64,000 nt of DNA from Chryseobacterium nepalense (lineage in GTDB: Bacteria; Bacteroidota; Bacteroidia; Flavobacteriales; Weeksellaceae), in contig NZ_CP096203.1 of the NCBI RefSeq assembly GCF_023195755.1, forward strand, positions 2,294,001-2,358,000, read 5' to 3'. This document shows positions 1-64,000 of the stretch, in pieces. Made by a program: the position numbers and the translations under genes. Numbering within the stretch: position 1 is the stretch's first letter; each line of letters begins with the position of its first letter. The notes beneath the pieces are model-generated. The model was not told the DNA's origin. It did not search any database and saw only the letters and a list, made by a program, of their open reading frames with translations.

Positions 1-700
1 TGAAGACGGATCTCATGTTGTAGTAAACGTAAGCCCTACTTCAGACAGACTTCAGTTGTTAGAAGAGTTCCCGGCTTGGGACGGTAAAAATATTGAAGGT
101 GCTAAAGTTTTAATCAAAGCATTCGGAAAATGTACAACCGACCACATTTCTATGGCTGGACCATGGTTGAAATACAGAGGTCACTTAGATAATATTTCCA
201 ACAACATGCTGATCGGAGCGGTAAACGCTTACAACATGGAAACCAACAAGGTGAAAAACCAGCTTACCGGTGAATACGGTGAAGTTCCAGCTGTACAAAG
301 AGCTTACAAAGCTGCAGGAGTTCCATCAATCGTTGTAGGAGATCAGAACTACGGTGAAGGTTCTTCAAGAGAGCACGCCGCTATGGAACCAAGACACCTT
401 GGCGTAAAAGCAGTATTGGTAAAATCATTCGCAAGAATCCACGAAACTAACCTTAAGAAACAAGGAATGCTTGGATTAACTTTTGCTGATGAAGCCGATT
501 ACGATAAAGTACAGGAAGATGATACGGTTAATTTCCTTGATCTTGAGCAATTTGCTCCGGGGAAACAACTTACTTTGGAGTTCGTTCATGCAGACGGAAC
601 TAAAGACATCATTATGGCAAACCATACGTACAACGATCAGCAGATCGAATGGTTTAAAGCCGGTTCTGCACTTAACCTGATTAAGCAACAAGAAAATTAA
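1..700 (+). CDS. acn: Aconitate hydratase, C-terminal part (5' end outside window)
   Basis: Carries the C-terminal swivel (domain 4) of aconitase, which interconverts citrate and isocitrate in the TCA cycle using a [4Fe-4S] cluster in the cytoplasm. The reading frame is open from base 2 to the stop at 698-700, so the gene enters from the left. The motif [18 protein letters not shown] supplies the Ser-Ser-Arg that contacts substrate, followed by [15 protein letters not shown], the pattern of mitochondrial-type aconitases rather than AcnB. The cluster cysteines lie in the missing N-terminal part. It ends at a strong hairpin shared with the convergent gene downstream. Identity is secure; only the extent of the missing portion is unknown. 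Confidence 0.95.
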
Positions 701-723
701 TTGTTAGATTTAATTAATAATAG

Positions 724-755
724 AAAAAAGCAACTTCAATTGAAGTTGCTTTTTT
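724..755. terminator. Bidirectional intrinsic terminator between acn and the LytTR regulator
   Basis: A perfect inverted repeat AAGCAACTTC/GAAGTTGCTT meeting at AATT is flanked by an A run on the left and a T run on the right. It can therefore end transcripts from both convergent genes; the stop codon of the regulator (754-756) lies in the T run. Confidence 0.85.
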
Positions 756-1437
756 ATTTGATCCGGTTAAAAAAATTCGTCCTATAACGCTCCCCTATCG
801 GAATTTCATATTCCGGATCGATGATAATCTTTTTGGTTGTGCTATTTTTAATGTGATTTAGATTAACAATAAAAGATTTGTGAATTCGCATGAAGGAGCT
901 TTCAGGAAGCTGCTGTTCCATTGATTTCAAAGTGTCCAGAACAATAAACTCTTCTTCTGAAGTTTTTATATTAACATAATCCCGAATGCTTTCAACATAT
1001 AAAATCTCTGCAAAATTGATTCTATGTTGTTTTCCTGAAGATTTTACAAAGAAATAGTCCTGTTCTTGTTTTCCCAACGAAAAACGTTCCTGCGCCTTTA
1101 CGGCACTTTTGTGAAAACGTTCGAATGAAATCGGTTTTAAAAGATAATCTACAATATGATGTTCATAGCCTTCCAGAGCATATTCGGAATAAGCGGTTGT
1201 TAAAATATATTTTACCTTATCACCGAGGATTTTCATGAAATTAATACCGGACAGTTCAGGCATCTGGATGTCCAGAAATACAAGATCAGTCTCATTAATC
1301 TGAATATATTCTAAAGCTTCAATAGGATTTTCAGAGGAAAACACAAGTTCGAGAAAAGGAATTTTCTGCACATAATTTTCCAGTAAAGAGATGGCAAGCG
1401 GCTCATCATCGACAATAATACATTTAATGGTTTTCAT
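754..1437 (-). CDS. LytTR-family response regulator
   Basis: Cytoplasmic DNA-binding response regulator of 227 residues. Receiver domain at about 4-118 has the acidic pair D10/D11, phospho-acceptor D56 in VFLDIQMP, T80/T81 and K101 in LLKP. A LytTR DNA-binding domain follows at about 130-227 (HRINFAEILYVESIRDYVNI, then FMRIHKSFIVNL). Its start overlaps the last 14 bases of the upstream histidine kinase gene, so the two form one two-component system. Targets are not evident from the sequence. Members of this pair type usually control cell-surface or peptide-export functions, but no such gene is adjacent in the same operon. Confidence 0.93.
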   Translation of the reverse strand: MKTIKCIIVDDEPLAISLLENYVQKIPFLELVFSSENPIEALEYIQINETDLVFLDIQMPELSGINFMKILGDKVKYILTTAYSEYALEGYEHHIVDYLLKPISFERFHKSAVKAQERFSLGKQEQDYFFVKSSGKQHRINFAEILYVESIRDYVNIKTSEEEFIVLDTLKSMEQQLPESSFMRIHKSFIVNLNHIKNSTTKKIIIDPEYEIPIGERYRTNFFNRIK

Positions 1438-2440
1438 CTCTTAAATTAATTTTTAAATCTACCACAAATTCCTGTTTCGAGTCTTTAATGTTAAGCGTAT
1501 ATTTTTGAGGATATAAAATTTCCAGTCTTTTTCTCACATTTTCAATACCAATTCCTGATACCGAATCTTTCATCTTTTCCTTTTTATAATTTAAAAGATA
1601 AAAATGTAATACTTTATCCTCATCGGAAATTCTCATTTCAAAGCCTTTATTTCTAAAATCGCCATGCTTAAAAGCATTTTCAACAAACGGAACCAGGATC
1701 ATCGGTGATATGCTAAGATTCGGATGAAGGATTTTCTTTTCAAACACTAGCAGTTCCGGGTTTTTAATTCTGAGTTTTTCCAAGGCCATGAGACTTTCAA
1801 TGTAGCCAATTTCTTTTTCCAGAGCAATCCGGTCTTCACCAAGATCTTTCGTGCTGTACCGCAGCAGCCGGCTCAGCTCTTCAATGGCGGGCAAAGCATT
1901 ATCCGATTTCTGATATACAAGAGAATAGATATTATTTAAAGAATTAAAGATGAAATGAGGATTGATCTGGGTTTTCAGCGCCTGTAATTCCGCGTTTTTT
2001 TTGGCTTCAACAAGCTGAGACTTTTCTTCTTCCGCAATGATGGAATATTTGAAGAACCAGAATGTGGTGCTGATAAAGATCGTGGTGCTGCTGTAAAAAA
2101 TATTATCGAAGAAATAAAAGCCGAAACCGGTATCTTCTGAATAATTCCTGATCCCGAAATAAATGGGTAGAAACCATTCCTCTGCAAAATATCTTACCAA
2201 TACAAAGGAACTCACACTCAGGAAAAAAGCGACAAAGGATTTATAAATTTTGTCGGCATCAAAAAACCTGGGAACGACAATAAAATAGTTGACGTAAAAA
2301 CAGATGATACTGGTAATAAAAAAGGTTATATTAAATATAGTAGCGTTGGAATGGAAGACAAAATAGGGGATCAGAACCGCTCCAATAATATAGATCGTCC
2401 AAAAGAAAATATGCAGATAAAGCAGTTTGCTGTTTTTCAT
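1424..2440 (-). CDS. LytS/YpdA-type sensor histidine kinase
   Basis: Membrane sensor kinase of 338 residues. Four hydrophobic segments fill roughly residues 8-30, 36-57, 68-86 and 110-131, with no large periplasmic sensor domain, followed by a coiled linker. The His_kinase domain has the phospho-acceptor H162 in INPHFIFNSLNNIYSL, the N box PFVENAFKHG (251-260) and the G box SGIGIENVRKRL (295-306). This layout is that of 4-TM kinases pairing with LytTR regulators in Bacteroidota, and the regulator gene overlaps it by 14 bases. The signal sensed is unknown. Confidence 0.92.
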   Translation of the reverse strand: MKNSKLLYLHIFFWTIYIIGAVLIPYFVFHSNATIFNITFFITSIICFYVNYFIVVPRFFDADKIYKSFVAFFLSVSSFVLVRYFAEEWFLPIYFGIRNYSEDTGFGFYFFDNIFYSSTTIFISTTFWFFKYSIIAEEEKSQLVEAKKNAELQALKTQINPHFIFNSLNNIYSLVYQKSDNALPAIEELSRLLRYSTKDLGEDRIALEKEIGYIESLMALEKLRIKNPELLVFEKKILHPNLSISPMILVPFVENAFKHGDFRNKGFEMRISDEDKVLHFYLLNYKKEKMKDSVSGIGIENVRKRLEILYPQKYTLNIKDSKQEFVVDLKINLRDENH

Positions 2441-2551
2441 ACCGCAAAAATAGACTTTCTATGAAAATGTACACTGTTTCTTCGACAAACCGCCCCTTTT
2501 TCCCGATGAGTTCATTTTGCACCTGTTTTAGGACGGTTGGTCGAAATGGCA

Positions 2552-2582
2552 TTTCGTCTTCAGGCCACAAACAATAATTTTG
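2552..2582 (+). promoter_or_regulatory. Bacteroidota-type promoter for the DUF5694 gene
   Basis: A perfect -7 element TAATTTTG (2575-2582) is preceded, with the usual 19-base spacer, by TTTC (2552-2555), one base from the TTTG -33 consensus. The start codon is 41 bases downstream. Confidence 0.55.
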
Positions 2583-2623
2583 TCAGCAACAGTACAGACT
2601 ATTATTAACCTAAATCCCTATTT

Positions 2624-3463
2624 ATGAAAACAGTACTATATACATTTCTGGTTTGTTTATCAACCCTTATTACCGCCCAGAAAAAGCCTGGGGAATATTT
2701 TTCCGGTACCAAACCGCAGGTGCTCGTCGTAGGATCCTTCCATTTTGACTATCCGAATCTCGATGCCCACAAAACTGAAAAAGGGGATCAGGTTGATGTG
2801 CTATCTCCAAAAACGGCAAAAGAAGTCACTGCGCTTGTAGAGTATATTAAAAAGTTCAAACCTACGAAAATAGCCATCGAGGCATTTCCGAACTGGAATG
2901 CCAATCAGAAGCTGAAAGAATACAAGGAAGGCAAGCATAATGATAAAAGAGATGAGCGGTATCAGCTGGCCATGCGTATTGCGAAAGAGCTTAAGATCAA
3001 CGAGCTGTACAGCATAGATGCAAATTCGGTGCTGGATGATCTGCAGGAAAAATTTGCCAAAACCGATTCCCTATATTTCAAGAACCTGAGTGCAGAATAC
3101 GACTTTCAAAGTGATGATCCTGTTTCAAAACAGTACAATACTTTCTTTAAAAGCTCGGAACCCAAAAACTTCAGATCATTGCTGGATCTTTTCAAATATA
3201 CGAACGGGAAAGAATACCATCAGCATGAATACGGAGCATACCTGAGTGGCGATTTTAAGCTAAGAGAACATGACGGTGCAGATATGCTGGCATTGTACTG
3301 GTACAACAGGAACCTTAGAATGTTCAGAAATATTCAGAATATTCCACATCACCCGGAAGACAGATTGCTGGTAATTGTAGGCAATGGGCACGCCTCTGTT
3401 CTGAGACAGTTATTCACATCATCCCCTGATTTCGATTATACGGAATTCGATTCTTTGAAATAA
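2624..3463 (+). CDS. DUF5694 domain protein, secreted
   Basis: Exported protein of 279 residues with a signal peptide ending near ITAQ (residues 1-19). The mature part matches the DUF5694 family: strand-loop motif VLVVGSFHFDYPN near residue 34, then DVLSPKTAKEV and PTKIAIEAFPNW. A second motif VGNGHA lies near residue 252. The two GX2H motifs (GSFH and GNGH) recall the paired GX2H motifs of TraB/TIKI/EreA-like metal hydrolases; that link is my inference and no enzymatic role is established. A preceding promoter makes it a likely single-gene unit. Directly downstream is the degenerate remnant of a second gene of this family, so there was once a tandem pair. Confidence 0.8.
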   Translation: MKTVLYTFLVCLSTLITAQKKPGEYFSGTKPQVLVVGSFHFDYPNLDAHKTEKGDQVDVLSPKTAKEVTALVEYIKKFKPTKIAIEAFPNWNANQKLKEYKEGKHNDKRDERYQLAMRIAKELKINELYSIDANSVLDDLQEKFAKTDSLYFKNLSAEYDFQSDDPVSKQYNTFFKSSEPKNFRSLLDLFKYTNGKEYHQHEYGAYLSGDFKLREHDGADMLALYWYNRNLRMFRNIQNIPHHPEDRLLVIVGNGHASVLRQLFTSSPDFDYTEFDSLK

Positions 3464-3510
3464 AAATTTAAGCAGCTTCCACACATTAGAGAATTTAGTC
3501 ATTATTAACA

Positions 3511-3707
3511 ATGAAAACAATACATTTTACCACGCTCTTTCTTGCCTTTGCCACTTCTTTGCAGGCCCAAACTTCAATAAAATCAACATCAGCAAGAATG
3601 ATCGCATCGTACTGCTGATGGGAGGCACCCATACCGCATTTTTCATGGATTTCCTGAAGAGAAGCCCCAAATACAGACCCGAATCTGTTTTAAAGTATAT
3701 AAAATAA
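3511..3707 (+). pseudogene. Remnant of a second DUF5694 gene (middle deleted, frame lost)
   Basis: An ATG at 3511 opens a good signal peptide (MKTIHFTTLFLAFATSLQAQ) that runs to a stop after 35 codons. In the +1-shifted frame from about 3582 to the stop at 3705-3707 lies a tail reading INISKNDRIVLLMGG, then THTAFFMDFLKRSPKY and a short end. This matches the C-terminal end of DUF5694 proteins (compare LLVIVGNGHASVLRQLF in the intact neighbour) and keeps a GX2H motif (GGTH). A full-length gene would be about 840 bases, so roughly 600 bases of the middle are missing and the ends have been fused out of frame. It is almost certainly non-functional, apart from a possible 35-residue secreted peptide. 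Confidence 0.7.
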
Positions 3708-3765
3708 AGCCTTACCCTGTAACAAAAATAAATTTCATGCGTCTAACCTGATACGACAAGACATT

Positions 3766-6000
3766 ATGAAAAAAACAATTATTGCCTTATCATTTCTGGG
3801 TACGGTGTGTACTTATGCCCAAGAAAAGACCAATAATCAGGTAAAAGAAAAACAAATTGAAGGAATTACGATCACCAAAACTAAAAAAGCCGTTGAGCAA
3901 AAAGCCGACCGTACGATTTTCGACTTCTCTGAACAACCGCAGCTGAATAACAGCAATGTCCTGGAAGGTATCAAAAAACTTCCCGGGCTTGTTTCCACCG
4001 ATATTGCAGGAATGATGTATCAGGGAAAGGTACTGGACGTATACCTCAACGGAAGACCTTTAAATATTACTTCTAATGAGCTGAACTCTTTTCTGGAAGG
4101 CATGCCTGCCAATTCGGTAGACCGGATTGAAGTAATCACACAGCCGGGTGCAGAATTTCCGGCGACTTCCGGAGGGGCCATCATGAATATCATCACCAAT
4201 AAAAATGCTAATAAATATTTAACGGCGACCTATTCCGGCAACTACTCTTTTACAAATTACGATAAATACAGAAGCAGAACGAGCAATTCCCTCAATCTAA
4301 ATGCAAGAAATAAAATCTTCGGATGGCAATTAAATGTCGGCCAAAATTATCGTGAAAGTATGCTGAGCGGCAAGCAGGATAATCTTTTAACAAGCAATAC
4401 CGACAGATTCGGAAGAGGATATTTTGCAAAATCGGGACTGACTTTTGACTTGGGGCAGGACCGGTTGCTTGTAAATTATGATATTTACCATAACAACAAT
4501 GACAATTACACATTAAGTGACGGAGACGGACAGGAAGCCAAACCGATTCCTAACACGAATCCGCAACAATTTACGTACAGAGATTTTAGTTTTGACGCAT
4601 CCGATGCTGCCCATACACTTACCACGAGACAGGAAGCAGTGGTTACTTACCAAAAGCGATTCTCAGACAAGGCTCAAAAACTGGATTTTCAGTTTGGTTA
4701 TACAAAATCCGACAGTAAGTTTGTCCAGGATAATATTTTCAGAGATAAAAAATATGCCGATACCGGTTTATGGGAACCAAGGATTTCTTTGGGAAATGTT
4801 CTGAATAATACCTCTGATATGAGAGTCGCTAATTTTAAAGTAGACTATTCTCAACCACTGAATCTTCTTGACGGTGGAAAAGTAAGCCTGGGCGGTTTAT
4901 ATGAGCATCAGGAATTCGATACGGAAAGCAAAGGAATCACCAACCTGGATTATACAAGACAAACAACTGCAACCTATCTGGAGTTCCAGGCGAAACTCAA
5001 AAAATTTGATTTTATATTGGGAACCCGCGCAGAAAATTATGACATCTCCGGTATTACAAGATATAACGATCAAACCAATACCCTTATTGAAGCAGATCTT
5101 ATTCCTTTTAATAAATTTAAATTATTTCCGAATGCCAGTGTTCAGTACAATCTGATGAACCAGGTCTATGTAGCGGCGAATTATAACAAAAAAATAAACC
5201 TGCCAAGTATTTCCGCACTGAACCCGAATAACGTAACATTCCAGGGCCCGAATACGCAGGTAACCGGTAATCCGAACCTTCAGCCTACTATTTTCGATAA
5301 TTATGAACTGAAAATTTCGGCTTTCGATTATGCATTCATCGGTTACAGTGTGAGCTCTGCAAAAAATCAGGTGGCGCAGATTATCAGGAAAGACGGCAAG
5401 AACCTGTTTAATGAGCAGATTAATATTTCAGACATGAGAATTCATAACTTCAATGTCGGGTTGCCTGTTCCGTTTATGATCTTCAGTAAACCTCTGAGCG
5501 AAATTATGAAGTTTAATTTTAACCCTGATAAAATTAATTTCATGTACATTTATGCCGGATACCAGAAACATGACATTGATAATCTGAATAACAGAGGCTT
5601 CTGGATTTTCAATCTCATGACGCAGATTATTTTACCGAAAGAAATAAAGCTGACGGCAAATTATAGTTATTTAACTCCTAAAGCTGGTTATTTCTACTTC
5701 ACAGCAGAAAAGCCTTTCAACAATTCTTTTGATCTTACGTTAACGAAGAAATTCATGGACAACCGTCTGACTGTTTCTGTCTTCGCGAATGATATTTTCA
5801 ACGGACAGGTAATGCAGGTACGTTCAAACCCGCCATCAGGAGAATCTGTATTTATAAGAAGTAAATACGATACAAGAAACTTCGGATTATCCGTAAATTA
5901 TAAGATTCCAACGAAAAACAAGCTGGCTAAGGAAGATGCCAATATCCTGAACCAGACGAAGAAAGAAGAAAATAGCGGCGTGATGCAGCAGGGACAATAA
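3766..6000 (+). CDS. Outer-membrane beta-barrel receptor (TonB-dependent-receptor-like)
   Basis: Outer membrane protein of 744 residues with a signal peptide ending at CTYAQ. A TonB plug-like region (about 45-150) contains LEGIKKLPGLVSTDIAG and VDRIEVITQPGAEFPATSGGAIMNI; the rest is a long beta-barrel rich in alternating aromatic residues, of the Bacteroidota outer-membrane beta-barrel family 2. It lacks the N-terminal carboxypeptidase-like domain often found in this family and has no neighbouring SusD gene, so the substrate cannot be deduced. A TAAATTTC box at 3729-3736 could be a weak -7 element. It is followed by a strong hairpin. Confidence 0.85.
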   Translation: MKKTIIALSFLGTVCTYAQEKTNNQVKEKQIEGITITKTKKAVEQKADRTIFDFSEQPQLNNSNVLEGIKKLPGLVSTDIAGMMYQGKVLDVYLNGRPLNITSNELNSFLEGMPANSVDRIEVITQPGAEFPATSGGAIMNIITNKNANKYLTATYSGNYSFTNYDKYRSRTSNSLNLNARNKIFGWQLNVGQNYRESMLSGKQDNLLTSNTDRFGRGYFAKSGLTFDLGQDRLLVNYDIYHNNNDNYTLSDGDGQEAKPIPNTNPQQFTYRDFSFDASDAAHTLTTRQEAVVTYQKRFSDKAQKLDFQFGYTKSDSKFVQDNIFRDKKYADTGLWEPRISLGNVLNNTSDMRVANFKVDYSQPLNLLDGGKVSLGGLYEHQEFDTESKGITNLDYTRQTTATYLEFQAKLKKFDFILGTRAENYDISGITRYNDQTNTLIEADLIPFNKFKLFPNASVQYNLMNQVYVAANYNKKINLPSISALNPNNVTFQGPNTQVTGNPNLQPTIFDNYELKISAFDYAFIGYSVSSAKNQVAQIIRKDGKNLFNEQINISDMRIHNFNVGLPVPFMIFSKPLSEIMKFNFNPDKINFMYIYAGYQKHDIDNLNNRGFWIFNLMTQIILPKEIKLTANYSYLTPKAGYFYFTAEKPFNNSFDLTLTKKFMDNRLTVSVFANDIFNGQVMQVRSNPPSGESVFIRSKYDTRNFGLSVNYKIPTKNKLAKEDANILNQTKKEENSGVMQQGQ

Positions 6001-6056
6001 ACTAAATATGAATGTTCATATCATATTTAATGTTTAAAAAGGTATTTATCAATTGG

Positions 6057-6078
6057 AGCGGACTAAAGTCCGCTTTTT
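6057..6078 (+). terminator. Intrinsic terminator after the receptor gene
   Basis: Perfect stem AGCGGACT/AGTCCGCT with an AA loop, followed by TTTT. The bases just right of it (about 6093-6113, GACGGCTTTAGCCAAAAC) hold a second small self-complementary block (GGCTTTAGCC); the two together look like a dispersed repeat unit. Confidence 0.7.
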
Positions 6079-6158
6079 CTATATTACTTCTTGACGGCTT
6101 TAGCCAAAACTTAAGAATAATATTTACCTGTACCACCGTGAAATATTGAAATTTTTGT

Positions 6159-6869
6159 TTAAAAATCAATAGTCTGAAAACGCCAGCGTAAGGTATCAAT
6201 CAGAGTCAGTTGATTCAGCTGCAATGGAAGATCTGTAATGATCTTTAATGTTAAATTCGCCATCATGCTTCCGACAATTCCGGGCAGAGCTCCCAAAACT
6301 CCCAGACTGTCACAATCCGGAAAATCTTCATCAACAGGAGGCTCCGGGAAAATATCCCTTAAGTTTTTGCTTCCATTGTAGTTAAAAATTGCAACCTGTC
6401 CGGAAAATCCGAGAATACTTCCATAGACCAGAGGTTTTTGAAGTTTTACACAAATGTCATTAACCAAATATCTCGTTGTAAAATTATCGGAACCGTCAAC
6501 AATGATATCAAATTCGGAAATCATGTCTTCAGCATTTGTTTCATCAATTTTTTGTTCAATGCCAATATATTGAATCTGGTGATTTAAGGTTCTGACAAAA
6601 TTTTCAGCACTTTTTACTTTAGAAATACCAATCGTATTTTCATTGTGAACAATCTGTCGGTTTAAATTGTGAAGTTCTACCTTATCAAAATCTGTAACAC
6701 CCAGAGTTCCGACTCCCGCAGCAGCCAGATATTGAATGACCGGACTGCCTAGACCACCAGCCCCAATCACCAAAACTTTAGAGTTTAGTATTTTTCTTTG
6801 ACCTTCCAGACCGATTTCTTCGATAAAGATCTGTCGGCTGTAGCGGGCAAAGATGTCTTCGCTTTTCAT
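6159..6869 (-). CDS. thiF: ThiF/MoeB-family adenylyltransferase (thiamin sulfur-carrier activation)
   Basis: E1-like enzyme of 236 residues that adenylates the C-terminal Gly-Gly of ThiS so sulfur can be loaded. The ATP loop GAGGLGSP is at 36-43; Arg/Asn contacts are in VELHNLNRQIVH (N70, R71), and VDGSDNF is at 124-130. PDCDSLGVLG keeps the cysteine of the crossover loop. The protein ends soon after that domain: the C-terminal CxxC zinc knuckle and the rhodanese domain found in longer MoeB/MoeZ proteins are absent. It is the last gene of the thi operon, 30 bases after thiH, which supports a ThiF role over MoeB, though it may also serve molybdopterin synthesis. Confidence 0.88.
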   Translation of the reverse strand: MKSEDIFARYSRQIFIEEIGLEGQRKILNSKVLVIGAGGLGSPVIQYLAAAGVGTLGVTDFDKVELHNLNRQIVHNENTIGISKVKSAENFVRTLNHQIQYIGIEQKIDETNAEDMISEFDIIVDGSDNFTTRYLVNDICVKLQKPLVYGSILGFSGQVAIFNYNGSKNLRDIFPEPPVDEDFPDCDSLGVLGALPGIVGSMMANLTLKIITDLPLQLNQLTLIDTLRWRFQTIDF

Positions 6870-6899
6870 TAATAATTTATTGTTGATTTTTTTTAAGTT

Positions 6900-8018
6900 T
6901 TATATCCCGCTGTAAACCGAGTCCCAGTCTTTCATTACAGGATCGTAGCCTGATTTTTTAATGATATTTTTAATTTCATCCATACTTCTTTCATCGCTGG
7001 TCTCAAACTGTTCCAGAGATTCTTTGTCTACGGAATAGCCCCCCGGATTAGTTTTAGAAGCCGCACTCATTGTTGTTGCTCCTAATGAAATTATATGATT
7101 TCTAAATTTTTCATTCTCTCTTGTCGAAATTGAAATTTCCAGATCTTCATTCCAGATTCTGTATGCGCAGATCAGCTGAAGCAGATCTTTATCTTCCATG
7201 ATAAAATTAGGTTCTATAATACCTTCGGCAGGCCGCAGTCTCGGAAATGAAACGGAATATTTGCTTTTCCAATAATTTTTCTGAAGATAATCAATATGAA
7301 ATGCATTAAAAAAACTATCGATTCTCCAGTCTTCCAATCCCAGTAAAACTCCCAGTCCTATTTTATGAATTCCGGCGCTTCCGATTCTGTCCGGTGTTTC
7401 CAGACGAAAATCAAAATTTGATTTTTTTCCTTTCGGATGATATTGTTTATATACTTCCTGATGATAGGTTTCCTGATAAACCAAAACCGCGTTCACTCCT
7501 GCTTCATGCAGCTTTCGGTACTCTTCTTCCGATAAGGGCTGAACTTCAATCGAAATATTGGCAAAATGTGATTTCAAAAGCCGTACGGCATTCAGAAAAT
7601 ATTCAATACCGACTGTTTTATTGGCTTCACCGCTTACCAGTAAAACATGATTGACACTCATGGATTTCAAAACGGCAGCTTCCATCATCAGTTCCGTATC
7701 GGAAAGTGTTTTTCTCCTGATAAGATTATCCAGACTGAAACCGCAATAAGTACAGATATTCTGACATTCATTGCTAAGATAAAGCGGAGCATACAGCTGA
7801 ATGGTTTTACCAAATCGCTTCTGAGTAAGGCTTTGTGCCATTTTTGCCATTGTCTCTAACTTCTGAGAAGCAACAGGTGAAATAAAATTTAAAAAATCTT
7901 CTATGGTTTTATTTTTTTTCTGCAGGCTTTTTTCAACATCATTCAGCGTTACTTTTTCCAGCTTTTCTTTCACGTCATCCCATTGGTATTGATCGAAAAT
8001 GTTTTTAAAACTTTTCAT
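6900..8018 (-). CDS. thiH: 2-iminoacetate synthase (tyrosine lyase)
   Basis: Radical SAM enzyme of 372 residues that cleaves tyrosine to dehydroglycine and p-cresol, giving the glycine imine needed for the thiazole ring. The [4Fe-4S]/SAM motif CQNICTYC (C85, C89, C92) sits at the N-terminal end of the barrel; SGEANKTVGIEYF, VYQETYHQEVYKQYHPKGKK and the C-terminal region follow ThiH closely, and length is typical. Use of ThiH rather than the oxygen-dependent glycine oxidase ThiO means thiazole synthesis here does not need O2. It lies 12 bases after thiG and 30 before thiF. Confidence 0.95.
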   Translation of the reverse strand: MKSFKNIFDQYQWDDVKEKLEKVTLNDVEKSLQKKNKTIEDFLNFISPVASQKLETMAKMAQSLTQKRFGKTIQLYAPLYLSNECQNICTYCGFSLDNLIRRKTLSDTELMMEAAVLKSMSVNHVLLVSGEANKTVGIEYFLNAVRLLKSHFANISIEVQPLSEEEYRKLHEAGVNAVLVYQETYHQEVYKQYHPKGKKSNFDFRLETPDRIGSAGIHKIGLGVLLGLEDWRIDSFFNAFHIDYLQKNYWKSKYSVSFPRLRPAEGIIEPNFIMEDKDLLQLICAYRIWNEDLEISISTRENEKFRNHIISLGATTMSAASKTNPGGYSVDKESLEQFETSDERSMDEIKNIIKKSGYDPVMKDWDSVYSGI

Positions 8019-8030
8019 TTTACTTACATA

Positions 8031-8807
8031 TTAGTCAAACAAAAAAGATGTTAACGGGCTTGAAGCTTCAGCATGCTGTGCTATTGCTCCTAATCCGGAT
8101 TCAAAAGCTCTTCTTCCGGCAATAACGCCTTCTTTAAAAGCCAATGCCATATTTACAGGGTTTTGGGCTACCGCAATTGCCGTATTCACCAAAACCGCAT
8201 CAGCACCCATTTCCATGGCTTTTGCCGCATCGGAGGGTGCCCCAATTCCTGCATCTACTACCACAGGAACATTACTCTGGCTGATAATAATTTCTAAAAA
8301 ATCAATTGTCTTAAGACCTTTATTGGTTCCTATTGGTGCTCCCAAAGGCATCACAACCGCAGTTCCGGCATCTTCAAGACGCTTGCATAAAACAGGGTCA
8401 GCATGAATGTATGGCATTACGATAAATCCTAATTTTGCCAGTTCTTCCGTAGCATATAATGTTTCGATAGGATCCGGAAGCAGGTATTTCGGATCTGGAT
8501 GGATTTCGAGTTTTACCCAGTTGGTTTCCAAGGCTTCTCTTGCCAGCTGTGCTGCCAATACTGCTTCTTTAGCTGTTCTCGCTCCTGAAGTATTCGGTAA
8601 AAGATGAACTCCTGTCGGTTGGATGGCATTCAGCAGATCATCTTCTGAAGATTGAGAGTCTATACGCTTAAGTGCCATCGTTACCATTTCGCTTTCCGAT
8701 GCAATGACAGAGTCTGTCATTTCGGAAACGTTACCGAATTTTCCCGTTCCCAGAAACAATCTTGATTCAAAGGTCCTGTCTGCTATTATTAATTTTTGAT
8801 TATTCAT
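8031..8807 (-). CDS. thiG: Thiazole synthase
   Basis: TIM-barrel enzyme of 258 residues that condenses deoxyxylulose phosphate, the ThiH-derived imine and ThiS-thiocarboxylate sulfur into thiazole phosphate. The Schiff-base lysine is K99 in [10 protein letters not shown]. Other family hallmarks are [10 protein letters not shown] near residue 16, [27 protein letters not shown] and [23 protein letters not shown] (phosphate site). Its start overlaps the end of thiE by 4 bases, indicating translational coupling; thiH follows after 12 bases. Confidence 0.96.
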
Positions 8808-9418
8808 TGTAATGCTGTTGTAAATTTGGTAATGATAGAAGGCTGCTCCGTAATCTGTCCTGAAACAGCCACTCCGTAAATTCCGATTTGCTGTAATAAT
8901 TCTATATCATTCAGTACCACACCGCCGATGGCAAAAATTTTAGGGATTGCAAGTGATTTGTCATGTAATTCCTGGACAATGTTCTGATATCCTCTGAATC
9001 CTAAAACCGGACTCAGCTGTTCTTTAGTTGTTGTAAATCTGAGAGGACCAAGTCCAATATAATCACACGATTCTACCATTCGCTGAAGAACGTTCTGAAA
9101 TGTATTAGCCGTCCCTCCTATAATTTTATCTTCTCCTAAAATATATCTCGCTGTTTCAACTGACATATCATTGAGTCCCACATGAACGCCATCGGCATCA
9201 ATATCTTTTGCGATCTGAACATGATCGTTAATGATACAAACAGCGTGATGATCTGAGCATAATGTTTTTGAAATTTCACAGAGCGTAATAAAATCTCTTT
9301 GGGGAGCATTTTTCCAGCGTACCTGAATCCATTTTACACCATTATCAAGCGCTTTCCGGATATTGGTTTCCTGTTCTTCTCTTGTATAACCCTGAGAGAT
9401 GTATTGTAATTTTTCCAT
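8804..9418 (-). CDS. thiE: Thiamin-phosphate synthase
   Basis: Protein of 204 residues that joins HMP pyrophosphate to thiazole phosphate. It keeps the canonical motifs: WIQVRWKN (30-37, normally QLR-K), GVHVGLND (77-84) for the pyrophosphate and [11 protein letters not shown] (122-132), then GFRGYQ and FAIGGV. Of the two ThiE-superfamily proteins in this operon this is the one with a complete active site, so it is the probable synthase. It overlaps thiG by 4 bases. It is separated from thiD by 90 bases that hold a copy of a short dispersed repeat. Confidence 0.93.
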
Positions 9419-9424
9419 TTATTT

Positions 9425-9446
9425 TTAAACGCAAAGGCGCTAAGTT
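9425..9446. repeat. Short dispersed repeat (AACGCAAAGGCGC type)
   Basis: The block AAACGCAAAGGCGCTAAG followed by a T run lies in the only sizeable gap inside the thi operon. Degenerate relatives (AAACGCAAAG, then ATGCAAAGGC) occur at 13125-13168. It looks like a small mobile or degenerate intergenic repeat; no function is visible. Confidence 0.4.
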
Positions 9447-9508
9447 TTTTTTTATTGTTTTAAATCGCAACTGCATTCATTCAGTAAAGGTTAGCATTTA
9501 ATGTCCAT

Positions 9509-10227
9509 TTAAGAATGAAATCCTAATAAAGCAGATGTGCTTGCCAGAAATTTCTCAATGTATAACTTTCCTTTCCGACAGGCCTGTTCCAGATTTTCTC
9601 CTAAAGCTAAATGACCTGTAATTGCAGAAGAGAGCACACAACCTGAACCATGTTTTGGATAGTAGACACAATTTCTATCATGGGGTTCAATTGAAATTTC
9701 TTCACCGTTTTCGAGTAAAATATCTGTTCCTACATTGTCTTCGCGATGACCTCCTTTCATTAATATTGCACATGAATTTCTCGGATTTTCAAAAAACCCA
9801 TTTTCTTTTAAAACCTTATATTCATTGTAGTTGGGTGTGATTAGATCGAGTTGATGCAAAACATTTCCCAGTTGAGAAATAGTATTTAAATCAAAAAAAG
9901 AAAATTCAGAGGTGCTTTTCAAAACCGGATCCCAAACGATTTTAGCTTCAGTATTAATTAATTTGATTGTCTTAATAATTTCATTTAAAAATTCCGCGTC
10001 TTTTACCACCCCTATTTTTACGGCCTTCACATCATAGTTTTTCATTAAAACATGAATTGAGTTTAAAATATCTTCTAAAGGTTGCCACTGAATTCCAAAA
10101 AATTCAGATTCTGTTTGTAAAGTCATTGCCGTACAGACAGCCAATCCCTGGACTTTTAACTGTTCAAATGTTTTAACATCCGCCAGTAGACCTGCTCCAC
10201 CACTTGGATCGAAGCCGGCAATACTCA

Positions 10228-10252
<25 letters not shown>
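9509..10252 (-). CDS. thiD: Hydroxymethylpyrimidine/phosphomethylpyrimidine kinase
   Basis: Ribokinase-fold kinase of 247 residues that phosphorylates HMP and HMP-P to HMP-PP. N-terminal SIAGFDPSGGAGLLADVKTF (10-29) binds substrate; DPVLKSTS and ITPNYNEYKVL are conserved; the catalytic anion hole is KHGSGC (C205), with GSGC in place of the more usual GTGC. No ThiE domain is fused to it. The start overlaps the end of the TenI-like gene by 25 bases. Confidence 0.94.
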
Positions 10253-12638
<2,386 letters not shown>

Positions 12639-12845
12639 TTAACCGCCCTGTGTGGCAGTGATAATTAAAATTGAATCTTTATCGTTGAGGAATGTTTCCG
12701 GCCAGGATGACTGCGGAATAATGCGGTTATTAAGTGCTACGGCAATTCCTTTTCTTTTGTGGGGAATCTCTATAGCAAGTAATGCTTCCAGTGTTTGGGG
12801 AAGTATTTCAAAATTTCTTACAGTGTGGTTGATTATGAGTTCCAT
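12639..12845 (-). CDS. thiS: Sulfur carrier protein ThiS
   Basis: Ubiquitin-like protein of 68 residues ending in the diagnostic Gly-Gly (TATQGG). ThiF adenylates this tail, it is converted to a thiocarboxylate, and it donates sulfur to ThiG. VALNNRIIPQSSWPET is the typical ThiS core. It is the first gene of the operon; the TPP riboswitch ends about 70 bases upstream of its start. Confidence 0.93.
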   Translation of the reverse strand: MELIINHTVRNFEILPQTLEALLAIEIPHKRKGIAVALNNRIIPQSSWPETFLNDKDSILIITATQGG

Positions 12846-12916
12846 TCCTAAATTTTTTATATACTTTAGGAATGCCCATCATTGTACAATAGAATGTACA
12901 GCAAAGTCATTTCACT

Positions 12917-12999
12917 TTTCCCTACGCTAGTATGATCTAGAAATCAGGTTCAAAGGGTAAATTCTCAGCCTGCTATAAACAGACACCCCTAAAGTTGAA
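12917..12999 (-). promoter_or_regulatory. TPP riboswitch (THI element)
   Basis: Read on the minus strand the leader contains, in order, GGGGTGTC, CTGAGA (complement of 12963-12968), ACCCTTTGAACCTGAT (complement of 12943-12958) and CTAGCGTAGGGAA (complement of 12918-12930). These are the nearly invariant pieces of the thi-box aptamer. It lies between the promoter and thiS, so it should repress the whole operon when TPP binds. I see no clear terminator hairpin after it; control at the thiS start is likely, which is the usual arrangement where no terminator is present. Confidence 0.95.
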
Positions 13000-13000
13000 A

Positions 13001-13031
13001 CGAAGGTAGACATTTTTTTGAAATGAGCAAA
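13001..13031 (-). promoter_or_regulatory. Promoter of the thi operon
   Basis: On the minus strand TTTG (complement of 13028-13031) is followed after exactly 19 bases by TACCTTCG (complement of 13001-13008), one mismatch from TAnnTTTG. Spacing and position immediately upstream of the riboswitch fit the Bacteroidota sigma-A promoter. Confidence 0.7.
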
Positions 13032-13274
13032 ATTTTTTGTTGACGGAAGGATGGCTAAAATGATGAATGTTATTTTATTTTTCCGACTGATGACTGATTT
13101 TTTTATTTAATTCCCAAGCTTTTAAACGCAAAGTTTTCTTTATGGAATTCTATTTAAGATGCAAAGGCAATAAATTGCTGCGCGAAGCTTGAAACATAAA
13201 TTATGGAGTGTATTTTAATTTAATTGGCATTTGGGTAAATATTTGTTGATTTTGTAGTGTTTTAATTAAGTGAC
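13032..13274. other. Gene-free AT-rich stretch with a decayed repeat
   Basis: I see no coding sequence. Bases 13125-13168 carry a degenerate copy of the AAACGCAAAG / TGCAAAGGC repeat also seen at 9425. The rest is featureless and AT-rich up to the structured repeat. Confidence 0.4.
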
Positions 13275-13388
13275 GGCTACCCTAGCCGCGATTGAGCGGC
13301 CTGTCTGAGCTCTTTTTCGGATTCTTCGGCGCGGCGAAGCCGTGCCGAAGAATCCGAAAAAGCGAGTAGCGAAAGCGGGAAAAAGCTT
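13275..13388. repeat. Structured intergenic repeat, copy A (conserved flanks, long hairpin)
   Basis: Left block CCTAGCCGCGATTGAGCGGC and right block GCGAGTAGCGAAAGCGGGAA flank a 23-bp stem. The arms are TTTTTCGGATTCTTCGGC (13313-13330) and its exact complement (13344-13361), extended inward to a GAA loop. Copies B (57763-57882) and C (61490-61571) share the flanks but not the stem sequence. Confidence 0.8.
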
Positions 13389-13425
13389 AAAAAAAAATAT
13401 AGCTTTCGATGTAATCAAACAAACA

Positions 13426-13467
13426 GCTCCTAAAAAATAAAGACTATCTTCAGTCTGAATATAGTCT
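13426..13467 (-). terminator. Terminator of the GH19 gene
   Basis: Arms 13441-13453 and 13455-13467 pair over 13 positions with one mismatch (AGACTAT-TTCAG type). On the minus strand the hairpin is followed by TTTATTTTTTAGG. Confidence 0.7.
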
Positions 13468-13474
13468 GTTACAA

Positions 13475-14062
13475 TTAAAGAAAATAAGTTAATCCTGCTT
13501 TATAACGATTTAGTCTGTCGGGCAGACCGTTGTATCCTCCGTTAATGGCTTTGGTAATCTTTTTAAAAACAACAAGGTTGTTGCCCGTATCAATATTTTT
13601 GGTAATATCAATCTGATCTGCCAATGCATTGAGATTTCTGCTATTCCAGAACCAGCCAGCACTTTCTGCTGCATTTTTAAGCTGAATAGCATTACATTTC
13701 GTAACATTTTTACCTCCTAAAAATGTGGGATTTGCCACAAAATCCGTTCCTAAAGCAAGTGAAACCGCTTTATAATTGGCTTTTCCGGTAATTTGAATAA
13801 GCCCTCTTCCTTTGAATCTTACCCCATCTCCTTTCTGAGTATTTCCCAGATCTTTTCTTCCCTCGTATGCGCTTCCGCTGGCAAGTTCTTCGGTGTAAAA
13901 CAGTCCGCCGCTTTCGTGACCTACCTGTGCCAAAAAATTCAGCATTCGGGAAGGGGTATTGATGGAAAACTTATCGCATGTTGCTATAACATACGGTAAG
14001 AATTGCGAAGCGTAAGCAGATTTTGAGCAGGTTGCCTCTTTAAGTTGTCCAAGTGTAAGCAT
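13475..14062 (-). CDS. GH19 chitinase/endolysin-like protein
   Basis: Protein of 195 residues with the fold of glycoside hydrolase family 19, predicted to cut chitin or peptidoglycan glycan strands. QVGHESGGL supplies the probable catalytic acid E50, with a second acid at E58/E59 in YTEEL; FKGRGLIQITGKANY (83-97) is the family substrate-cleft motif. There is no signal peptide or wall-binding domain, as in phage-type endolysins, yet no holin, phage or tailocin gene is nearby. It stands alone with its own terminator beside a structured repeat, so it could be a relic of a phage or a domesticated lysin. How it would leave the cell is unclear. Confidence 0.85.
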   Translation of the reverse strand: MLTLGQLKEATCSKSAYASQFLPYVIATCDKFSINTPSRMLNFLAQVGHESGGLFYTEELASGSAYEGRKDLGNTQKGDGVRFKGRGLIQITGKANYKAVSLALGTDFVANPTFLGGKNVTKCNAIQLKNAAESAGWFWNSRNLNALADQIDITKNIDTGNNLVVFKKITKAINGGYNGLPDRLNRYKAGLTYFL

Positions 14063-14169
14063 GATTATTGTTCTTTAAATTGATAGGTAAAACTATCTTA
14101 AAAAAACAAAAACCATTACAGGGATTCTACTATTTTCCGATAAGTATTTCTACGGAATTTAATTGATTG

Positions 14170-14847
14170 CTATTCTTCGCATGCTCTCCAGACTGCGTCA
14201 TTCTGCGGAACGGGAGCCGTGATTTCAATATTTTCTTTGGTAACGGGATGAATAAATTCCAGTTTTCGGGCGTGAAGGTTTATTCCTCCATCAGGATTGG
14301 AACGTGCTGCACCATATTTAAGATCACCTTTAATAGGAGCCCCGATTTTTGAAAGCTGGGCCCTGATCTGGTGATGCCTTCCCGTTTCCAGGTCTATTTC
14401 CAGAAGAAAATAATTATCCAGATTTTTGATGATATGATAAGTAAGAATTGCTTCTTTTGCACCTTCAGTGGCTTTCGGGAAAACGATGGCTTTATTATTT
14501 TTTTCGTTTTTCTTTAAAAAATGAATCAACCTCTGGGACTGCGGAATCATCTCTTTGGTAACAACAGCCCAGTATGTTTTTTTAATTTCCCGGTTTTTTA
14601 CCATTTGCGTGAGCCGGGACAAAGCTTTGGAAGTTTTGGCATAAATCACCAGACCCGATGTGGGCCTGTCGATACGGTGAACCAGACCAAGAAATACATT
14701 CCCTGGTTTGTCATCTCTTTTTTTGATAAAATTTTTAATCAGTTCCAGTAAAGAATCATCTCCGGTTTTATCGCCCTGTACCAGCTGCCCTACTTTTTTA
14801 TTGATCACCAGAAGATGGTTGTCTTCATACACAATCTGTTCCTCCAT
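14170..14847 (-). CDS. RluA-family pseudouridine synthase
   Basis: RNA-modifying enzyme of 225 residues. The catalytic Asp is D60 in LVHRIDRPTSGLVIYAK; RHHQIRAQLS and GAPIKGDLKYG are the other family motifs. There is no N-terminal S4 RNA-binding domain, as in RluA, TruC and related short forms, so I cannot say which rRNA or tRNA position it modifies. The next gene of the minus strand, a small membrane protein, lies 4 bases upstream of it, and panB just beyond, suggesting one transcript. Confidence 0.9.
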   Translation of the reverse strand: MEEQIVYEDNHLLVINKKVGQLVQGDKTGDDSLLELIKNFIKKRDDKPGNVFLGLVHRIDRPTSGLVIYAKTSKALSRLTQMVKNREIKKTYWAVVTKEMIPQSQRLIHFLKKNEKNNKAIVFPKATEGAKEAILTYHIIKNLDNYFLLEIDLETGRHHQIRAQLSKIGAPIKGDLKYGAARSNPDGGINLHARKLEFIHPVTKENIEITAPVPQNDAVWRACEE

Positions 14848-14851
14848 TTTT

Positions 14852-15175
14852 TTACTGACGATAATTGGGTCTGTTTGAAAATGAAAGTATAATTCCTCCG
14901 AGAAGACCTAATGTTTTAATTCCGGAAATTTTCCAGTCTACCGGGAAAAGCGCCCCCACCACACATAATCCTGCTGCTGCATACATGGCATACATAAAAT
15001 TTTTTGTCGTCATCAACGGAGCCTGAAGAAAAAAGCTTATTCCGATAAGCACATAAAATACTCTCCGGGAAAGCAATATATTGATATCGGGAGAGAAAAG
15101 ATCAAACCAGCCTACTACAAGACACAATAATGCTACAATAGAAAGTACTCCCTGGATTGTTTGTTGATTATTCAT
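14852..15175 (-). CDS. Small membrane protein, unknown function
   Basis: Hydrophobic protein of 107 residues with about four membrane-spanning segments (roughly 8-27, 38-55, 61-78 and 86-100). I recognise no conserved catalytic or binding motif. It lies 2 bases after panB and 4 bases before the pseudouridine synthase, so it is probably co-transcribed with both; this close packing is the main evidence that it is real. Confidence 0.75.
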   Translation of the reverse strand: MNNQQTIQGVLSIVALLCLVVGWFDLFSPDINILLSRRVFYVLIGISFFLQAPLMTTKNFMYAMYAAAGLCVVGALFPVDWKISGIKTLGLLGGIILSFSNRPNYRQ

Positions 15176-15177
15176 AA

Positions 15178-15993
15178 TTAATAACTTTCACTTTCGTTAG
15201 GGAAATTCTGACTTTTCACATCTTTCACGTATTGCTCCACAGCACCTGTAATTTCGGTATAAAGATCAAGATATCTTCTTAAAAATTTAGGACTGAAACC
15301 TTTGTTCATTCCAACCATATCATGGTAGACCAAGACCTGCCCGTCGCAATGCGCTCCTGCTCCTATTCCAATGGTAGGAATAGAGATCGATTCCGTTACT
15401 TTTTTGGCTAAATCCGCAGGAATTTTTTCTAAAACCACTGCAAAGCATCCCAATTCCTCAAGCAATTGCGCATCCGCAATTAATTTTTCTGCTTCAGCTT
15501 CTTCTTTTGCTCTTACTTTATAGGTTCCGAATTTATAGATAGACTGAGGTGTTAAACCTAAATGCCCCATCACAGGAATACCTGCATTGATAATTTTTTT
15601 AATTGATTTTGAGATTTCTTTTCCTCCTTCAATTTTTACGGCATGTGCTCCTCCTTCTTTCATCATTCTAACTGCAGATTCCAGAGCTTTTTCCGGGTTG
15701 CTCTGATAGGTTCCGAAAGGCAGATCGGCAACCACCAATGCCCTGTCTGTACCTCTTACCACACTTTGAGAATGATAAATCATCTGATCCAGCGTAATGG
15801 GAAGTGTGGTTTCAAAGCCCGCCATGACATTGGCAGCAGAATCGCCTATAAGAACCGCATCAATCCCTCCGGCATCCACCATTTTTGCTGTGGTATAATC
15901 GTATGCTGTAAGCATGGTTATTTTTTCCTTGTCAAATTTCATTTTGCGCAAGGTTTCCGTTGTAACTTTCTTAATTTCAGAATGAACAGACAT
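15178..15993 (-). CDS. panB: 3-methyl-2-oxobutanoate hydroxymethyltransferase
   Basis: Cytoplasmic TIM-barrel enzyme of 271 residues that adds a hydroxymethyl group from methylene-tetrahydrofolate to ketoisovalerate, the first step of pantothenate and CoA synthesis. [19 protein letters not shown] and [20 protein letters not shown] hold the metal and substrate residues; [14 protein letters not shown] and [12 protein letters not shown] (catalytic Glu) and [17 protein letters not shown] follow in order. Length is normal. The other pan genes are not in the window. A strong terminator separates it from the Crp/Fnr gene upstream. Confidence 0.96.
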
Positions 15994-16009
15994 ATTGTAT
16001 CTATTTAAA

Positions 16010-16037
16010 AGTTAAAAAGTCGGCCCTGAGCCGACTT
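16010..16037 (-). terminator. Terminator of the Crp/Fnr gene
   Basis: Perfect stem AAGTCGGC/GCCGACTT (16017-16024 and 16030-16037) with a 5-base loop; on the minus strand it is followed by TTTTTAAC. It ends the regulator transcript before panB. Confidence 0.85.
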
Positions 16038-16052
16038 CAATTTTGTATGATT

Positions 16053-16778
16053 TTATAAAACTACGTGACCGAGTTTCATTAATTTGTCGTGGTTGAGAAT
16101 CTTGATATTTCTTCCGTCTACTTCAATGAGATTATCTCCTTTAAATTCGGAAATAAGACGGATGGCACTTTCGGTAGCCGTACCTATAATGTTGGCGATT
16201 TCTTCCCTTGTTAACGAAATTTTGATAAAACCTTCAGGATCTACACCTAATTTCTGTTCCAGAAGAAGTAAGATTTCCGCAAGTCTCTCCCTCACCGTTT
16301 TCTGTGCAAGGAAGGTAATCGTATTAGAAGACTCGCCCAATTCATAGGAAATCTTCTGAAGCATAACAAAAGATAATTGAGAATCTATTTCAAGAAGATA
16401 CATAAAAACATCTGCAGGCAGAAAAGTAGCCTCAATATCAGTCATGGCTTCAGCTTTTGCCTGGAAGTTTTCTCCACAAAGCAAAGAACGATAACCGATG
16501 ATATCACCTTCTTTAATAAATCTTAAGATCTGGTCTTTTCCGAATGCTCCCGATTTTGATAATTTCGCTGCTCCTTTTTCTAAAACAAACACTCCCTTGG
16601 GAGTTTCTCCGTCCTCAAAAATCGTATCATGCTTCTGGAAAGTAAACTTCTTTTTGGCGTTGAGATATTTTTCAAAATCAGCACTGGAAAGTCTCTCTTT
16701 AAATGATTTATCATTAAAAACTCTGGCGAACCTTTCTTCGATGGCAATCTGTTGTTCCTGCGACATTTTATATGACAT
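16053..16778 (-). CDS. Crp/Fnr-family transcription regulator
   Basis: Regulator of 241 residues with a cyclic-nucleotide-binding-type beta roll (about 30-150), a long dimer helix and a winged helix with LTREEIANIIGTATESAIRL as recognition helix region. The only cysteine is in SLLCGEN, so it cannot hold an Fnr-type iron-sulfur cluster. It is divergent from ccoI with 71 bases between them, and so is a candidate regulator of the cbb3 oxidase genes; this is inferred from position alone. A second possible start lies four codons in (MSQEQQ). Confidence 0.92.
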   Translation of the reverse strand: MSYKMSQEQQIAIEERFARVFNDKSFKERLSSADFEKYLNAKKKFTFQKHDTIFEDGETPKGVFVLEKGAAKLSKSGAFGKDQILRFIKEGDIIGYRSLLCGENFQAKAEAMTDIEATFLPADVFMYLLEIDSQLSFVMLQKISYELGESSNTITFLAQKTVRERLAEILLLLEQKLGVDPEGFIKISLTREEIANIIGTATESAIRLISEFKGDNLIEVDGRNIKILNHDKLMKLGHVVL

Positions 16779-16849
16779 TTATCACAAAAATAGAACTTTT
16801 TAACTCGATAAACAAAAAAAATTGTTATAATTTTGTAGTTCAATAATTT

Positions 16850-19234
16850 ATGAAGGTGAGCGAGAACTGTTTTCATTGTGGCCAAGGTATCGAAAAAGAA
16901 AGAATTTTATTTGATGAAAAGACTTTCTGCTGTAACGGTTGTAAATCGGTCTATGAAATTCTAAATGCTAATAATTTAAACAATTTTTACGAGCTTAATA
17001 AAAGAGCAGGAATTCGCCCCGGTGATGAAAATTCCGGGCAGTTCGATTATCTAGACACCCCGGAAATCTTTGAAAAGGTGACTGATTTTTCTGAAGGAAA
17101 CACCAGTCTCATCACTTTTAAAATTCCAGTAATCCACTGTTCTTCATGCATCTGGTTATTGGAAAGCCTTCATACATTAAACAAAAACATTAAATATTCG
17201 CAGGTTAATTTCACCAGAAAGACGCTGCAGGTTTCATTCAATCATAATGAATTAAAACTAAGCGAATTAGCTAATTTCCTCACCAATCTGGGCTATAAGC
17301 CGGTTATCAGTCTTGAAACTGCGGATAAAAATGTTGAACATCTTGACAAATCACTTCTGGTAAAATTTGCTATTGCTGCTTTTGCTTTCGGAAACGGAAT
17401 GTTCCTTGCTTTTCCGGAATATATCGGCGGTGAAGATTACTGGATGGAGCATTACAAAGGACTTTTCCGCGCACTAATGTGTCTGCTGGCAATTCCGGTG
17501 GTAGTATATTCGGCTTCAGATTACTATAAATCTGCCTGGTACGGACTGAAAAATAAGATCGTAAATATTGATGTTCCCATCGTCCTGGGAATTATCGTAC
17601 TCTTCGGACGGAGCCTCTATGAAGTGGCAACCGACTATGGTCCTGGATATTTTGATACCCTGTGCGGACTTTTATTCTTCATGCTTCTTGGTAAAATTTT
17701 CCAGAAACGAACCTACAGCGCACTTTCTTACGACCGGGATTATAAATCGTTTTATCCTATTGCCGTTACAAAAGTTGATTTTGACGGAAAGCAGGACAAT
17801 ATTCTGCTTTCGGAAATTAAAATCGGAGACCGTATTTTAGTAAGAAATCAGGAAATCATTCCGGTGGATGCCATCCTCATAAATGGCGACGGAAATATAG
17901 ACAACAGTTTTATTACGGGTGAGAGCGCTACCATAAGCAAGCAACCTGGAGATAAAATTTTCGCAGGCGGAAAACAGATTGGTTCTTCTCTTGAACTCGA
18001 AGTGATCAAGAATGTTGACCAGAGTTACCTTACCCAGCTTTGGAACAAAGAAGCTTTTAAAAAACACGAAACCGGGCTTGACACCCTAACGAACAAGGTC
18101 AGTAAGTATTTCACTTTCATTATTTTAGGCATTGCCTTAATCTCCGGAATTTACTGGTATTTTATTGATCTTAATAAAATGTTCCAAGTAATTTCCGCCA
18201 TTCTGATTATTGCCTGCCCTTGTGCCCTTGCCCTGTCCGCGCCTTTTACTTTCGGACATATCATGAGGATTTTAGGACGAAATAAATTCTATGTAAAAGA
18301 CACGATCACCATCGAGAAAATTGCTAAACTTGATACGATTGTTTTTGATAAGACAGGAACCATCACCCACAGAAAAAAATCCAATATTACTTACGAGGGA
18401 GCAGAGATTCAAGAATTTGATTTACTGAATATAAAAACGCTTTTAAAGAACTCCAATCACCCCCTATCAAAATCGCTGTATGATTTTATTGAAGTAAATG
18501 ATGACTACTATCAGGTAGAACATTTCAGAGAGATTTCAGGGAAAGGATATGAAGCGCTGGTGAGAGGCAATCTCTATAAAATCGGTTCAGCCAGGTACAA
18601 TAATCAGGAGTCAAAAAATCTGGAAACAGCAGTGTATATCAGCAAAAACAATGAGTTTATCGGTAAATTCATTTTTAAAAATGAATACCGCGAAAATCTA
18701 AAAAATCTCTTTAAAAAACTTGCCGGATACCACGTTTTCATTCTTAGTGGCGATAATGCTTCAGAAGAAAACCAACTTAAAGAACTGATTCCTGCATCCA
18801 AAGGAATGGCGTTTAACCAAAGTCCCGAAGACAAGCTGAATTACATCAAAAACCTTCAGGATCAAAACTTTAAAGTAGCGATGCTTGGAGATGGACTTAA
18901 CGATGCCGGAGCATTAAAGCAAAGTAATGTAGGAATAGCGATTGCAGACGACACCAACAGCTTTACCCCTTCTTCCGATGTCATTATGGACGGTGAAAAA
19001 GTGGTACTTCTCGATAAATACCTGAATGTCTGCAAGGGTTCGATGACGATTGTGAAGATGACATTCATAATCAGTTTTCTTTACAATGTTGTCGGCTTAA
19101 GTTACGCAGTTACAGGACATATGCATCCTCTTTTCGCCGCTTTGATCATGCCGGCAAGCTCCATTACAGTTGTTTCATTCACTACTCTTTCAACCTGGAT
19201 ACTGGGCAGAAAATATTTCAGAAAAAACGCTTAA
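16850..19234 (+). CDS. ccoI: Copper-translocating P1B-type ATPase for cbb3 oxidase assembly
   Basis: Membrane ATPase of 794 residues (CcoI/FixI type) that moves copper across the inner membrane for the oxidase. The N-terminus carries the cysteine-rich domain typical of CcoI (CFHCG, then CCNGCKSVYEIL) followed by an HMA domain with CSSC. The transport motif is CPC at 456-458, the phosphorylation site D500 in DKTGT, then GDGLNDAGAL. About eight membrane spans. It opens the cco cluster, divergent from the Crp/Fnr regulator. A TAATTTTG box at 16828-16835 is a possible -7 element, but no good -33 element accompanies it and it would leave only a very short leader. Confidence 0.95.
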   Translation: MKVSENCFHCGQGIEKERILFDEKTFCCNGCKSVYEILNANNLNNFYELNKRAGIRPGDENSGQFDYLDTPEIFEKVTDFSEGNTSLITFKIPVIHCSSCIWLLESLHTLNKNIKYSQVNFTRKTLQVSFNHNELKLSELANFLTNLGYKPVISLETADKNVEHLDKSLLVKFAIAAFAFGNGMFLAFPEYIGGEDYWMEHYKGLFRALMCLLAIPVVVYSASDYYKSAWYGLKNKIVNIDVPIVLGIIVLFGRSLYEVATDYGPGYFDTLCGLLFFMLLGKIFQKRTYSALSYDRDYKSFYPIAVTKVDFDGKQDNILLSEIKIGDRILVRNQEIIPVDAILINGDGNIDNSFITGESATISKQPGDKIFAGGKQIGSSLELEVIKNVDQSYLTQLWNKEAFKKHETGLDTLTNKVSKYFTFIILGIALISGIYWYFIDLNKMFQVISAILIIACPCALALSAPFTFGHIMRILGRNKFYVKDTITIEKIAKLDTIVFDKTGTITHRKKSNITYEGAEIQEFDLLNIKTLLKNSNHPLSKSLYDFIEVNDDYYQVEHFREISGKGYEALVRGNLYKIGSARYNNQESKNLETAVYISKNNEFIGKFIFKNEYRENLKNLFKKLAGYHVFILSGDNASEENQLKELIPASKGMAFNQSPEDKLNYIKNLQDQNFKVAMLGDGLNDAGALKQSNVGIAIADDTNSFTPSSDVIMDGEKVVLLDKYLNVCKGSMTIVKMTFIISFLYNVVGLSYAVTGHMHPLFAALIMPASSITVVSFTTLSTWILGRKYFRKNA

Positions 19235-19277
19235 ACGCCCTTATTTAGACTGGTTTTAAATTAGACAAAAGCCGTAT

Positions 19278-19312
19278 TTCGTGACGAATATCATTATTTT
19301 TCACTAAATTTG
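19278..19312 (+). promoter_or_regulatory. Probable promoter and operator of ccoS-ccoNOQP
   Basis: A perfect -7 element TAAATTTG (19305-19312) lies 31 bases before ccoS. In place of a recognisable -33 box there is a perfect 11-base palindrome TTCGT-G-ACGAA (19278-19288), positioned where an activator or repressor dimer could act. The identity of the binding protein is unknown. Confidence 0.45.
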
Positions 19313-19343
19313 AACCCCGAAAATAGGTTAATTTTGTTGTCTA

Positions 19344-19568
19344 ATGGATATTCTATATTTAATGATCCTATGCAGTGTTTCTTTGGCTGCAGTTTTCCTG
19401 GTCGTGTTTATAGTGTATGCCAGAAAAGGACAGTTTGAGGATGATGAATCCCCGGCTGTAAGAATTCTTTTCGACTCTGATGAAATCAGGGAAAAAGAAG
19501 AGCCTGGCAGCAATGAAAACGATGATGAAAAAGGAGAAAGTAAAAAAATTGAAGAAAAAAGTGAATAG
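19344..19568 (+). CDS. ccoS: cbb3 oxidase maturation protein CcoS
   Basis: Small inner-membrane protein of 74 residues with a single N-terminal span (about 4-26), then the family pattern YARKGQFEDDESPAVRILFD and an acidic, lysine-rich tail. CcoS is needed for insertion of heme and CuB into CcoN. It lies 5 bases before ccoNO and about 110 after ccoI, the order seen in other Bacteroidota. Confidence 0.93.
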   Translation: MDILYLMILCSVSLAAVFLVVFIVYARKGQFEDDESPAVRILFDSDEIREKEEPGSNENDDEKGESKKIEEKSE

Positions 19569-19573
19569 TTGAT

Positions 19574-21832
19574 ATGGAAACACAAAAGTTTAGTTATGAC
19601 AACAGTATTGTCCGGGCATTTCTTTATGCGACCGTCGTTTTCGGGATCATAGGGTTTTTGTTTGGGCTTACAGCTGCATTAATGCTTTTCTACCCTGAGC
19701 TTCCGGAGTTTTTATTCGGAACGGACGACACAACCATTAAAAGTTTAGGTGGTGGCATCGATGGGTTGATAAAAACGCATGGTGCTTTCGGATTCGGGAG
19801 AATCAGAATGCTGCACACGAGTACTGTTATTTTTGCATTCGTAATGAATGTTGTTTATGTAGGAGTATATTATTCCTTACAGCGATTACTGAAAACAAGA
19901 ATGTACAGTGACACCCTGTCCTGGATCCACTTCTGGACATGGCAGATCATGATCCTTGTAACGTATGTTACGTTCTTCATGGGGATTAACACATCCAAAG
20001 AATACGCAGAACACGAATGGCCTATTGATATTTTAATTACCATCTCATGGGTGATTTTCGGGGCTAATATGTTCTTAACGATAGCTAAAAGACGAGTAAG
20101 ACATTTATATGTTGCCATCTGGTTCTATGTTGGAACATGGATTGCCGTAGCGATGCTTCATATTTTCAACAACCTTGAGGTTCCGTTATCTTTCACAGGA
20201 TGGAAATCTTATTCTGCATATGCGGGGGTAAAAGATGCTATCGTACAATGGTGGTACGGTCACAATGCGGTTGCATTCGTACTGACAACGCCTGTTTTAG
20301 GTTTAATGTATTATTTCTTACCTAAAGCAGCAGACAGACCGGTATTCTCGTATAAACTATCGATTATTCACTTCTGGTCACTAATCTTCGTTTATATCTG
20401 GGCTGGTCCTCACCACCTTCAATATACCGCTTTACCGGCTTGGGCTCAGGCAGTGGGAACAGGTTTCTCTATCATGCTTATTGCACCATCTTGGGGAGGT
20501 ATGCTAAACGGGCTTTTAACATTAAGAGGAGCCTGGGATAAAGTAAGAGAAAATCCTATTCTTAAATTCTTCGTTGTTGCAGTAACTTGTTATGGTATGG
20601 CAACATTTGAAGGGCCATTATTGGCAACTAAAAACATTAACAAAATCGGTCACTTTACAGACTGGGTTATCGGTCACGTACACTTAGGTGCATTAGGATG
20701 GAATGGTTTCATGGCATTCGGTGTAATCTATTACCTGATCCCAATCTTATGGAGAACGAAATTATATTCAACAAGACTTGCCAACTGGCATTTCTGGCTG
20801 GGAACTTTAGGAATTATTTTCTATGCAGTACCAATGTATATCTCCGGATTTACTCAAGGATTAATGTGGAAACAGTTCAACCCAGACGGAACCTTAGTAT
20901 GGAAAAACTGGCTGGATACTGTAACGGCAATTATTCCTTATTTTAAAATGAGATTCGTAGGAGGATTATTTTATCTTTCAGGAGCTATTTTAATGGTGGT
21001 AAACTTAATTGCTACGGTAAGAAAAGGATCATTCCAGAAAGATGTACCTGCAGAAGCTCCGGCTTTAGCGAACATCAGCAAAAAGCGTAAAGAAGGAGAA
21101 GGCACTCACCTTTGGCTGGAAAGAACTCCTGTATTGATGGGTATTCTGTCTTTATTAACGATCTCTATCGGTAGTATGGTAGAAATTATTCCTACCCTAT
21201 CGCTTAAGAAAAGTGTACCAACCATTTCAGCAGTGAAGCCATATTCTCCACTGGAGCTGGAAGGTAGAGATATTTATATAAGAGAAGGATGTAATGCATG
21301 TCACTCTCAGATGGTAAGACCATTCAGAGATGAGATTGTAAGATTCAACGGTAAAAACGGACAGTATTCCAAAGCGGGAGAATTCGTATACGACAGACCG
21401 TTCCTTTGGGGATCTAAGAGAACCGGACCGGATTTGCACAGAGAAGGTGGTAAAAACCCAAGTTCTTGGCACTATAAGCACATGTATAACCCAAGATCTA
21501 CTTCAGCAGGTTCTATCATGCCTCGTTACCCTTGGTTAATTGCTACCGATCTTGACAGATCTAAAATGGTAGATAAAATGAAGCTGATGAAGAGTGCATT
21601 TGAGGTGCCTTATACAAAAGCCGAAATTGATTCTGCAAACTCATGGGCCAATAACCAGGCAACGAAGATTGTAAGAGATATTATGTCTGAAGCACCGGAT
21701 CTTAAAGATGCCTATGCAAAGAGACCTAAAGGTGAATTGGAGAAAAAAGAGATTGTAGCTCTTATTTCTTACCTTCAGAGATTAGGAACGGATATCAAAA
21801 CAACGGAAATCAAAACAGCAAGTAATAACTAA
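19574..21832 (+). CDS. ccoN: Fused cbb3 oxidase subunits I and II (CcoNO)
   Basis: Fusion of 752 residues: catalytic heme-copper subunit CcoN in the first ~490 residues, with about 12 membrane spans and heme/CuB histidine motifs such as WYGHNAVAFVLT, GPHHLQYTALP and GHVHLGALGWNG. It is joined to CcoO, a membrane-anchored monoheme cytochrome c. The CcoO heme site is CNACH at 573-577 in REGCNACHSQMVRPF, with a distal Met near GSIMPRYPW. It reduces O2 to water at high affinity at the inner membrane. In most bacteria these are two genes; the fusion is usual in Flavobacteriia. No frameshift is seen at the junction. Confidence 0.96.
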   Translation: METQKFSYDNSIVRAFLYATVVFGIIGFLFGLTAALMLFYPELPEFLFGTDDTTIKSLGGGIDGLIKTHGAFGFGRIRMLHTSTVIFAFVMNVVYVGVYYSLQRLLKTRMYSDTLSWIHFWTWQIMILVTYVTFFMGINTSKEYAEHEWPIDILITISWVIFGANMFLTIAKRRVRHLYVAIWFYVGTWIAVAMLHIFNNLEVPLSFTGWKSYSAYAGVKDAIVQWWYGHNAVAFVLTTPVLGLMYYFLPKAADRPVFSYKLSIIHFWSLIFVYIWAGPHHLQYTALPAWAQAVGTGFSIMLIAPSWGGMLNGLLTLRGAWDKVRENPILKFFVVAVTCYGMATFEGPLLATKNINKIGHFTDWVIGHVHLGALGWNGFMAFGVIYYLIPILWRTKLYSTRLANWHFWLGTLGIIFYAVPMYISGFTQGLMWKQFNPDGTLVWKNWLDTVTAIIPYFKMRFVGGLFYLSGAILMVVNLIATVRKGSFQKDVPAEAPALANISKKRKEGEGTHLWLERTPVLMGILSLLTISIGSMVEIIPTLSLKKSVPTISAVKPYSPLELEGRDIYIREGCNACHSQMVRPFRDEIVRFNGKNGQYSKAGEFVYDRPFLWGSKRTGPDLHREGGKNPSSWHYKHMYNPRSTSAGSIMPRYPWLIATDLDRSKMVDKMKLMKSAFEVPYTKAEIDSANSWANNQATKIVRDIMSEAPDLKDAYAKRPKGELEKKEIVALISYLQRLGTDIKTTEIKTASNN

Positions 21833-21849
21833 CATTAAAAAGTTCCATC

Positions 21850-22053
21850 ATGATACCTCAGAACTTTAAAGACATATTATCCAATACCGACAATGCTGGC
21901 TTTTACCAGACCTTGGCTCTGATTTTCTTTATGCTGTTCTTCGTAGCACTTGTAATATATGTTTTCAGCAGACCTAAAAAATATTACAAGGAAGAAGAAG
22001 AAGCTCCTCTGAGTGATGACCAGGATGATGATAATTTTAATTTAAAAAATTAA
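21850..22053 (+). CDS. ccoQ: cbb3 oxidase subunit CcoQ
   Basis: Protein of 67 residues with one membrane span (about 20-42), the SRPKKYYKEEEEAP boundary and a strongly acidic tail. CcoQ stabilises the CcoP-CcoNO complex. It sits 17 bases after ccoNO and 9 before ccoP, which with the hydropathy profile identifies it; sequence alone is not very distinctive. Confidence 0.88.
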   Translation: MIPQNFKDILSNTDNAGFYQTLALIFFMLFFVALVIYVFSRPKKYYKEEEEAPLSDDQDDDNFNLKN

Positions 22054-22062
22054 CAACTTATT

Positions 22063-22944
22063 ATGAAACAAAGAACACCGGTTTTTGTAAACATCTTAAT
22101 AATAATCGGACTTTTAATAGTTTTTTATTATCTGTTTGTACAGAGCTATGAGTTTCTAGGCTCGCCTTACTTCTGGGGAACTGTTGTGATTGCAGGTATT
22201 CTGGCATACATACACAGCGCGATCGGAGATCTTATTGAAAACAATAAATTCAAAAAATTATCTCCTGAAGAAAAAGCAGCTTATTTAGCAGAGAAAAAAG
22301 TTCCTTATTTTATAAGGTTATATAATGCAGCATTTAAAAAACAATCTGCTGCCGAAGAGAAAGATATCCTTATCGATCACGGCTTCGACGGGATTATGGA
22401 ATTGGACAACCAATTACCGAAATGGTGGGTAGGTTTGTTCTATTTTGGGACCGCTTTTTGTATTGTGTATGTTGCAGCATACTCTTTCACAGATTTTGCT
22501 CATCCATTGACAGAATATGAAAAAGAATATAAAGAACAGCTTGCAAGCATCAAGAAATACGAAGAAACTCAGCCGCCTGTAACAATTGAAACAGCTAAAT
22601 ATTCAGCAGATAATATTGCAGAGGGTAAAGAGCTCTTTAAAACGAACTGTGCATCTTGTCATAAAGAAGACGGTAGTGGTGGTATCGGTCCGAACCTTAC
22701 GGATCAATATTGGATCAACCAACCTGAGAAAACGTTATTTAAAAACGTATTCCATATGGACTGGAACGGATCTCCTACCAATCCTGCGATGAGAGCATTC
22801 GGTAAGAACGGGGAAGTTTCCGGTGCTGAAATTGAAAAGATTGCAGCATATGTATACCACATCAACCAGGAATTGCCTCCGGTGACACCAGCTCAGGGTG
22901 GTGCAGCGCCTCAGGGAACTGAAGCACACTGGGAGAAAGAATAA
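22063..22944 (+). CDS. ccoP: cbb3 oxidase subunit III, CcoP (single heme c)
   Basis: Membrane-anchored cytochrome of 293 residues that passes electrons to CcoO. Two N-terminal spans (about 8-28 and 36-55) are followed by DHGFDGIMELDNQLPKWWVG, the conserved CcoP N-terminal motif, and a third span (122-142). Only one heme site is present, CASCH at 196-200, with a Met ligand near NPAMRAFG, whereas proteobacterial CcoP has two cytochrome c domains. The C-terminus is a Gln/Ala-rich tail. A strong hairpin directly after the gene divides ccoNOQP from ccoGH. Confidence 0.94.
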   Translation: MKQRTPVFVNILIIIGLLIVFYYLFVQSYEFLGSPYFWGTVVIAGILAYIHSAIGDLIENNKFKKLSPEEKAAYLAEKKVPYFIRLYNAAFKKQSAAEEKDILIDHGFDGIMELDNQLPKWWVGLFYFGTAFCIVYVAAYSFTDFAHPLTEYEKEYKEQLASIKKYEETQPPVTIETAKYSADNIAEGKELFKTNCASCHKEDGSGGIGPNLTDQYWINQPEKTLFKNVFHMDWNGSPTNPAMRAFGKNGEVSGAEIEKIAAYVYHINQELPPVTPAQGGAAPQGTEAHWEKE

Positions 22945-22971
22945 TTTTAACAAAAAAATTAGAAACATATG

Positions 22972-23032
22972 AAAAACATAATTTGTTATTACCTTAAAAA
23001 TAGTAACGAATTATGTTTTTTCTTTTTTAAAT
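22972..23032 (+). terminator. Strong terminator inside the cco cluster
   Basis: Arms 22972-22991 and 23001-23020 form a 20-bp stem (two G-U pairs) with a 9-base loop, followed by TTTTTTCTTTTTT. It should end or strongly reduce transcription between ccoP and ccoG. Confidence 0.85.
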
Positions 23033-23042
23033 ACCAGTACAT

Positions 23043-24497
23043 ATGTCAGACATAGAAGAAATAGAAGTACGCGGCGGACAGGGCCAGGTTCTGGACCCTG
23101 AAACTTACAGAGATTCTATAGGCACCATGGATCAGTCCGGAAAAAGAAAATGGGTCTATCCCAGAAAGCCTAAAGGAAAGTATACCAATTACAGGTATCT
23201 TGTGAGCTGTATTTTATTATTTATTTATTTTTCGGTACCGTTTATTAAAATCAATGGTAATCCGATGATTTTATTTAATGTGATTGACCGGGAGTTTTTC
23301 ATTTTCGGACAACCTTTCTATCCTCAGGATTTTTTCATCCTAACGTTGGGAGCTATTGCATCTCTTATTTTTATTATTGTATTTACGATTGCTTTCGGTA
23401 GAATTTTCTGCGGGTGGATATGTCCTCAGACAATTTTCCTTGAAATGATTTTCCGTAAAATAGAATATGCTATTGAAGGAGACAGAAATAAGCAGATGAA
23501 ACTGGACAGACAGGAGTGGAACAGCGAAAAGATATGGAAAAGAGGTCTGAAGTGGACCATCTACATTATCATATCACTTGTTATTACCCACTTCATGTTT
23601 ATGTATATCGTAGGATATGAAGAGGTTTTCAGGATTCTTTCGGAAGGACCATTTGCGCATCCAACCAATTTTATTGTAATGATTTTGCTTACTGCTGCAT
23701 TTTACTTTGTATTTGCATGGTTCAGAGAGCAGGTTTGTACACTGGTTTGTCCTTACGGAAGGTTACAGGGTGTTTTGATCGATAAGGATACGGTAAATGT
23801 TTTCTACGATTTCAAAAGAGGGGAAAACAGAGCGAAATGGAGAAAAGGAGAAGACCGACAAGCAGCCGGAAAAGGAGATTGTATCGATTGTCATCAGTGT
23901 GTGGTAGTTTGTCCTACCGGAATTGATATAAGGGACGGACAACAGCTGGAATGCGTAAACTGTACGGCATGTATTGACGCCTGTGATGAAGTCATGGAAA
24001 AAGTAGGACTCCCGAAAGGATTAATCCGGTACGCTACGGAGAATGAAATCGAAAACGAGACCAAATTTAAATTTACAGGAAGAATGAAAGGCTTTGCCTT
24101 AATTCTGGTATTACTAACCGGTTTCCTTGGATATCTTCTTTATAACCGTGGCGAAATGGAAGCAAAATTCATCAAGCCTGCCGGAAGTACATTTTTCTTA
24201 AGGGACGGAAAAATTACCAATACCTACAATTATACTTTCCTCAATAAAACCAATGACAAGAAGATTGTAACCATTAAAGTAGTTGAACCGAAACACGGAG
24301 AAGTTATTTACAGTGGTTCAAGCAAAATTACCGTTGATAGGGATAAGATTACCAAAGGAACCGTTAATATCAGCTTCCCGGAAAGTGAAATGAATCTTTC
24401 CAAGCAGAATATTACTATTGGTGTTTATGATATGAGCGGAAAACTGGTGGATTCTTACGAAACCTATTTTGAGGGACCTTTTAAACTACAATTCTAA
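23043..24497 (+). CDS. ccoG: cbb3 oxidase accessory protein CcoG
   Basis: Inner-membrane iron-sulfur protein of 484 residues, the CcoG/FixG type, which acts as a cupric reductase during copper delivery to the oxidase. About five spans. Two [4Fe-4S] motifs are complete: C280, C283, C286, C290 (CIDCHQCVVVCP) and C304, C307, C310, C314 (CVNCTACIDACD). CGWICPQT and CTLVCPYGRLQG are further conserved motifs. The C-terminal Ig-like domain (about 375-484) is also typical. It follows a terminator, so it may rely on its own promoter or on readthrough. Confidence 0.95.
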   Translation: MSDIEEIEVRGGQGQVLDPETYRDSIGTMDQSGKRKWVYPRKPKGKYTNYRYLVSCILLFIYFSVPFIKINGNPMILFNVIDREFFIFGQPFYPQDFFILTLGAIASLIFIIVFTIAFGRIFCGWICPQTIFLEMIFRKIEYAIEGDRNKQMKLDRQEWNSEKIWKRGLKWTIYIIISLVITHFMFMYIVGYEEVFRILSEGPFAHPTNFIVMILLTAAFYFVFAWFREQVCTLVCPYGRLQGVLIDKDTVNVFYDFKRGENRAKWRKGEDRQAAGKGDCIDCHQCVVVCPTGIDIRDGQQLECVNCTACIDACDEVMEKVGLPKGLIRYATENEIENETKFKFTGRMKGFALILVLLTGFLGYLLYNRGEMEAKFIKPAGSTFFLRDGKITNTYNYTFLNKTNDKKIVTIKVVEPKHGEVIYSGSSKITVDRDKITKGTVNISFPESEMNLSKQNITIGVYDMSGKLVDSYETYFEGPFKLQF

Positions 24498-24558
24498 TAT
24501 CAAAACCTCAATATTATCATCTGACGGAATAGAGGTTTTTAAAATATATTAATTTAAA

Positions 24559-25011
24559 ATGAAAAAATTCACTTGGGGGCACGGTGTAGTCATCGCATTA
24601 CTGGCATTCATGGCATTCATATTATCAATGTTATTTCTTTTCCCGAACGGCCAGAAAAATTCTGAAATGGTAACTGATAATTATTATGAGGAAGAACTGA
24701 AATATCAGGATGTTATTGATGCTAAAAAAAGAGCCGATGATCTGCAGGAAAAACCAGTCTACAGTCAGGATAAAAATGGGATTAAGATTACCTTTCCAAC
24801 AGACTACAACAATTCCAATACAACGGTAAAATTTGTTTTGAACAGGACTGACGATCAGAATTTAGATATAAAAAAATCTGTGCAGCTTGATGCCAGCAAA
24901 TCATTTTTAATACCTGCTCAGGTATTAAAAATGGGAAATTATACATTACGATTAAACTGGACTAAAGATAAAACAGATTACAGAATAGATTATGATGTAA
25001 TATGGAAATAG
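24559..25011 (+). CDS. ccoH: FixH-family protein (CcoH)
   Basis: Protein of 150 residues with one N-terminal span (about 9-29), then DNYYEEELKYQDVIDAKKRADDL, the FixH hallmark, and a beta-sandwich periplasmic domain. CcoH is an assembly factor of cbb3 oxidase. It starts 61 bases after ccoG, and its end overlaps the next gene by 10 bases. Confidence 0.92.
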   Translation: MKKFTWGHGVVIALLAFMAFILSMLFLFPNGQKNSEMVTDNYYEEELKYQDVIDAKKRADDLQEKPVYSQDKNGIKITFPTDYNNSNTTVKFVLNRTDDQNLDIKKSVQLDASKSFLIPAQVLKMGNYTLRLNWTKDKTDYRIDYDVIWK

Positions 25012-25769
25012 CACTTATTGTATCGGCTATAGGTTTAGGATTTGCTTCCGGTTTTCACTGTATCGGAATGTGCGGACCTATTGCCCTGTCAATGGGATTA
25101 ACAAAAAAACAGGCGACCAATTATTATCTCCAGAATCTTACTTACCAGTTCGGAAGAATTTTTACCTATTCATTTTTAGGAGCAATTCTGGGCATTGTAG
25201 GCGAAGGCTTCGAAATGGCAGGAATCCAGAAATATCTTACGATTGCCGTGGGAATATTATTAATTATAATGGCTGTATTTTCTTTCGGAGGTAAAGATTT
25301 TGCTTCAAAAATTCCTTTCTTTTCTAAATTTTTATTCAAAGTTAAATCTAATTTGGGAAGGTTGCTGCAGAAAGCAGATTACCGCTCAAGATTTACAACA
25401 GGAATTCTTAATGGTTTCTTACCCTGCGGAATGGTTTACATGGCATTAACCGCAAGCCTTGCAAGCGGGGGAATATGGCAGGGCGCTTTATATATGGCTC
25501 TTTTTGGATTAGGAACTCTCCCGTTTATGTTTACGGTCGTTCTTTTAGGAAATCTTATGAACCAGGCTTTTCGGATAAAAATATTAAAGATGATTCCGGT
25601 GGTGATGATTATCTTAGGAGGTCTGTTTATTGTAAGAGGTCTTGAGCTCGGAATTCCTTATCTCTCTCCAAGAGCAGAAGCAATGACGATCTCAAAAGAC
25701 AAACAGGGAGACTGTCATTTGCCGGGGGATCATAATACACACAATCACGATAATACGAATTGTCATTAG
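25002..25769 (+). CDS. SafE/UreH-like membrane protein, putative copper transporter
   Basis: Inner-membrane protein of 255 residues with about six spans, of the sulfite exporter TauE/SafE (UreH-like) family. FHCIGMCGPIALS near the N-terminus and NGFLPCGMVYMAL in the middle are the repeated Cys-containing motifs of this family. The last ~20 residues are rich in metal ligands (DCHLPGDHNTHNHDNTNCH). The overlap with ccoH and the chain of cco genes suggests it serves the oxidase, most simply as a copper or related metal transporter. That role is inferred; no member with this tail is known to me to be characterised. Confidence 0.85.
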   Translation: MEIALIVSAIGLGFASGFHCIGMCGPIALSMGLTKKQATNYYLQNLTYQFGRIFTYSFLGAILGIVGEGFEMAGIQKYLTIAVGILLIIMAVFSFGGKDFASKIPFFSKFLFKVKSNLGRLLQKADYRSRFTTGILNGFLPCGMVYMALTASLASGGIWQGALYMALFGLGTLPFMFTVVLLGNLMNQAFRIKILKMIPVVMIILGGLFIVRGLELGIPYLSPRAEAMTISKDKQGDCHLPGDHNTHNHDNTNCH

Positions 25770-25792
25770 TAGTGAATAATAGCTAAATTTAT

Positions 25793-25833
25793 AATTAAAA
25801 GCCCTCTGGATAGACCCCAGAGAGCTTTTAATT
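25793..25833 (+). terminator. Terminator at the end of the cco cluster
   Basis: Arms AATTAAAAGCCCTCTGG and CCAGAGAGCTTTTAATT pair along 17 positions (one mismatch) across a short loop. It closes the ccoGH-SafE transcript. Confidence 0.8.
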
Positions 25834-26003
25834 ATAAATCTGAAAGGACCAAATTAGCCACCAATTATTAATATCACGCATATAACAATTTATTTATAAA
25901 ACAATTATATAAAAAATTTAAAAATATTGATAATATTATTTATTAAATTCGATTTTATTACAAAATCAATTTTGCACCTTTATTGTAACTAAAAATTTAA
26001 TAT

Positions 26004-26948
26004 ATGCTTACAAAACTACATTTTCCCACATTTCAGAAAACCAAAAAGCCTCAAACACTAACCTACCTTCGTAAAATGGCATGTCATGCATTTACAGTTA
26101 GTGCGATTTTGCTTTTCTCAGCAACGAAAGCTCAAACTTCGGTAACAGTTCCCGATTTAACGGTTGTAAGTACCTTTACAGGTCCTTTTGCCAATTCTAC
26201 GAGAACATATCAAATGGTTATTGATGATACACAATTGACTACTTTATCGGGGAAGTACCTTTCATCAATATCGTTCAAAATACCGAGTACGGCAGCTTCA
26301 TCATGGCCTGCTTCTAATATTACTTATCCTGATTATCAGATTTATCTTAGTGATGGTGTAAATCCTGCCAACGCACAGCTAAATTTTGCAGCAAACGTTG
26401 TAGGAACTCAGACACAGGTTCGGTCCGGAAGCCTTTCAATACCAGCCGGTTCAGTGGCAAATAACAATACATTCAGCTTTGATATTACTTTCACCACTCC
26501 TTATCTTTACACAGGTAGCAATCTGGTTATTGAAATACGGCATACCGGAAGCAACGGTACATCAACCTCAAACCAGGCGGTAGGAACAAGCGCAACAGGA
26601 TATGGAAGCTTATTCACATCATGCTGGTCCAGCTCTACAAGTGTATTGCAGGGAAATTTTTCTTATGTGAAAATTAGTTCCGCAGGTACTTTAGGGGTAA
26701 AGTCTGTTGAGATCAATGGAGGAACATCAGTTTACCCTAACCCGGTAAAAGATCAGCTGTATGTAAAATCTGATAATGATATTATGGAATTGAATATTTT
26801 CAATTTAGTTGGACAAAAAGTCTATTCCCAGAAAAATTCAGTTAAGATCCCACAAATCAATGTATCCGGATTGGCAAAAGGAAATTATATTTTACAAACA
26901 ATCGATAAAAACGGAAATTCAGCTTCAACAAAATTTATTAAGGAGTAA
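26004..26948 (+). CDS. T9SS-secreted protein with type A C-terminal sorting domain
   Basis: Secreted protein of 314 residues. After a long N-region a hydrophobic signal peptide ends near ATKAQT (a later start at residue 25, MACHAFTV, would give a more normal signal). The middle is Thr/Ser-rich and beta-structured with no family I recognise. The last ~75 residues are a Por-secretion-system sorting domain: VYPNPVKDQLYVKSD, then FNLVGQKVYS, NVSGLAKGNYIL and TKFIKE. It is therefore exported by T9SS and either released or anchored. An AT-rich 234-base region precedes it, and it ends at a bidirectional hairpin. Confidence 0.9.
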   Translation: MLTKLHFPTFQKTKKPQTLTYLRKMACHAFTVSAILLFSATKAQTSVTVPDLTVVSTFTGPFANSTRTYQMVIDDTQLTTLSGKYLSSISFKIPSTAASSWPASNITYPDYQIYLSDGVNPANAQLNFAANVVGTQTQVRSGSLSIPAGSVANNNTFSFDITFTTPYLYTGSNLVIEIRHTGSNGTSTSNQAVGTSATGYGSLFTSCWSSSTSVLQGNFSYVKISSAGTLGVKSVEINGGTSVYPNPVKDQLYVKSDNDIMELNIFNLVGQKVYSQKNSVKIPQINVSGLAKGNYILQTIDKNGNSASTKFIKE

Positions 26949-26974
26949 AAAAATAGGTAAATACTATTGAATAA

Positions 26975-27007
26975 AAAAACCACTGAATATCAGTGGTTTT
27001 TATTTTT
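26975..27007. terminator. Bidirectional terminator between T9SS protein and serS
   Basis: Perfect stem AAAAACCACTG/CAGTGGTTTTT (26975-26985 and 26991-27001) with an AATAT loop, T run to the right and A run to the left; serves both convergent genes. Confidence 0.85.
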
Positions 27008-27010
27008 TGA

Positions 27011-28291
27011 TTAGTTTATCACATCAAATCTCGCATATTCTGCAATCTTTTTTGGAAGCTTAATTCCATCCTCTGTCTGATTGTTTTCCAGCAAAGCAGC
27101 CATAATTCTCGGTAACGCCATTGCAGATCCGTTTAAGGTATGTACAAGCTGGGACTTTCCGTCTGTTTTGTAACGGCATTTTAATCTGTTCGCCTGGAAG
27201 GTTTCAAAATTGGAAACAGAGCTCACCTCCAGCCATTTCTCCTGGGCAGCACTCCAGACTTCGAAGTCGTAGGTCATGGCAGAAGCAAAACCGGTGTCTC
27301 CGCCGCAAAGTCTTAACACTCTGTAAGGAAGTTCAAGATCACTCAGAATTTCTTTAATATGTTCTACCATTTCTTCTAAGACCGCATAAGAATTTTCTGG
27401 CTTTTCAATTCTTACAATTTCTACTTTTTCAAACTGATGAAGACGGTTCAGTCCTCTTACGTGAGCACCATAACTTCCCGCCTCTCTTCTGTAGCACTGA
27501 GAAAAAGCTGTATTCTTTACAGGTAAATCCTTTTCCTCGAATAATACATCCCTGTACAGATTGGTAACCGGCACTTCTGCTGTAGGAATTAAAAATAATG
27601 TTTCAGAGGTTGTATTATTAGCAATCTCATACATCTGTCCTTCTTTGTCCGGCAGCTGACCTGTTCCATATCCGGAAGCTTCGTTTATCACGTGAGGAGG
27701 ATTGACCTCCATATATCCTTTTTCTACGTTTTTATCAAGAAAATACTGAACCAATGCTCTCTGCAAACGTGCTCCTTTTCCTAAGTAAACCGGAAAACCT
27801 GCTCCGGCAATTTTCACCCCAAGCTCAAAATCAATTAGGTTGTATTTTTTTGCCAGTTCCCAGTGAGGGATCGCTCCTTCTCCAAGACCTTCAACATCGT
27901 GAGACTGGTAAATAATCTCGTTATCGTCTGCAGAAGCACCACTCTTCACTTGTTCGTGAGGAATATTCGGAAGCTGGTATAGGATATTAATCAGTTCTTT
28001 TTCTCTGACATCTAATTGTGATTTCAATTCGGACGTAGACTCTTTAAGCTGTGCTGTTTTAGATTTTGCAGATTCGGCTTCTTCTCTTTTTCCCTCTTTC
28101 ATCAAAAGTCCGATTTCCTTGGAAATTTTATTGCTCTCGGAAAGCTGGGAATCCAGTTCGAACTGAATTTTTCTTCTTTCGTCGTCGGTAGCAATAGCCT
28201 GATCCACCAACTCAAGATTCCTGAATTGTCTTTTCTTAAGACCCTCTAAAACGCGCTCTTTATTGTCGCGCAAAAAATTGACTTGTAACAT
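27011..28291 (-). CDS. serS: Seryl-tRNA synthetase
   Basis: Class II synthetase of 426 residues that charges tRNA-Ser (and tRNA-Sec where present). The N-terminal ~100 residues form the long antiparallel coiled coil that grips the tRNA variable arm. Motif 2 is CYRREAGSYGAHVRGLNRLH followed by FEKVEIV; serine-site TAEVPVTNLYRD and motif 3 HTLNGSAMALPRIMAALLEN are intact. Single housekeeping gene with its own promoter and a shared terminator. Confidence 0.97.
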   Translation of the reverse strand: MLQVNFLRDNKERVLEGLKKRQFRNLELVDQAIATDDERRKIQFELDSQLSESNKISKEIGLLMKEGKREEAESAKSKTAQLKESTSELKSQLDVREKELINILYQLPNIPHEQVKSGASADDNEIIYQSHDVEGLGEGAIPHWELAKKYNLIDFELGVKIAGAGFPVYLGKGARLQRALVQYFLDKNVEKGYMEVNPPHVINEASGYGTGQLPDKEGQMYEIANNTTSETLFLIPTAEVPVTNLYRDVLFEEKDLPVKNTAFSQCYRREAGSYGAHVRGLNRLHQFEKVEIVRIEKPENSYAVLEEMVEHIKEILSDLELPYRVLRLCGGDTGFASAMTYDFEVWSAAQEKWLEVSSVSNFETFQANRLKCRYKTDGKSQLVHTLNGSAMALPRIMAALLENNQTEDGIKLPKKIAEYARFDVIN

Positions 28292-28345
28292 TTTATTTAG
28301 ATGTTAGTTATTAGAATGTTGAACATCAGAATGTCAACAGTTTTG

Positions 28346-28378
28346 CAAATGTATAAAATTATTTTACGATTGTAACAA
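28346..28378 (-). promoter_or_regulatory. Probable serS promoter
   Basis: On the minus strand a perfect -7 element TACATTTG (complement of 28346-28353) follows TTG (complement of 28376-28378) after 22 bases. It straddles the 3' end of the upstream lipoprotein gene. Confidence 0.45.
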
Positions 28379-28862
28379 CATTCGGGGAACCGGGCTGTTT
28401 TGTAAATCTTAAGGTACCGTTATAATATACTTTCGAGACTTCGAACACGGACGGCGTCATTCTGTATTCAATTCTAAGTTTATCCTCAATAGTATCTAAA
28501 GCAGTATTATTAAGCCTCTTGATCAAAGAAACCGTTATATCAGAACGATAGATTTTATTATCCGGATTTAAAGTATCAATCCCTATTCTTCTTGCGCCTG
28601 CAATATATTCAATAAAAAGTGTGGAATCTCCAGTTGCACGGAGGCTGCTGTTGACAGGAGCAAGATCTGCGGCACCATTGTCATCGTTCATTGAATACGT
28701 GAAATAAGAAGAATCTTTTTTATTTTTAAAAAGATCTCTCCCCGATGTATTTTTCATATAAATATTAAGGATCTGGTCGATATTCTGCAAATCATCATCC
28801 TCTGTCCTGCAACTAAGGAAAGCAAAAAAAATAACCAGAACTCCGAAAAAAATATTCTTCAT
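28359..28862 (-). CDS. Putative lipoprotein, unknown function
   Basis: Protein of about 167 residues with a lipoprotein signal peptide; the lipobox FLSC puts the lipid on C18 when the start MKNIFFG at 28862 is used. I prefer that start over the ATG three codons upstream because a perfect -7 promoter element (28869-28876) covers the earlier one. The mature part is short, beta-rich and shows no motif I recognise. It is probably anchored in the outer or inner membrane facing the periplasm. Confidence 0.75.
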   Translation of the reverse strand: MKNIFFGVLVIFFAFLSCRTEDDDLQNIDQILNIYMKNTSGRDLFKNKKDSSYFTYSMNDDNGAADLAPVNSSLRATGDSTLFIEYIAGARRIGIDTLNPDNKIYRSDITVSLIKRLNNTALDTIEDKLRIEYRMTPSVFEVSKVYYNGTLRFTKQPGSPNVVTIVK

Positions 28863-28868
28863 GTACAG

Positions 28869-28876
28869 CAAAGATA
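28869..28876 (-). promoter_or_regulatory. -7 element directly before the lipoprotein start
   Basis: TATCTTTG on the minus strand is a perfect TAnnTTTG match, ending 6 bases before the ATG at 28862. Transcription would start at or within a few bases of the start codon, so the mRNA may be leaderless. No convincing -33 element is seen. Confidence 0.4.
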
Positions 28877-28990
28877 AAAACTTATTTTCAATTTTTCCTC
28901 TGATTTTATTGGCTTTCAGGATTAATTAACGGCAATCTGTATTTAGATTATATTCAACTTTAAAAATGTTTAAATCTCTGATAAATTTAA

Positions 28991-30244
28991 TCAATGAGTT
29001 TTCACAATTTTCTTTAGCAGAAGATGAATTTCTTTTCTGGACAAGATGAAATCACGAATATGAAATTCGGTAATCTGATAAAACCTCCAGAAAAGAACTC
29101 CTGATGAAAGGCAATAGGAAGCAGAGTTTATAATACAGGCTCCTTTGATTCCCCATTTCGGAATGATAAAAAATGAAGAGATAATGGTAAAGATGAGCCC
29201 TGCAAGAGATTTAACATTTAAAATTCTCAATTTATTAATTCCTGCGAAGTAATATCCGATAATATTGCTCACGGCTATCGCTAAAATCCCGGGCGAAAGC
29301 AACAAAACAATTTCCTTTGTTTCCCCGAAATCTTTACCGAAAATCATGGCATACCAGTGCGCAGGAATCATCAGCATGATAGAAATAAACAGAAGGGTAA
29401 TAAGGAAGCTGATGCGCAGGGATATTTTTGTTTTTTCGATTGCACTATTAAAATCCGTATCATTTACCACATCTGCATACAGAACTACGGAAAGACTTCT
29501 GCTTACAGTCCATACAGCTTCGGAGAAGGCAATTCCTATCGAGAAAACACCGACACTTATAATTCCCCTGAAATATTCAAGAAAATAAAATGAAAGCCTG
29601 TTATTGAGAAACTGTAGAAATGTACTCAACTGTATTTTCCAGCCATAATTAAACAATTGGAAACCAATATCCTTTGAGATCAATATTTTTTTAAAATCAG
29701 CCTTTTTTATTAACTGAATGGCAGTGATAAAAAACAGTAGCGTAAAGCAACTTATCTGGGCAATGAAATAGGCATTAACAGAGGTAATTTTGATACAATA
29801 AACAATTATGATGATGAATATGATGTGCACGAGTTGCTGTAAAACCGTATATAAGTTGAACATTTTGATATTCTGCTGGCCTACGAACAAATTTACATTA
29901 GCCGTAAGAAGTGAAGACATCACCGAAAGTCCGATAAGGTATCCGGAATATTCTGCAGCATGGCCGGAACTGAACAAAACAGGAATCAGAATTCCCGTAA
30001 TAACAGCCCAAAGATAAGCGAAAGGCAGGATTTCCTCAGTTCTGAATTTTCTTGCAAAATAGCTCATACTGCTGCCCACAAAGATATTCGCAAAAAAACT
30101 GATGATGGTAAGGTCTGCAATGATAATTGATATCAACCCTTTTCCACTGCTTCCCCACATATTGGTGGAGTAAATTACCAGCCCGAAATTCAGGATCAGG
30201 ATTAAAAACCGGGAAACAAAAGTTTTAAAAATAGTCTCCTTCAT
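28991..30244 (-). CDS. Polysaccharide flippase (Wzx/MATE-like)
   Basis: Integral membrane protein of 417 residues with about 12 hydrophobic spans across its whole length and no soluble domain, resembling polysaccharide biosynthesis flippases that move undecaprenyl-linked sugars across the inner membrane. SMSYFARKFRTEE and NYGWKIQLSTFLQFLNNRLSFYFLE are typical of the family. It begins one base after the stop of a GT4 glycosyltransferase gene, so both probably act in one surface glycan pathway. No Wzy polymerase is visible nearby. Confidence 0.85.
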   Translation of the reverse strand: MKETIFKTFVSRFLILILNFGLVIYSTNMWGSSGKGLISIIIADLTIISFFANIFVGSSMSYFARKFRTEEILPFAYLWAVITGILIPVLFSSGHAAEYSGYLIGLSVMSSLLTANVNLFVGQQNIKMFNLYTVLQQLVHIIFIIIIVYCIKITSVNAYFIAQISCFTLLFFITAIQLIKKADFKKILISKDIGFQLFNYGWKIQLSTFLQFLNNRLSFYFLEYFRGIISVGVFSIGIAFSEAVWTVSRSLSVVLYADVVNDTDFNSAIEKTKISLRISFLITLLFISIMLMIPAHWYAMIFGKDFGETKEIVLLLSPGILAIAVSNIIGYYFAGINKLRILNVKSLAGLIFTIISSFFIIPKWGIKGACIINSASYCLSSGVLFWRFYQITEFHIRDFILSRKEIHLLLKKIVKTH

Positions 30245-30245
30245 C

Positions 30246-31382
30246 TTATGCTAATGATTTTTTGATGAAGTTGACGAAATTATTTTTAATACCATTCCAG
30301 GCATACTTCGTTTCATACTCTTTTCGCGCATTCTGAGCATGGTCCGAATAAATTTCAGGGTTCTTGATATAATTCAGAATAATATCTGAAATTCCCTCAG
30401 AATTTTCAGGATCAACCAGAAACCCGAATTTTGACACATCAACATGCTGTCGTGTAGCTTTTAAATCCGTATAAATTACAGGTTTTCCGGAGGCTGCATA
30501 ATAAAATATCTTAATAGGCAGACAATGATGATTTTCGTAATTCATGGTTCTCAGGTCAAAACAGATATCTGCATCAGCATAAGCTTCCGTAAAGGTTTCA
30601 AAAGATGCCGGCTTTTCTATTCTGAGATTTTCAAAATGGTATTTTTTTACCAGTCCGGAAAAATATTTTTCGTCTTTTTCTTTTCTGGAACCGCCAATTA
30701 AAAGGATTGAGATCTTAAGTTCAGGTGCTTTTTTTCTCAGACTACCTGCCGCGGCAAAAAAATTACCGATTCCTTTTTCCTCAGAAAACTGTCCTGTGTA
30801 GCAGAGTGTTATTTTGTCCGAATCCAGGCTTTTAATATGTTGCCTAATATAAATATCATCCGGATAATAGGGTAACACTATTGATTTTTTAAACGGAAAG
30901 AAATACGCCAGAGGAAACTTCTTTGTGTTTTCTCCGAAAATATAATGGGTGCTGATCCATCCCGCATATAACTGAATAAGAAAAAACTTTATTGCATGAA
31001 TAAGGTTAAATGGAAAAGAAAATCTTTCTACCATCCTCATGGATGGATACCATTCCGTGACATCATAGATAATACTTATATTTTTATTCTTTCTGATGCT
31101 TTTTGCTGCTATTACGGCTAAAGGTTCCGAGCAGATGACAGCGTCCGGCTGATACGCGATGCACATTTTTTCCAGAATCCTCTTCTTTTCAGAAACACTT
31201 CTTTCCAGGACGGCATAGGATTCTATTTCAATCCCTGCAACCGTGCCCTGAAACTCTGATGAAAGACTGCAGATTTTTACGTCATATCCTTGTTCTTTCA
31301 ATGCTCTGGCCTGATGATAGAATATCCTGTCATCATCATGTCTGTGAGCGGTTGTTAAAAAAAGGAGTTTAGATACTTTCAT
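30246..31382 (-). CDS. Glycosyltransferase family 4 protein
   Basis: Cytoplasmic GT-B glycosyltransferase of 378 residues. The C-terminal domain has ITLCYTGQFSEEKGIGNF, then ADICFDLRTMNY and HHCLPIKIFYYAASGKPVIYTD, the nucleotide-sugar-binding pattern of GT4 enzymes; the N-terminal domain begins with LFLTTAHRHDDDRIFYHQ. Sugar donor and acceptor cannot be told. Next to the flippase gene (1-base gap), so likely part of capsule, exopolysaccharide or O-antigen-type glycan assembly. Confidence 0.9.
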   Translation of the reverse strand: MKVSKLLFLTTAHRHDDDRIFYHQARALKEQGYDVKICSLSSEFQGTVAGIEIESYAVLERSVSEKKRILEKMCIAYQPDAVICSEPLAVIAAKSIRKNKNISIIYDVTEWYPSMRMVERFSFPFNLIHAIKFFLIQLYAGWISTHYIFGENTKKFPLAYFFPFKKSIVLPYYPDDIYIRQHIKSLDSDKITLCYTGQFSEEKGIGNFFAAAGSLRKKAPELKISILLIGGSRKEKDEKYFSGLVKKYHFENLRIEKPASFETFTEAYADADICFDLRTMNYENHHCLPIKIFYYAASGKPVIYTDLKATRQHVDVSKFGFLVDPENSEGISDIILNYIKNPEIYSDHAQNARKEYETKYAWNGIKNNFVNFIKKSLA

Positions 31383-31438
31383 CCGGGATAATTAATAGGA
31401 TCTTTTATATTTAAATTTCACAAATATAACTAAAGCAA

Positions 31439-31463
31439 AAAAAGTGGAAGTTTTCCACTTTTT
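31439..31463 (-). terminator. Terminator after the conserved 162-residue protein gene
   Basis: Stem AAAAAGTGGAA/TTCCACTTTTT (31439-31449, 31453-31463) with a GTT loop; on the minus strand it runs into TTTTTTTGC. Confidence 0.8.
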
Positions 31464-31485
31464 GTTTATTCAATTAATCGGGATG

Positions 31486-31974
31486 TTATTTAATAGATGC
31501 GGCCCAGCTTCTTTCAAAGGGCAGAAGAAAATTTCCTAAAAATTCGAGATAGGTATTTTTTGAAAAGTCAAAAACCTGTATGTCTTTAGAAATCTCTCCG
31601 TTTCTTATTTTAGTTTTAAAATCAATAAGTTTCAACGTTTTTACTTCACCATTTTCGATGAAGCTTGCTTTCATTCTGTCGAAAAGACCCAGATGGTATT
31701 CATCATCAATTTCTTTCATTATTTTTCCCAATGCATCGATGCTGCATCCTGAAGCCATTTCTTTCTCTTCGTCTACACAAATAACAATAAACTGATTCTT
31801 TTCAATCTTAAACGATGATGAGAGCGGTTTTCCGTGCGCAGCCCAAGTGGACAGAAAATCAAAAAGCTTTTCTGTAATTATTTTTGCCTCTTTTGTCTCA
31901 AAAGGCCTGGATGCGGGATATATGATAACTCTGTAATCGTTGGTCTCTACAATATTTGATTCTTCAATCTTCAT
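31486..31974 (-). CDS. Conserved Bacteroidota protein of unknown function
   Basis: Soluble protein of 162 residues beginning MKIEESNIVETNDYRVIIYP, with PLSSSFKIEKNQFIVICVDEE in the middle and FLGNFLLPFERSWAASIK at the end. It belongs to a widespread Flavobacteriia family often labelled ABC transporter ATPase, but I find no Walker A, signature or Walker B motif, so that label is wrong on the sequence. It closes a minus-strand run that begins with the MlaD-like gene and contains two Fe-S proteins. A possible -7 element TAATTTTG (complement of 31995-32002) sits just upstream. Confidence 0.8.
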   Translation of the reverse strand: MKIEESNIVETNDYRVIIYPASRPFETKEAKIITEKLFDFLSTWAAHGKPLSSSFKIEKNQFIVICVDEEKEMASGCSIDALGKIMKEIDDEYHLGLFDRMKASFIENGEVKTLKLIDFKTKIRNGEISKDIQVFDFSKNTYLEFLGNFLLPFERSWAASIK

Positions 31975-31999
31975 GTCTGATACATTTTAAAATTCAAAA

Positions 32000-33139
32000 T
32001 TACGCAATTTTCCTGAGTTTGAACCCATTATACTTTTTACTCAATACATATAGAAAAAGGATGATTAACAAAATAATATATCCGAAGAAAAACCTTAATC
32101 CTGATGAATGGGGGAAAAACAGGAATTTAATATAAATATTAATTAGAAAAAAGACAGCAAGTGTTCTGATCCATAAATCTTTAGAAAGATAAAACGTTAA
32201 TATGAGAAGTCCTACGGACGTTATAGTAACTTTCTTAAAGTAAATAATTTTGGTGAAAATTATGGCAAGATAATCGTTAATGCTGAAATCCGGCGGTGAT
32301 CCGGAAATAAATTCACGCCTGTAGATGAAGGTATCATAAAAAAGATGTTTCCAACCGGGATAACCATAAAAATTTGTGATCGATACATATAAAGTAAAAA
32401 GAATGATGCTTTGTAATATAAAAGCTATTTCTATTTTTTTATTGTTTAAATATCCATAAATACCTGCTACTGCCAGATAACTTAATGTAAAGGGTATATA
32501 ATCCGGTCTGATAAAAGTAATGGCAAAAAGAACTGAAAACATAGTCCACTTTTTCCATTGTTGGATTATACCCATCATAAAGATCAACAGAAACTGTAAA
32601 ACGAACATATCCGGCGTGGCTACTCTGGCCATAAAAGTCATGGGAGGCAATAGCATGATTGAAATAGTCAGCACTCCTGTGAGAATATAGTTTTCAGGGA
32701 AAATAATTCTTATAATATAAAATAAAAGTAATCCGGAAATAAAATAGGAAATTATACTTAAGAAAAGGACCGCATCCGGCGAAGAAAGACCTAATTGATA
32801 GAGAAAAAGAATTCCCAGATTATACCCTACTTTTATCTGATAATAAGGCAACTGTTCCATGAAGGCACGTGTATTATTAGCAAAAGCCTGTCGGGCATTA
32901 TCGGCAGGCTTTTGTATTCCTAAAATATCCCTGAACTGGTCTTCAGGAGCTTTTTTTTGTATTTCGCTGTAGGTAAGTTTACGAATTGTATCTGGTGCAT
33001 CCGGAAACTTCAGGGTATAGAGACTTCCTATATAGCCAGGCATATCCCAATCATAAATCCTGTTTTTATAATTCCAAAAGCTCAGTACAGCAATAATGAT
33101 GGTTATGAAAAAAAAGGAAATTCGCCATCCTGTTTTCAT
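32000..33139 (-). CDS. Polytopic membrane protein, possibly GT-C-like
   Basis: Protein of 379 residues with about ten membrane spans. The first span is followed by a large loop starting YDWDMPGYIGSLYTLKFPDA. An acidic pair early in the first external loop is a feature of GT-C glycosyltransferases (lipid-linked sugar donors), so such a role is possible but unproven; no exact family is recognised. It lies between the Fe-S pair and the conserved 162-residue gene, with 31 and 25 base gaps, so it is probably in the same transcript although its function looks unrelated. Confidence 0.65.
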   Translation of the reverse strand: MKTGWRISFFFITIIIAVLSFWNYKNRIYDWDMPGYIGSLYTLKFPDAPDTIRKLTYSEIQKKAPEDQFRDILGIQKPADNARQAFANNTRAFMEQLPYYQIKVGYNLGILFLYQLGLSSPDAVLFLSIISYFISGLLLFYIIRIIFPENYILTGVLTISIMLLPPMTFMARVATPDMFVLQFLLIFMMGIIQQWKKWTMFSVLFAITFIRPDYIPFTLSYLAVAGIYGYLNNKKIEIAFILQSIILFTLYVSITNFYGYPGWKHLFYDTFIYRREFISGSPPDFSINDYLAIIFTKIIYFKKVTITSVGLLILTFYLSKDLWIRTLAVFFLINIYIKFLFFPHSSGLRFFFGYIILLIILFLYVLSKKYNGFKLRKIA

Positions 33140-33170
33140 GGAATGCTATTCGTTAAAATTGCTCAGAATT

Positions 33171-33965
33171 TTATAAATCTTCAGCTTCAGCCAACAGTTC
33201 TACAATATCTTTTACGGCAACTTCGTGATTTTTATTAAAATGTTTCACGCCATCTGTCATCATGGTATTGCAGAAAGGGCATCCGGTTGCAATGACTTTA
33301 GGTTCAAAAGACAAAGCCTCTTCCGTACGTTCAATATTAATATCTTTATTTCCTTTTTCCGGCTCTTTAAACATTTGAGCACCTCCTGCACCACAACATA
33401 ATCCGTTTGTTTTGCAACGTTTCATTTCTACGAGTTCAGCATCCAGCTTTTCCAGCAAAGCTCTGGGCGCTTCGTATTCATCATTTGCCCGTCCCAGATA
33501 ACATGGGTCATGGAAAGTAATCTTTTTTCCTCTGAAAGCCCCGCCTTCAATTTTCAGCCTTCCTTCTTCCATCAGGTTTCTGAGAAACTGCGTGTGATGA
33601 ATAACTTCATAGTTTCCACCCAGACTTGGATATTCGTTTTTAAGGGTATTGAAGCAATGCGGACAAGCCGTAACAATTTTCTTAACTTCATAAGCATTAA
33701 GAACTTCAATATTCGTTAAAGCCATCATCTGGAAGACGAATTCATTTCCGGCGCGTTTTGCCGGATCTCCGGTACAGCTTTCCTCCTGTCCTAAAACAGC
33801 GAATTCAACTCCGATTTTATTTAAAATTTTACAAAATGCTTTCGTTATTTTCTTGGCACGGTCGTCAAAACTCCCGGCGCAGCCTACCCAGAACAGAACT
33901 TCCGGTGATTTACCTTCGGCAGCATATTCTGCCATTGTTTTTATATTGAAATCCATCTCCTTCAA
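33171..33965 (-). CDS. CCG-domain iron-sulfur protein (LutA/GlpC/HdrB-like)
   Basis: Soluble redox protein of 264 residues with two cysteine-rich CCG domains: the first around VGCAGSFDDRA ... SCTGDP ... CPHC, the second around FHDPCYLGR, CCGAGGAQMF and TGCPFC. Such domains hold a non-cubane Fe-S cluster and pair with a membrane Fe-S subunit to move electrons from small acids or flavoproteins to quinone. The partner is the next gene upstream on the minus strand. The electron donor is not evident. Confidence 0.9.
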   Translation of the reverse strand: MKEMDFNIKTMAEYAAEGKSPEVLFWVGCAGSFDDRAKKITKAFCKILNKIGVEFAVLGQEESCTGDPAKRAGNEFVFQMMALTNIEVLNAYEVKKIVTACPHCFNTLKNEYPSLGGNYEVIHHTQFLRNLMEEGRLKIEGGAFRGKKITFHDPCYLGRANDEYEAPRALLEKLDAELVEMKRCKTNGLCCGAGGAQMFKEPEKGNKDINIERTEEALSFEPKVIATGCPFCNTMMTDGVKHFNKNHEVAVKDIVELLAEAEDL

Positions 33966-34032
33966 TTTGAAAAATGTGAGAATCTGAAAATTTGAAAATG
34001 TAATAACTCAGTCTCAAATTCTCAAATTATAT
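33966..34032. repeat. AT-rich repeat tract between the two Fe-S genes
   Basis: Contains several variants of the unit AATTTGAAAATG or GAGAATCTGAAAATTTG, with a partly complementary CTCAAATTCTCAAATT block at the right. It is a low-complexity intergenic repeat of a kind common in flavobacteria; no function is visible. Confidence 0.4.
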
Positions 34033-34042
34033 AATTGATTAA

Positions 34043-35380
34043 TTAATCTTTTGCCCAATTCAGACGGTCCGCCTGGTTGTATTGCCAAGGAGCAGCATTG
34101 TTTTCTACATTTGCCATCATAAGATTCAATTCCTGAGGAGCAGCAGACTGTTCCATAACCAGAAATCTTCTCATATCAAAAATAATGGAAAGCGGATCAA
34201 GCAACACCGGACATGCTTCTGTACAAGCATTACAAGTAGTACATGCCCAAAGTTCTTCTTTGGTAATGTAATCGTTCAACAGCTTTTTACCATCATCCTC
34301 AAACTTCCCGTTTTTATCTATGTTTCTCCCTACCTCTTCAAGACGATCCCGGGTTTTCATTAAAATTAACCTTGGAGAAAGTTTTTTACCGGTAATATTT
34401 GCCGGACAAACAGCAGTACAACGGCCACATTCCGTACAGGAATACGCATTTAATAACTGTACCTGATTAAGGTCAAAAATATCTTCCGCCCCGAATTTCG
34501 AAGGAGCTTCTGCATCACCTCCGGCCGGAGCAGCATATGGGTCTGCATTCGGATCCATCATTAATTTGATTTCCTGAGTAACGGAATCCAGATTATTGAA
34601 TTTTCCTTTCTTCTCCAGATTGGCATACCAAGTACTTGGAAAAGCTAAAATAATGTGTAAATGTTTTGAATAATAAAGATAATTCATAAAGAATAGGATG
34701 CCCACAAAGTGAAACCACCATGCAGCTCTTTCAATACCGAATAAGAATCCGTTATCAAAACTGAAAACTTCTAAAAAAGGCACAAAGGTAATCTGACTGA
34801 TCGGGAATGATCCAAGACGAGCAAAATGATCGTACCCTCTTGCCTGAAGAATAGAGTCTGAAGCATTCATAGTAAAGAAAGCTACCATAAGAGCAAACTC
34901 AATGATAAGAATCCAGTTGGCATCTTCTTTAGGCCATCCGAAAAGTTCTTTCATGGTAAGCCTTTTTACTCCGTAAAAATTTCTTCTGATAAAGAATATT
35001 ACAACACCGATTATAACCAATAATGCCAGTACTTCCAATGTTGCCGTAAAATAACTGTAGAAGGTATTTCCGAAAATTGTTGCCAGAAATCTATGCGTTC
35101 CGAAAATTCCGTCAACAACAATTTCTATAAGTTCAAAATTGATAATAATAAAACCGACATATACAAAAAGGTGCAGAATTCCTGCTACAGGGCGTTTTGT
35201 CATTTTGCTTTGCCCCATTGCCACCCTAACCATGGTTTCCCAGCGTTCACCCTTTCTGTCGCTTCGGTTAATTTCACGTCCTAATCTGATATTTCTATAA
35301 ATCTTTTGCAAGCTTTTTGCGAAGAGGCCAAAACCCACAATTAATAAAATCAGAAAAATAATATGAGCGATATATTGCAT
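34043..35380 (-). CDS. Membrane-bound [4Fe-4S] dicluster protein
   Basis: Protein of 445 residues with about five membrane spans in the N-terminal ~260 residues (NarI/HdrE-like cytochrome b-type region) and a ferredoxin part: C315, C318, C321, C325 (CTECGRCTAVCP) and C380, C383, C386, C390 (CTTCNACTEACP). It probably passes electrons from the CCG-domain partner encoded 77 bases downstream to the quinone pool. It lies 11 bases after the mlaD-like gene, so these genes share a transcript, although a functional link to lipid transport is not obvious. Confidence 0.9.
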   Translation of the reverse strand: MQYIAHIIFLILLIVGFGLFAKSLQKIYRNIRLGREINRSDRKGERWETMVRVAMGQSKMTKRPVAGILHLFVYVGFIIINFELIEIVVDGIFGTHRFLATIFGNTFYSYFTATLEVLALLVIIGVVIFFIRRNFYGVKRLTMKELFGWPKEDANWILIIEFALMVAFFTMNASDSILQARGYDHFARLGSFPISQITFVPFLEVFSFDNGFLFGIERAAWWFHFVGILFFMNYLYYSKHLHIILAFPSTWYANLEKKGKFNNLDSVTQEIKLMMDPNADPYAAPAGGDAEAPSKFGAEDIFDLNQVQLLNAYSCTECGRCTAVCPANITGKKLSPRLILMKTRDRLEEVGRNIDKNGKFEDDGKKLLNDYITKEELWACTTCNACTEACPVLLDPLSIIFDMRRFLVMEQSAAPQELNLMMANVENNAAPWQYNQADRLNWAKD

Positions 35381-35391
35381 GGATTTATTTA

Positions 35392-36342
35392 TTAGTCTTT
35401 ACTATTTTTCCCGAATACTGAAAAATTAACATACCTCTTAGGATTTGCCTTCACATCTTCAATTAATGAATTCAGGTTGGTGGATGCAGAATTTAGATTA
35501 TTGTACAATTCCTCATCTTTCATCAGTTTTCCTAAACTTCCCTGTCCGTTATTTATTCCGGCCACTACTTCATTAAGCTTTCCTACGGTAGCATCAAGAT
35601 TAGCAATCGTAGCATTCAGTTTTTGTGTATCAATACTTTCTGCAAGATTACCGTATTTATCCAATGTTACTTTACCGCTTTGCATGGTAAGGCTTGCGTC
35701 ATCCAAAACTTTCTGGAGCTTAGGATCGTTATGGCCTACAAGGCTGTTCACACTTCCTGCTGTGGTTTGCAGAGCAGCTACTGTTTTATTAAGATTAGCC
35801 AGCAACAATCTGATTTCTTCTCTATTTTGGGCATTTACCACCTGGTTTGCACTAGACATTAAAGAATCTACTCTATACAAAACGGTCTGCAGCTGATCTT
35901 TAACAGGGCCTACCTGAGAAGAAAGACTCCCTAAAGTTCCGAGCTTAAATGCTCCTTTTAAAGTATCTCCGTCTTTAGCCGTAGGACCTCCGTACATCAG
36001 ATTGATTCTCATTTCTTTTCCGGACATTAAGCCTGGCTCGAAAATCTCAAGTGTTGAGTTTTTTGAAAATTCAAAATTATTGTCAACCGTAATTTTCACC
36101 AGGAAATCAATTTTCCCGTCTTTGGAAGTATTGGGAATGATCTTATCCACCTGCCCTACTTTTAATCCGTTAATGGAAACCGGTGCAGACTGGGCGAGCC
36201 CTTCCACGTTATCATATTTTGCGTAAAATATATTATCGGTAGTAAAAAGGCTTCTGCCTTTCATAAATTGGAAAAGTATCACAAAGCCTACAATGGCTAT
36301 CAATGCGATTATCCCAGCTTTTAATTCTTTACTGAACTTCAC
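35392..36342 (-). CDS. mlaD: MlaD-family MCE protein
   Basis: Inner-membrane-anchored periplasmic protein of 316 residues: one N-terminal span (about 8-27), an MCE domain (about 38-115, YAKYDNVEGLAQSAPVSING then LKVGQVDKI), and a long helical tail with VNAQNREEIRLLLANLNKTV. Such proteins form hexameric rings that move phospholipid between membranes with an MlaE/MlaF transporter. The matching mlaE and mlaF are about 17 kb away, so the transporter is split into two loci here. Assignment of this particular MCE protein to that transporter is inferred. Confidence 0.88.
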   Translation of the reverse strand: MKFSKELKAGIIALIAIVGFVILFQFMKGRSLFTTDNIFYAKYDNVEGLAQSAPVSINGLKVGQVDKIIPNTSKDGKIDFLVKITVDNNFEFSKNSTLEIFEPGLMSGKEMRINLMYGGPTAKDGDTLKGAFKLGTLGSLSSQVGPVKDQLQTVLYRVDSLMSSANQVVNAQNREEIRLLLANLNKTVAALQTTAGSVNSLVGHNDPKLQKVLDDASLTMQSGKVTLDKYGNLAESIDTQKLNATIANLDATVGKLNEVVAGINNGQGSLGKLMKDEELYNNLNSASTNLNSLIEDVKANPKRYVNFSVFGKNSKD

Positions 36343-36420
36343 TTGCTAAATTTTTCTATGAGCAAATATAATACATTTAAATGAATGTTTTTCTTTATTG
36401 CTCCGCGTTAAACACAAAAG

Positions 36421-36443
36421 AAGCGGCAAAAACTTTGCCGCTT
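36421..36443 (-). terminator. Terminator after the PpiD-like gene
   Basis: Perfect stem AAGCGGCAAA/TTTGCCGCTT (36421-36430, 36434-36443). On the minus strand the tail is CTTTTG, a modest T run; on the plus strand it would be TTTATC. Confidence 0.65.
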
Positions 36444-36464
36444 TTTATCTTTATGAAAATAATT

Positions 36465-38612
36465 TTATTGCTGTTGAGTGCCTAATTTATTCCAGATTTC
36501 AATTCTGTAGTCTTTGATATCAGCATTGTCCTGTAAGCTTTTCAGCCAAGCCTGCCCGAACATTCCTGAATTTCTCTGGGTAACAGATTCTGTGAATTGT
36601 TTAAGATCTCCAGGTTGTTTATTTACTGTCTCATTCTTTTTTACCAAAACGTAAACACCTGTTCCGCCTTCAACCGGATTAGAAATTTTTCCTTTTGCTA
36701 CTCCGAACGCTGCTCCTGCAACTTTAGGTTCCATAGAACCAGCTACTGAAGGATTTAAAAGATTAACCTGTGCAGACTGTTTTGTGGTTCCGAATTGCTT
36801 AGCAATCTGATCCAGGCTTCCAGCTTTTCCGATTTTCTCAGAAATCTGCTTTGCAGCAAGTTTATTTTTCACTACTACTTCAATCTGGTCTCTCACAGAT
36901 TCAGGATCTGCAGAACCTTTTTCCTGCTTCCCGTTCAGGTATACTACGATTTTGTCTCCTGTTCCGTCCACGGTAAACAGCTCGGTATCACCTTTTTCTC
37001 TCTTTTTATCAAATGCCCATGCAAGGATTTCAGGATCTTTTTCTGTTCCTAAACCTTGAAGCTGACCATCAAATCTTTTTGCCTGCTTAGGATTTGAGAA
37101 CTGATAGTTTGCTTTCTTAGCAATATTTACAAAATCGTTAAACGATTTTCCCTGAACCTGCTGAACGAATCTGCTGGCTTTTTTGTTTACCTCTGCTTCG
37201 GTAGCATCAGAAGGTTTTACTGCTTTTACAAGATTGGCAACTTTATAGCTCATTGCACCCGGCTTTTTATCTTCGATATTGATGATATGATATCCGAACT
37301 GAGTTTCTACCACTCCTGTTGCTCCTTTAGGATTGTTAGCAAGGTAGGTAAGGAATTCCGGTACGAAAGGCGTTTCCGGAGTTGTCCATCCAAGGCTTCC
37401 TCCCTGAGCTGCTGAATTCGGGTCGTTTGATAATTTCAGGAATTCTGTAAATTTCCCTGGATTAGCTTTCACAATTGCACCAATAGAATCCGCCAGTTTT
37501 TTAGCCTGTTCTTTGGATCTTGTAACACCCTCTCCCGCCGGGCTTCCTTTAAAAGCAATAAGAATATGTCTTGACAAAGTTGAGTCAGATGTCTTTTTGT
37601 CTAAAAGTTTAGACACTACATAGAAATTTTGTTCTTTATAAGGACCGAAAGTCTGTCCGATAGCAGCAGATGGAATCTGCGCCTGAATAGTCTGCGGCAA
37701 CTGATTTGGTTTCAGATACTGAGGATTGTAAGGCATATCGGAATTGGCCATCACAAACATAGAATCATTCTTTGTATTCTGGAAATTTTCCGTACCGCCG
37801 CTTGCATCCGTTCCTGCAGAGAATAATTTGTTGATTTCTTTCTGCGTGGCAGCATCATCCGCTGCACTTGGCTGGGAAGGAAAATAAACCACTCCGATGT
37901 TTCTGCTTTCTTCAGCTTTGAACATTACAGGATGCTGCTTGATATAATTGGCAAGATCTTCAGTGGTAACTTTAATATTATTTTTCTGAAGGTAAGTTGC
38001 ATAATCAATCTTTACGAAATCGATATCAGCCAGCTGATCTCTCTGCTTCATTAAAGCTTCTGCTTCTTTTTTCCCGGTTGTGATTCCCTGGGAAATATTA
38101 GCAAAAACCTGTCTCGCCATCAATCTGTATTCAATAGATTTTCTGCTTTTCATCCACTGGTTGTATCCTTCCGGCGAACCAGCTTTCATATCTTCAATCT
38201 GTTTTTTAAGCTCCTGGGTTTTGAAGTTTCCTTTTTCGTCGAAAAACTGCTTCTGCTGAGCAAACATCTGATCATACTGAAGTTGATTCCAGAAATAATC
38301 TTCCGTCATTTCGAAGCCCATCTTCTCGAATTGTTGTTTGATGAGTTTAGACTGTACCAGCAACTGCCAAGCCTGCTCTTCAAGACCGGTCTTCGGCTGC
38401 CCCTGCTGATCTGCCTGCTGCTGCAGTACGAAAAGCTGGTCGTTAAACTCTTCACGGGTAATTTTCTCACCATTTACTTTTCCTAAAACATCAGGATTTT
38501 TACCGAAAACCTTTTCGATACTGTCTGGGTTTACAAGGAACGCCAAAAGCGCCAGTGCAATTACTCCCATCAAAAGCCAAGGTCTACTCCTAATTTGTCC
38601 TAAAATTGCCAT
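36465..38612 (-). CDS. PpiD/SurA-type peptidyl-prolyl isomerase, inner-membrane foldase
   Basis: Protein of 715 residues anchored by one N-terminal span (about 12-28), with a SurA-like N-domain (EKVFGKNPDVLGKVNGEKIT, then EFNDQLF), a PpiC parvulin domain near 345-450 (SRHILIAFKG ... GSLGWTTPETPFVPEFLTYL ... TQFGYHIINIEDKK), and a C-terminal helical domain. It assists folding of exported proteins in the periplasm. Length and layout are those of Bacteroidota PpiD-like proteins. Divergent from lon, with about 260 bases between them. Confidence 0.92.
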   Translation of the reverse strand: MAILGQIRSRPWLLMGVIALALLAFLVNPDSIEKVFGKNPDVLGKVNGEKITREEFNDQLFVLQQQADQQGQPKTGLEEQAWQLLVQSKLIKQQFEKMGFEMTEDYFWNQLQYDQMFAQQKQFFDEKGNFKTQELKKQIEDMKAGSPEGYNQWMKSRKSIEYRLMARQVFANISQGITTGKKEAEALMKQRDQLADIDFVKIDYATYLQKNNIKVTTEDLANYIKQHPVMFKAEESRNIGVVYFPSQPSAADDAATQKEINKLFSAGTDASGGTENFQNTKNDSMFVMANSDMPYNPQYLKPNQLPQTIQAQIPSAAIGQTFGPYKEQNFYVVSKLLDKKTSDSTLSRHILIAFKGSPAGEGVTRSKEQAKKLADSIGAIVKANPGKFTEFLKLSNDPNSAAQGGSLGWTTPETPFVPEFLTYLANNPKGATGVVETQFGYHIINIEDKKPGAMSYKVANLVKAVKPSDATEAEVNKKASRFVQQVQGKSFNDFVNIAKKANYQFSNPKQAKRFDGQLQGLGTEKDPEILAWAFDKKREKGDTELFTVDGTGDKIVVYLNGKQEKGSADPESVRDQIEVVVKNKLAAKQISEKIGKAGSLDQIAKQFGTTKQSAQVNLLNPSVAGSMEPKVAGAAFGVAKGKISNPVEGGTGVYVLVKKNETVNKQPGDLKQFTESVTQRNSGMFGQAWLKSLQDNADIKDYRIEIWNKLGTQQQ

Positions 38613-38754
38613 TATATAAATTATAGTTTTTTATCAGGTTGCGAAAATACACATTTTTAAGAAATTACGGAAATCCTAGTTCTTTATTTTAATTTTTAAA
38701 ATTTAATTTTTCTAAAAAAGGAAATTTTGACCGTATTTTTTAGCAAAAAACAAA

Positions 38755-38770
38755 TGGCACAGGTCTTGTG
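38755..38770 (+). promoter_or_regulatory. Sigma-54-like promoter upstream of lon
   Basis: TGGCAC at 38755-38760, then five bases, then TTGTG at 38766-38770. This fits the -24/-12 consensus TGGCAC-N5-TTGC with one departure at the -12 GC (GT here). It lies about 100 bases before the lon start. Whether this bacterium carries RpoN cannot be seen in the window. Confidence 0.35.
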
Positions 38771-38847
38771 TCATAAAAGGACATATTATATACAATATGA
38801 TTTTTAGCACATATTGTAAAGTTTTACTTTAATGAATTAAAACGGCA

Positions 38848-38862
38848 ATGACAATTTGTCAT
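38848..38862 (+). promoter_or_regulatory. Palindrome just before lon
   Basis: ATGACAA-T-TTGTCAT is a perfect 15-base palindrome ending 10 bases before the lon start codon. A second inverted repeat ACAATATG/CATATTGT spans 38790-38819. Both could be operators or leader structures; no known regulator site matches. Confidence 0.3.
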
Positions 38863-38872
38863 TCGATTTACT

Positions 38873-41278
38873 ATGACAGAGTTTGAAGATATAAGTTTAG
38901 AAGAAATGATAAGTGACGGATTTGATATTGTAGCTGAAGAGATCAACCTTTCCGATCTTGCAGAAACAGAGAAAAATTCCGAACAAAAAATATTTCCGGT
39001 TCTTCCCGTAAGGAATATGGTGATGTTCCCGAATGTGGTTATCCCCATAACAGCCGGAAGAAAAACATCCATACAGCTTCTGGAGGAAGCACAAAAAAAC
39101 GGCGATTTTATAGGAATTGTAAGCCAGAAAAATTCTGACTTAGAACAGCCATCTGAAAAAGATATTTTCCAGGTAGGTACACTTGCCAAAATCATTAAGA
39201 TTATAAAGCTTCCTGAAGGCAATATTACGGCTATTACAAAAGGATTTCATCGGTTTAAGATTAAAAAAATCGTTGAAAAGCAACCTTATTTTAAGGCAGA
39301 GATATCAAAGCTAAAAGACGGAAAGCCAAAAAACAAGGAAGAATACGAAGCATTGCTGGAAAATGTGAAAGATCTTGCGTTAAAGATTATCGAACTTGAT
39401 CCTAATATCCCTAATGCGGCCAATTTTGCCATCAAAAACATCAATAATAATGATGACCTGCTTAATTTCATCTGCACCAACGCCAACTTCCCTTCTACCG
39501 AAAAGCAAAAACTTCTTGAGGAGAAAAACCTTATGGAAAGGGCTAATAAGTGCTATGAAATGATGCATGAAGATTTCAGAAAACTGGAGCTGAGAAATCA
39601 GATTCATCAGAAAACTTCCAAAGATCTCGATAAACAGCAGCGTGAATATTTCCTGAATCAACAGATCAGAACCATCCAGGAGGAACTTGGTGGCGGCCCG
39701 GAAAGTGATGTTGAAGAACTAATCGCTAAAGCTAAAAAGAAAACCTGGAGCCAGGAAGTTGAAGAGCATTTTCAAAAAGAGATTAACCGCCTGCAGCGTC
39801 AGAATCCTAATTCTCCGGATTATAATGTTCAGAGAAATTACCTGGATTTCTTTACCGATCTTCCATGGGAAACGTACACCAAAGATACTTTTGACATTGA
39901 GAGAGCGCAGAAAATTTTAGATAAAGCACATTTCGGACTGGAAGACATCAAAAAAAGGATCCTGGAACATATGGCTGTTTTAAAACTTAAAAACAACATG
40001 AAATCTCCTATTCTTCTTTTGGTGGGACCTCCGGGTGTGGGAAAAACATCTCTCGGAAAATCCGTTGCCGATGCCTTGGGAAGAAAATATGTACGGGTTT
40101 CTCTGGGCGGGCTGCATGATGAAAGTGAAATCCGTGGACACAGAAAAACATACATCGGAGCGATGGCAGGAAGAATTCTTCAGTCTATTAAAAAATCAGA
40201 AACTTCAAATCCTGTAATTGTTCTGGATGAGATTGATAAAGTAGGAAAAGGAATGCACGGTGATCCGAGTTCCGCACTCCTGGAAGTACTTGATCCTGAG
40301 CAAAATAAATCATTCTACGACAATTTTCTTGAAATGGGCTATGATTTGTCCAAAGTAATGTTTATTGCCACAGCAAATTCCCTATCAACGATTCAGACAC
40401 CTTTGCTTGACAGAATGGAAATTATTCAGATTACAGGATACACTTTGGAAGAAAAAATCGAAATCGCCAAACGACATTTAATCAAGAAACAACAGGAAGA
40501 AAACGGCCTCGATTCCAAATCATTTAAACTTGGAAACAGTGAGCTTAAGCATATTATTGAAGCACATACTTCAGAGAGCGGGGTAAGAAGCCTTGAAAAA
40601 AGACTTGCAGCCATCGCAAGATGGGCAGCACTGCAAACAGCTTTGGTAAAAGAATATGACCCAAAAATCTCCATTGAAAAAATTGATGAAATCTTAGGTG
40701 TTCCGAGACCTAAAAGCCTGTCTGAACTTACCGACGTACCAGGCGTTGTTACCGGGCTTGCATGGACAAGCGTAGGCGGCGATATCCTTTTTATTGAAAG
40801 CATCACCAGCAACGGAAAAGGCTCGCTTACCATGACCGGAAATCTGGGAACGGTAATGAAAGAATCTGCAACCATCGCCCTGGAATATATTAAAGCTAAA
40901 CATGATGACCTGGGAATTTCTCAGGACGACATTGAAAAGAAGAATATCCATGTTCACGTTCCGGAAGGAGCAACTCCTAAGGACGGTCCATCTGCAGGGA
41001 TTGCCATGCTTACTTCGATGGTTTCTTCATTTAAAAATAAAAAAGTAAAGCCTCATCTTGCCATGACCGGTGAGATTACGCTGAGAGGAAAAGTACTTCC
41101 GGTAGGCGGAATTAAAGAAAAGCTGCTTGCTGCAACAAGAGCGGGAATCAAAGAAGTTATTCTTTGTGAGGCCAACAGAAAAGATGTAGAAGAAATAAAA
41201 AAGGATTATTTAAAAAATCTGAAAGTTCATTATGTAAGCTGGATGAATGAAGTGCTGGAACTCGCCGTTGAAAAATAG
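38873..41278 (+). CDS. lon: ATP-dependent protease Lon
   Basis: Cytoplasmic AAA+ protease of 801 residues that destroys misfolded and regulatory proteins. N-terminal LON substrate domain (about 40-245), AAA module with Walker A GPPGVGKT at 385-392 and Walker [10 protein letters not shown], and a Ser-Lys protease domain with S707 in KDGPSAG and K750 in GGIKEK. All key residues are intact. Single-gene unit with an unusual promoter region and its own terminator. Confidence 0.97.
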
Positions 41279-41300
41279 ATTACATTAATATTCTCGATAT

Positions 41301-41332
41301 AAACACATCTCACAAGGATGTGTTTTTTTTAA
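41301..41332 (+). terminator. Terminator after lon
   Basis: Stem AAACACATC/GATGTGTTT (41301-41309, 41317-41325) with a seven-base loop, followed by TTTTT. Confidence 0.8.
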
Positions 41333-41390
41333 TTTAAAAAACAGGCATGGAATTTTCTTATCCTACAGTCATCAAATAAATTATTTTTAA

Positions 41391-41417
41391 GACGCTTCAA
41401 TTCGAAGTGTTTTATTA
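41391..41417 (+). terminator. Small hairpin before the AI-2E permease start
   Basis: ACGCTTC/GAAGTGT (7 pairs, one G-U) with an AATTC-type loop, followed by TTTATTATTTTT. It looks like a second terminator after lon; the in-frame ATG at 41407 lies inside it, which is why the later start at 41440 is preferred for the next gene. Confidence 0.45.
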
Positions 41418-41439
41418 TTTTTATGCAACAGAAAAAATT

Positions 41440-42552
41440 ATGAATTTACTTCGGCTTCCTTTTCTCGTAAAGCTTGCGCTGGTTATTGTTTCCATAATAG
41501 GATTTGGATATCTTTTAGCTTTGGGCGAAAGCATTCTTGCACCGTTTTTTTTAGCATTTCTTATGGCCATGATATTTTTGCCATTTGCTAATTTTCTGGA
41601 ACAGAAATTAAAATTTCCAAGATCATTTTCTACCATATTTTCTGTAATGATTTTGCTGATTGTGATTACAAGTCTTATCTTTTTCTTTGGCTCCCAGATT
41701 TCGAGTTTCAGTAAAGACATTCCCCAGCTTACAGAGCAGGCAACACATGTTTTTCATGATCTCCAAAGATGGGTTTCCAGAACATTTAATGTGAAAATTG
41801 ATGAGCAGTTTGCCTATCTGGACGAAGGCTTAAAGAAACTGTTATCTTCTACAGGCATTATTTTAGGGTTTACCCTGGGAATTTTTTCTACAGGATTAGG
41901 ATTTTTAGCTTTCTTTATTTTATTTTTCATATTCATTTTAAATTACAGAAGAATTTTAAATAATTTTATTGTTAATGTTTTCACCGAAAAGCATAAAAGC
42001 AGTGTTCAGGAAGTCGTTTCGGAAGTTAGAATAATGACAAAAAGATATATTATCGGGCTTTGTCTTCAGGTGATTATTGTTTCGATTCTTACAACAACTG
42101 TCCTTACCATACTGGGAGTAAAATATGCTATTCTGCTTGGAGTTCTTACCGGTTTGCTTAATATAATTCCTTATATAGGCATTTTCATTTCGCTCCTTAT
42201 TTCCTGTTTTATCGCTTTTGCAACCAATACTCCGTCCACATGCATTTACGTTGCTATAGGATATATTATTGTTCATGCCATAGACGGAAACATTATCCTT
42301 CCTTTTGTAGTAGGATCAAAAGTAAAAATCAACGCCTTATTTTCTTTTATAGGCATTCTGGTTGGTGAACATCTGTGGGGAATTGCAGGCATGTTTTTAT
42401 GTATTCCGGCCATTGCCATCATTAAAATTATCTTTGAAAGAGTTGAAGGACTTCAGCCGTGGGGAAAATTACTCGGTGAAGAAGAAAAACCGGATAAGAA
42501 AAAGAAAAAATATAAAATCTCTAAAAATATAACCCTAAAAGAGATGGATTAA
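41440..42552 (+). CDS. AI-2E family transporter (YdiK/PerM-like)
   Basis: Inner-membrane protein of about 370 residues with six to eight spans, from the AI-2 exporter-like superfamily. ITGLLNIIPYIGIFIS-type sequence (GVLTGLLNIIPYIGIFISLL) and the C-terminal HAIDGNIILPFVVGSKV with LVGEHLWGIAGMFLCIP are its hallmarks. Substrate is not predictable; members have been linked to autoinducer-2 export or to Na+/H+ exchange. A basic Lys-rich tail follows the last span. I use the start MNLLRLPF at 41440. Confidence 0.88.
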   Translation: MNLLRLPFLVKLALVIVSIIGFGYLLALGESILAPFFLAFLMAMIFLPFANFLEQKLKFPRSFSTIFSVMILLIVITSLIFFFGSQISSFSKDIPQLTEQATHVFHDLQRWVSRTFNVKIDEQFAYLDEGLKKLLSSTGIILGFTLGIFSTGLGFLAFFILFFIFILNYRRILNNFIVNVFTEKHKSSVQEVVSEVRIMTKRYIIGLCLQVIIVSILTTTVLTILGVKYAILLGVLTGLLNIIPYIGIFISLLISCFIAFATNTPSTCIYVAIGYIIVHAIDGNIILPFVVGSKVKINALFSFIGILVGEHLWGIAGMFLCIPAIAIIKIIFERVEGLQPWGKLLGEEEKPDKKKKKYKISKNITLKEMD

Positions 42553-42639
42553 TTACAAAATAAAATATTTATTATAAATTTTACAACACATCAGTTAATG
42601 GATTATAATTTTATTTAACTTTAAATAAAAAATATTTCT

Positions 42640-43017
42640 ATGAAAGCTGTAAAATTTATCCTGTCTCTTCTTTTCGGATTAATGTTTATTAATGCCGGAT
42701 TAAACAAATTTTTCAATTACATGCCAATGGAAAAACCGACTCCTGAGCAAATGAAAGTTTTTAGTGCTTTTGGGGAAATTGCTTGGCTGATGCCATTGGT
42801 AGGTGCCGTTGAAGTCATCGGCGGACTGCTGTTCATCTTTCCAAAAACGAGAGCTTTAGGAGCTATTGTCATTTTACCCGTTATGGTAGGAATTGTCGCG
42901 CATGTATTTACCTTAGACAAATCACCAATGGGAATGGCGATTGCCGGAGTTATGTTTCTTATCAACCTCTGGATGATTATAGACAACAGAGAAAAATACA
43001 AACATCTGGTGAGCTGA
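42640..43017 (+). CDS. DoxX-family membrane protein
   Basis: Small membrane protein of 125 residues with four spans, beginning SLLFGLMFINAGLNKFFNYM, with PLVGAVEVIGGLLFIFPKTRALGAIVILPVM in the middle. This is the DoxX/DoxD pattern; family members are linked to redox or thiosulfate metabolism but most, like this, have no defined role. Single gene, convergent with the acyl-CoA dehydrogenase. Confidence 0.85.
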   Translation: MKAVKFILSLLFGLMFINAGLNKFFNYMPMEKPTPEQMKVFSAFGEIAWLMPLVGAVEVIGGLLFIFPKTRALGAIVILPVMVGIVAHVFTLDKSPMGMAIAGVMFLINLWMIIDNREKYKHLVS

Positions 43018-43045
43018 TCAAAAAATGAATGACCAATTAAATTAT

Positions 43046-43122
43046 GAATGGTCAATAATGAATTTTGCCCCACAGTAAATTTAAAAAATTGACAATCAAA
43101 GCAAATTCACAATTGACCATTC
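43046..43122. repeat. Inverted repeat between convergent doxX and acyl-CoA dehydrogenase genes
   Basis: GAATGGTCAATAATGAATTT at 43046-43065 is nearly complementary to the block 43101-43122 (GCAAATTCACAATTGACC then ATTC), giving a stem of about 22 pairs with a 32-base loop. Another GAATGACCAATT copy starts at 43027. It may act as a bidirectional terminator, or simply be a pair of dispersed repeat units. Confidence 0.5.
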
Positions 43123-43129
43123 ACTTATA

Positions 43130-44488
43130 TCATACAAATGCACTAAAGCCGGTAATTGATCTTCCCACAATCAAAGAATTGATTTCTTTGGTTCCTTCGT
43201 AAGAATAAATAGCTTCCGCATCTGCTACGAATCTAGCTACGTCATATTCAAGGAGGATTCCGTTTCCGCCCATGACTTCTCTTGCTCTTGATACGATATC
43301 CCTCGTTCTCATGGTACAGAAAACTTTTGCGAGAGAAGCGTGTTCATCTTTCAAAATTCCTTCATCCTGCATTTCGGAAAGTCTGAAAACCATTGTCTGC
43401 ATTGCCGTAAGATTGGAAAGCATTTCCACTAGATGTCCCTGAATCATCTGGAAAGAAGCAATCGGTTTACCGAACTGTTCTCTTTTCCTAGTATAATCCA
43501 AAGCACTTTCATACGCTCCTCTGGCGCAACCGGTTGCCATCCAGGCCACTCCTGCCCTCGTCATCCGTAATACTTTCGCGGTATCTTTAAAAGAATTTGC
43601 ATTTTGCAATCTGTTTTCTTCAGTAATCATACAATCTTTTAGGGTAATCAATCCGTTTTGAACGATTCTCAAAGCCATTTTCCCCTTTATTTTCTCTACC
43701 GAATATCCGGGATTATCTTTTTCAACAATAAATCCTTTTACTTCGCCATCATCAAGATCTCTGGCCCAGATAATAATAACATCGGCAAAAGTTGCATTCC
43801 CGATCCACTTTTTCTGTCCGTTCAGAACCCAGCCTTCAGGCGTTTTCTTACAGGTTACCGTTAAGCCACCTGCTGCTCCGGAACCGACTTCAGGCTCCGT
43901 TAAGCCAAAAGCTCCTATTTTTTCGAATTTCTGCATTTGCGGAAGCCACTTTTGCTTTTGCTCTTCAGAACCGCAGATATAAATCGAACCCATAGAAAGA
44001 CCGGACTGCACTCCGAAAAAAGTAGCAATAGAAGCATCTACTCTTGCCATTTCCATAGCCAGAACGCCTTCCATCAGGAAAGGCAATCCGGGACACCCAT
44101 ACCCTTCATAGGTAACGCCGCAAATATTCAGTTTCTGAAATTTCGGTATTAATTCATGTGGAAATTCGTCTCTCAGCCAGTAATGATTAACCAAAGGCCT
44201 TACTTCTTTTTCCATAAACGCTCTTACTTTAAGCTGAATTTCTCTTTGCTCCGGGCTCAACGTATGATAAATGTCGTAAAAGTCGCCATCGATGGGTGGA
44301 AGTTCTTTTTTCTTTTTATTGGGATCGAGCATTTTCATCATTCCGGAAAGCTGCTTATCGTCTAGCTTGGAGAAATTCTCCATCAACTTGGGAAGATTTA
44401 CCTTTTGAGAAATTGTACTCAGCTGGTCAAAGTCTATGGATCTGAATAATTCTATTGCATTTCTGATTTTGGAAAAAGTATTTGACAT
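43130..44488 (-). CDS. Acyl-CoA dehydrogenase, glutaryl-CoA dehydrogenase-like
   Basis: FAD enzyme of 452 residues that introduces a double bond into an acyl-CoA. Motifs FGLTEPEVGSGAAGG and WIGNATFADV (FAD/substrate), RVDASIATFFGVQ, and the catalytic Glu E431 in YSYEGTKEINSLIVGRSITG. The placement of that Glu and the IVGR-ITG ending match glutaryl-CoA dehydrogenases, so lysine/tryptophan breakdown is a reasonable guess; other short-branched substrates are possible. An N-terminal extension of about 60 residues is present. Single gene. Confidence 0.88.
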   Translation of the reverse strand: MSNTFSKIRNAIELFRSIDFDQLSTISQKVNLPKLMENFSKLDDKQLSGMMKMLDPNKKKKELPPIDGDFYDIYHTLSPEQREIQLKVRAFMEKEVRPLVNHYWLRDEFPHELIPKFQKLNICGVTYEGYGCPGLPFLMEGVLAMEMARVDASIATFFGVQSGLSMGSIYICGSEEQKQKWLPQMQKFEKIGAFGLTEPEVGSGAAGGLTVTCKKTPEGWVLNGQKKWIGNATFADVIIIWARDLDDGEVKGFIVEKDNPGYSVEKIKGKMALRIVQNGLITLKDCMITEENRLQNANSFKDTAKVLRMTRAGVAWMATGCARGAYESALDYTRKREQFGKPIASFQMIQGHLVEMLSNLTAMQTMVFRLSEMQDEGILKDEHASLAKVFCTMRTRDIVSRAREVMGGNGILLEYDVARFVADAEAIYSYEGTKEINSLIVGRSITGFSAFV

Positions 44489-44696
44489 AAATAATTCTTT
44501 GTGTGTTTGACTTGTAAAAGATAAGCAAAAATTAATCCGAAAATGAGGTACCTAAAACCCGTTTATTTTACAAATAACTGATTTTTAAAAACTTAATAAA
44601 TAATTTCCTTTTACAAATTGTTTACCGCTGATTTCCAAATGTTACAAAAGATTCAGCCCGAACTTTGGAATAAGCAAAACATTAAAAATCAATATT

Positions 44697-45605
44697 ATGA
44701 AAACAACGTACCTCAGATTATCATTGGCAGCCGCATTGTTATTAGGAATATACTCCTGTAAAAAAGGAGAAGTTGCATCAACAGATATGGAAGCGTATGC
44801 TACCGCTGACTCTTCGGCAGCAATGGTTTCGGATAGTGTTTCTTCCGTTGCCACAATGAGAGTAAAAGACAAGCAGTTTATTAAAACCGCTGATGTGAAC
44901 ATGGAAGTAAAAGACGTTTATGAGACAACGATCTCTATTGAAAAATCTGTACAGGAACTTGGAGGATTTGTAACAAAAAGCAACCTGCAGAGTAATGTTG
45001 TTTCGGAAAATACATATAACACATCGAATGAAAATGCCGTACTGGTAAAAAAGTACCAGACAGAAAACAGGATGCAGCTGCGAGTTCCCACTGAAAAACT
45101 CGGTGAACTGCTCACTATGATCAACGATAAAAAACTATTCCTTAATTCAAGGCTCATTAACGCGGAAGATATAACATCAAGCATAAAATACGCCCAGCTT
45201 GAAAGCAAAAGAATTGAAAAAAACAGCAAAAACATCTCTGCATTAAAAGCCAATAAAGATAAAGTAGAGCTGGATAACGAAAATATGGCTGAAGACAATC
45301 AACAACAATTAGCCAACATGGATGTGACTGACAACTTGAAATACAGCATGGTGGATGTTTACATTAAAGAACCAAAAATCAGAGTTGCTGAGATTGCCAT
45401 TACCAATACAGACAGTATTGATGATAAATATAACTTCGATTTTCTATACAGTGCTAAATCAGCTTTTGTGGAAGGATATTATTTAATTCAGAAAATTGTT
45501 GTAGGATTAATTACAGTATGGCCAATTGTATTAATCGGAATTGCAGTCGTTTATTTTGCAAGAAAAAGGAAGTCTGCAAAAAAGCGGTCGGACGCCGAAG
45601 CATAA
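44697..45605 (+). CDS. DUF4349 lipoprotein
   Basis: Protein of 302 residues with a lipoprotein signal (lipobox YSC, C21), a DUF4349 domain with NMEVKDVYETTISIEKSVQE and QLRVPTEKLGELLTMI, a coiled-coil stretch at about 150-205, and a C-terminal membrane span (about 265-285) with a basic cytoplasmic tail. It is thus fixed to the inner membrane at the C-terminus and possibly lipidated at the N-terminus. The function of DUF4349 proteins is unknown. Confidence 0.85.
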   Translation: MKTTYLRLSLAAALLLGIYSCKKGEVASTDMEAYATADSSAAMVSDSVSSVATMRVKDKQFIKTADVNMEVKDVYETTISIEKSVQELGGFVTKSNLQSNVVSENTYNTSNENAVLVKKYQTENRMQLRVPTEKLGELLTMINDKKLFLNSRLINAEDITSSIKYAQLESKRIEKNSKNISALKANKDKVELDNENMAEDNQQQLANMDVTDNLKYSMVDVYIKEPKIRVAEIAITNTDSIDDKYNFDFLYSAKSAFVEGYYLIQKIVVGLITVWPIVLIGIAVVYFARKRKSAKKRSDAEA

Positions 45606-45652
45606 GCTATTCTAACCTTCGGATTATCTATATATATTTTAAATTTTACAAT

Positions 45653-45684
45653 AAACCTTTGGTAAATCCGGAGGTTTTTATTTT
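45653..45684 (+). terminator. Terminator after the DUF4349 gene
   Basis: AAACCTTTGG (45653-45662) pairs with CCGGAGGTTT (45668-45677), including two G-U pairs, followed by TTATTTTC. The convergent GH125 gene ends immediately after. Confidence 0.7.
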
Positions 45685-45686
45685 CA

Positions 45687-47117
45687 TTAAAACTTTCTTT
45701 TAAGAATTTCCGGTTTTGTTTTATAGAGATGAAGAATCAGTTCACCAAATAAAGTATTGGCCCAGGCAAACCACGCCCTTGTAAAATCCTCAGGATGATC
45801 AACATCAAAAGACTCATGGATAAATCCTGTTCCCGCGTGTGTGGCCTTCAGCATTTTCAAACATGAAATAATTTCTTCATCGTTATCGGTGGTTAAAGCC
45901 TGCATGATCAAGCCTAAAGGCCAGATCTTATGTTCTCCGATGTGCGGCCCGCCGATTCCTTTGGCAAATTTCCCCTCACTAAACCATGGATTGGTCTTGC
46001 TCAAAGAAAACTTCCTGGTATTCTGATAAATTTTATCGTCTTTCGAAGCATATCCTAAATAAGGGATGGACAGTAAATTCGGGACATTGGCATCATCCAT
46101 AAACAGAGCATTTCCAAAACCGTCGATTTCCAATGCATAAATCTTTCCCGCCTCAGGATGATTTAAAATAGCATATTTTTGAATCGCATCATCTACTTCT
46201 TTAGCCAAATCTTTAAACTGACCTGAAGAATTCTCATCTTTTAAAATTTTAGAAAAGATTTCTGCCGTCTCTCTTAAAGAAACTACCGCAAACATATTGG
46301 AAGAAATCAAAAACGGGTAAAAAGTAGCATCATCCGAAGGTCTGAACATCGAATGAATAAGTCCAACTTTCATGGTTGGATTTCCGTACCCTCCTGCAAA
46401 CTGCGTATCCAAAGGATTCCCATTGGATCGCTGGAATTTATAAGGTCCTTTTGAATCTTTTCTTTGCTGCTGTTTAAAAGTCTGCAAAATCAAAAGCATT
46501 GCTTTTTTCCAATCCGCATCAAATACTGAAGAATCACCAGTTGCTTTCCAGTAGTTATAAGACAATCTCATCACATAACACAAAGAATCGATTTCCCACT
46601 TCCTTTCATGAATTCCTGGCTTCATTAGTGTGGAATCATCTTTCCATTCGCTTATTTTGGCTGCATCATCAAAAAAAGCATTGGCATAAGGATCAAGAAG
46701 AACACATTCTACCTGCTTATTAATAATACCTTTTAAGAGATTCTTCAGCTTTTCATCTTCATTGGCAAGACCTAAATACGGATAAACCTGTGCAGAAGAA
46801 TCCCTGAGCCACATGGCGTCAATATCTCCCGTAATTACATAAGTGTAAGGTTTATTATTTTTATAATAAAATTTTACTGTTGTGTCTAATGTATTAGGAA
46901 AACAATTTTCAAACATCCACGCCAGTTCTTTGTCAGCAATTGATTTTTTAACTGTCTTAATGGTTTTTTCAATCGCTTCAGACGTAAATTTTCGTTGGGA
47001 AATTTCGGGCCGTCTGGAAATATATTCTTCGTTAAAAATAAATTTTACAGGCAAGGGCAAAGCAAAAAAGCCAATTCCTAATGATGATTTTCTGATAAAA
47101 TTACGTCTGTTGATCAT
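45687..47117 (-). CDS. GH125 exo-alpha-1,6-mannosidase-like enzyme with Tat-type signal
   Basis: Secreted glycosidase of 476 residues of family GH125 (formerly DUF1237), which removes alpha-1,6-mannose from the ends of glycans. YVITGDIDAMWLRDSSAQVY and DSLCYVMRLSYNYWKATGD, then PSDDATFYPFLISSNMF and GIGGPHIGEHKIWPLG are highly typical of the family. The N-terminus begins MINRRNFIRKSSLG followed by a short hydrophobic stretch, a twin-arginine signal, so it is probably exported folded. There is no PUL locus around it, so the substrate glycan is unknown. Confidence 0.9.
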   Translation of the reverse strand: MINRRNFIRKSSLGIGFFALPLPVKFIFNEEYISRRPEISQRKFTSEAIEKTIKTVKKSIADKELAWMFENCFPNTLDTTVKFYYKNNKPYTYVITGDIDAMWLRDSSAQVYPYLGLANEDEKLKNLLKGIINKQVECVLLDPYANAFFDDAAKISEWKDDSTLMKPGIHERKWEIDSLCYVMRLSYNYWKATGDSSVFDADWKKAMLLILQTFKQQQRKDSKGPYKFQRSNGNPLDTQFAGGYGNPTMKVGLIHSMFRPSDDATFYPFLISSNMFAVVSLRETAEIFSKILKDENSSGQFKDLAKEVDDAIQKYAILNHPEAGKIYALEIDGFGNALFMDDANVPNLLSIPYLGYASKDDKIYQNTRKFSLSKTNPWFSEGKFAKGIGGPHIGEHKIWPLGLIMQALTTDNDEEIISCLKMLKATHAGTGFIHESFDVDHPEDFTRAWFAWANTLFGELILHLYKTKPEILKRKF

Positions 47118-47186
47118 TAGTAAAAAATTTGATCTAAAAATACTGATTTTGACAATAAGAACTTGCCGGCTGATTTTTAATCATCC

Positions 47187-47219
47187 ATTGACATCATTGA
47201 ACTAAATTCCGTAAATTTG
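47187..47219 (+). promoter_or_regulatory. Promoter of pgi
   Basis: Perfect -7 element TAAATTTG (47212-47219) with TTG (47188-47190) 21 bases upstream, about 75 bases before the start codon. Confidence 0.5.
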
Positions 47220-47292
47220 CAAATCAATATTTTACATGAGGATTTGGTATTCACGATCCTGAATCCTAATCACAAAACCTAATTTCTAATAT

Positions 47293-48933
47293 ATGCTATC
47301 AAAAATAAATCCTACTCAAACCAATAGCTGGAAAGCATTAGACGAACAGTTTGCCAATAATGATTTTGATCTGAGAAGTCTTTTTCAAAGCAATCCGAAC
47401 CGTTTTAATGAATTTTCAATCAAAAGACCGAATTTTTTGTTCGATTATTCAAAAAACCTCATCGATTCCGAAACGAAAAAGCTTCTTTTAAGCCTTGCAG
47501 AAGAATGTGAACTGAAAGATGCCATTTCCAAAATGTTTTCGGGAGACAAAATCAATGAGACAGAAGGAAGAGCAGTTCTGCATACAGCTTTGAGGGATTT
47601 TTCCGATAAAGAGATTTTAGTAGACGGAGAAAACATCAAACCTCAGATTAAAAAGGTTTTGGATCATATGAAATCTTTTTCCGAAAGTATTATTTCAGGA
47701 GCTCATAAAGGTTTCAGCGGAAAAGAAATTACAGATGTGGTGAACATCGGAATCGGCGGTTCGGATTTAGGGCCTGTGATGGTGGTTTCGGCTTTAAAAC
47801 ATTTTAAAACAAGGTTAAACGTTCATTTTGTTTCTAATGTGGACGGAAATCATATTGCAGAAGTCGTGAAAGACCTCAATCCTGAAACAACGCTGTTCAT
47901 CATTGCTTCTAAAACATTTACTACCCAGGAAACAATGACGAATGCTCATTCTGCAAGAGACTGGTTCTTAAAAGCAGGAAAACAAGAAGATGTAGCGAAA
48001 CACTTTGTGGCTTTATCTACTAACGTCCAAGCGGTTAAAGACTTTGGAATTGCGGAAGAGAATATCTTCGAATTCTGGGATTGGGTGGGCGGAAGATACT
48101 CACTATGGAGCGCCATCGGATTAAGTATCGTCTTGGCTGTAGGTTATGAAAACTTCGAACAATTACTCAGAGGAGCTTACGATACAGACCAGCATTTCCA
48201 GACAGCAGATTTTGCTGAAAACATTCCAGTTTTAATGGGATTGATCGGAATCTGGTACCGTAATTTTTATGCAGCGACAACGGTTGCGATTCTTCCTTAC
48301 TCACAATATTTAGACAGATTTCCGGCATATTTCCAGCAGGGAGATATGGAAAGCAACGGAAAATGTGTTGACAGAAACGGAGAGTTCGTAGAATATGAAA
48401 CAGGACCCATCATTTGGGGAGAACCGGGAACAAACGGACAACATGCTTTCTATCAATTAATTCACCAGGGAACAGAACTGATTCCTGCTGATTTCATTGC
48501 TTACGCTAAAAGTCCAAACAAAGTTTCCGATCATCAGGATAAATTATTAGCCAATTTCTTCGCTCAGACTGAAGCTCTTGCCTTCGGAAAAACAGAAGAA
48601 GAGGTAGAAGCGGAATTAAAGGCCTCAGGAAAATCTGATGAAGAAATTGATTTCTTATTAAATTATAAAGTTTTCCAGGGAAATACACCTACCAACTCTA
48701 TACTTTTCAATGAATTAACTCCTTTTTCATTAGGGCAGCTAATCGCATTGTACGAGCATAAAATTTTCGTTCAGGGCGTAATCTGGAACATTTTCAGTTT
48801 CGACCAGTTCGGGGTGGAATTAGGGAAAGTTTTAGCGAATAAAATTCTTCCGGAACTTGAAAGTAATGACACCGTTAGCGCTCATGATTCTTCAACCAAT
48901 GGATTAATTAATTATTATAAAGCAAACAAATAA
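47293..48933 (+). CDS. pgi: Glucose-6-phosphate isomerase
   Basis: Cytoplasmic glycolytic enzyme of 546 residues that interconverts glucose-6-phosphate and fructose-6-phosphate. Signature sequences [15 protein letters not shown]-like (near 150-165), [27 protein letters not shown] and [20 protein letters not shown], with the active-site Glu and His, are all present, and length is usual for the long bacterial form. Single gene with its own promoter. Confidence 0.97.
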
Positions 48934-48975
48934 ATTGTTGCTGATTTTCATTAATTTTGATTAAAAATAAAACAA

Positions 48976-49194
48976 ATGAGTACCATTACCATACATCTTA
49001 AAAATAAGGAAGAAGAAACTTTAATGGAAAATCTTTTGAAAAAAATGAAAATCAGTTTTGAAAAAAACGAGGATGATTTTGAATTGACGGATGAAATGAA
49101 AAGAGTTATTGATGAACGGAAGGCTAAGAATCATAAAGAATTTACGCCAGCTAGAGATTTTCTTAAAAAAATGAAAAAAAATCATGGCATTTGA
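48976..49194 (+). CDS. Antitoxin-like protein (DUF2683 type)
   Basis: Highly charged protein of 72 residues, beginning MSTITIHLKNKEEETLMENLLKKM, with a short beta strand then helices, the look of small RHH/DUF2683 antitoxins. It ends overlapping the RelE/ParE toxin gene by 11 bases. Antitoxin-before-toxin order and overlap support the assignment; the DNA-binding fold itself is not certain. Confidence 0.75.
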   Translation: MSTITIHLKNKEEETLMENLLKKMKISFEKNEDDFELTDEMKRVIDERKAKNHKEFTPARDFLKKMKKNHGI

Positions 49195-49474
49195 AATCTT
49201 CCAATATCCTGAAGCAAATCAGGACATTTTAGACGCCGTAGATTATTATAAAACGATTTCTAATTCAACAGTATCGAATTTTGAAAAGCAATTATCAAAA
49301 GCATATGATCAGCTGGAAAGAAATCCCTTTTTTCAAATTCGTTATGATGACGTAAGAGTACTTCCTATAAAAAAGTTTCCTTACATTATTTTATTTCACA
49401 TAGATGAAATTCAAAAACACGTCTATGTAATTTCCGTTTTCTGCACCCATCAGAATCCGGAAAAATATCCTTAA
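49184..49474 (+). CDS. RelE/ParE-family toxin
   Basis: Protein of 96 residues with the RelE/ParE fold pattern: a long helical region (ANQDILDAVDYYKTISNSTV then FEKQLSKAYDQLERNPF) followed by beta strands VRVLPIKKFPYIILFHIDE and VYVISVFCTHQNP. Members either cut mRNA on the ribosome or poison gyrase; which applies here is not clear. Forms a TA module with the overlapping gene upstream. The module sits between pgi and folD, unrelated housekeeping genes. Confidence 0.85.
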   Translation: MAFEIFQYPEANQDILDAVDYYKTISNSTVSNFEKQLSKAYDQLERNPFFQIRYDDVRVLPIKKFPYIILFHIDEIQKHVYVISVFCTHQNPEKYP

Positions 49475-49506
49475 AAAATCTAATTATAAAAGTAATAAAA
49501 GTAAAA

Positions 49507-50391
49507 ATGGCAGAAATTCTTGACGGACTAAAAATATCCAAAGAAATAAAACAGGAAATAAAGGCTGAAGTTGAAAAAATTGTTGCCGGGAAAAGACGTG
49601 CACCACATTTGGTGGCTATTCTTGTAGGAAACAATGGAGCGAGCAAAGCTTATGTCAATTCAAAAGTAAAAGACTGTGAAGAAGTTGGCTTTCAATCAAG
49701 CCTTATAAAATTTCCAAGCACTGTTTCAGAATCTGAGTTACTGGAAAAAATTGATGAATTAAATAAATCCAAAGCGGTTGACGGATTTATCGTTCAGTTG
49801 CCTTTGCCGGATCAGATCGACCAGGAAAAAATCATTAATGCTATTGATCCAAGAAAAGATGTTGACGGTTTTCACCCTGAAAATTTCGGAAGAATGGCAT
49901 TGGAAATGGATACTTTCCTGCCTGCTACGCCATTTGGTATTTTAACATTACTGGAAAGATACAATATTGAAACAAAAGGTAAAGACTGTGTTATCATCGG
50001 AAGAAGTAAAATCGTAGGAAGACCGATGAGTATCCTTATGGGAAGAAAAGATTTCCCGGGAAATTCTACGGTTACCTTAACACACTCTTATACAAAAGAC
50101 ATCGAAGAATATACTAAAAAAGCAGACATTGTTATTACTGCATTAGGTGATCCTCATTTCCTGAAAGGAGATATGATTAAAGAAGGTGCCGTAATTGTTG
50201 ACGTAGGAATTACAAGAGTAGACGACGACTCTCCGAAAGGATATTATCTGGCTGGTGACGTAGACTTTGACAGCTGTGCAGCAAAAGCAAGCTGGATTAC
50301 ACCGGTTCCGGGAGGAGTTGGGCCTATGACAAGAGCGATGTTGATGAAAAATACAATCATTGCTTACAAAACTTCGGTCTACAACGATTAA
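49507..50391 (+). CDS. folD: Methylenetetrahydrofolate dehydrogenase/cyclohydrolase
   Basis: Bifunctional cytoplasmic enzyme of 294 residues that interconverts 5,10-methylene-, methenyl- and 10-formyl-tetrahydrofolate. YVNSKVKDCEEVG contains the catalytic Lys of the YxxxK motif; VQLPLPDQI, DVDGFHPENFG, IIGRSKIVGRPM (NADP loop) and PVPGGVGPMTRAMLM are intact. It lies 33 bases after the toxin gene; queE begins 8 bases after its stop, so the two metabolic genes are likely co-transcribed. Confidence 0.97.
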   Translation: MAEILDGLKISKEIKQEIKAEVEKIVAGKRRAPHLVAILVGNNGASKAYVNSKVKDCEEVGFQSSLIKFPSTVSESELLEKIDELNKSKAVDGFIVQLPLPDQIDQEKIINAIDPRKDVDGFHPENFGRMALEMDTFLPATPFGILTLLERYNIETKGKDCVIIGRSKIVGRPMSILMGRKDFPGNSTVTLTHSYTKDIEEYTKKADIVITALGDPHFLKGDMIKEGAVIVDVGITRVDDDSPKGYYLAGDVDFDSCAAKASWITPVPGGVGPMTRAMLMKNTIIAYKTSVYND

Positions 50392-50398
50392 TTTTAAA

Positions 50399-51028
50399 AT
50401 GGACTTAGTAGAAGATATATTATTAAAAGAAGGTAAAATGCTCCCTGTGATGGAGCATTTTTACACTCTTCAGGGAGAAGGAGCACATACCGGAAAAGCA
50501 GCCTATTTTATCCGGCTGGGTGGCTGCGACGTAGGGTGCCATTGGTGCGATGTAAAGGAAAGCTGGGATCCGAACCTGCATCCGCTGATGAATGCAAAAG
50601 AAATTGCAGAAACAGCAGCAAAGCACTGTAAGACAATTGTTTTAACAGGTGGAGAGCCATTGATGTGGAACCTTGATATTTTAACATCAAGACTAAAAGA
50701 ACTGGGCTGCTCTATTCATATTGAAACTTCAGGAGCTTATCCGTTGAGCGGGCAGATCGACTGGATCACATTATCTCCCAAAAAAACCGGCCTCCCAAAA
50801 GAGGAAATTTATCAAAAAGCACATGAGCTGAAAGTTATTGTATTTAATAATAATGACTTTAAATTCGCCCAGGAGCAGGCAGCAAAGGTTTCAGAGAGCT
50901 GTACACTATACCTCCAGAGCGAATGGAGCAAACGTGACGAAATGTACCCTAAAATTACAGATTTCATTCTCGAACATCCGGAGTGGAGAGCTTCCGTGCA
51001 GACCCATAAGTATCTGAATATTCCATAA
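50399..51028 (+). CDS. queE: 7-carboxy-7-deazaguanine synthase
   Basis: Radical SAM enzyme of 209 residues (start MDLVEDIL) that forms the deazaguanine ring in queuosine synthesis. The cluster motif CDVGCHWC gives C43, C47 and C50, the CxxxCxxC form; HFYTLQGEGAHTGKAAYFIR before it and TGGEPLMW, HIETSGAYPL after it are diagnostic. An upstream in-frame ATG at 50360 lies inside folD and is not preferred. The other que genes are elsewhere. Confidence 0.93.
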   Translation: MDLVEDILLKEGKMLPVMEHFYTLQGEGAHTGKAAYFIRLGGCDVGCHWCDVKESWDPNLHPLMNAKEIAETAAKHCKTIVLTGGEPLMWNLDILTSRLKELGCSIHIETSGAYPLSGQIDWITLSPKKTGLPKEEIYQKAHELKVIVFNNNDFKFAQEQAAKVSESCTLYLQSEWSKRDEMYPKITDFILEHPEWRASVQTHKYLNIP

Positions 51029-51068
51029 AAATATGTAAATTAGCTTTCTTATCCGTTAAACCCGATAG

Positions 51069-52439
51069 ATGCAGAGAATACGCTATTCCAGATATCTTAA
51101 ATCCATCATTATCCTGCTTGACCTTGTGGTTATTGCATCAATTTTCATATTCTTTTTTTTAACAAGGAATCAGACTCTGAAATACAATGAGGAAACCTGG
51201 TATCAGAATGCCTTTTCTTTAGCATTGCTTTTTTTATTCTGGATTCTTTTAAGCGGAAGAACAGGAATTTACAATATTCCCAGAAACCTTACCTATACTT
51301 TGTTTCTGGAAAGAATCTTCATTCATTTTTTGTTATTTATTCTTGGGGTATTGCTGATTGGAAAAGTAAGCTACAATGTATTTTTTAATTCAGATATTTA
51401 CTGGCTTTCCTTCTATCTCTTCTTTTTTATTTTTTTTGTAAGATCGATGATATTTTTCGGAATCAAATATGTCCGAAGCCTTGGGATCAACCACCGGAAC
51501 GTGATGTTTATACATGAGAATAGCTCTACGGAAGTTTTAAAAAATATATTAAGGGACAGAAGGGATTACGGCTATAAAATTTTTGAATATCCAAATGAGG
51601 AAATCAAAACCGATCAGCTGATTGAATTCTGGAAGGAAAACGGAATCCACACGCTGTTCATTCCTCTGGAAAATTCTTATACGCACAATACGGAAAAAGA
51701 AATTTTCAAACTGGCAGAAGCGAATAAAGTACACATCTCATTGATTCCCAATATTACACAAAGTGATTTTTTCCTTTACAATATGGGATATATACAGACA
51801 CAGCCCGTTCTTAATCAGGTAAAATATCCGCTGGAATATTATTCTAATTATTTGATGAAAAGAATTTTCGATATCATCTTTTCTTTGGTCATTTTGATTG
51901 GAGTATGTTCGTGGCTTTTTCCTATTGTTGCTGTTTTAATCAAATTAACATCAAAAGGACCTGTATTTTTTATTCAGGAGAGATATGGATTTCATGAAGA
52001 GGTTTTTAAATGCATCAAATTCCGTACAATGATCGTTAATGACGAATCGTCAACAAAAACAACTGAAGAAAATGATAAAAGGATCACTCCTTTCGGAAAG
52101 TTTCTGAGAAAAACCAGTCTTGACGAAATGCCTCAGTTTCTGAATGTCTTGAAAGGTGACATGTCCATCGTAGGACCAAGGCCTCATATGCTTGCGGTAG
52201 ACAATTATTACAAACCAAAAATAGGACGCTACAGCCTGAGAAGCATGGTAACTCCCGGAATTACAGGTCTTGCTCAGGTAAACGGACTTCGCGGAGATGC
52301 CGGAGATGTGGAAGTGGAAATGAATAAAAGAGTTCTGGCGGATGCATTTTATGTAAGAAACTGGAGTTTCATGCTTGATCTGGTCATCATCTTAAAAACC
52401 ATTTTGCTGGTGATTGGCGGAGATAAAAATGCAAAATAA
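51069..52439 (+). CDS. Polyprenyl glycosylphosphotransferase (sugar transferase)
   Basis: Membrane enzyme of 456 residues that starts exopolysaccharide or O-glycan repeat units by placing a sugar phosphate on undecaprenyl phosphate. Four to five N-terminal spans, a soluble CoA-binding-like region, then a further span and the catalytic domain (about 265-456): KRIFDIIFSLVILI, then FKCIKFRTM, RKTSLDEMPQFLNVLKGDMS, IVGPRPH. This is the WcaJ/WbaP-type arrangement. No glycosyltransferase cluster adjoins it, so it initiates a pathway encoded elsewhere, perhaps with the GT4 and flippase genes at 29-31 kb. Confidence 0.92.
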   Translation: MQRIRYSRYLKSIIILLDLVVIASIFIFFFLTRNQTLKYNEETWYQNAFSLALLFLFWILLSGRTGIYNIPRNLTYTLFLERIFIHFLLFILGVLLIGKVSYNVFFNSDIYWLSFYLFFFIFFVRSMIFFGIKYVRSLGINHRNVMFIHENSSTEVLKNILRDRRDYGYKIFEYPNEEIKTDQLIEFWKENGIHTLFIPLENSYTHNTEKEIFKLAEANKVHISLIPNITQSDFFLYNMGYIQTQPVLNQVKYPLEYYSNYLMKRIFDIIFSLVILIGVCSWLFPIVAVLIKLTSKGPVFFIQERYGFHEEVFKCIKFRTMIVNDESSTKTTEENDKRITPFGKFLRKTSLDEMPQFLNVLKGDMSIVGPRPHMLAVDNYYKPKIGRYSLRSMVTPGITGLAQVNGLRGDAGDVEVEMNKRVLADAFYVRNWSFMLDLVIILKTILLVIGGDKNAK

Positions 52440-52532
52440 AGATTTTGGTCTACATTATGATATATTGAATATTGATAGAGCCTGGTCTGCCCATTCTATA
52501 ATTAATAAATAAAAAAAGTCTAATTTAGCAGA

Positions 52533-53285
52533 ATGTTAAAAAAGTTTTTTACAGCAGTCGGAGAATACATTATCCTTCTCGGTAAATCTATACAGAAGCC
52601 ACAGAAAATGAATGTTTTCTGGAAGCTGCTCATGAGAGAAATAAATGACTTAGGCGTTAATTCATTTGGTCTTGTCATCTTCACTTCTATATTTGTAGGA
52701 GCAGTTGTGGCCATTCAGATGTTTAATAATTTTGATGCTTCATCGTTCCCTATTCCGCCATCATTTGTAGGATATGCTACAAAAGCCGTTTTGGTTCTGG
52801 AATTTTCTCCTACCATTATAAGTCTTATCCTTGCCGGTAAAGTAGGTTCTTACATTGCCTCCAGTATCGGAACCATGAGGGTTTCCGAGCAGATTGACGC
52901 TTTGGATATTATGGGAGTAAATTCTCCTAATTTTCTTATTTTTCCTAAAATTGTAGCGTGTGTAATCTTTAATCCTCTACTTATTGCCATAAGTATTGTT
53001 TTTGGTATTGGCGGAGGTTATATAGCCGGGATTTTAACCGGAAACTGGACTACCAATGATTATATTGTAGGAATACAGATGTATATGCCGAATCTGTTTA
53101 TTTATTATGCATTCACAAAAACAATTGTTTTTGCTTTTATCATAGCAACAGTACCTTCATATTTTGGATATAATGTAAAAGGAGGATCTTTGGAAGTAGG
53201 GAGAGCAAGTACACAGGCAGTAGTTTGGACAATGGTTTTCATTATCCTTTCGGAATTACTATTAACCCAATTAATATTAAGCTAA
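52533..53285 (+). CDS. mlaE: MlaE-family permease
   Basis: Inner-membrane permease of 250 residues with five to six spans. VGAVVAIQMFNNFD, ATKAVLVLEFSPTIISLILAG and SSIGTMRVSEQIDALDIMGV are the conserved MlaE sequences, and YNVKGGSLEVGRASTQAVVW is the C-terminal hallmark. Together with the ATPase encoded immediately downstream it moves phospholipid for outer membrane upkeep. mlaF starts one base after its stop. Confidence 0.95.
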   Translation: MLKKFFTAVGEYIILLGKSIQKPQKMNVFWKLLMREINDLGVNSFGLVIFTSIFVGAVVAIQMFNNFDASSFPIPPSFVGYATKAVLVLEFSPTIISLILAGKVGSYIASSIGTMRVSEQIDALDIMGVNSPNFLIFPKIVACVIFNPLLIAISIVFGIGGGYIAGILTGNWTTNDYIVGIQMYMPNLFIYYAFTKTIVFAFIIATVPSYFGYNVKGGSLEVGRASTQAVVWTMVFIILSELLLTQLILS

Positions 53286-54101
53286 ATGATTGAGGTAAAA
53301 GATCTTAAAAAAAGTTTTGATCAGGTTGAGGTACTTAAAGGGATTTCAACTACATTCGATAAAGGAAAGGTCAATCTGATCATTGGGCAGAGTGGATCCG
53401 GAAAAACGGTATTCCTTAAAAGTCTGCTTAATGTTTATCAGCCAACTTCCGGAGAAATTCTATTTGACGGTAAGGATATCAATGTGATGTCAAGAGAAGA
53501 AAAGCAGCATCTTCGCTCCGAGATCGGAACGGTTTTCCAGGGAAGTGCCTTGTTCGATTCTTTAACAGTAGAAGAAAATATTATGTTCCCGCTGGATATG
53601 TTTACCAATTTAACATTCAGGGAAAAGAAAAGACGGGTTTTCGAGGTTATCGGAAGAGTACATCTTGATAAAGCTAATAAAAAATTTCCTTCCGAAATTT
53701 CCGGGGGTATGCAGAAACGGGTAGCGATTGCAAGAGCAATTGTGAATAATCCCAAATATCTTTTCTGTGATGAACCGAATTCCGGTCTGGATCCTTACAC
53801 CTCCAATGTAATCGATGATCTGCTGCTGGAAATTACCCAGGAATACAATACCACTACTATCATCAATACCCACGATATGAATTCTGTAATGACAATTGGC
53901 GAGAAAATTGTATACCTGAGATTAGGAATCAAGGAATGGGAAGGAAATAAAGACATCCTGATTACGGCGGGTAATAAAAATCTTATTGACTTTGTATATT
54001 CTTCGGAATTATTTAAAGAACTGAGAGAGTATCTGCTTGAGAACAATAAAACGATTGATAATACAATTACAAAAATAGAAGACAATGAAAAAGATTCTTA
54101 G
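53286..54101 (+). CDS. mlaF: MlaF-family ABC transporter ATPase
   Basis: Cytoplasmic ATPase of 271 residues. Walker A GQSGSGKTVFLKSLL, Q loop FQGSALFDSLTVEENIMFPL, signature SGGMQKRVAIARAI and Walker B YLFCDEPNSGLDP are present; the C-terminal acidic extension is a feature of Bacteroidota copies. It is contiguous with mlaE. The gene's last bases overlap the following outer-membrane protein gene by 17 bases. Confidence 0.95.
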   Translation: MIEVKDLKKSFDQVEVLKGISTTFDKGKVNLIIGQSGSGKTVFLKSLLNVYQPTSGEILFDGKDINVMSREEKQHLRSEIGTVFQGSALFDSLTVEENIMFPLDMFTNLTFREKKRRVFEVIGRVHLDKANKKFPSEISGGMQKRVAIARAIVNNPKYLFCDEPNSGLDPYTSNVIDDLLLEITQEYNTTTIINTHDMNSVMTIGEKIVYLRLGIKEWEGNKDILITAGNKNLIDFVYSSELFKELREYLLENNKTIDNTITKIEDNEKDS

Positions 54102-54696
54102 TATAGCTTTAATAGGGTTTTCCCTATTTGCTTCTGCACAGATTTCTTTGGCAGGAAAGGCAAATTTAATTTTTCCTACAGGATCTCCGTCATGGCAGAA
54201 TATCAAAGGAACGGTAAACCAGGCCATTGAAGGCGAAGGTAAAAACAATGCAGGTTTTAACGTGGGTCTTTCATTAAAAGTAGGATTGCCAACCTCATTT
54301 TTCCTGATGCCGGAATTGTACTACACCAATTTTAAAAATGAATTTACTGCCGCCAATACAACTTTTGATATCAAGAGCAGCAGGCTGGATCTTCCTGTGC
54401 TTTTAGGATACAATATTTTAGGAAATACTCTTGGCGTTTTTGTAGGTCCTGTGGCGAGCTACAATTTGGCTAAAGAAGACACTTTTAATGATTTTAAAGA
54501 AAATGCCAGGGATAATTTTACCGTAGGATACCAATTCGGTGCTCAGCTTGAAATCTCTAAATTGATTCTTAATGCCAGATACGAAGGTGCTTTCAGTAAA
54601 GATTCCAGAAATTTTATCAACCGAGTTTCAGGTGAAGAGATAAGATATGACAACAGACCTAACCTTTTTATGGTAGGTGTAGGTTATAAGTTTTAA
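54085..54696 (+). CDS. Outer-membrane beta-barrel protein (OmpA-like/PorT-type)
   Basis: Protein of 203 residues with signal peptide (ends ASAQ), then alternating strands typical of an eight-stranded outer membrane barrel with GLPTSFFLMPELYYTNF and LDLPVLLGYNILGNTLGVFVGP, ending in FMVGVGYKF with the C-terminal aromatic residue of barrels. It overlaps mlaF by 17 bases, so it is in the mla transcript and could take part in outer-membrane lipid handling; that is inferred from the overlap alone. Confidence 0.82.
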   Translation: MKKILSIALIGFSLFASAQISLAGKANLIFPTGSPSWQNIKGTVNQAIEGEGKNNAGFNVGLSLKVGLPTSFFLMPELYYTNFKNEFTAANTTFDIKSSRLDLPVLLGYNILGNTLGVFVGPVASYNLAKEDTFNDFKENARDNFTVGYQFGAQLEISKLILNARYEGAFSKDSRNFINRVSGEEIRYDNRPNLFMVGVGYKF

Positions 54697-54718
54697 ATTA
54701 ACATCAATTTAGCATACC

Positions 54719-54751
54719 AAATCCTCAGTTCATCAGAGCTGAGGATTTTGA
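54719..54751. terminator. Terminator after the mla transcript
   Basis: AAATCCTCAG (54719-54728) pairs with CTGAGGATTT (54739-54748), with TTGATTTC following. The convergent small gene's stop (54733) lies in the loop, so it may serve both. Confidence 0.75.
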
Positions 54752-55047
54752 TTTCTTAGGTCCAGCTCTGCTTCACGCCTTGCAATATCAGCAGCTCTTT
54801 TTTCAAGATCTTCTTTTTCCTGCTGCAGTTTTTTAAACTCTCTTCTTTTCTCCTCAGCTTTTATTGCACTTCCTTTGCTTACGTAGCCTACCATTCCGCC
54901 TATTATTAATCCGATTCCGATGCCTCCCAGAATTCCCATTATATGAGGCATCCCAAGATCATTTAATGTAAAATTGTTTGCTGTAAGATAAAAAAGAAGT
55001 ATGGATAAAGCCAAAAGAATAAGTCCTGTAATTGTTAGATTTTTCAT
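54733..55047 (-). CDS. Small membrane protein with coiled-coil tail
   Basis: Protein of 104 residues with two membrane spans (about 5-24 and 34-58, the latter rich in glycine: GILGGIGIGLIIGGMVGYV), then a highly charged coiled-coil tail EEKRREFKKLQQEKEDLEKR. No family is recognised. Glycine-zipper-like second span. Single gene. Confidence 0.7.
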   Translation of the reverse strand: MKNLTITGLILLALSILLFYLTANNFTLNDLGMPHIMGILGGIGIGLIIGGMVGYVSKGSAIKAEEKRREFKKLQQEKEDLEKRAADIARREAELDLRNQNPQL

Positions 55048-55075
55048 AGTGTTGTGCCTAAATGGTTTGAATTAA

Positions 55076-55113
55076 AAGGCCTTACCAAATTAATAAAAAT
55101 TCAATAAGGCCTT
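55076..55113 (-). terminator. Hairpin after the M48 protease gene
   Basis: Perfect AAGGCCTTA/TAAGGCCTT arms with a 20-base AT-rich loop; on the minus strand followed by TTTTAATTC. A plausible terminator for the protease gene. Confidence 0.55.
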
Positions 55114-55140
55114 ACTCAAGATTAAAATTTCTTTTTGTAT

Positions 55141-55947
55141 TTACATTTTTCCTCCTGCAGCTCTGTAATATTCCAGTGCTTTAGGTAAATTTTTATTAAT
55201 ATCTGAGATTCTGGTTTCAGGATTAGGGTGAGTAGATAAAAATTCCGGCTGTCTTGCTCCCTTTGAAGCCGCCTCCATTCTTTCCCAGAAAGGAATTGCC
55301 TCTCTTGGATCGTATCCTGCCATTCCCATGATGTAAAGTCCCATCTGATCTGCTTCAGACTCCTGATTTCTTCCGTATTTCAATAAAGCGACCTGTGATC
55401 CGATAGGATAAACCGCTTCAAAAACATTGGCCCACTGTGCATTGGAAATACTTCCTCCTAAGATTGCTCCACCGTATTGAGCAACCATTGCCTGAGAAAT
55501 CCTTTCATTTCCATGTCCGGCCAAGGCGTGTGACACTTCATGCCCCATTACCACAGCCAATCCGTTTTCATTTTTGGTAACGGGCAAAATTCCTGTGTAA
55601 ACCGCTACTTTTCCGCCAGGCATACACCATGCATTAAGCTCATTACTCTGAATAAGATTAAATTCCCAATTATAATTGGCAAGATCCCCCGAACGGCCGA
55701 TGGACTGATAATATCTTTCTGCAGCAGATTTAATTCTCGATCCTACATTGACTACCTTTTTGGCATCTGCTGTTCCTGTTATAACTTTGGATTTTCCTAA
55801 TGTTGATCTGTACTCCTGAGCAGACATGGTCAGGATTTCTGAATTATTTGCCAGCTGTAAAGAAGACCTTCCCGTGATTGGATTGGTCGTACAAGCAGCA
55901 ACAATAAGAGCCGAAGCCCCTATTCCTAATAAATTTGTAAATTTCAT
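55141..55947 (-). CDS. M48-family metalloprotease, lipoprotein
   Basis: Periplasmic zinc protease of 268 residues with a lipoprotein signal (C19 in VAACTTNP). Zinc motif HEVSH gives H136, E137 and H140 in VVMGHEVSHALAGHG, and the third ligand motif ESEAD holds E196 with D200. ARQPEFLSTHPNPETRISDI is the typical tail of BepA/LoiP-like members, which degrade misassembled outer-membrane proteins. Divergent from the DUF4251 gene. Confidence 0.93.
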   Translation of the reverse strand: MKFTNLLGIGASALIVAACTTNPITGRSSLQLANNSEILTMSAQEYRSTLGKSKVITGTADAKKVVNVGSRIKSAAERYYQSIGRSGDLANYNWEFNLIQSNELNAWCMPGGKVAVYTGILPVTKNENGLAVVMGHEVSHALAGHGNERISQAMVAQYGGAILGGSISNAQWANVFEAVYPIGSQVALLKYGRNQESEADQMGLYIMGMAGYDPREAIPFWERMEAASKGARQPEFLSTHPNPETRISDINKNLPKALEYYRAAGGKM

Positions 55948-56008
55948 AGTTCGAGTGTTATTAGTTCAACCTTTACAATTTTTATTCCAAAATAAAATTT
56001 TAAGCTTA

Positions 56009-56016
56009 TATATTTG
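56009..56016 (+). promoter_or_regulatory. -7 promoter element before the DUF4251 gene
   Basis: TATATTTG is a perfect TAnnTTTG match 40 bases before the start codon. I see no good -33 element at the expected distance. Confidence 0.4.
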
Positions 56017-56055
56017 CATACAATTTGCTGTTTGAATCCGTATATATTTATTATT

Positions 56056-56604
56056 ATGAAAAAGTTTATCTCCATTATATGCATGCTTACCTTTCTATTG
56101 CTTTTCGAAAACTGTTCTTCACAGAGCAGCAATATGGATGTCCAGGCAGTAACGGCGCTTGTAAATTCCCAGGATTTTTCGTTTCAGGCACAGAGAGCCA
56201 ATCCTACCAATTATGACGTTATCAATATTGCAAACTCATTGCCTAATGCTCCCGCTACCAGAATTTTTGACCTGACCGGCAGCAATTACAGCATCGATAT
56301 CAGACCTAACAGTCTGGAAGTTGCACTCCCTTATTTTGGAAGAGTTTTTAACCCTACCTATGGAAATACAACACAAAACAGTTACCGATTTACTTCAAAG
56401 GATTTTACCATTAATAAAAGTCAGAATAAAAAAGGAGCCTGGATTGTAAGAATTAAAACCAATGATGTGAAAGCTGTTGATGAAATTATTATTGAAGTTT
56501 CGAAATCCGGACAAGCTCTTACCTCTATAAGAAGCAACGACAGGCAGCCGATTTCGTATTATGGATATATTACAAAAAATGAAGAACAGAAAGTTCAGCC
56601 TTAA
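56056..56604 (+). CDS. DUF4251 domain lipoprotein
   Basis: Protein of about 182 residues with a lipoprotein signal (C20 in LFENC-SSQ). The mature part, with FSFQAQRANPTNY and FDLTGSNYSIDIRPNSLEVALPYFGRV, is the DUF4251 pattern, a beta-rich fold found in Bacteroidota and of unknown role. I use the start MKKFISII at 56056, which follows a -7 element. Its stop overlaps the stop of the convergent meaB gene: the four bases TTAA at 56601-56604 hold both stops. Confidence 0.85.
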   Translation: MKKFISIICMLTFLLLFENCSSQSSNMDVQAVTALVNSQDFSFQAQRANPTNYDVINIANSLPNAPATRIFDLTGSNYSIDIRPNSLEVALPYFGRVFNPTYGNTTQNSYRFTSKDFTINKSQNKKGAWIVRIKTNDVKAVDEIIIEVSKSGQALTSIRSNDRQPISYYGYITKNEEQKVQP

Positions 56605-57590
56605 GATTTTTCTTTAGATAAAAATTTTTCCACAAATAATTTTGCTTCGGTACTTGGATTGGAAACCAGTGCAGAAGCATTTTTTTTATGCTGAAGATAA
56701 GCCTCTTCCAAAGTATTGTTTTTCTTCATCTCCGACAAAATATATTCCTGAACCCAATATTCGAAACGCTTTTCAGCCTGCTGATTTCTTACTTGATCAA
56801 ATCTGTTGGTTTTCTTTTTAAGGCTAATGAATTCATCAATTTTTTCAAAAACTTCATTAAGCCCCTCATTGCTTAAAGCAGAACCCAGTAAAACCGGAAC
56901 TTTCCAGTCTTTTTCTTTTGGAGGAATAAAATCCAGTGCTCTTTTTAATTCGATCCTCGTATTTTTCGCTTTCCGCAGATTTTCTTCATCAACTTTATTG
57001 ATAAAGATCACATCTACCATTTCCATGATTCCTCTTTTGATTCCCTGAAGTTCATCTCCGCCGCCGATTATTTTTAAAAACAGGAAAACATCTGTAATAT
57101 CTGCGACCAAAACTTCAGACTGACCGACACCTACGGTTTCTATTAAAATATAATCGTAGCCCGCTGCTTCGCAGATCATCATGGTTTCAAAAGTGGTATT
57201 GGCAACACCTCCCAGAAATCCTGAGCTTGGAGAAGGCCTTATAAAAGCGTTTTCTTCTTTTGCCAGTTCTTCCATCCTTGTTTTATCGCCCAGAATACTT
57301 CCTTTATTAATGGCTGAACTCGGATCAATCGCCAGAACCGCCACCTTCTTGCCATTGGCAATTGCAAGCCTGCCAAAATTTTCAATAAAGGTTGATTTTC
57401 CCGCACCCGGAACACCTGTTACGCCCACTCTGATGGAATTTCCCGTGAAAGGCATCACCTCTTTTAGTAATTCTTCGGCTTGTTGGCGGTGCTCAGCTTT
57501 TTTACTTTCTACTAAGGTAATGGCTTTTGCAATCAGGCGTTTGTTTCCTGACTGTATTCCTTCCAATAGTTCTTTTGTAGAAAATTTCAT
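56601..57590 (-). CDS. meaB: MeaB/ArgK-family G3E GTPase
   Basis: P-loop GTPase of about 329 residues that protects and reloads adenosylcobalamin-dependent methylmalonyl-CoA mutase. Walker A GVPGAGKST at 59-67, LAIDPSSAINKGSILGDKTRM, IRPSPSSGFLGG, ETVGVGQSE and VFINKVDEENL (the base-recognition motif) are intact. I use the start MKFSTKEL at 57590; an earlier in-frame ATG is six codons upstream. The mutase genes are not in the window. Usual length. Confidence 0.94.
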   Translation of the reverse strand: MKFSTKELLEGIQSGNKRLIAKAITLVESKKAEHRQQAEELLKEVMPFTGNSIRVGVTGVPGAGKSTFIENFGRLAIANGKKVAVLAIDPSSAINKGSILGDKTRMEELAKEENAFIRPSPSSGFLGGVANTTFETMMICEAAGYDYILIETVGVGQSEVLVADITDVFLFLKIIGGGDELQGIKRGIMEMVDVIFINKVDEENLRKAKNTRIELKRALDFIPPKEKDWKVPVLLGSALSNEGLNEVFEKIDEFISLKKKTNRFDQVRNQQAEKRFEYWVQEYILSEMKKNNTLEEAYLQHKKNASALVSNPSTEAKLFVEKFLSKEKS

Positions 57591-57608
57591 TGATCCAAAA
57601 ATAGACAA

Positions 57609-57762
57609 TTAAAAGCCAATGGTCAAGAGGATTGGTTTATTTAAATATTATTTCATTTAATTTATCATGACAAATTGTGGGGACTTTGCTTTTTTACCTG
57701 ATGTTTTGCTGCTAAAGCATAGAAATGACGTGTTGATGTTTTAGTTTCTAATGAAAGGCCTA
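57609..57762. other. Gene-free stretch upstream of meaB
   Basis: AT-rich with no coding sequence or clear signal that I can see; it leads into structured repeat copy B. Confidence 0.3.
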
Positions 57763-57882
57763 TACCCTAGCCCAGATCGAACGGTATGTTTGAGCTCTTT
57801 TGTTATTTCGGGGTTGCGGCGGCAAAGCCGCCGCAACCCCGAAATAACAAAAAGCGAGTAGTGAGAGCTGGAAAAAGCTCCT
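57763..57882. repeat. Structured intergenic repeat, copy B
   Basis: CCCTAGCCCAGATCGAACGG at the left and GCGAGTAGTGAGAGCTGGAA at the right match copy A (13275-13388). Between them a perfect 26-bp stem (57798-57823 and 57827-57852) encloses an AAA loop; its arm sequence TTTTGTTATTTCGGGG... is quite different from copy A. Confidence 0.8.
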
Positions 57883-57980
57883 AAAAAAATGCTTTATTTG
57901 TATTACTTCTAAATTGAATCCCCGTTTAACTGATGAAAAAAGGAAATTCCTACATTTGTTTTATTCAAATAATTGACAAC

Positions 57981-58271
57981 ATGAAAAAAATCATTGCTGT
58001 AGCATCTTTTACAGCCGTTTTATTGGCTTCTTGTACACCAAAAGCAACAACAGCAGCCACTCCGGCAGCCGCTGTATCTACAGCCGAACAAATTGCACAG
58101 GGAAAAACCATTTTCGAAAACTCCTGCGGAAGATGCTATAAACTCCCGGATCCTGCATCTCACACTTCTGTGCAGTGGGTGGGAATCATGAATTCTATGG
58201 CGCCGAAAGCAAAACTGAACGATGAACAGCACCAGTGGGTGTACGATTACATCGTTTCTGCAAAAAAATAA
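57981..58271 (+). CDS. Cytochrome c-like lipoprotein with altered heme motif (CxxCY)
   Basis: Lipoprotein of 96 residues (C18 in LLASCTP) with the fold of a small class I cytochrome c: AEQIAQGKTIFENSC, then a heme site reading C49-G-R-C52-Y53 in place of CxxCH, and a distal-Met region NSMAPKAKLNDEQHQWVYDYI. Without the axial His it would hold heme weakly, with a different ligand, or not at all. It precedes by 19 bases a paralogue with an intact CNKCH. Start MKKIIAVA at 57981. Confidence 0.85.
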   Translation: MKKIIAVASFTAVLLASCTPKATTAATPAAAVSTAEQIAQGKTIFENSCGRCYKLPDPASHTSVQWVGIMNSMAPKAKLNDEQHQWVYDYIVSAKK

Positions 58272-58290
58272 TCACTTCAAAAATATTATT

Positions 58291-58578
58291 ATGAAAAAAC
58301 TGATATTAAGCGCGATAGGATTTTCTGCATTGCTTGTATCGTGCGGACCCAAAAGCACTGCGGTAACAGGGCCTAAGTACACTTCATCCGAACAACTGGA
58401 GCAGGGAAAGACGATTTTTGAAAATTCCTGTAACAAATGCCACGCTCTTCCTAATCCGGAAAAGCACGACGACCAGGGATGGCTAAAGACACTGAGCAGA
58501 ATGGCACCGAAAGCTAAACTGAACGACGAACAGCATCAAATGGTATATGACTATCTGATTTCCGTAAACAAGAAATAA
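58291..58578 (+). CDS. Small cytochrome c-like lipoprotein
   Basis: Lipoprotein of 95 residues (C18 in LLVSCGP) with a single c-type heme site CNKCH (C47, C50, H51) in TIFENSCNKCHALPNPEKH and a probable Met ligand in SRMAPKAKLNDEQHQMVYDYL. It should be a membrane-tethered electron carrier in the periplasm. It is a tandem copy of the gene upstream, which has lost the His. Start MKKLILSA at 58291. Confidence 0.88.
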   Translation: MKKLILSAIGFSALLVSCGPKSTAVTGPKYTSSEQLEQGKTIFENSCNKCHALPNPEKHDDQGWLKTLSRMAPKAKLNDEQHQMVYDYLISVNKK

Positions 58579-58613
58579 CCAGACGGAAAGTTCTACCAAG
58601 ACTATTACAATAC

Positions 58614-58643
58614 AAAAGGAGACTTATTTTGTCTCCTTTTTTG
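58614..58643. terminator. Bidirectional terminator between cytochrome and TPR genes
   Basis: Perfect stem AAAAGGAGAC/GTCTCCTTTT (58614-58623 and 58631-58640) with a TTATTTT loop and T and A runs outside. The stop codon of the TPR gene is in the loop. Confidence 0.85.
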
Positions 58644-59133
58644 TTTTCTTTTTCTTCGGCATTTTGGATTTAATGAATTTCTTACGGTCTTTCACCACAT
58701 CCAGACTGTATTTTGTAAAGCAGTACTTTGCGGTTTCATCTAAAAATTTCAGCGCATTTACACAACTGCCGCGTTTTTCGGAAAGTAAAGACCTGTAAAA
58801 CCATAAGGTTGCTTTATCAATTCCCTTGATTTTCAAAGAATAATCAATCAGTTTTTCGGCTTCGTGATAGTCTTCGTTATCAATAAGGCAGCTGATGTAA
58901 TATTGAGGAACATTCAGATTCGTAACATCACACTGCATAGCTTCTTCAAAGTACAGCTTTGCCTTTTCATAATCGGATAACATCTCACTGTAGATTCTTC
59001 CCATGAGACAAAGACTGTCTGCATCTTCAGGATCATAAGATAAAGCATAATTCAACGCTTCCAGACATTCCGGAAGATTGTAAGGATAATTATCCAGCGC
59101 TTCGAAGTAGTATTTATTTTTAGTTAAGGTCAT
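58624..59133 (-). CDS. Small TPR protein of the rtcB-prfH operon
   Basis: Soluble protein of 169 residues built of about three to four tetratricopeptide-like helix pairs: ECLEALNYALSYDPEDADSL, CLMGRIYSEMLSDYEKAKLYF then EEAMQCDV, and YHEAEKLIDYSLKIKG. The tail is very basic (KKKKTKKETK). No enzyme motif. Its start overlaps the end of prfH by 14 bases, so the two are translated together. A role as an adaptor in ribosome repair is my inference from that coupling. Confidence 0.8.
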   Translation of the reverse strand: MTLTKNKYYFEALDNYPYNLPECLEALNYALSYDPEDADSLCLMGRIYSEMLSDYEKAKLYFEEAMQCDVTNLNVPQYYISCLIDNEDYHEAEKLIDYSLKIKGIDKATLWFYRSLLSEKRGSCVNALKFLDETAKYCFTKYSLDVVKDRKKFIKSKMPKKKKTKKETK

Positions 59134-59818
59134 TGTTGTAATTTTTTAATTCTTTTTTCAGTTGGTCTCTTTGCTTTTTGAAAGATTTTTCCTGATGGTT
59201 CTTTTTAAAATCCGTTCCGGAAAATGTCCGGATGGGATTTCCTCTCTGTACCTGCAGATGATTATTCCATGTATCCTGTAATCTTTTCTGAATCATGATA
59301 ATATTTTGTTCCAATACTTTCTCTTTCAGTCTTGAAATGGAAATCTTCTTATTTTCCAGCTGAGAACGAGAATCCTGCACGAAAACACTGTGACCGGTCG
59401 GAAGGTATGTGGCCCGTACCGCCGTATTCACCTTATTCACATTTTGTCCACCACTTCCCTGGCTTCTGGCCGTCTGAAAACGAATATCCTTTTCGTTAAA
59501 ACTTACTTTCCTTTCTTCTTCCAGTTCAAAGATTCCGATGAACCAGTTGGTTCTTTTATGTAGCTTCCTAAAAGTACTTTTCCCGGTCCAGCAAATACTT
59601 CCCAACCAGTTTTTTAAAAATTCGTTTACCATTTTTGATTTTAAAAGAATGGTTACGGATTTGAGGGTAAGGTTTTCGTCACCGTTTTCACGATGAATGA
59701 TTTCATAGTCTATATAGTTATTTTTTGCGTCCTCAAGGAAAACCTTCAGCACTTTTGCCACTACCCACTGGCATTCCAAAGGTCCTTTTCCGGAGGTTAT
59801 TTGTATTATTTTGTCCAT
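59120..59818 (-). CDS. prfH: Peptide chain release factor homologue PrfH
   Basis: Release-factor-like protein of 232 residues (start MDKIIQIT) with an N-terminal RF-H domain (GKGPLECQWVVAKVL) and the catalytic GGQ at 123-125 in ARSQGSGGQNVNKVNTAVR. It lacks the stop-codon recognition domain of RF1/RF2. PrfH proteins pair with RtcB2 and are reported to act on ribosomes stalled by damage in the 16S decoding centre. Here rtcB is 88 bases upstream, and an overlapping TPR gene follows. An in-frame extension upstream lies in a palindromic repeat and is unlikely to be translated. Confidence 0.93.
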   Translation of the reverse strand: MDKIIQITSGKGPLECQWVVAKVLKVFLEDAKNNYIDYEIIHRENGDENLTLKSVTILLKSKMVNEFLKNWLGSICWTGKSTFRKLHKRTNWFIGIFELEEERKVSFNEKDIRFQTARSQGSGGQNVNKVNTAVRATYLPTGHSVFVQDSRSQLENKKISISRLKEKVLEQNIIMIQKRLQDTWNNHLQVQRGNPIRTFSGTDFKKNHQEKSFKKQRDQLKKELKNYNNDLN

Positions 59819-59840
59819 TGTTATTTTTTTGTTAACCGTT

Positions 59841-59902
59841 GTTGTTGGTTGATGGTTATTAGGAAATAGATATCTATCAACTAACAGCCATCCACAAACA
59901 AC
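59841..59902. repeat. Palindromic repeat between prfH and rtcB
   Basis: Two 30-base arms, GTTGTTGGTTGATGGTTATT... (59841-59870) and the block 59873-59902, are complementary at 23 of 30 positions around a TA centre. It looks like a mini mobile repeat placed between the two genes; transcribed, it would form a long imperfect hairpin that could lower prfH expression relative to rtcB. Confidence 0.6.
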
Positions 59903-59906
59903 CAAA

Positions 59907-61298
59907 TTATTTATCCATCCTCACAATCCGAGGCTGAAAAGTTCCAAGAATATCGACGAGTTCCTGTTGTGCATTCATCACTTCATTGATGTCTTTATAT
60001 GCCATTGGTGCTTCTTCAGCATTACCACCCATTAAAGTGACATTTTTAAGTTTTAATTCTTTTCTGATATCATTCTGGGTAAAAAGATTTCTGCATTCTC
60101 CTCTTGAATATGCTCTTCCCGCTCCATGAGAAGCGGAGTTCAGCGAATCCGGATTTCCTTTTCCGCGCACGATAAATCCTTTTGCCGTCATAGAACCGGG
60201 AATCATTCCCAATTCATTTTCATTGGCCGGAGTTGCTCCCTTTCTGTGGACAATCACTTCTTTTCCGTTATGAATTTCTTTCCATGCGAAATTATGGTGA
60301 TTTTCAATTTTTGCTTTTACCCTTCCTCCGACAGCTTTCACAAGTCTTCTGTGAATATCATCGTGACATGCTGAAGCATAGTCTCCTGCAAGATTCATTG
60401 CCGTCCAGTATTCTAATCCTAGATGGGTATTCAGATCCAGCCAGGCAAATTGCTGTGCTTCTTTGGGTAGCGGGCACTGCTCTGTTGCAACCCTGGAATA
60501 GTATTGAGCAATTTCTGCCCCTAATCCGCGCGATCCGCTGTGTGAAAGAATTCCCAGATACTTTCCCTTCGGAAGCCCGATCTGACCGTCTTCTTCTGTA
60601 ATTTCCACCTCTCCGAATTCTACGAAATGATTCCCACCACCGGAAGTTCCCATTTGTTTAATGGCTTTTCCTTTCAGTCTTTTTAAAATCGGAATCATAT
60701 CAAATGTATCGCTGTCGAAAATTTCATGATCGACATGAGATTTATGAGTTTCATACATCCCGAATTTTGTATGCTCCATTAGTACTTTCTCATACTTATC
60801 TCTTGCTCCGTCCAGATAGGAAACCGGAGTATCCAAAATACTCAGGCTCATTCTACAGCCGATATCCATCCCGACTCCGTAGGGAATCACTGCGTTTTCA
60901 ACAGCAAGCACTCCTCCGATCGGTAGACCGTAACCGCTGTGCGCATCAGGCATTAAAGCTCCACTTACTGAGACCGGAAGTTTCAGTGCTGTGTACAGCT
61001 GATTTTTTGCTTCATCTGAGATATTATTTCCGAAAATCTGAAAAGAAGCCCGGTTTGCATTGAGCATTCTTTTTTCTGTTTTTTTTGATGAAAGCAGGGC
61101 TTCCGCTATTTGTCCGAAGGTTAAATCTTTTTCGAAGTGCTCCGGATTTTGCAGAATTTTTTTTAAAAGAGATTTCACATGATGTATATTCTTCGTCGCA
61201 AAATTTCTTTTCATGACTTCCAAAGCAATGTTGATACTTTGATTGTTCGGATAGCCTATTTTTAATATGTCTTTTCCTTTAAGTTTTAAATTTCCCAT
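59907..61298 (-). CDS. rtcB: RNA ligase RtcB (RtcB2 type)
   Basis: GTP- and Mn-dependent ligase of 463 residues that joins RNA 2',3'-cyclic phosphate ends to 5'-hydroxyl ends. Metal ligands D145 and C148 are in YGVGMDIGCRMS, other ligands in GTSGGGNHFVEFGEVE (around 217-232) and LSHSGSRGLG, and the guanylated His is H391 in SASHGAGRAYSRG. It is first in a transcript with prfH and a TPR gene. Pairing with prfH marks it as the RtcB2 type, for which repair of nicked rRNA is known, rather than tRNA splicing. Confidence 0.95.
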   Translation of the reverse strand: MGNLKLKGKDILKIGYPNNQSINIALEVMKRNFATKNIHHVKSLLKKILQNPEHFEKDLTFGQIAEALLSSKKTEKRMLNANRASFQIFGNNISDEAKNQLYTALKLPVSVSGALMPDAHSGYGLPIGGVLAVENAVIPYGVGMDIGCRMSLSILDTPVSYLDGARDKYEKVLMEHTKFGMYETHKSHVDHEIFDSDTFDMIPILKRLKGKAIKQMGTSGGGNHFVEFGEVEITEEDGQIGLPKGKYLGILSHSGSRGLGAEIAQYYSRVATEQCPLPKEAQQFAWLDLNTHLGLEYWTAMNLAGDYASACHDDIHRRLVKAVGGRVKAKIENHHNFAWKEIHNGKEVIVHRKGATPANENELGMIPGSMTAKGFIVRGKGNPDSLNSASHGAGRAYSRGECRNLFTQNDIRKELKLKNVTLMGGNAEEAPMAYKDINEVMNAQQELVDILGTFQPRIVRMDK

Positions 61299-61488
61299 TG
61301 TTTTTGTTTTAGACTTTAGATGTGAGATATTAGATATTAGATTTTAATACATCACATATATTCTTCCCGACTAAATATCAGCCATTCCTCACACAAACTG
61401 AAACGTATGTGACCAAGGTTTAAATAATCTATCTTAATATTGAGATTATTCAATTCACTTCTCTATTTTCAGAATGACAAAGCGGATA
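61299..61488. other. Gene-free stretch upstream of rtcB
   Basis: Holds a short tandem AT repeat (ATATTAG twice near 61329-61345, with TTTAGACTTTAGATG before it), another typical flavobacterial spacer repeat. I find no clear promoter for rtcB here. Confidence 0.3.
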
Positions 61489-61489
61489 T

Positions 61490-61571
61490 TCCTAGCCCGG
61501 ATTGCAGCGGCTACCCCACAGCGAACCTGAAAGGTGAGTGAGGAGTAATAGCGGAAAGCCGGAAATAGCTT
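61490..61571. repeat. Structured intergenic repeat, copy C (short form)
   Basis: CCTAGCCCGGATTGCAGCGG at the left and AGCGGAAAGCCGGAAATAGC at the right match the flanks of copies A and B, but the long hairpin has been replaced by a short segment with an ACCTGAAAGGT hairpin. Confidence 0.65.
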
Positions 61572-61655
61572 CAAATAAAAATTCTCTGCTATTTGGGAAG
61601 TTGCTGAATTTTATAAATTGATTTCGGGAAACTGTTTAAGTTTGAATATTGGCAC

Positions 61656-61689
61656 AAAAAACCCGAAATCTGTTCGACTTCGGGTTTTG
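61656..61689 (-). terminator. Terminator of the tiny minus-strand unit
   Basis: Stem AAAACCCGAA/TTCGGGTTTT (61658-61667 and 61679-61688) with an 11-base loop; on the minus strand followed by TTTTTTG. Confidence 0.8.
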
Positions 61690-61710
61690 GTATATCATTG
61701 TACTGTTGTT

Positions 61711-61788
61711 CTAAGAATGCACCAAGCCACGAAGCCTTACCACCATAAGCGGTAATCCAACTGTAGAATTCTGATTAGATCTGAACAT
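61711..61788 (-). CDS. Possible 25-residue small protein (or part of a small RNA)
   Basis: ATG on the minus strand at 61788 opens 25 codons (begins MFRSNQNSTVGLPLMVV, ends LRGLVHS) and stops at 61711-61713. A perfect -7 element TATATTTG (complement of 61827-61834) lies 38 bases upstream and a strong terminator about 22 bases downstream, giving a self-contained transcript of roughly 165 bases. Whether the peptide or the RNA is the product is unknown. Confidence 0.4.
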   Translation of the reverse strand: MFRSNQNSTVGLPLMVVRLRGLVHS

Positions 61789-61826
61789 TGCTTCGATTTT
61801 TAAGGATTAAACTTGATTTACAGATG

Positions 61827-61834
61827 CAAATATA
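61827..61834 (-). promoter_or_regulatory. -7 element of the tiny minus-strand unit
   Basis: TATATTTG on the minus strand, a perfect TAnnTTTG. At the -33 position the sequence is TTTT rather than TTTG. Confidence 0.4.
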
Positions 61835-61942
61835 TAAAAAATTTTAAGCTGGAAAAAACTACTTATGTAAAAGTATAATTTAAGAGGGAAAAAAATATTT
61901 TAAAAAAAGTTTATTTATATACCAACTTGTGCAAAAAAAGTA

Positions 61943-61950
61943 TATATTTG
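61943..61950 (+). promoter_or_regulatory. -7 element before the first fasciclin gene
   Basis: Perfect TATATTTG 23 bases before the start codon at 61974; no clear -33 box at 19 bases. Confidence 0.4.
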
Positions 61951-61973
61951 AACGATTCAAAAAAAATTACATT

Positions 61974-62927
61974 ATGAAAAAAATTATTAAAACAGCCTTA
62001 TTTTTAGGCTTAGCGGCCTTTGGCCTGATCTCATGTCAGCATGACAATGACAACGACAACAACCCTCAAATGACTGTCTATCAGTTAATTTCAGCAGATA
62101 ATGATTTGCGTACTCTTAAATCCGCGGTAGACAAAGCAGGATTATCTGCTACACTTAATCAGACCGGTCCCCTGACTCTGTTTGCACCTGGTAACACTGC
62201 ATTTAATGCGTTTTTACAAGCAAATGGATATGCAAGTTTAAATGACGTACCCACAGCAGCGCTGAGAACTTTATTGATGAATCATGTTCTGGGCTCGGAA
62301 TTGAAAGCGTCTCAACTTTCAACGGGTTATGTTTCTACTTTGGCAATTGGTGCGGCTTCCGTTGCACGACCTATCAGCATGTTTATTAATACCAGCAGTG
62401 GTGTAAAAATTAACGGGGTATCTTCTGTAGTATCAGCAGATATTGACGCCAGCAACGGTGTTATACATAAAGTGAACGCCGTAATAGGTTTGCCAACTAT
62501 TGTCACCCATGCCACGGCAAATCCGCAGTTTAGTTCTCTTGTTGCTGCACTAACAAGAAATGACATGCCGAACTTTGTGGGAATACTTAGCGGAACGACA
62601 AATTCTCCCTTCACAGTATTTGCGCCAACCAATCAGGCATTCTCATCATTATTGACTGAAGTGGGCCTTCCTAATCTTGCAGCAATCCCACAGCCGCTCC
62701 TTGAAAATACGTTAAAGTATCATGTTGTAACGGGAGTGAATGTTGCATCAAATAATCTCTTCAATAATATGATTGTACCTACTTTCCAGGGAAGTACATT
62801 TAAAATCACAACTACAGGAGGTGCTAAGATTACAGATAAAAACAACAGAGTATCAAATATTGTTGCCACTGATGTACAATGCAACAATGGAATAATTCAT
62901 GTCATAAACAAAGTTCTTTTACCATAG
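61974..62927 (+). CDS. Fasciclin-domain lipoprotein, first of a tandem pair
   Basis: Lipoprotein of 317 residues (C21 in GLISCQHDND, followed by an Asp/Asn-rich linker) with two FAS1 domains at about 33-165 and 170-315. GPLTLFAPGNTAFNAFLQ and SPFTVFAPTNQAFSSLL are the H1 motifs of the two domains; MNHVLGSELK and LKYHVVTGVN are the H2-type YH motifs. FAS1 proteins mediate surface adhesion. The next gene is a close paralogue. Start MKKIIKTA at 61974. Confidence 0.93.
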   Translation: MKKIIKTALFLGLAAFGLISCQHDNDNDNNPQMTVYQLISADNDLRTLKSAVDKAGLSATLNQTGPLTLFAPGNTAFNAFLQANGYASLNDVPTAALRTLLMNHVLGSELKASQLSTGYVSTLAIGAASVARPISMFINTSSGVKINGVSSVVSADIDASNGVIHKVNAVIGLPTIVTHATANPQFSSLVAALTRNDMPNFVGILSGTTNSPFTVFAPTNQAFSSLLTEVGLPNLAAIPQPLLENTLKYHVVTGVNVASNNLFNNMIVPTFQGSTFKITTTGGAKITDKNNRVSNIVATDVQCNNGIIHVINKVLLP

Positions 62928-62942
62928 AGACTATTATTAAGT

Positions 62943-62973
62943 AAGCATGCCGGAAAATCCGGTATGCTTTTTT
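62943..62973 (+). terminator. Terminator between the two fasciclin genes
   Basis: AAGCATGCCGGA pairs with TCCGGTATGCTT (one G-U) around an AAA loop, followed by TTTTT. It separates the tandem genes, so each is probably transcribed on its own. Confidence 0.85.
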
Positions 62974-63137
62974 ATGATCGTGTTTTAAATATCTATTTCA
63001 GATGGGAAACATCTTTTGTAAGGAAACAAGTCCTTTATAGTTATTCTAAATTAATATTTTTAATAAAATATTTTATTAAAAATAAAAAATAGGTATAATT
63101 TTTGCCTGTCTGTTTTTACACATTAACCTAAAGTATT

Positions 63138-64000
63138 ATGAAAAATTTTTTAAAACCTCTACTCTTTTCGGGAATCGCTGTATTTTCAATATACTCGTGC
63201 GATGACAATGATGATGTAATGATGGACTCTGAAATGACTGTCTATCAAAGAATTTCTTCAGACACAGATCTGAGTAATCTGAAAGCTGCCGTAGATAAGA
63301 CAGGTCTATCATCAACCCTTGACCAATCCGGAACATTTACATTATTTGCACCCACCAATGCCGCTTTTGCAACATTTTTGCAGGCCAACGGATATGCAAG
63401 TTTAAATGACGTACCCACAGCAGCGCTGAAAACTTTACTGATGAATCACGTATTGGGTACTGAAGTAAAAAGTTCAGGAATATCAACCGGATATGTTTCC
63501 ACGCTTGCCATTGGTCCGGCTTCCTCAACACGCCCGCTAAGCATGTTTATTAATACAAGCAGCGGCGTTAGAATCAATGGTGTTTCTTCAGTTGTTGCTA
63601 CGGATATTGATGTAAATAATGGCGTAATCCATAAGGTAAATGCAGTTATCGGGTTACCGACAGTCGTGACACATGCCACTGCAAATCCACAATTCAGTTC
63701 CCTTGTTTCTGCACTTACAAGAAACGATATGCCAAATTTTGTAGGTATCCTCAGTGGTACAGCGAATTCGCCTTTCACGGTATTTGCTCCTACCAATACT
63801 GCTTTTTCATCATTATTAACGGAGCTGAATCTTGCAAATCTGGCAGCAATTCCACAAACTATACTTGAAAACACATTAAAGTACCACGTCGTAACAGGAG
63901 CTAACGTAGCATCAACAAACCTGACCAATAATATGACAGTGACTACTTTCCAAGGAGGGACATTCAAAATCAATACAACAAGTGGGGCGAAAATTACAGA
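63138..64000 (+). CDS. Second fasciclin-domain lipoprotein (3' end outside window)
   Basis: Open from the ATG at 63138 to the window end (287 codons seen), so the stop is beyond. Lipoprotein signal with C21 in IYSCDDND, then two FAS1 domains aligned along their whole length with the neighbour: TFTLFAPTNAAFATFLQ and NSPFTVFAPTNTAFSSLL. A 40-base run (63390-63429) is identical to 62226-62265 in the first gene, which points to recent duplication or gene conversion. Confidence 0.92.
   Translation, partial: MKNFLKPLLFSGIAVFSIYSCDDNDDVMMDSEMTVYQRISSDTDLSNLKAAVDKTGLSSTLDQSGTFTLFAPTNAAFATFLQANGYASLNDVPTAALKTLLMNHVLGTEVKSSGISTGYVSTLAIGPASSTRPLSMFINTSSGVRINGVSSVVATDIDVNNGVIHKVNAVIGLPTVVTHATANPQFSSLVSALTRNDMPNFVGILSGTANSPFTVFAPTNTAFSSLLTELNLANLAAIPQTILENTLKYHVVTGANVASTNLTNNMTVTTFQGGTFKINTTSGAKIT

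Follow-up and report, generated by a model that had tools for sequence, protein, structure and literature searches.

A TPR protein gene is a frequent, co-inherited companion of prfH and rtcB, a probable ribosome rescue and repair module, in Flavobacteriales

The window analysed here is a stretch of 64,000 nucleotides from Chryseobacterium nepalense (contig NZ_CP096203.1, positions 2,294,001 to 2,358,000), and positions are numbered from its first letter. On its minus strand lie rtcB, prfH, and a gene for a tetratricopeptide repeat (TPR) protein, which probably form an operon whose products free and re-ligate damaged ribosomes. The ligase gene, rtcB (59907-61298, minus strand), encodes a 463-aa protein that matches PF01139 with 271.7 bits and belongs to a Bacteroidota-type subfamily of this GTP/Mn-dependent RNA ligase. 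The first-pass annotation of this DNA had called the ligase intact on the basis of H391, D145, and C148, and this is borne out by motifs aligned with solved RtcB proteins, in which D145, C148, H224, H253, H334/H335, and H391 are all found. We take these residues to be the metal ligands and the guanylylated histidine, H391 being the presumed nucleophile. The same annotation had named the ligase RtcB2, the type found in Escherichia coli, and this label was rejected, as the protein scored below the cut-offs of both TIGR03073 (140.6 bits, cut-off 271.8) and PRK09588 (172.2 bits, cut-off 407) and branched elsewhere in a tree with long branches. In this tree E. coli RtcB2 is set apart by a branch with support of 100/97, its own row being long and its placement unsure.

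The second gene, prfH (59120-59818, minus strand), encodes a peptide chain release factor H, which is 232 aa long if translation begins at the ATG at 59818; starting instead at the listed TTG (59905) adds only an N-terminal extension. As had been claimed for it, the protein carries a GGQ motif (residues 123-125), and it passes the curated model TIGR03072 (200.2 bits, cut-off 166.65) and is without the N-terminal domain. It ends in a basic C-terminal tail at about residues 201-232. PrfH is 62-64% identical to the chains in PDB entries 9mq4 and 9mor (E = 4e-97), both of which are titled "Damaged 70S ribosome with PrfH bound," and the alignment runs to residue 225 of 232, within the tail. The predicted model of PrfH was poor (pLDDT 67.7) and was used mainly for the titles of its PDB matches.

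The third gene (58624-59133, minus strand) encodes a 169-aa protein of TPR-type helix pairs with a Lys-rich tail. Its match to PF14559 lies only just over the cut-off (25.6 bits, cut-off 25), and its AlphaFold2 model consists of helix pairs (pLDDT 84.7). The start of the TPR gene overlaps the end of prfH by 14 bases (59120-59133), as first noted from the window, and the overlap has exactly this length at 104 of the 114 loci of the bacterium's own family, Weeksellaceae, in which both genes are intact from ATG starts. The median pairwise dN/dS of the TPR gene was 0.081 across 154 pairs with 0.1 < dS < 1, which indicates purifying selection. Because the overlap is so constant and the gene is under such selection, the prfH-TPR arrangement is more than chance. 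Two fold searches with the TPR model returned generic TPR proteins only, one without a match at E <= 0.001 and the other with a best Z of about 10 and many rmsd values above 10; neither PADLOC nor PHROGs gave a match for this protein.

Signals for transcription of the locus were also considered. A palindrome at 58614-58640 overlaps the end of the TPR gene and was terminator-like on the plus strand by scan; on the minus strand, TTTTGTATT comes next. The palindrome may also terminate the rtcB-prfH-TPR operon, a weak case given that the region holds 4 such sites against 2.9 expected, which is not commoner than in shuffled sequence. A promoter scan was uninformative (7 sigma-70-like sites against 8.4 expected), and the site type searched for may not apply to this host. 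The 88-base spacer between rtcB and prfH (59819-59906, minus strand) contains a long imperfect hairpin. Among short rtcB-prfH spacers, 16 of 18 had hairpins with z < -3, compared with 54 of 91 control spacers taken from mechanical ORFs; the medians were -5.7 and -3.4, respectively (Mann-Whitney p = 3e-4), but the controls are mostly strong too, and we read nothing into the difference. A match to a nucleotidyltransferase (NTase) was found at 64 of 137 own-family loci with a full PrfH, mostly inside a much longer rtcB-prfH spacer. A Flavo-1 RNA just 5' of rtcB was dismissed as a special leader because it has 39 matches in the same genome (15 over the cut-off) and lies on the opposite strand here.

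The TPR gene is a frequent, co-inherited companion of prfH and rtcB in Flavobacteriales. Among 246 Weeksellaceae genomes, a PrfH match was found in 140, and the TPR gene adjoins prfH in 127 of these; the 137 TPR matches in this search include three genomes with weak matches only (G009, G049, and G088). When GTG and TTG starts were allowed besides ATG for both genes, the 137 own-family loci with a full PrfH held an intact TPR gene in 116 cases and a broken or startless one in 9, and lacked it in 12. Outside this family, the TPR gene lies directly 3' of prfH in 39 of 40 PrfH-containing genomes among 393 of the order. The gene follows prfH in four families of Flavobacteriales, and the first-pass proposal of a third gene beside an intact RtcB-PrfH pair holds well beyond this genus or strain. 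In a sample of 394 genomes from the phylum, 25 contained both PrfH and the TPR protein, 2 only PrfH, 3 only the TPR protein, and 364 neither.

Within single genera the two genes also come and go together. Among the genomes listed, both were present in 12 and neither in 10 of genus g9, and both in 6 and neither in 29 of genus g26, such that PrfH and the TPR protein were present or absent together in 57 of the 57 genomes listed for these two genera. The locus-type RtcB was absent from all 39 genomes of g9 and g26 that lack PrfH and the TPR protein, as well as from 2 further genomes of the bacterium's own genus. When trees were compared for the 102 of 164 loci in which all three genes were long enough, rtcB, prfH, and the TPR gene of two g10 loci were each nearer to the copies of another family, f2, than to those of the window. 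In G051, G175, and G569, which have lost prfH or carry a broken copy, the TPR gene still adjoins rtcB; in G069 and G864, where a locus-type rtcB was not seen, it still adjoins prfH. We found no TPR relative on plasmids, phages, or viral contigs; PrfH occurs in 15 plasmid records, several of them chromosome-sized, and of 24 viral contigs checked among 80 with PrfH matches, 9 had an RtcB match and none a TPR match.

The nearest characterized system is the RtcB2-PrfH operon of E. coli ATCC25922, which protects against colicin E3 in vivo (PMC9223846). It resembles the locus in the window in that a ligase gene and a prfH of the same curated family are adjacent and read in one direction, but its ligase (379 aa) belongs to another RtcB branch, its PrfH, at about 204 aa, has no tail, and the next gene is pepD on the other strand, with no TPR, NTase, or zinc-ribbon gene annotated. 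The first-pass annotation had not counted the TPR protein among the established members of such systems. This must be corrected, as Burroughs and Aravind (2019) already listed genes for TPR, Pol-beta NTase, zinc-ribbon (ZnR), and charged-helix proteins as accessories of RFH-RtcB (PMC6514570). Genes fitting all four descriptions, matched by description, were found at the loci compared, and the window has the TPR gene; when one NTase and one charged protein of other loci were each used as a single query sequence, a weak search, the window's genome yielded no match to either. The TPR protein is therefore already in print as an RFH-RtcB partner, in one sentence, and section 2.4 of that paper gives neither counts nor an overlap nor co-inheritance for it; the counts presented here are new. 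The same paper proposes Rqc1, a TPR protein that takes part in ribosome quality control in eukaryotes, as an analogy (PMC6514570). We found no specific sequence or fold link between Rqc1 and the TPR protein of the window, and Rqc1 was absent among the fold matches listed, which were generic TPR proteins only.

On balance, we lean toward reading the locus as a counter-ribotoxin rescue and repair operon in which the TPR protein is a third component in Flavobacteriales, acting as an adaptor at the ribosome. By analogy with relatives in which release and ligation have been shown, a nuclease would cut 16S rRNA in the decoding center, PrfH would enter the stalled ribosome at the A site, and the GGQ loop of PrfH would release the nascent chain. 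After separation of the subunits, RtcB would re-ligate the 2',3'-cyclic-phosphate and 5'-OH ends. We infer, as a best guess, that the basic tail of the TPR protein could hold rRNA while its TPR body binds PrfH, RtcB, or both, and that release would in this way be followed by repair.

Two other explanations of the locus were weighed against this reading. The TPR protein might have a housekeeping or regulatory function of its own and merely share a transcript with rtcB and prfH. Six genomes contain relatives of 158-193 aa with neither a PrfH match nor a prfH-type rtcB (G006, G028, G041, G064, G468, and G601), which is why the protein may serve a different function or persist after the module is gone, and in two g28 genomes a relative lies in a shared context distant from any module gene. 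Counting against the adaptor reading as well, an intact TPR gene is missing (12 absent, 9 broken or without a start codon) from 21 of the 137 own-family loci described above, and therefore PrfH and RtcB can be kept without it; PrfH is present and the TPR protein lacking in two genomes from two other families of the class (G261 and G365), and by annotation neither the E. coli nor the Aureibacter pair is directly followed by a TPR gene. The joint presence and absence in g9 and g26 and the shared history in g10 nonetheless speak against independence, and the relative in G006, which lies where this genus has the module, between the genes for methylmalonyl-CoA mutase and meaB, looks like a remnant. 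We therefore regard an independent protein as quite improbable. It is somewhat less improbable, though still unlikely, that the module is a response to something other than cuts of the colicin E3 kind, for instance to cleavage of tRNA or 23S rRNA or to non-stop stalling in general. The position of the ligase outside the E. coli RtcB2 subfamily and the recurrence of NTase and zinc-ribbon genes at related loci are consistent with such a role, but the window's PrfH closely resembles a PrfH whose structure was determined on damaged 70S ribosomes.

A further alternative to the adaptor reading, doubtful but the least so of the three, is that the tail of PrfH is the target of the TPR protein, which would cap, deliver, or restrain it so that PrfH does not release peptides from working ribosomes. 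Among the 150 loci whose PrfH starts with ATG and has at least 190 aa, the TPR gene (intact or broken) was present at 129 and absent at 3 with a tailed PrfH, and present at 7 and absent at 11 with a tailless one; it was present at 26 of 27 further loci with Lys-rich PrfH ends. The TPR gene thus tracks the tailed PrfH (155 of 159 tailed loci versus 7 of 18 tailless ones). The tail motif is retained even where the two genes do not overlap, and residues 1-140 of the TPR protein are net acidic (median -7 among 139 proteins). The solved PrfH of 9mor and 9mq4 (231 aa), a close match that includes the basic C-terminal extension, has a chain of 229 residues in 9mq4 and 208 in 9mor, which suggests that the tail is ordered in one of the two states. 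Among PDB sequences, the window's TPR family has no relative beyond generic TPR matches. Rescue by tailed PrfH may also extend to stalled ribosomes that are intact; going by its title, a report that presumably concerns 9mor and 9mq4 describes rescue of damaged and intact ribosomes alike. Against an action on the tail stand the 7 loci with a TPR gene and a tailless PrfH and 3 loci of the bacterium's own genus with a tailed PrfH and no TPR gene. Because tailed loci are confined to few clades, the association also reflects few independent events. The C-terminal helix of ArfB is reported to lie close to the ribosome's mRNA channel, and the PrfH tail may simply do likewise.

A more far-reaching proposal, which we put forward as speculative and no likelier than a response to other RNA damage, is a three-part machine in Flavobacteriales. 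The TPR protein would have evolved with the tailed PrfH, would control it by binding its basic tail and keeping it off healthy ribosomes, and would pass the cut 30S subunit to a separate lineage of RtcB.

Ribosome repair is one route to surviving a ribotoxin, and in the sections of PMC9223846 and PMC6514570 consulted it is treated as a matter of two proteins. If a third protein is regular across the order, two-protein reconstitutions of flavobacterial systems would be incomplete, and the pairing of tailed PrfH with the TPR protein would allow a straightforward check on what confines release to damaged ribosomes. The counts given here make the printed TPR association a testable claim.

Three tandem ORFs were called on the minus strand of the window: rtcB (59907-61298), then prfH (59120-59818, counted from its ATG; a longer TTG-started frame is probably not the true gene start), and last the TPR gene (58624-59133), which overlaps prfH by 14 bases. 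RtcB has D145, C148, H224, H253, H334/335, and H391 in its family motifs, PrfH passes the cut-off of TIGR03072 and contains GGQ, and the predicted structure of the third protein has TPR-type helix pairs, then a final helix and a lysine-rich tail. These results confirm the first-pass annotation in its placement of the genes, the intact RtcB (H391, D145, C148), the PrfH with GGQ, and the 14-base overlap of the TPR start with the prfH end. Across 139 full-length relatives of the TPR protein, residues 1-140 have a median net charge of -7 and the last 20 residues one of +9 (range -2 to +15; +4 or more in 134). The closest named relative of the TPR protein (98%) is from Chryseobacterium cheonjiense, placing the genome in Chryseobacterium or near it, and the window genome is 3.99 Mb in a single contig. 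At the end of the TPR gene is an overlapping palindrome that was classed as terminator-like for the plus strand; on the minus strand, too, T-rich sequence follows it. Because the region has 4 terminator-like sites against 2.9 expected, we infer that the TPR gene is the final gene of the operon mainly from gene order. A Flavo-1 RNA (61490-61569, plus strand), for which the genome has 39 matches in all, lies between rtcB and the next gene, and the window also has a TPP riboswitch match (12902-13000, minus strand).

In the family of the window, PrfH was matched in 140 of 246 genomes (one with a remnant only) and TPR in 137; in 127, TPR lies downstream of PrfH in the same orientation, at a distance of at most 500 bases. 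When the loci of all 140 PrfH genomes and two others were read, 137 had a full PrfH; TPR was intact in 116 of these, in 9 it was broken or had no start codon, and in 12 it was absent. Nine of the 12 are loci of one genus (g21) that have a short PrfH and may never have had TPR. The arrangement extends to three further families: a 393-genome sample of the order contained 40 PrfH genomes outside the family, and in 39 of these TPR is next after PrfH (all 40 were read, as 13 plus 27 loci; G651 is the exception). The 14-base overlap is exact in 104 of 114 intact pairs within the family and, by our start calls, in 9 of 39 outside it. In a phylum sample of 394 genomes, 25 had both genes, 2 PrfH only, 3 TPR only, and 364 neither (Fisher p 5e-34, in a test that ignores shared ancestry).

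A fairer test of this association is comparison inside genera in which the module is patchy. Among the genomes listed, PrfH and TPR are both present in 12 and both absent in 10 of genus g9, and both present in 6 and both absent in 29 of genus g26; these counts include damaged TPR genes in G111, G132, and G075. RtcB of the locus type was not found in any of the 39 g9 and g26 negatives or in 2 more genomes of the window's own genus, and 7 of these 41 have only an RtcB of 30-32% identity. At two loci of genus g10, tree distances to the copies of a second family (f2, probably Flavobacteriaceae) and to those of the window are 0.38-0.45 versus 0.99-1.06 for RtcB, 0.79-0.88 versus 1.36-1.45 for PrfH, and 0.94-1.02 versus 1.84-1.92 for TPR; all three genes are nearer the f2 copies, and therefore rtcB, prfH, and TPR have a common history. 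Median dN/dS values of 0.029 (RtcB), 0.086 (PrfH), and 0.081 (TPR) show clear purifying selection on all three.

Loss within the family is lopsided: 21 loci have a full PrfH with damaged or missing TPR, and 3 a full TPR with broken or missing PrfH (at one further locus a contig end truncates PrfH). The module is retained without TPR in many loci, and two PrfH genomes from other families of the class (G261 and G365) also have no TPR. Loci with intact prfH and a TPR that is broken or without a start codon (L012, L171, L174, L208, L224, L226, L245, L263, and L022) come from several species, and in L073 (G206, 3432-5091) rtcB, prfH, and TPR have seemingly been reduced to short remnants that overlap. 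Conversely, a TPR relative occurs in six genomes that have neither PrfH nor a prfH-type rtcB. That of G006 looks like a leftover of the module, as it sits between methylmalonyl-CoA mutase and meaB, the module's site in this genus; that of G041 has stops inside the matched stretch and a neighbor gene also found in G071, those of two g28 genomes share a context of another kind, and the last two are in G468 and G601. TPR still accompanies rtcB in G051, G175, and G569, whose prfH is absent or reduced, and it accompanies prfH in G069 and G864, whose stretches as read showed no locus-type rtcB. On viral-classed IMG/VR contigs (L350, L352-L356, L358, L371, and L381), PrfH has RtcB nearby; no TPR gene was found beside PrfH/RtcB in the 24 of 80 PrfH matches checked.

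The window operon is a minimal form. Long rtcB-prfH spacers mostly contain a nucleotidyltransferase-like gene (matched in 64 of the 137 loci with full PrfH, at Pfam scores close to the cut-off), a gene for a zinc-ribbon protein (19 of 137), or both. Upstream of rtcB there is often a gene for a Lys/Arg-rich protein; TPR is the commonest of the accessories counted (TPR, nucleotidyltransferase, and zinc ribbon). One nucleotidyltransferase query and one charged-protein query had no match in the window genome. Passages of Burroughs and Aravind 2019 (PMC6514570) describe four accessory classes around RFH-RtcB, which the nucleotidyltransferase, zinc ribbon, charged protein, and TPR of the compared loci fit by description, not by sequence. 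In an expanded operon in L074 (G071, 3319-11455), TPR lies 3.5 kb past prfH; among the other genes are rtcB and those for a charged protein, a hexapeptide-repeat protein, a zinc ribbon, a calcineurin-like phosphoesterase, and a protein matching EF-Tu domain 3, the last two placed after prfH. A strong hairpin often takes up most of a short rtcB-prfH spacer, as in the window (59819-59906, minus strand), but the repeats differ among species and fall into several types that look unrelated; hairpins are also abundant in control spacers.

The first-pass annotation had set the ligase beside RtcB2/PrfH pairs. The RtcB2 label was rejected, as the protein falls below both RtcB2-type cut-offs and its tree neighbors are other Bacteroidota RtcBs, with the two E. 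coli proteins (RtcB1 and RtcB2) and viral PrfH-linked RtcBs placed elsewhere, although some branches are long and their placement is unsure. Near 3.79 Mb of the same genome, a second, distant RtcB (L006, 1438-2865) lies beside a nucleotidyltransferase (605-1354) as a separate RNA-repair pair; this nucleotidyltransferase presumably resembles RlaP.

The PrfH of the window has a basic C-terminal tail, which E. coli PrfH lacks. TPR, intact or broken, is present in 155 of 159 loci with tailed PrfH (129 of 132 plus 26 of 27) and in 7 of 18 with tailless PrfH, counts that represent few independent events. The nearest solved relative is the 231-residue PrfH in 9mor and 9mq4, both titled "Damaged 70S ribosome with PrfH bound"; since its chains have 208 and 229 residues, respectively, one of the two structures probably shows an ordered tail.

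The first-pass annotation had not regarded TPR as an established member of this system, but passages of Burroughs and Aravind 2019 (PMC6514570) already link a TPR gene to RFH-RtcB, along with the scaffold idea that we also favor. What is new is the constancy of TPR in the order, the joint gain, loss, and history of the genes, the conserved overlap, the link to tailed PrfH, and a ligase that is not of the RtcB2 type. In E. coli, according to sections of PMC9223846, when a ribosome has been cut in its decoding center, PrfH frees the peptide, the subunits come apart, and the ligase then rejoins the 16S rRNA; judged from its parts, the window operon would perform the same release and repair. The main rival explanation for TPR is that it restrains the PrfH tail. 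In the explanation we favor, TPR would be an adaptor at the ribosome, bringing RtcB together with damaged subunits that are bound by PrfH or already split.
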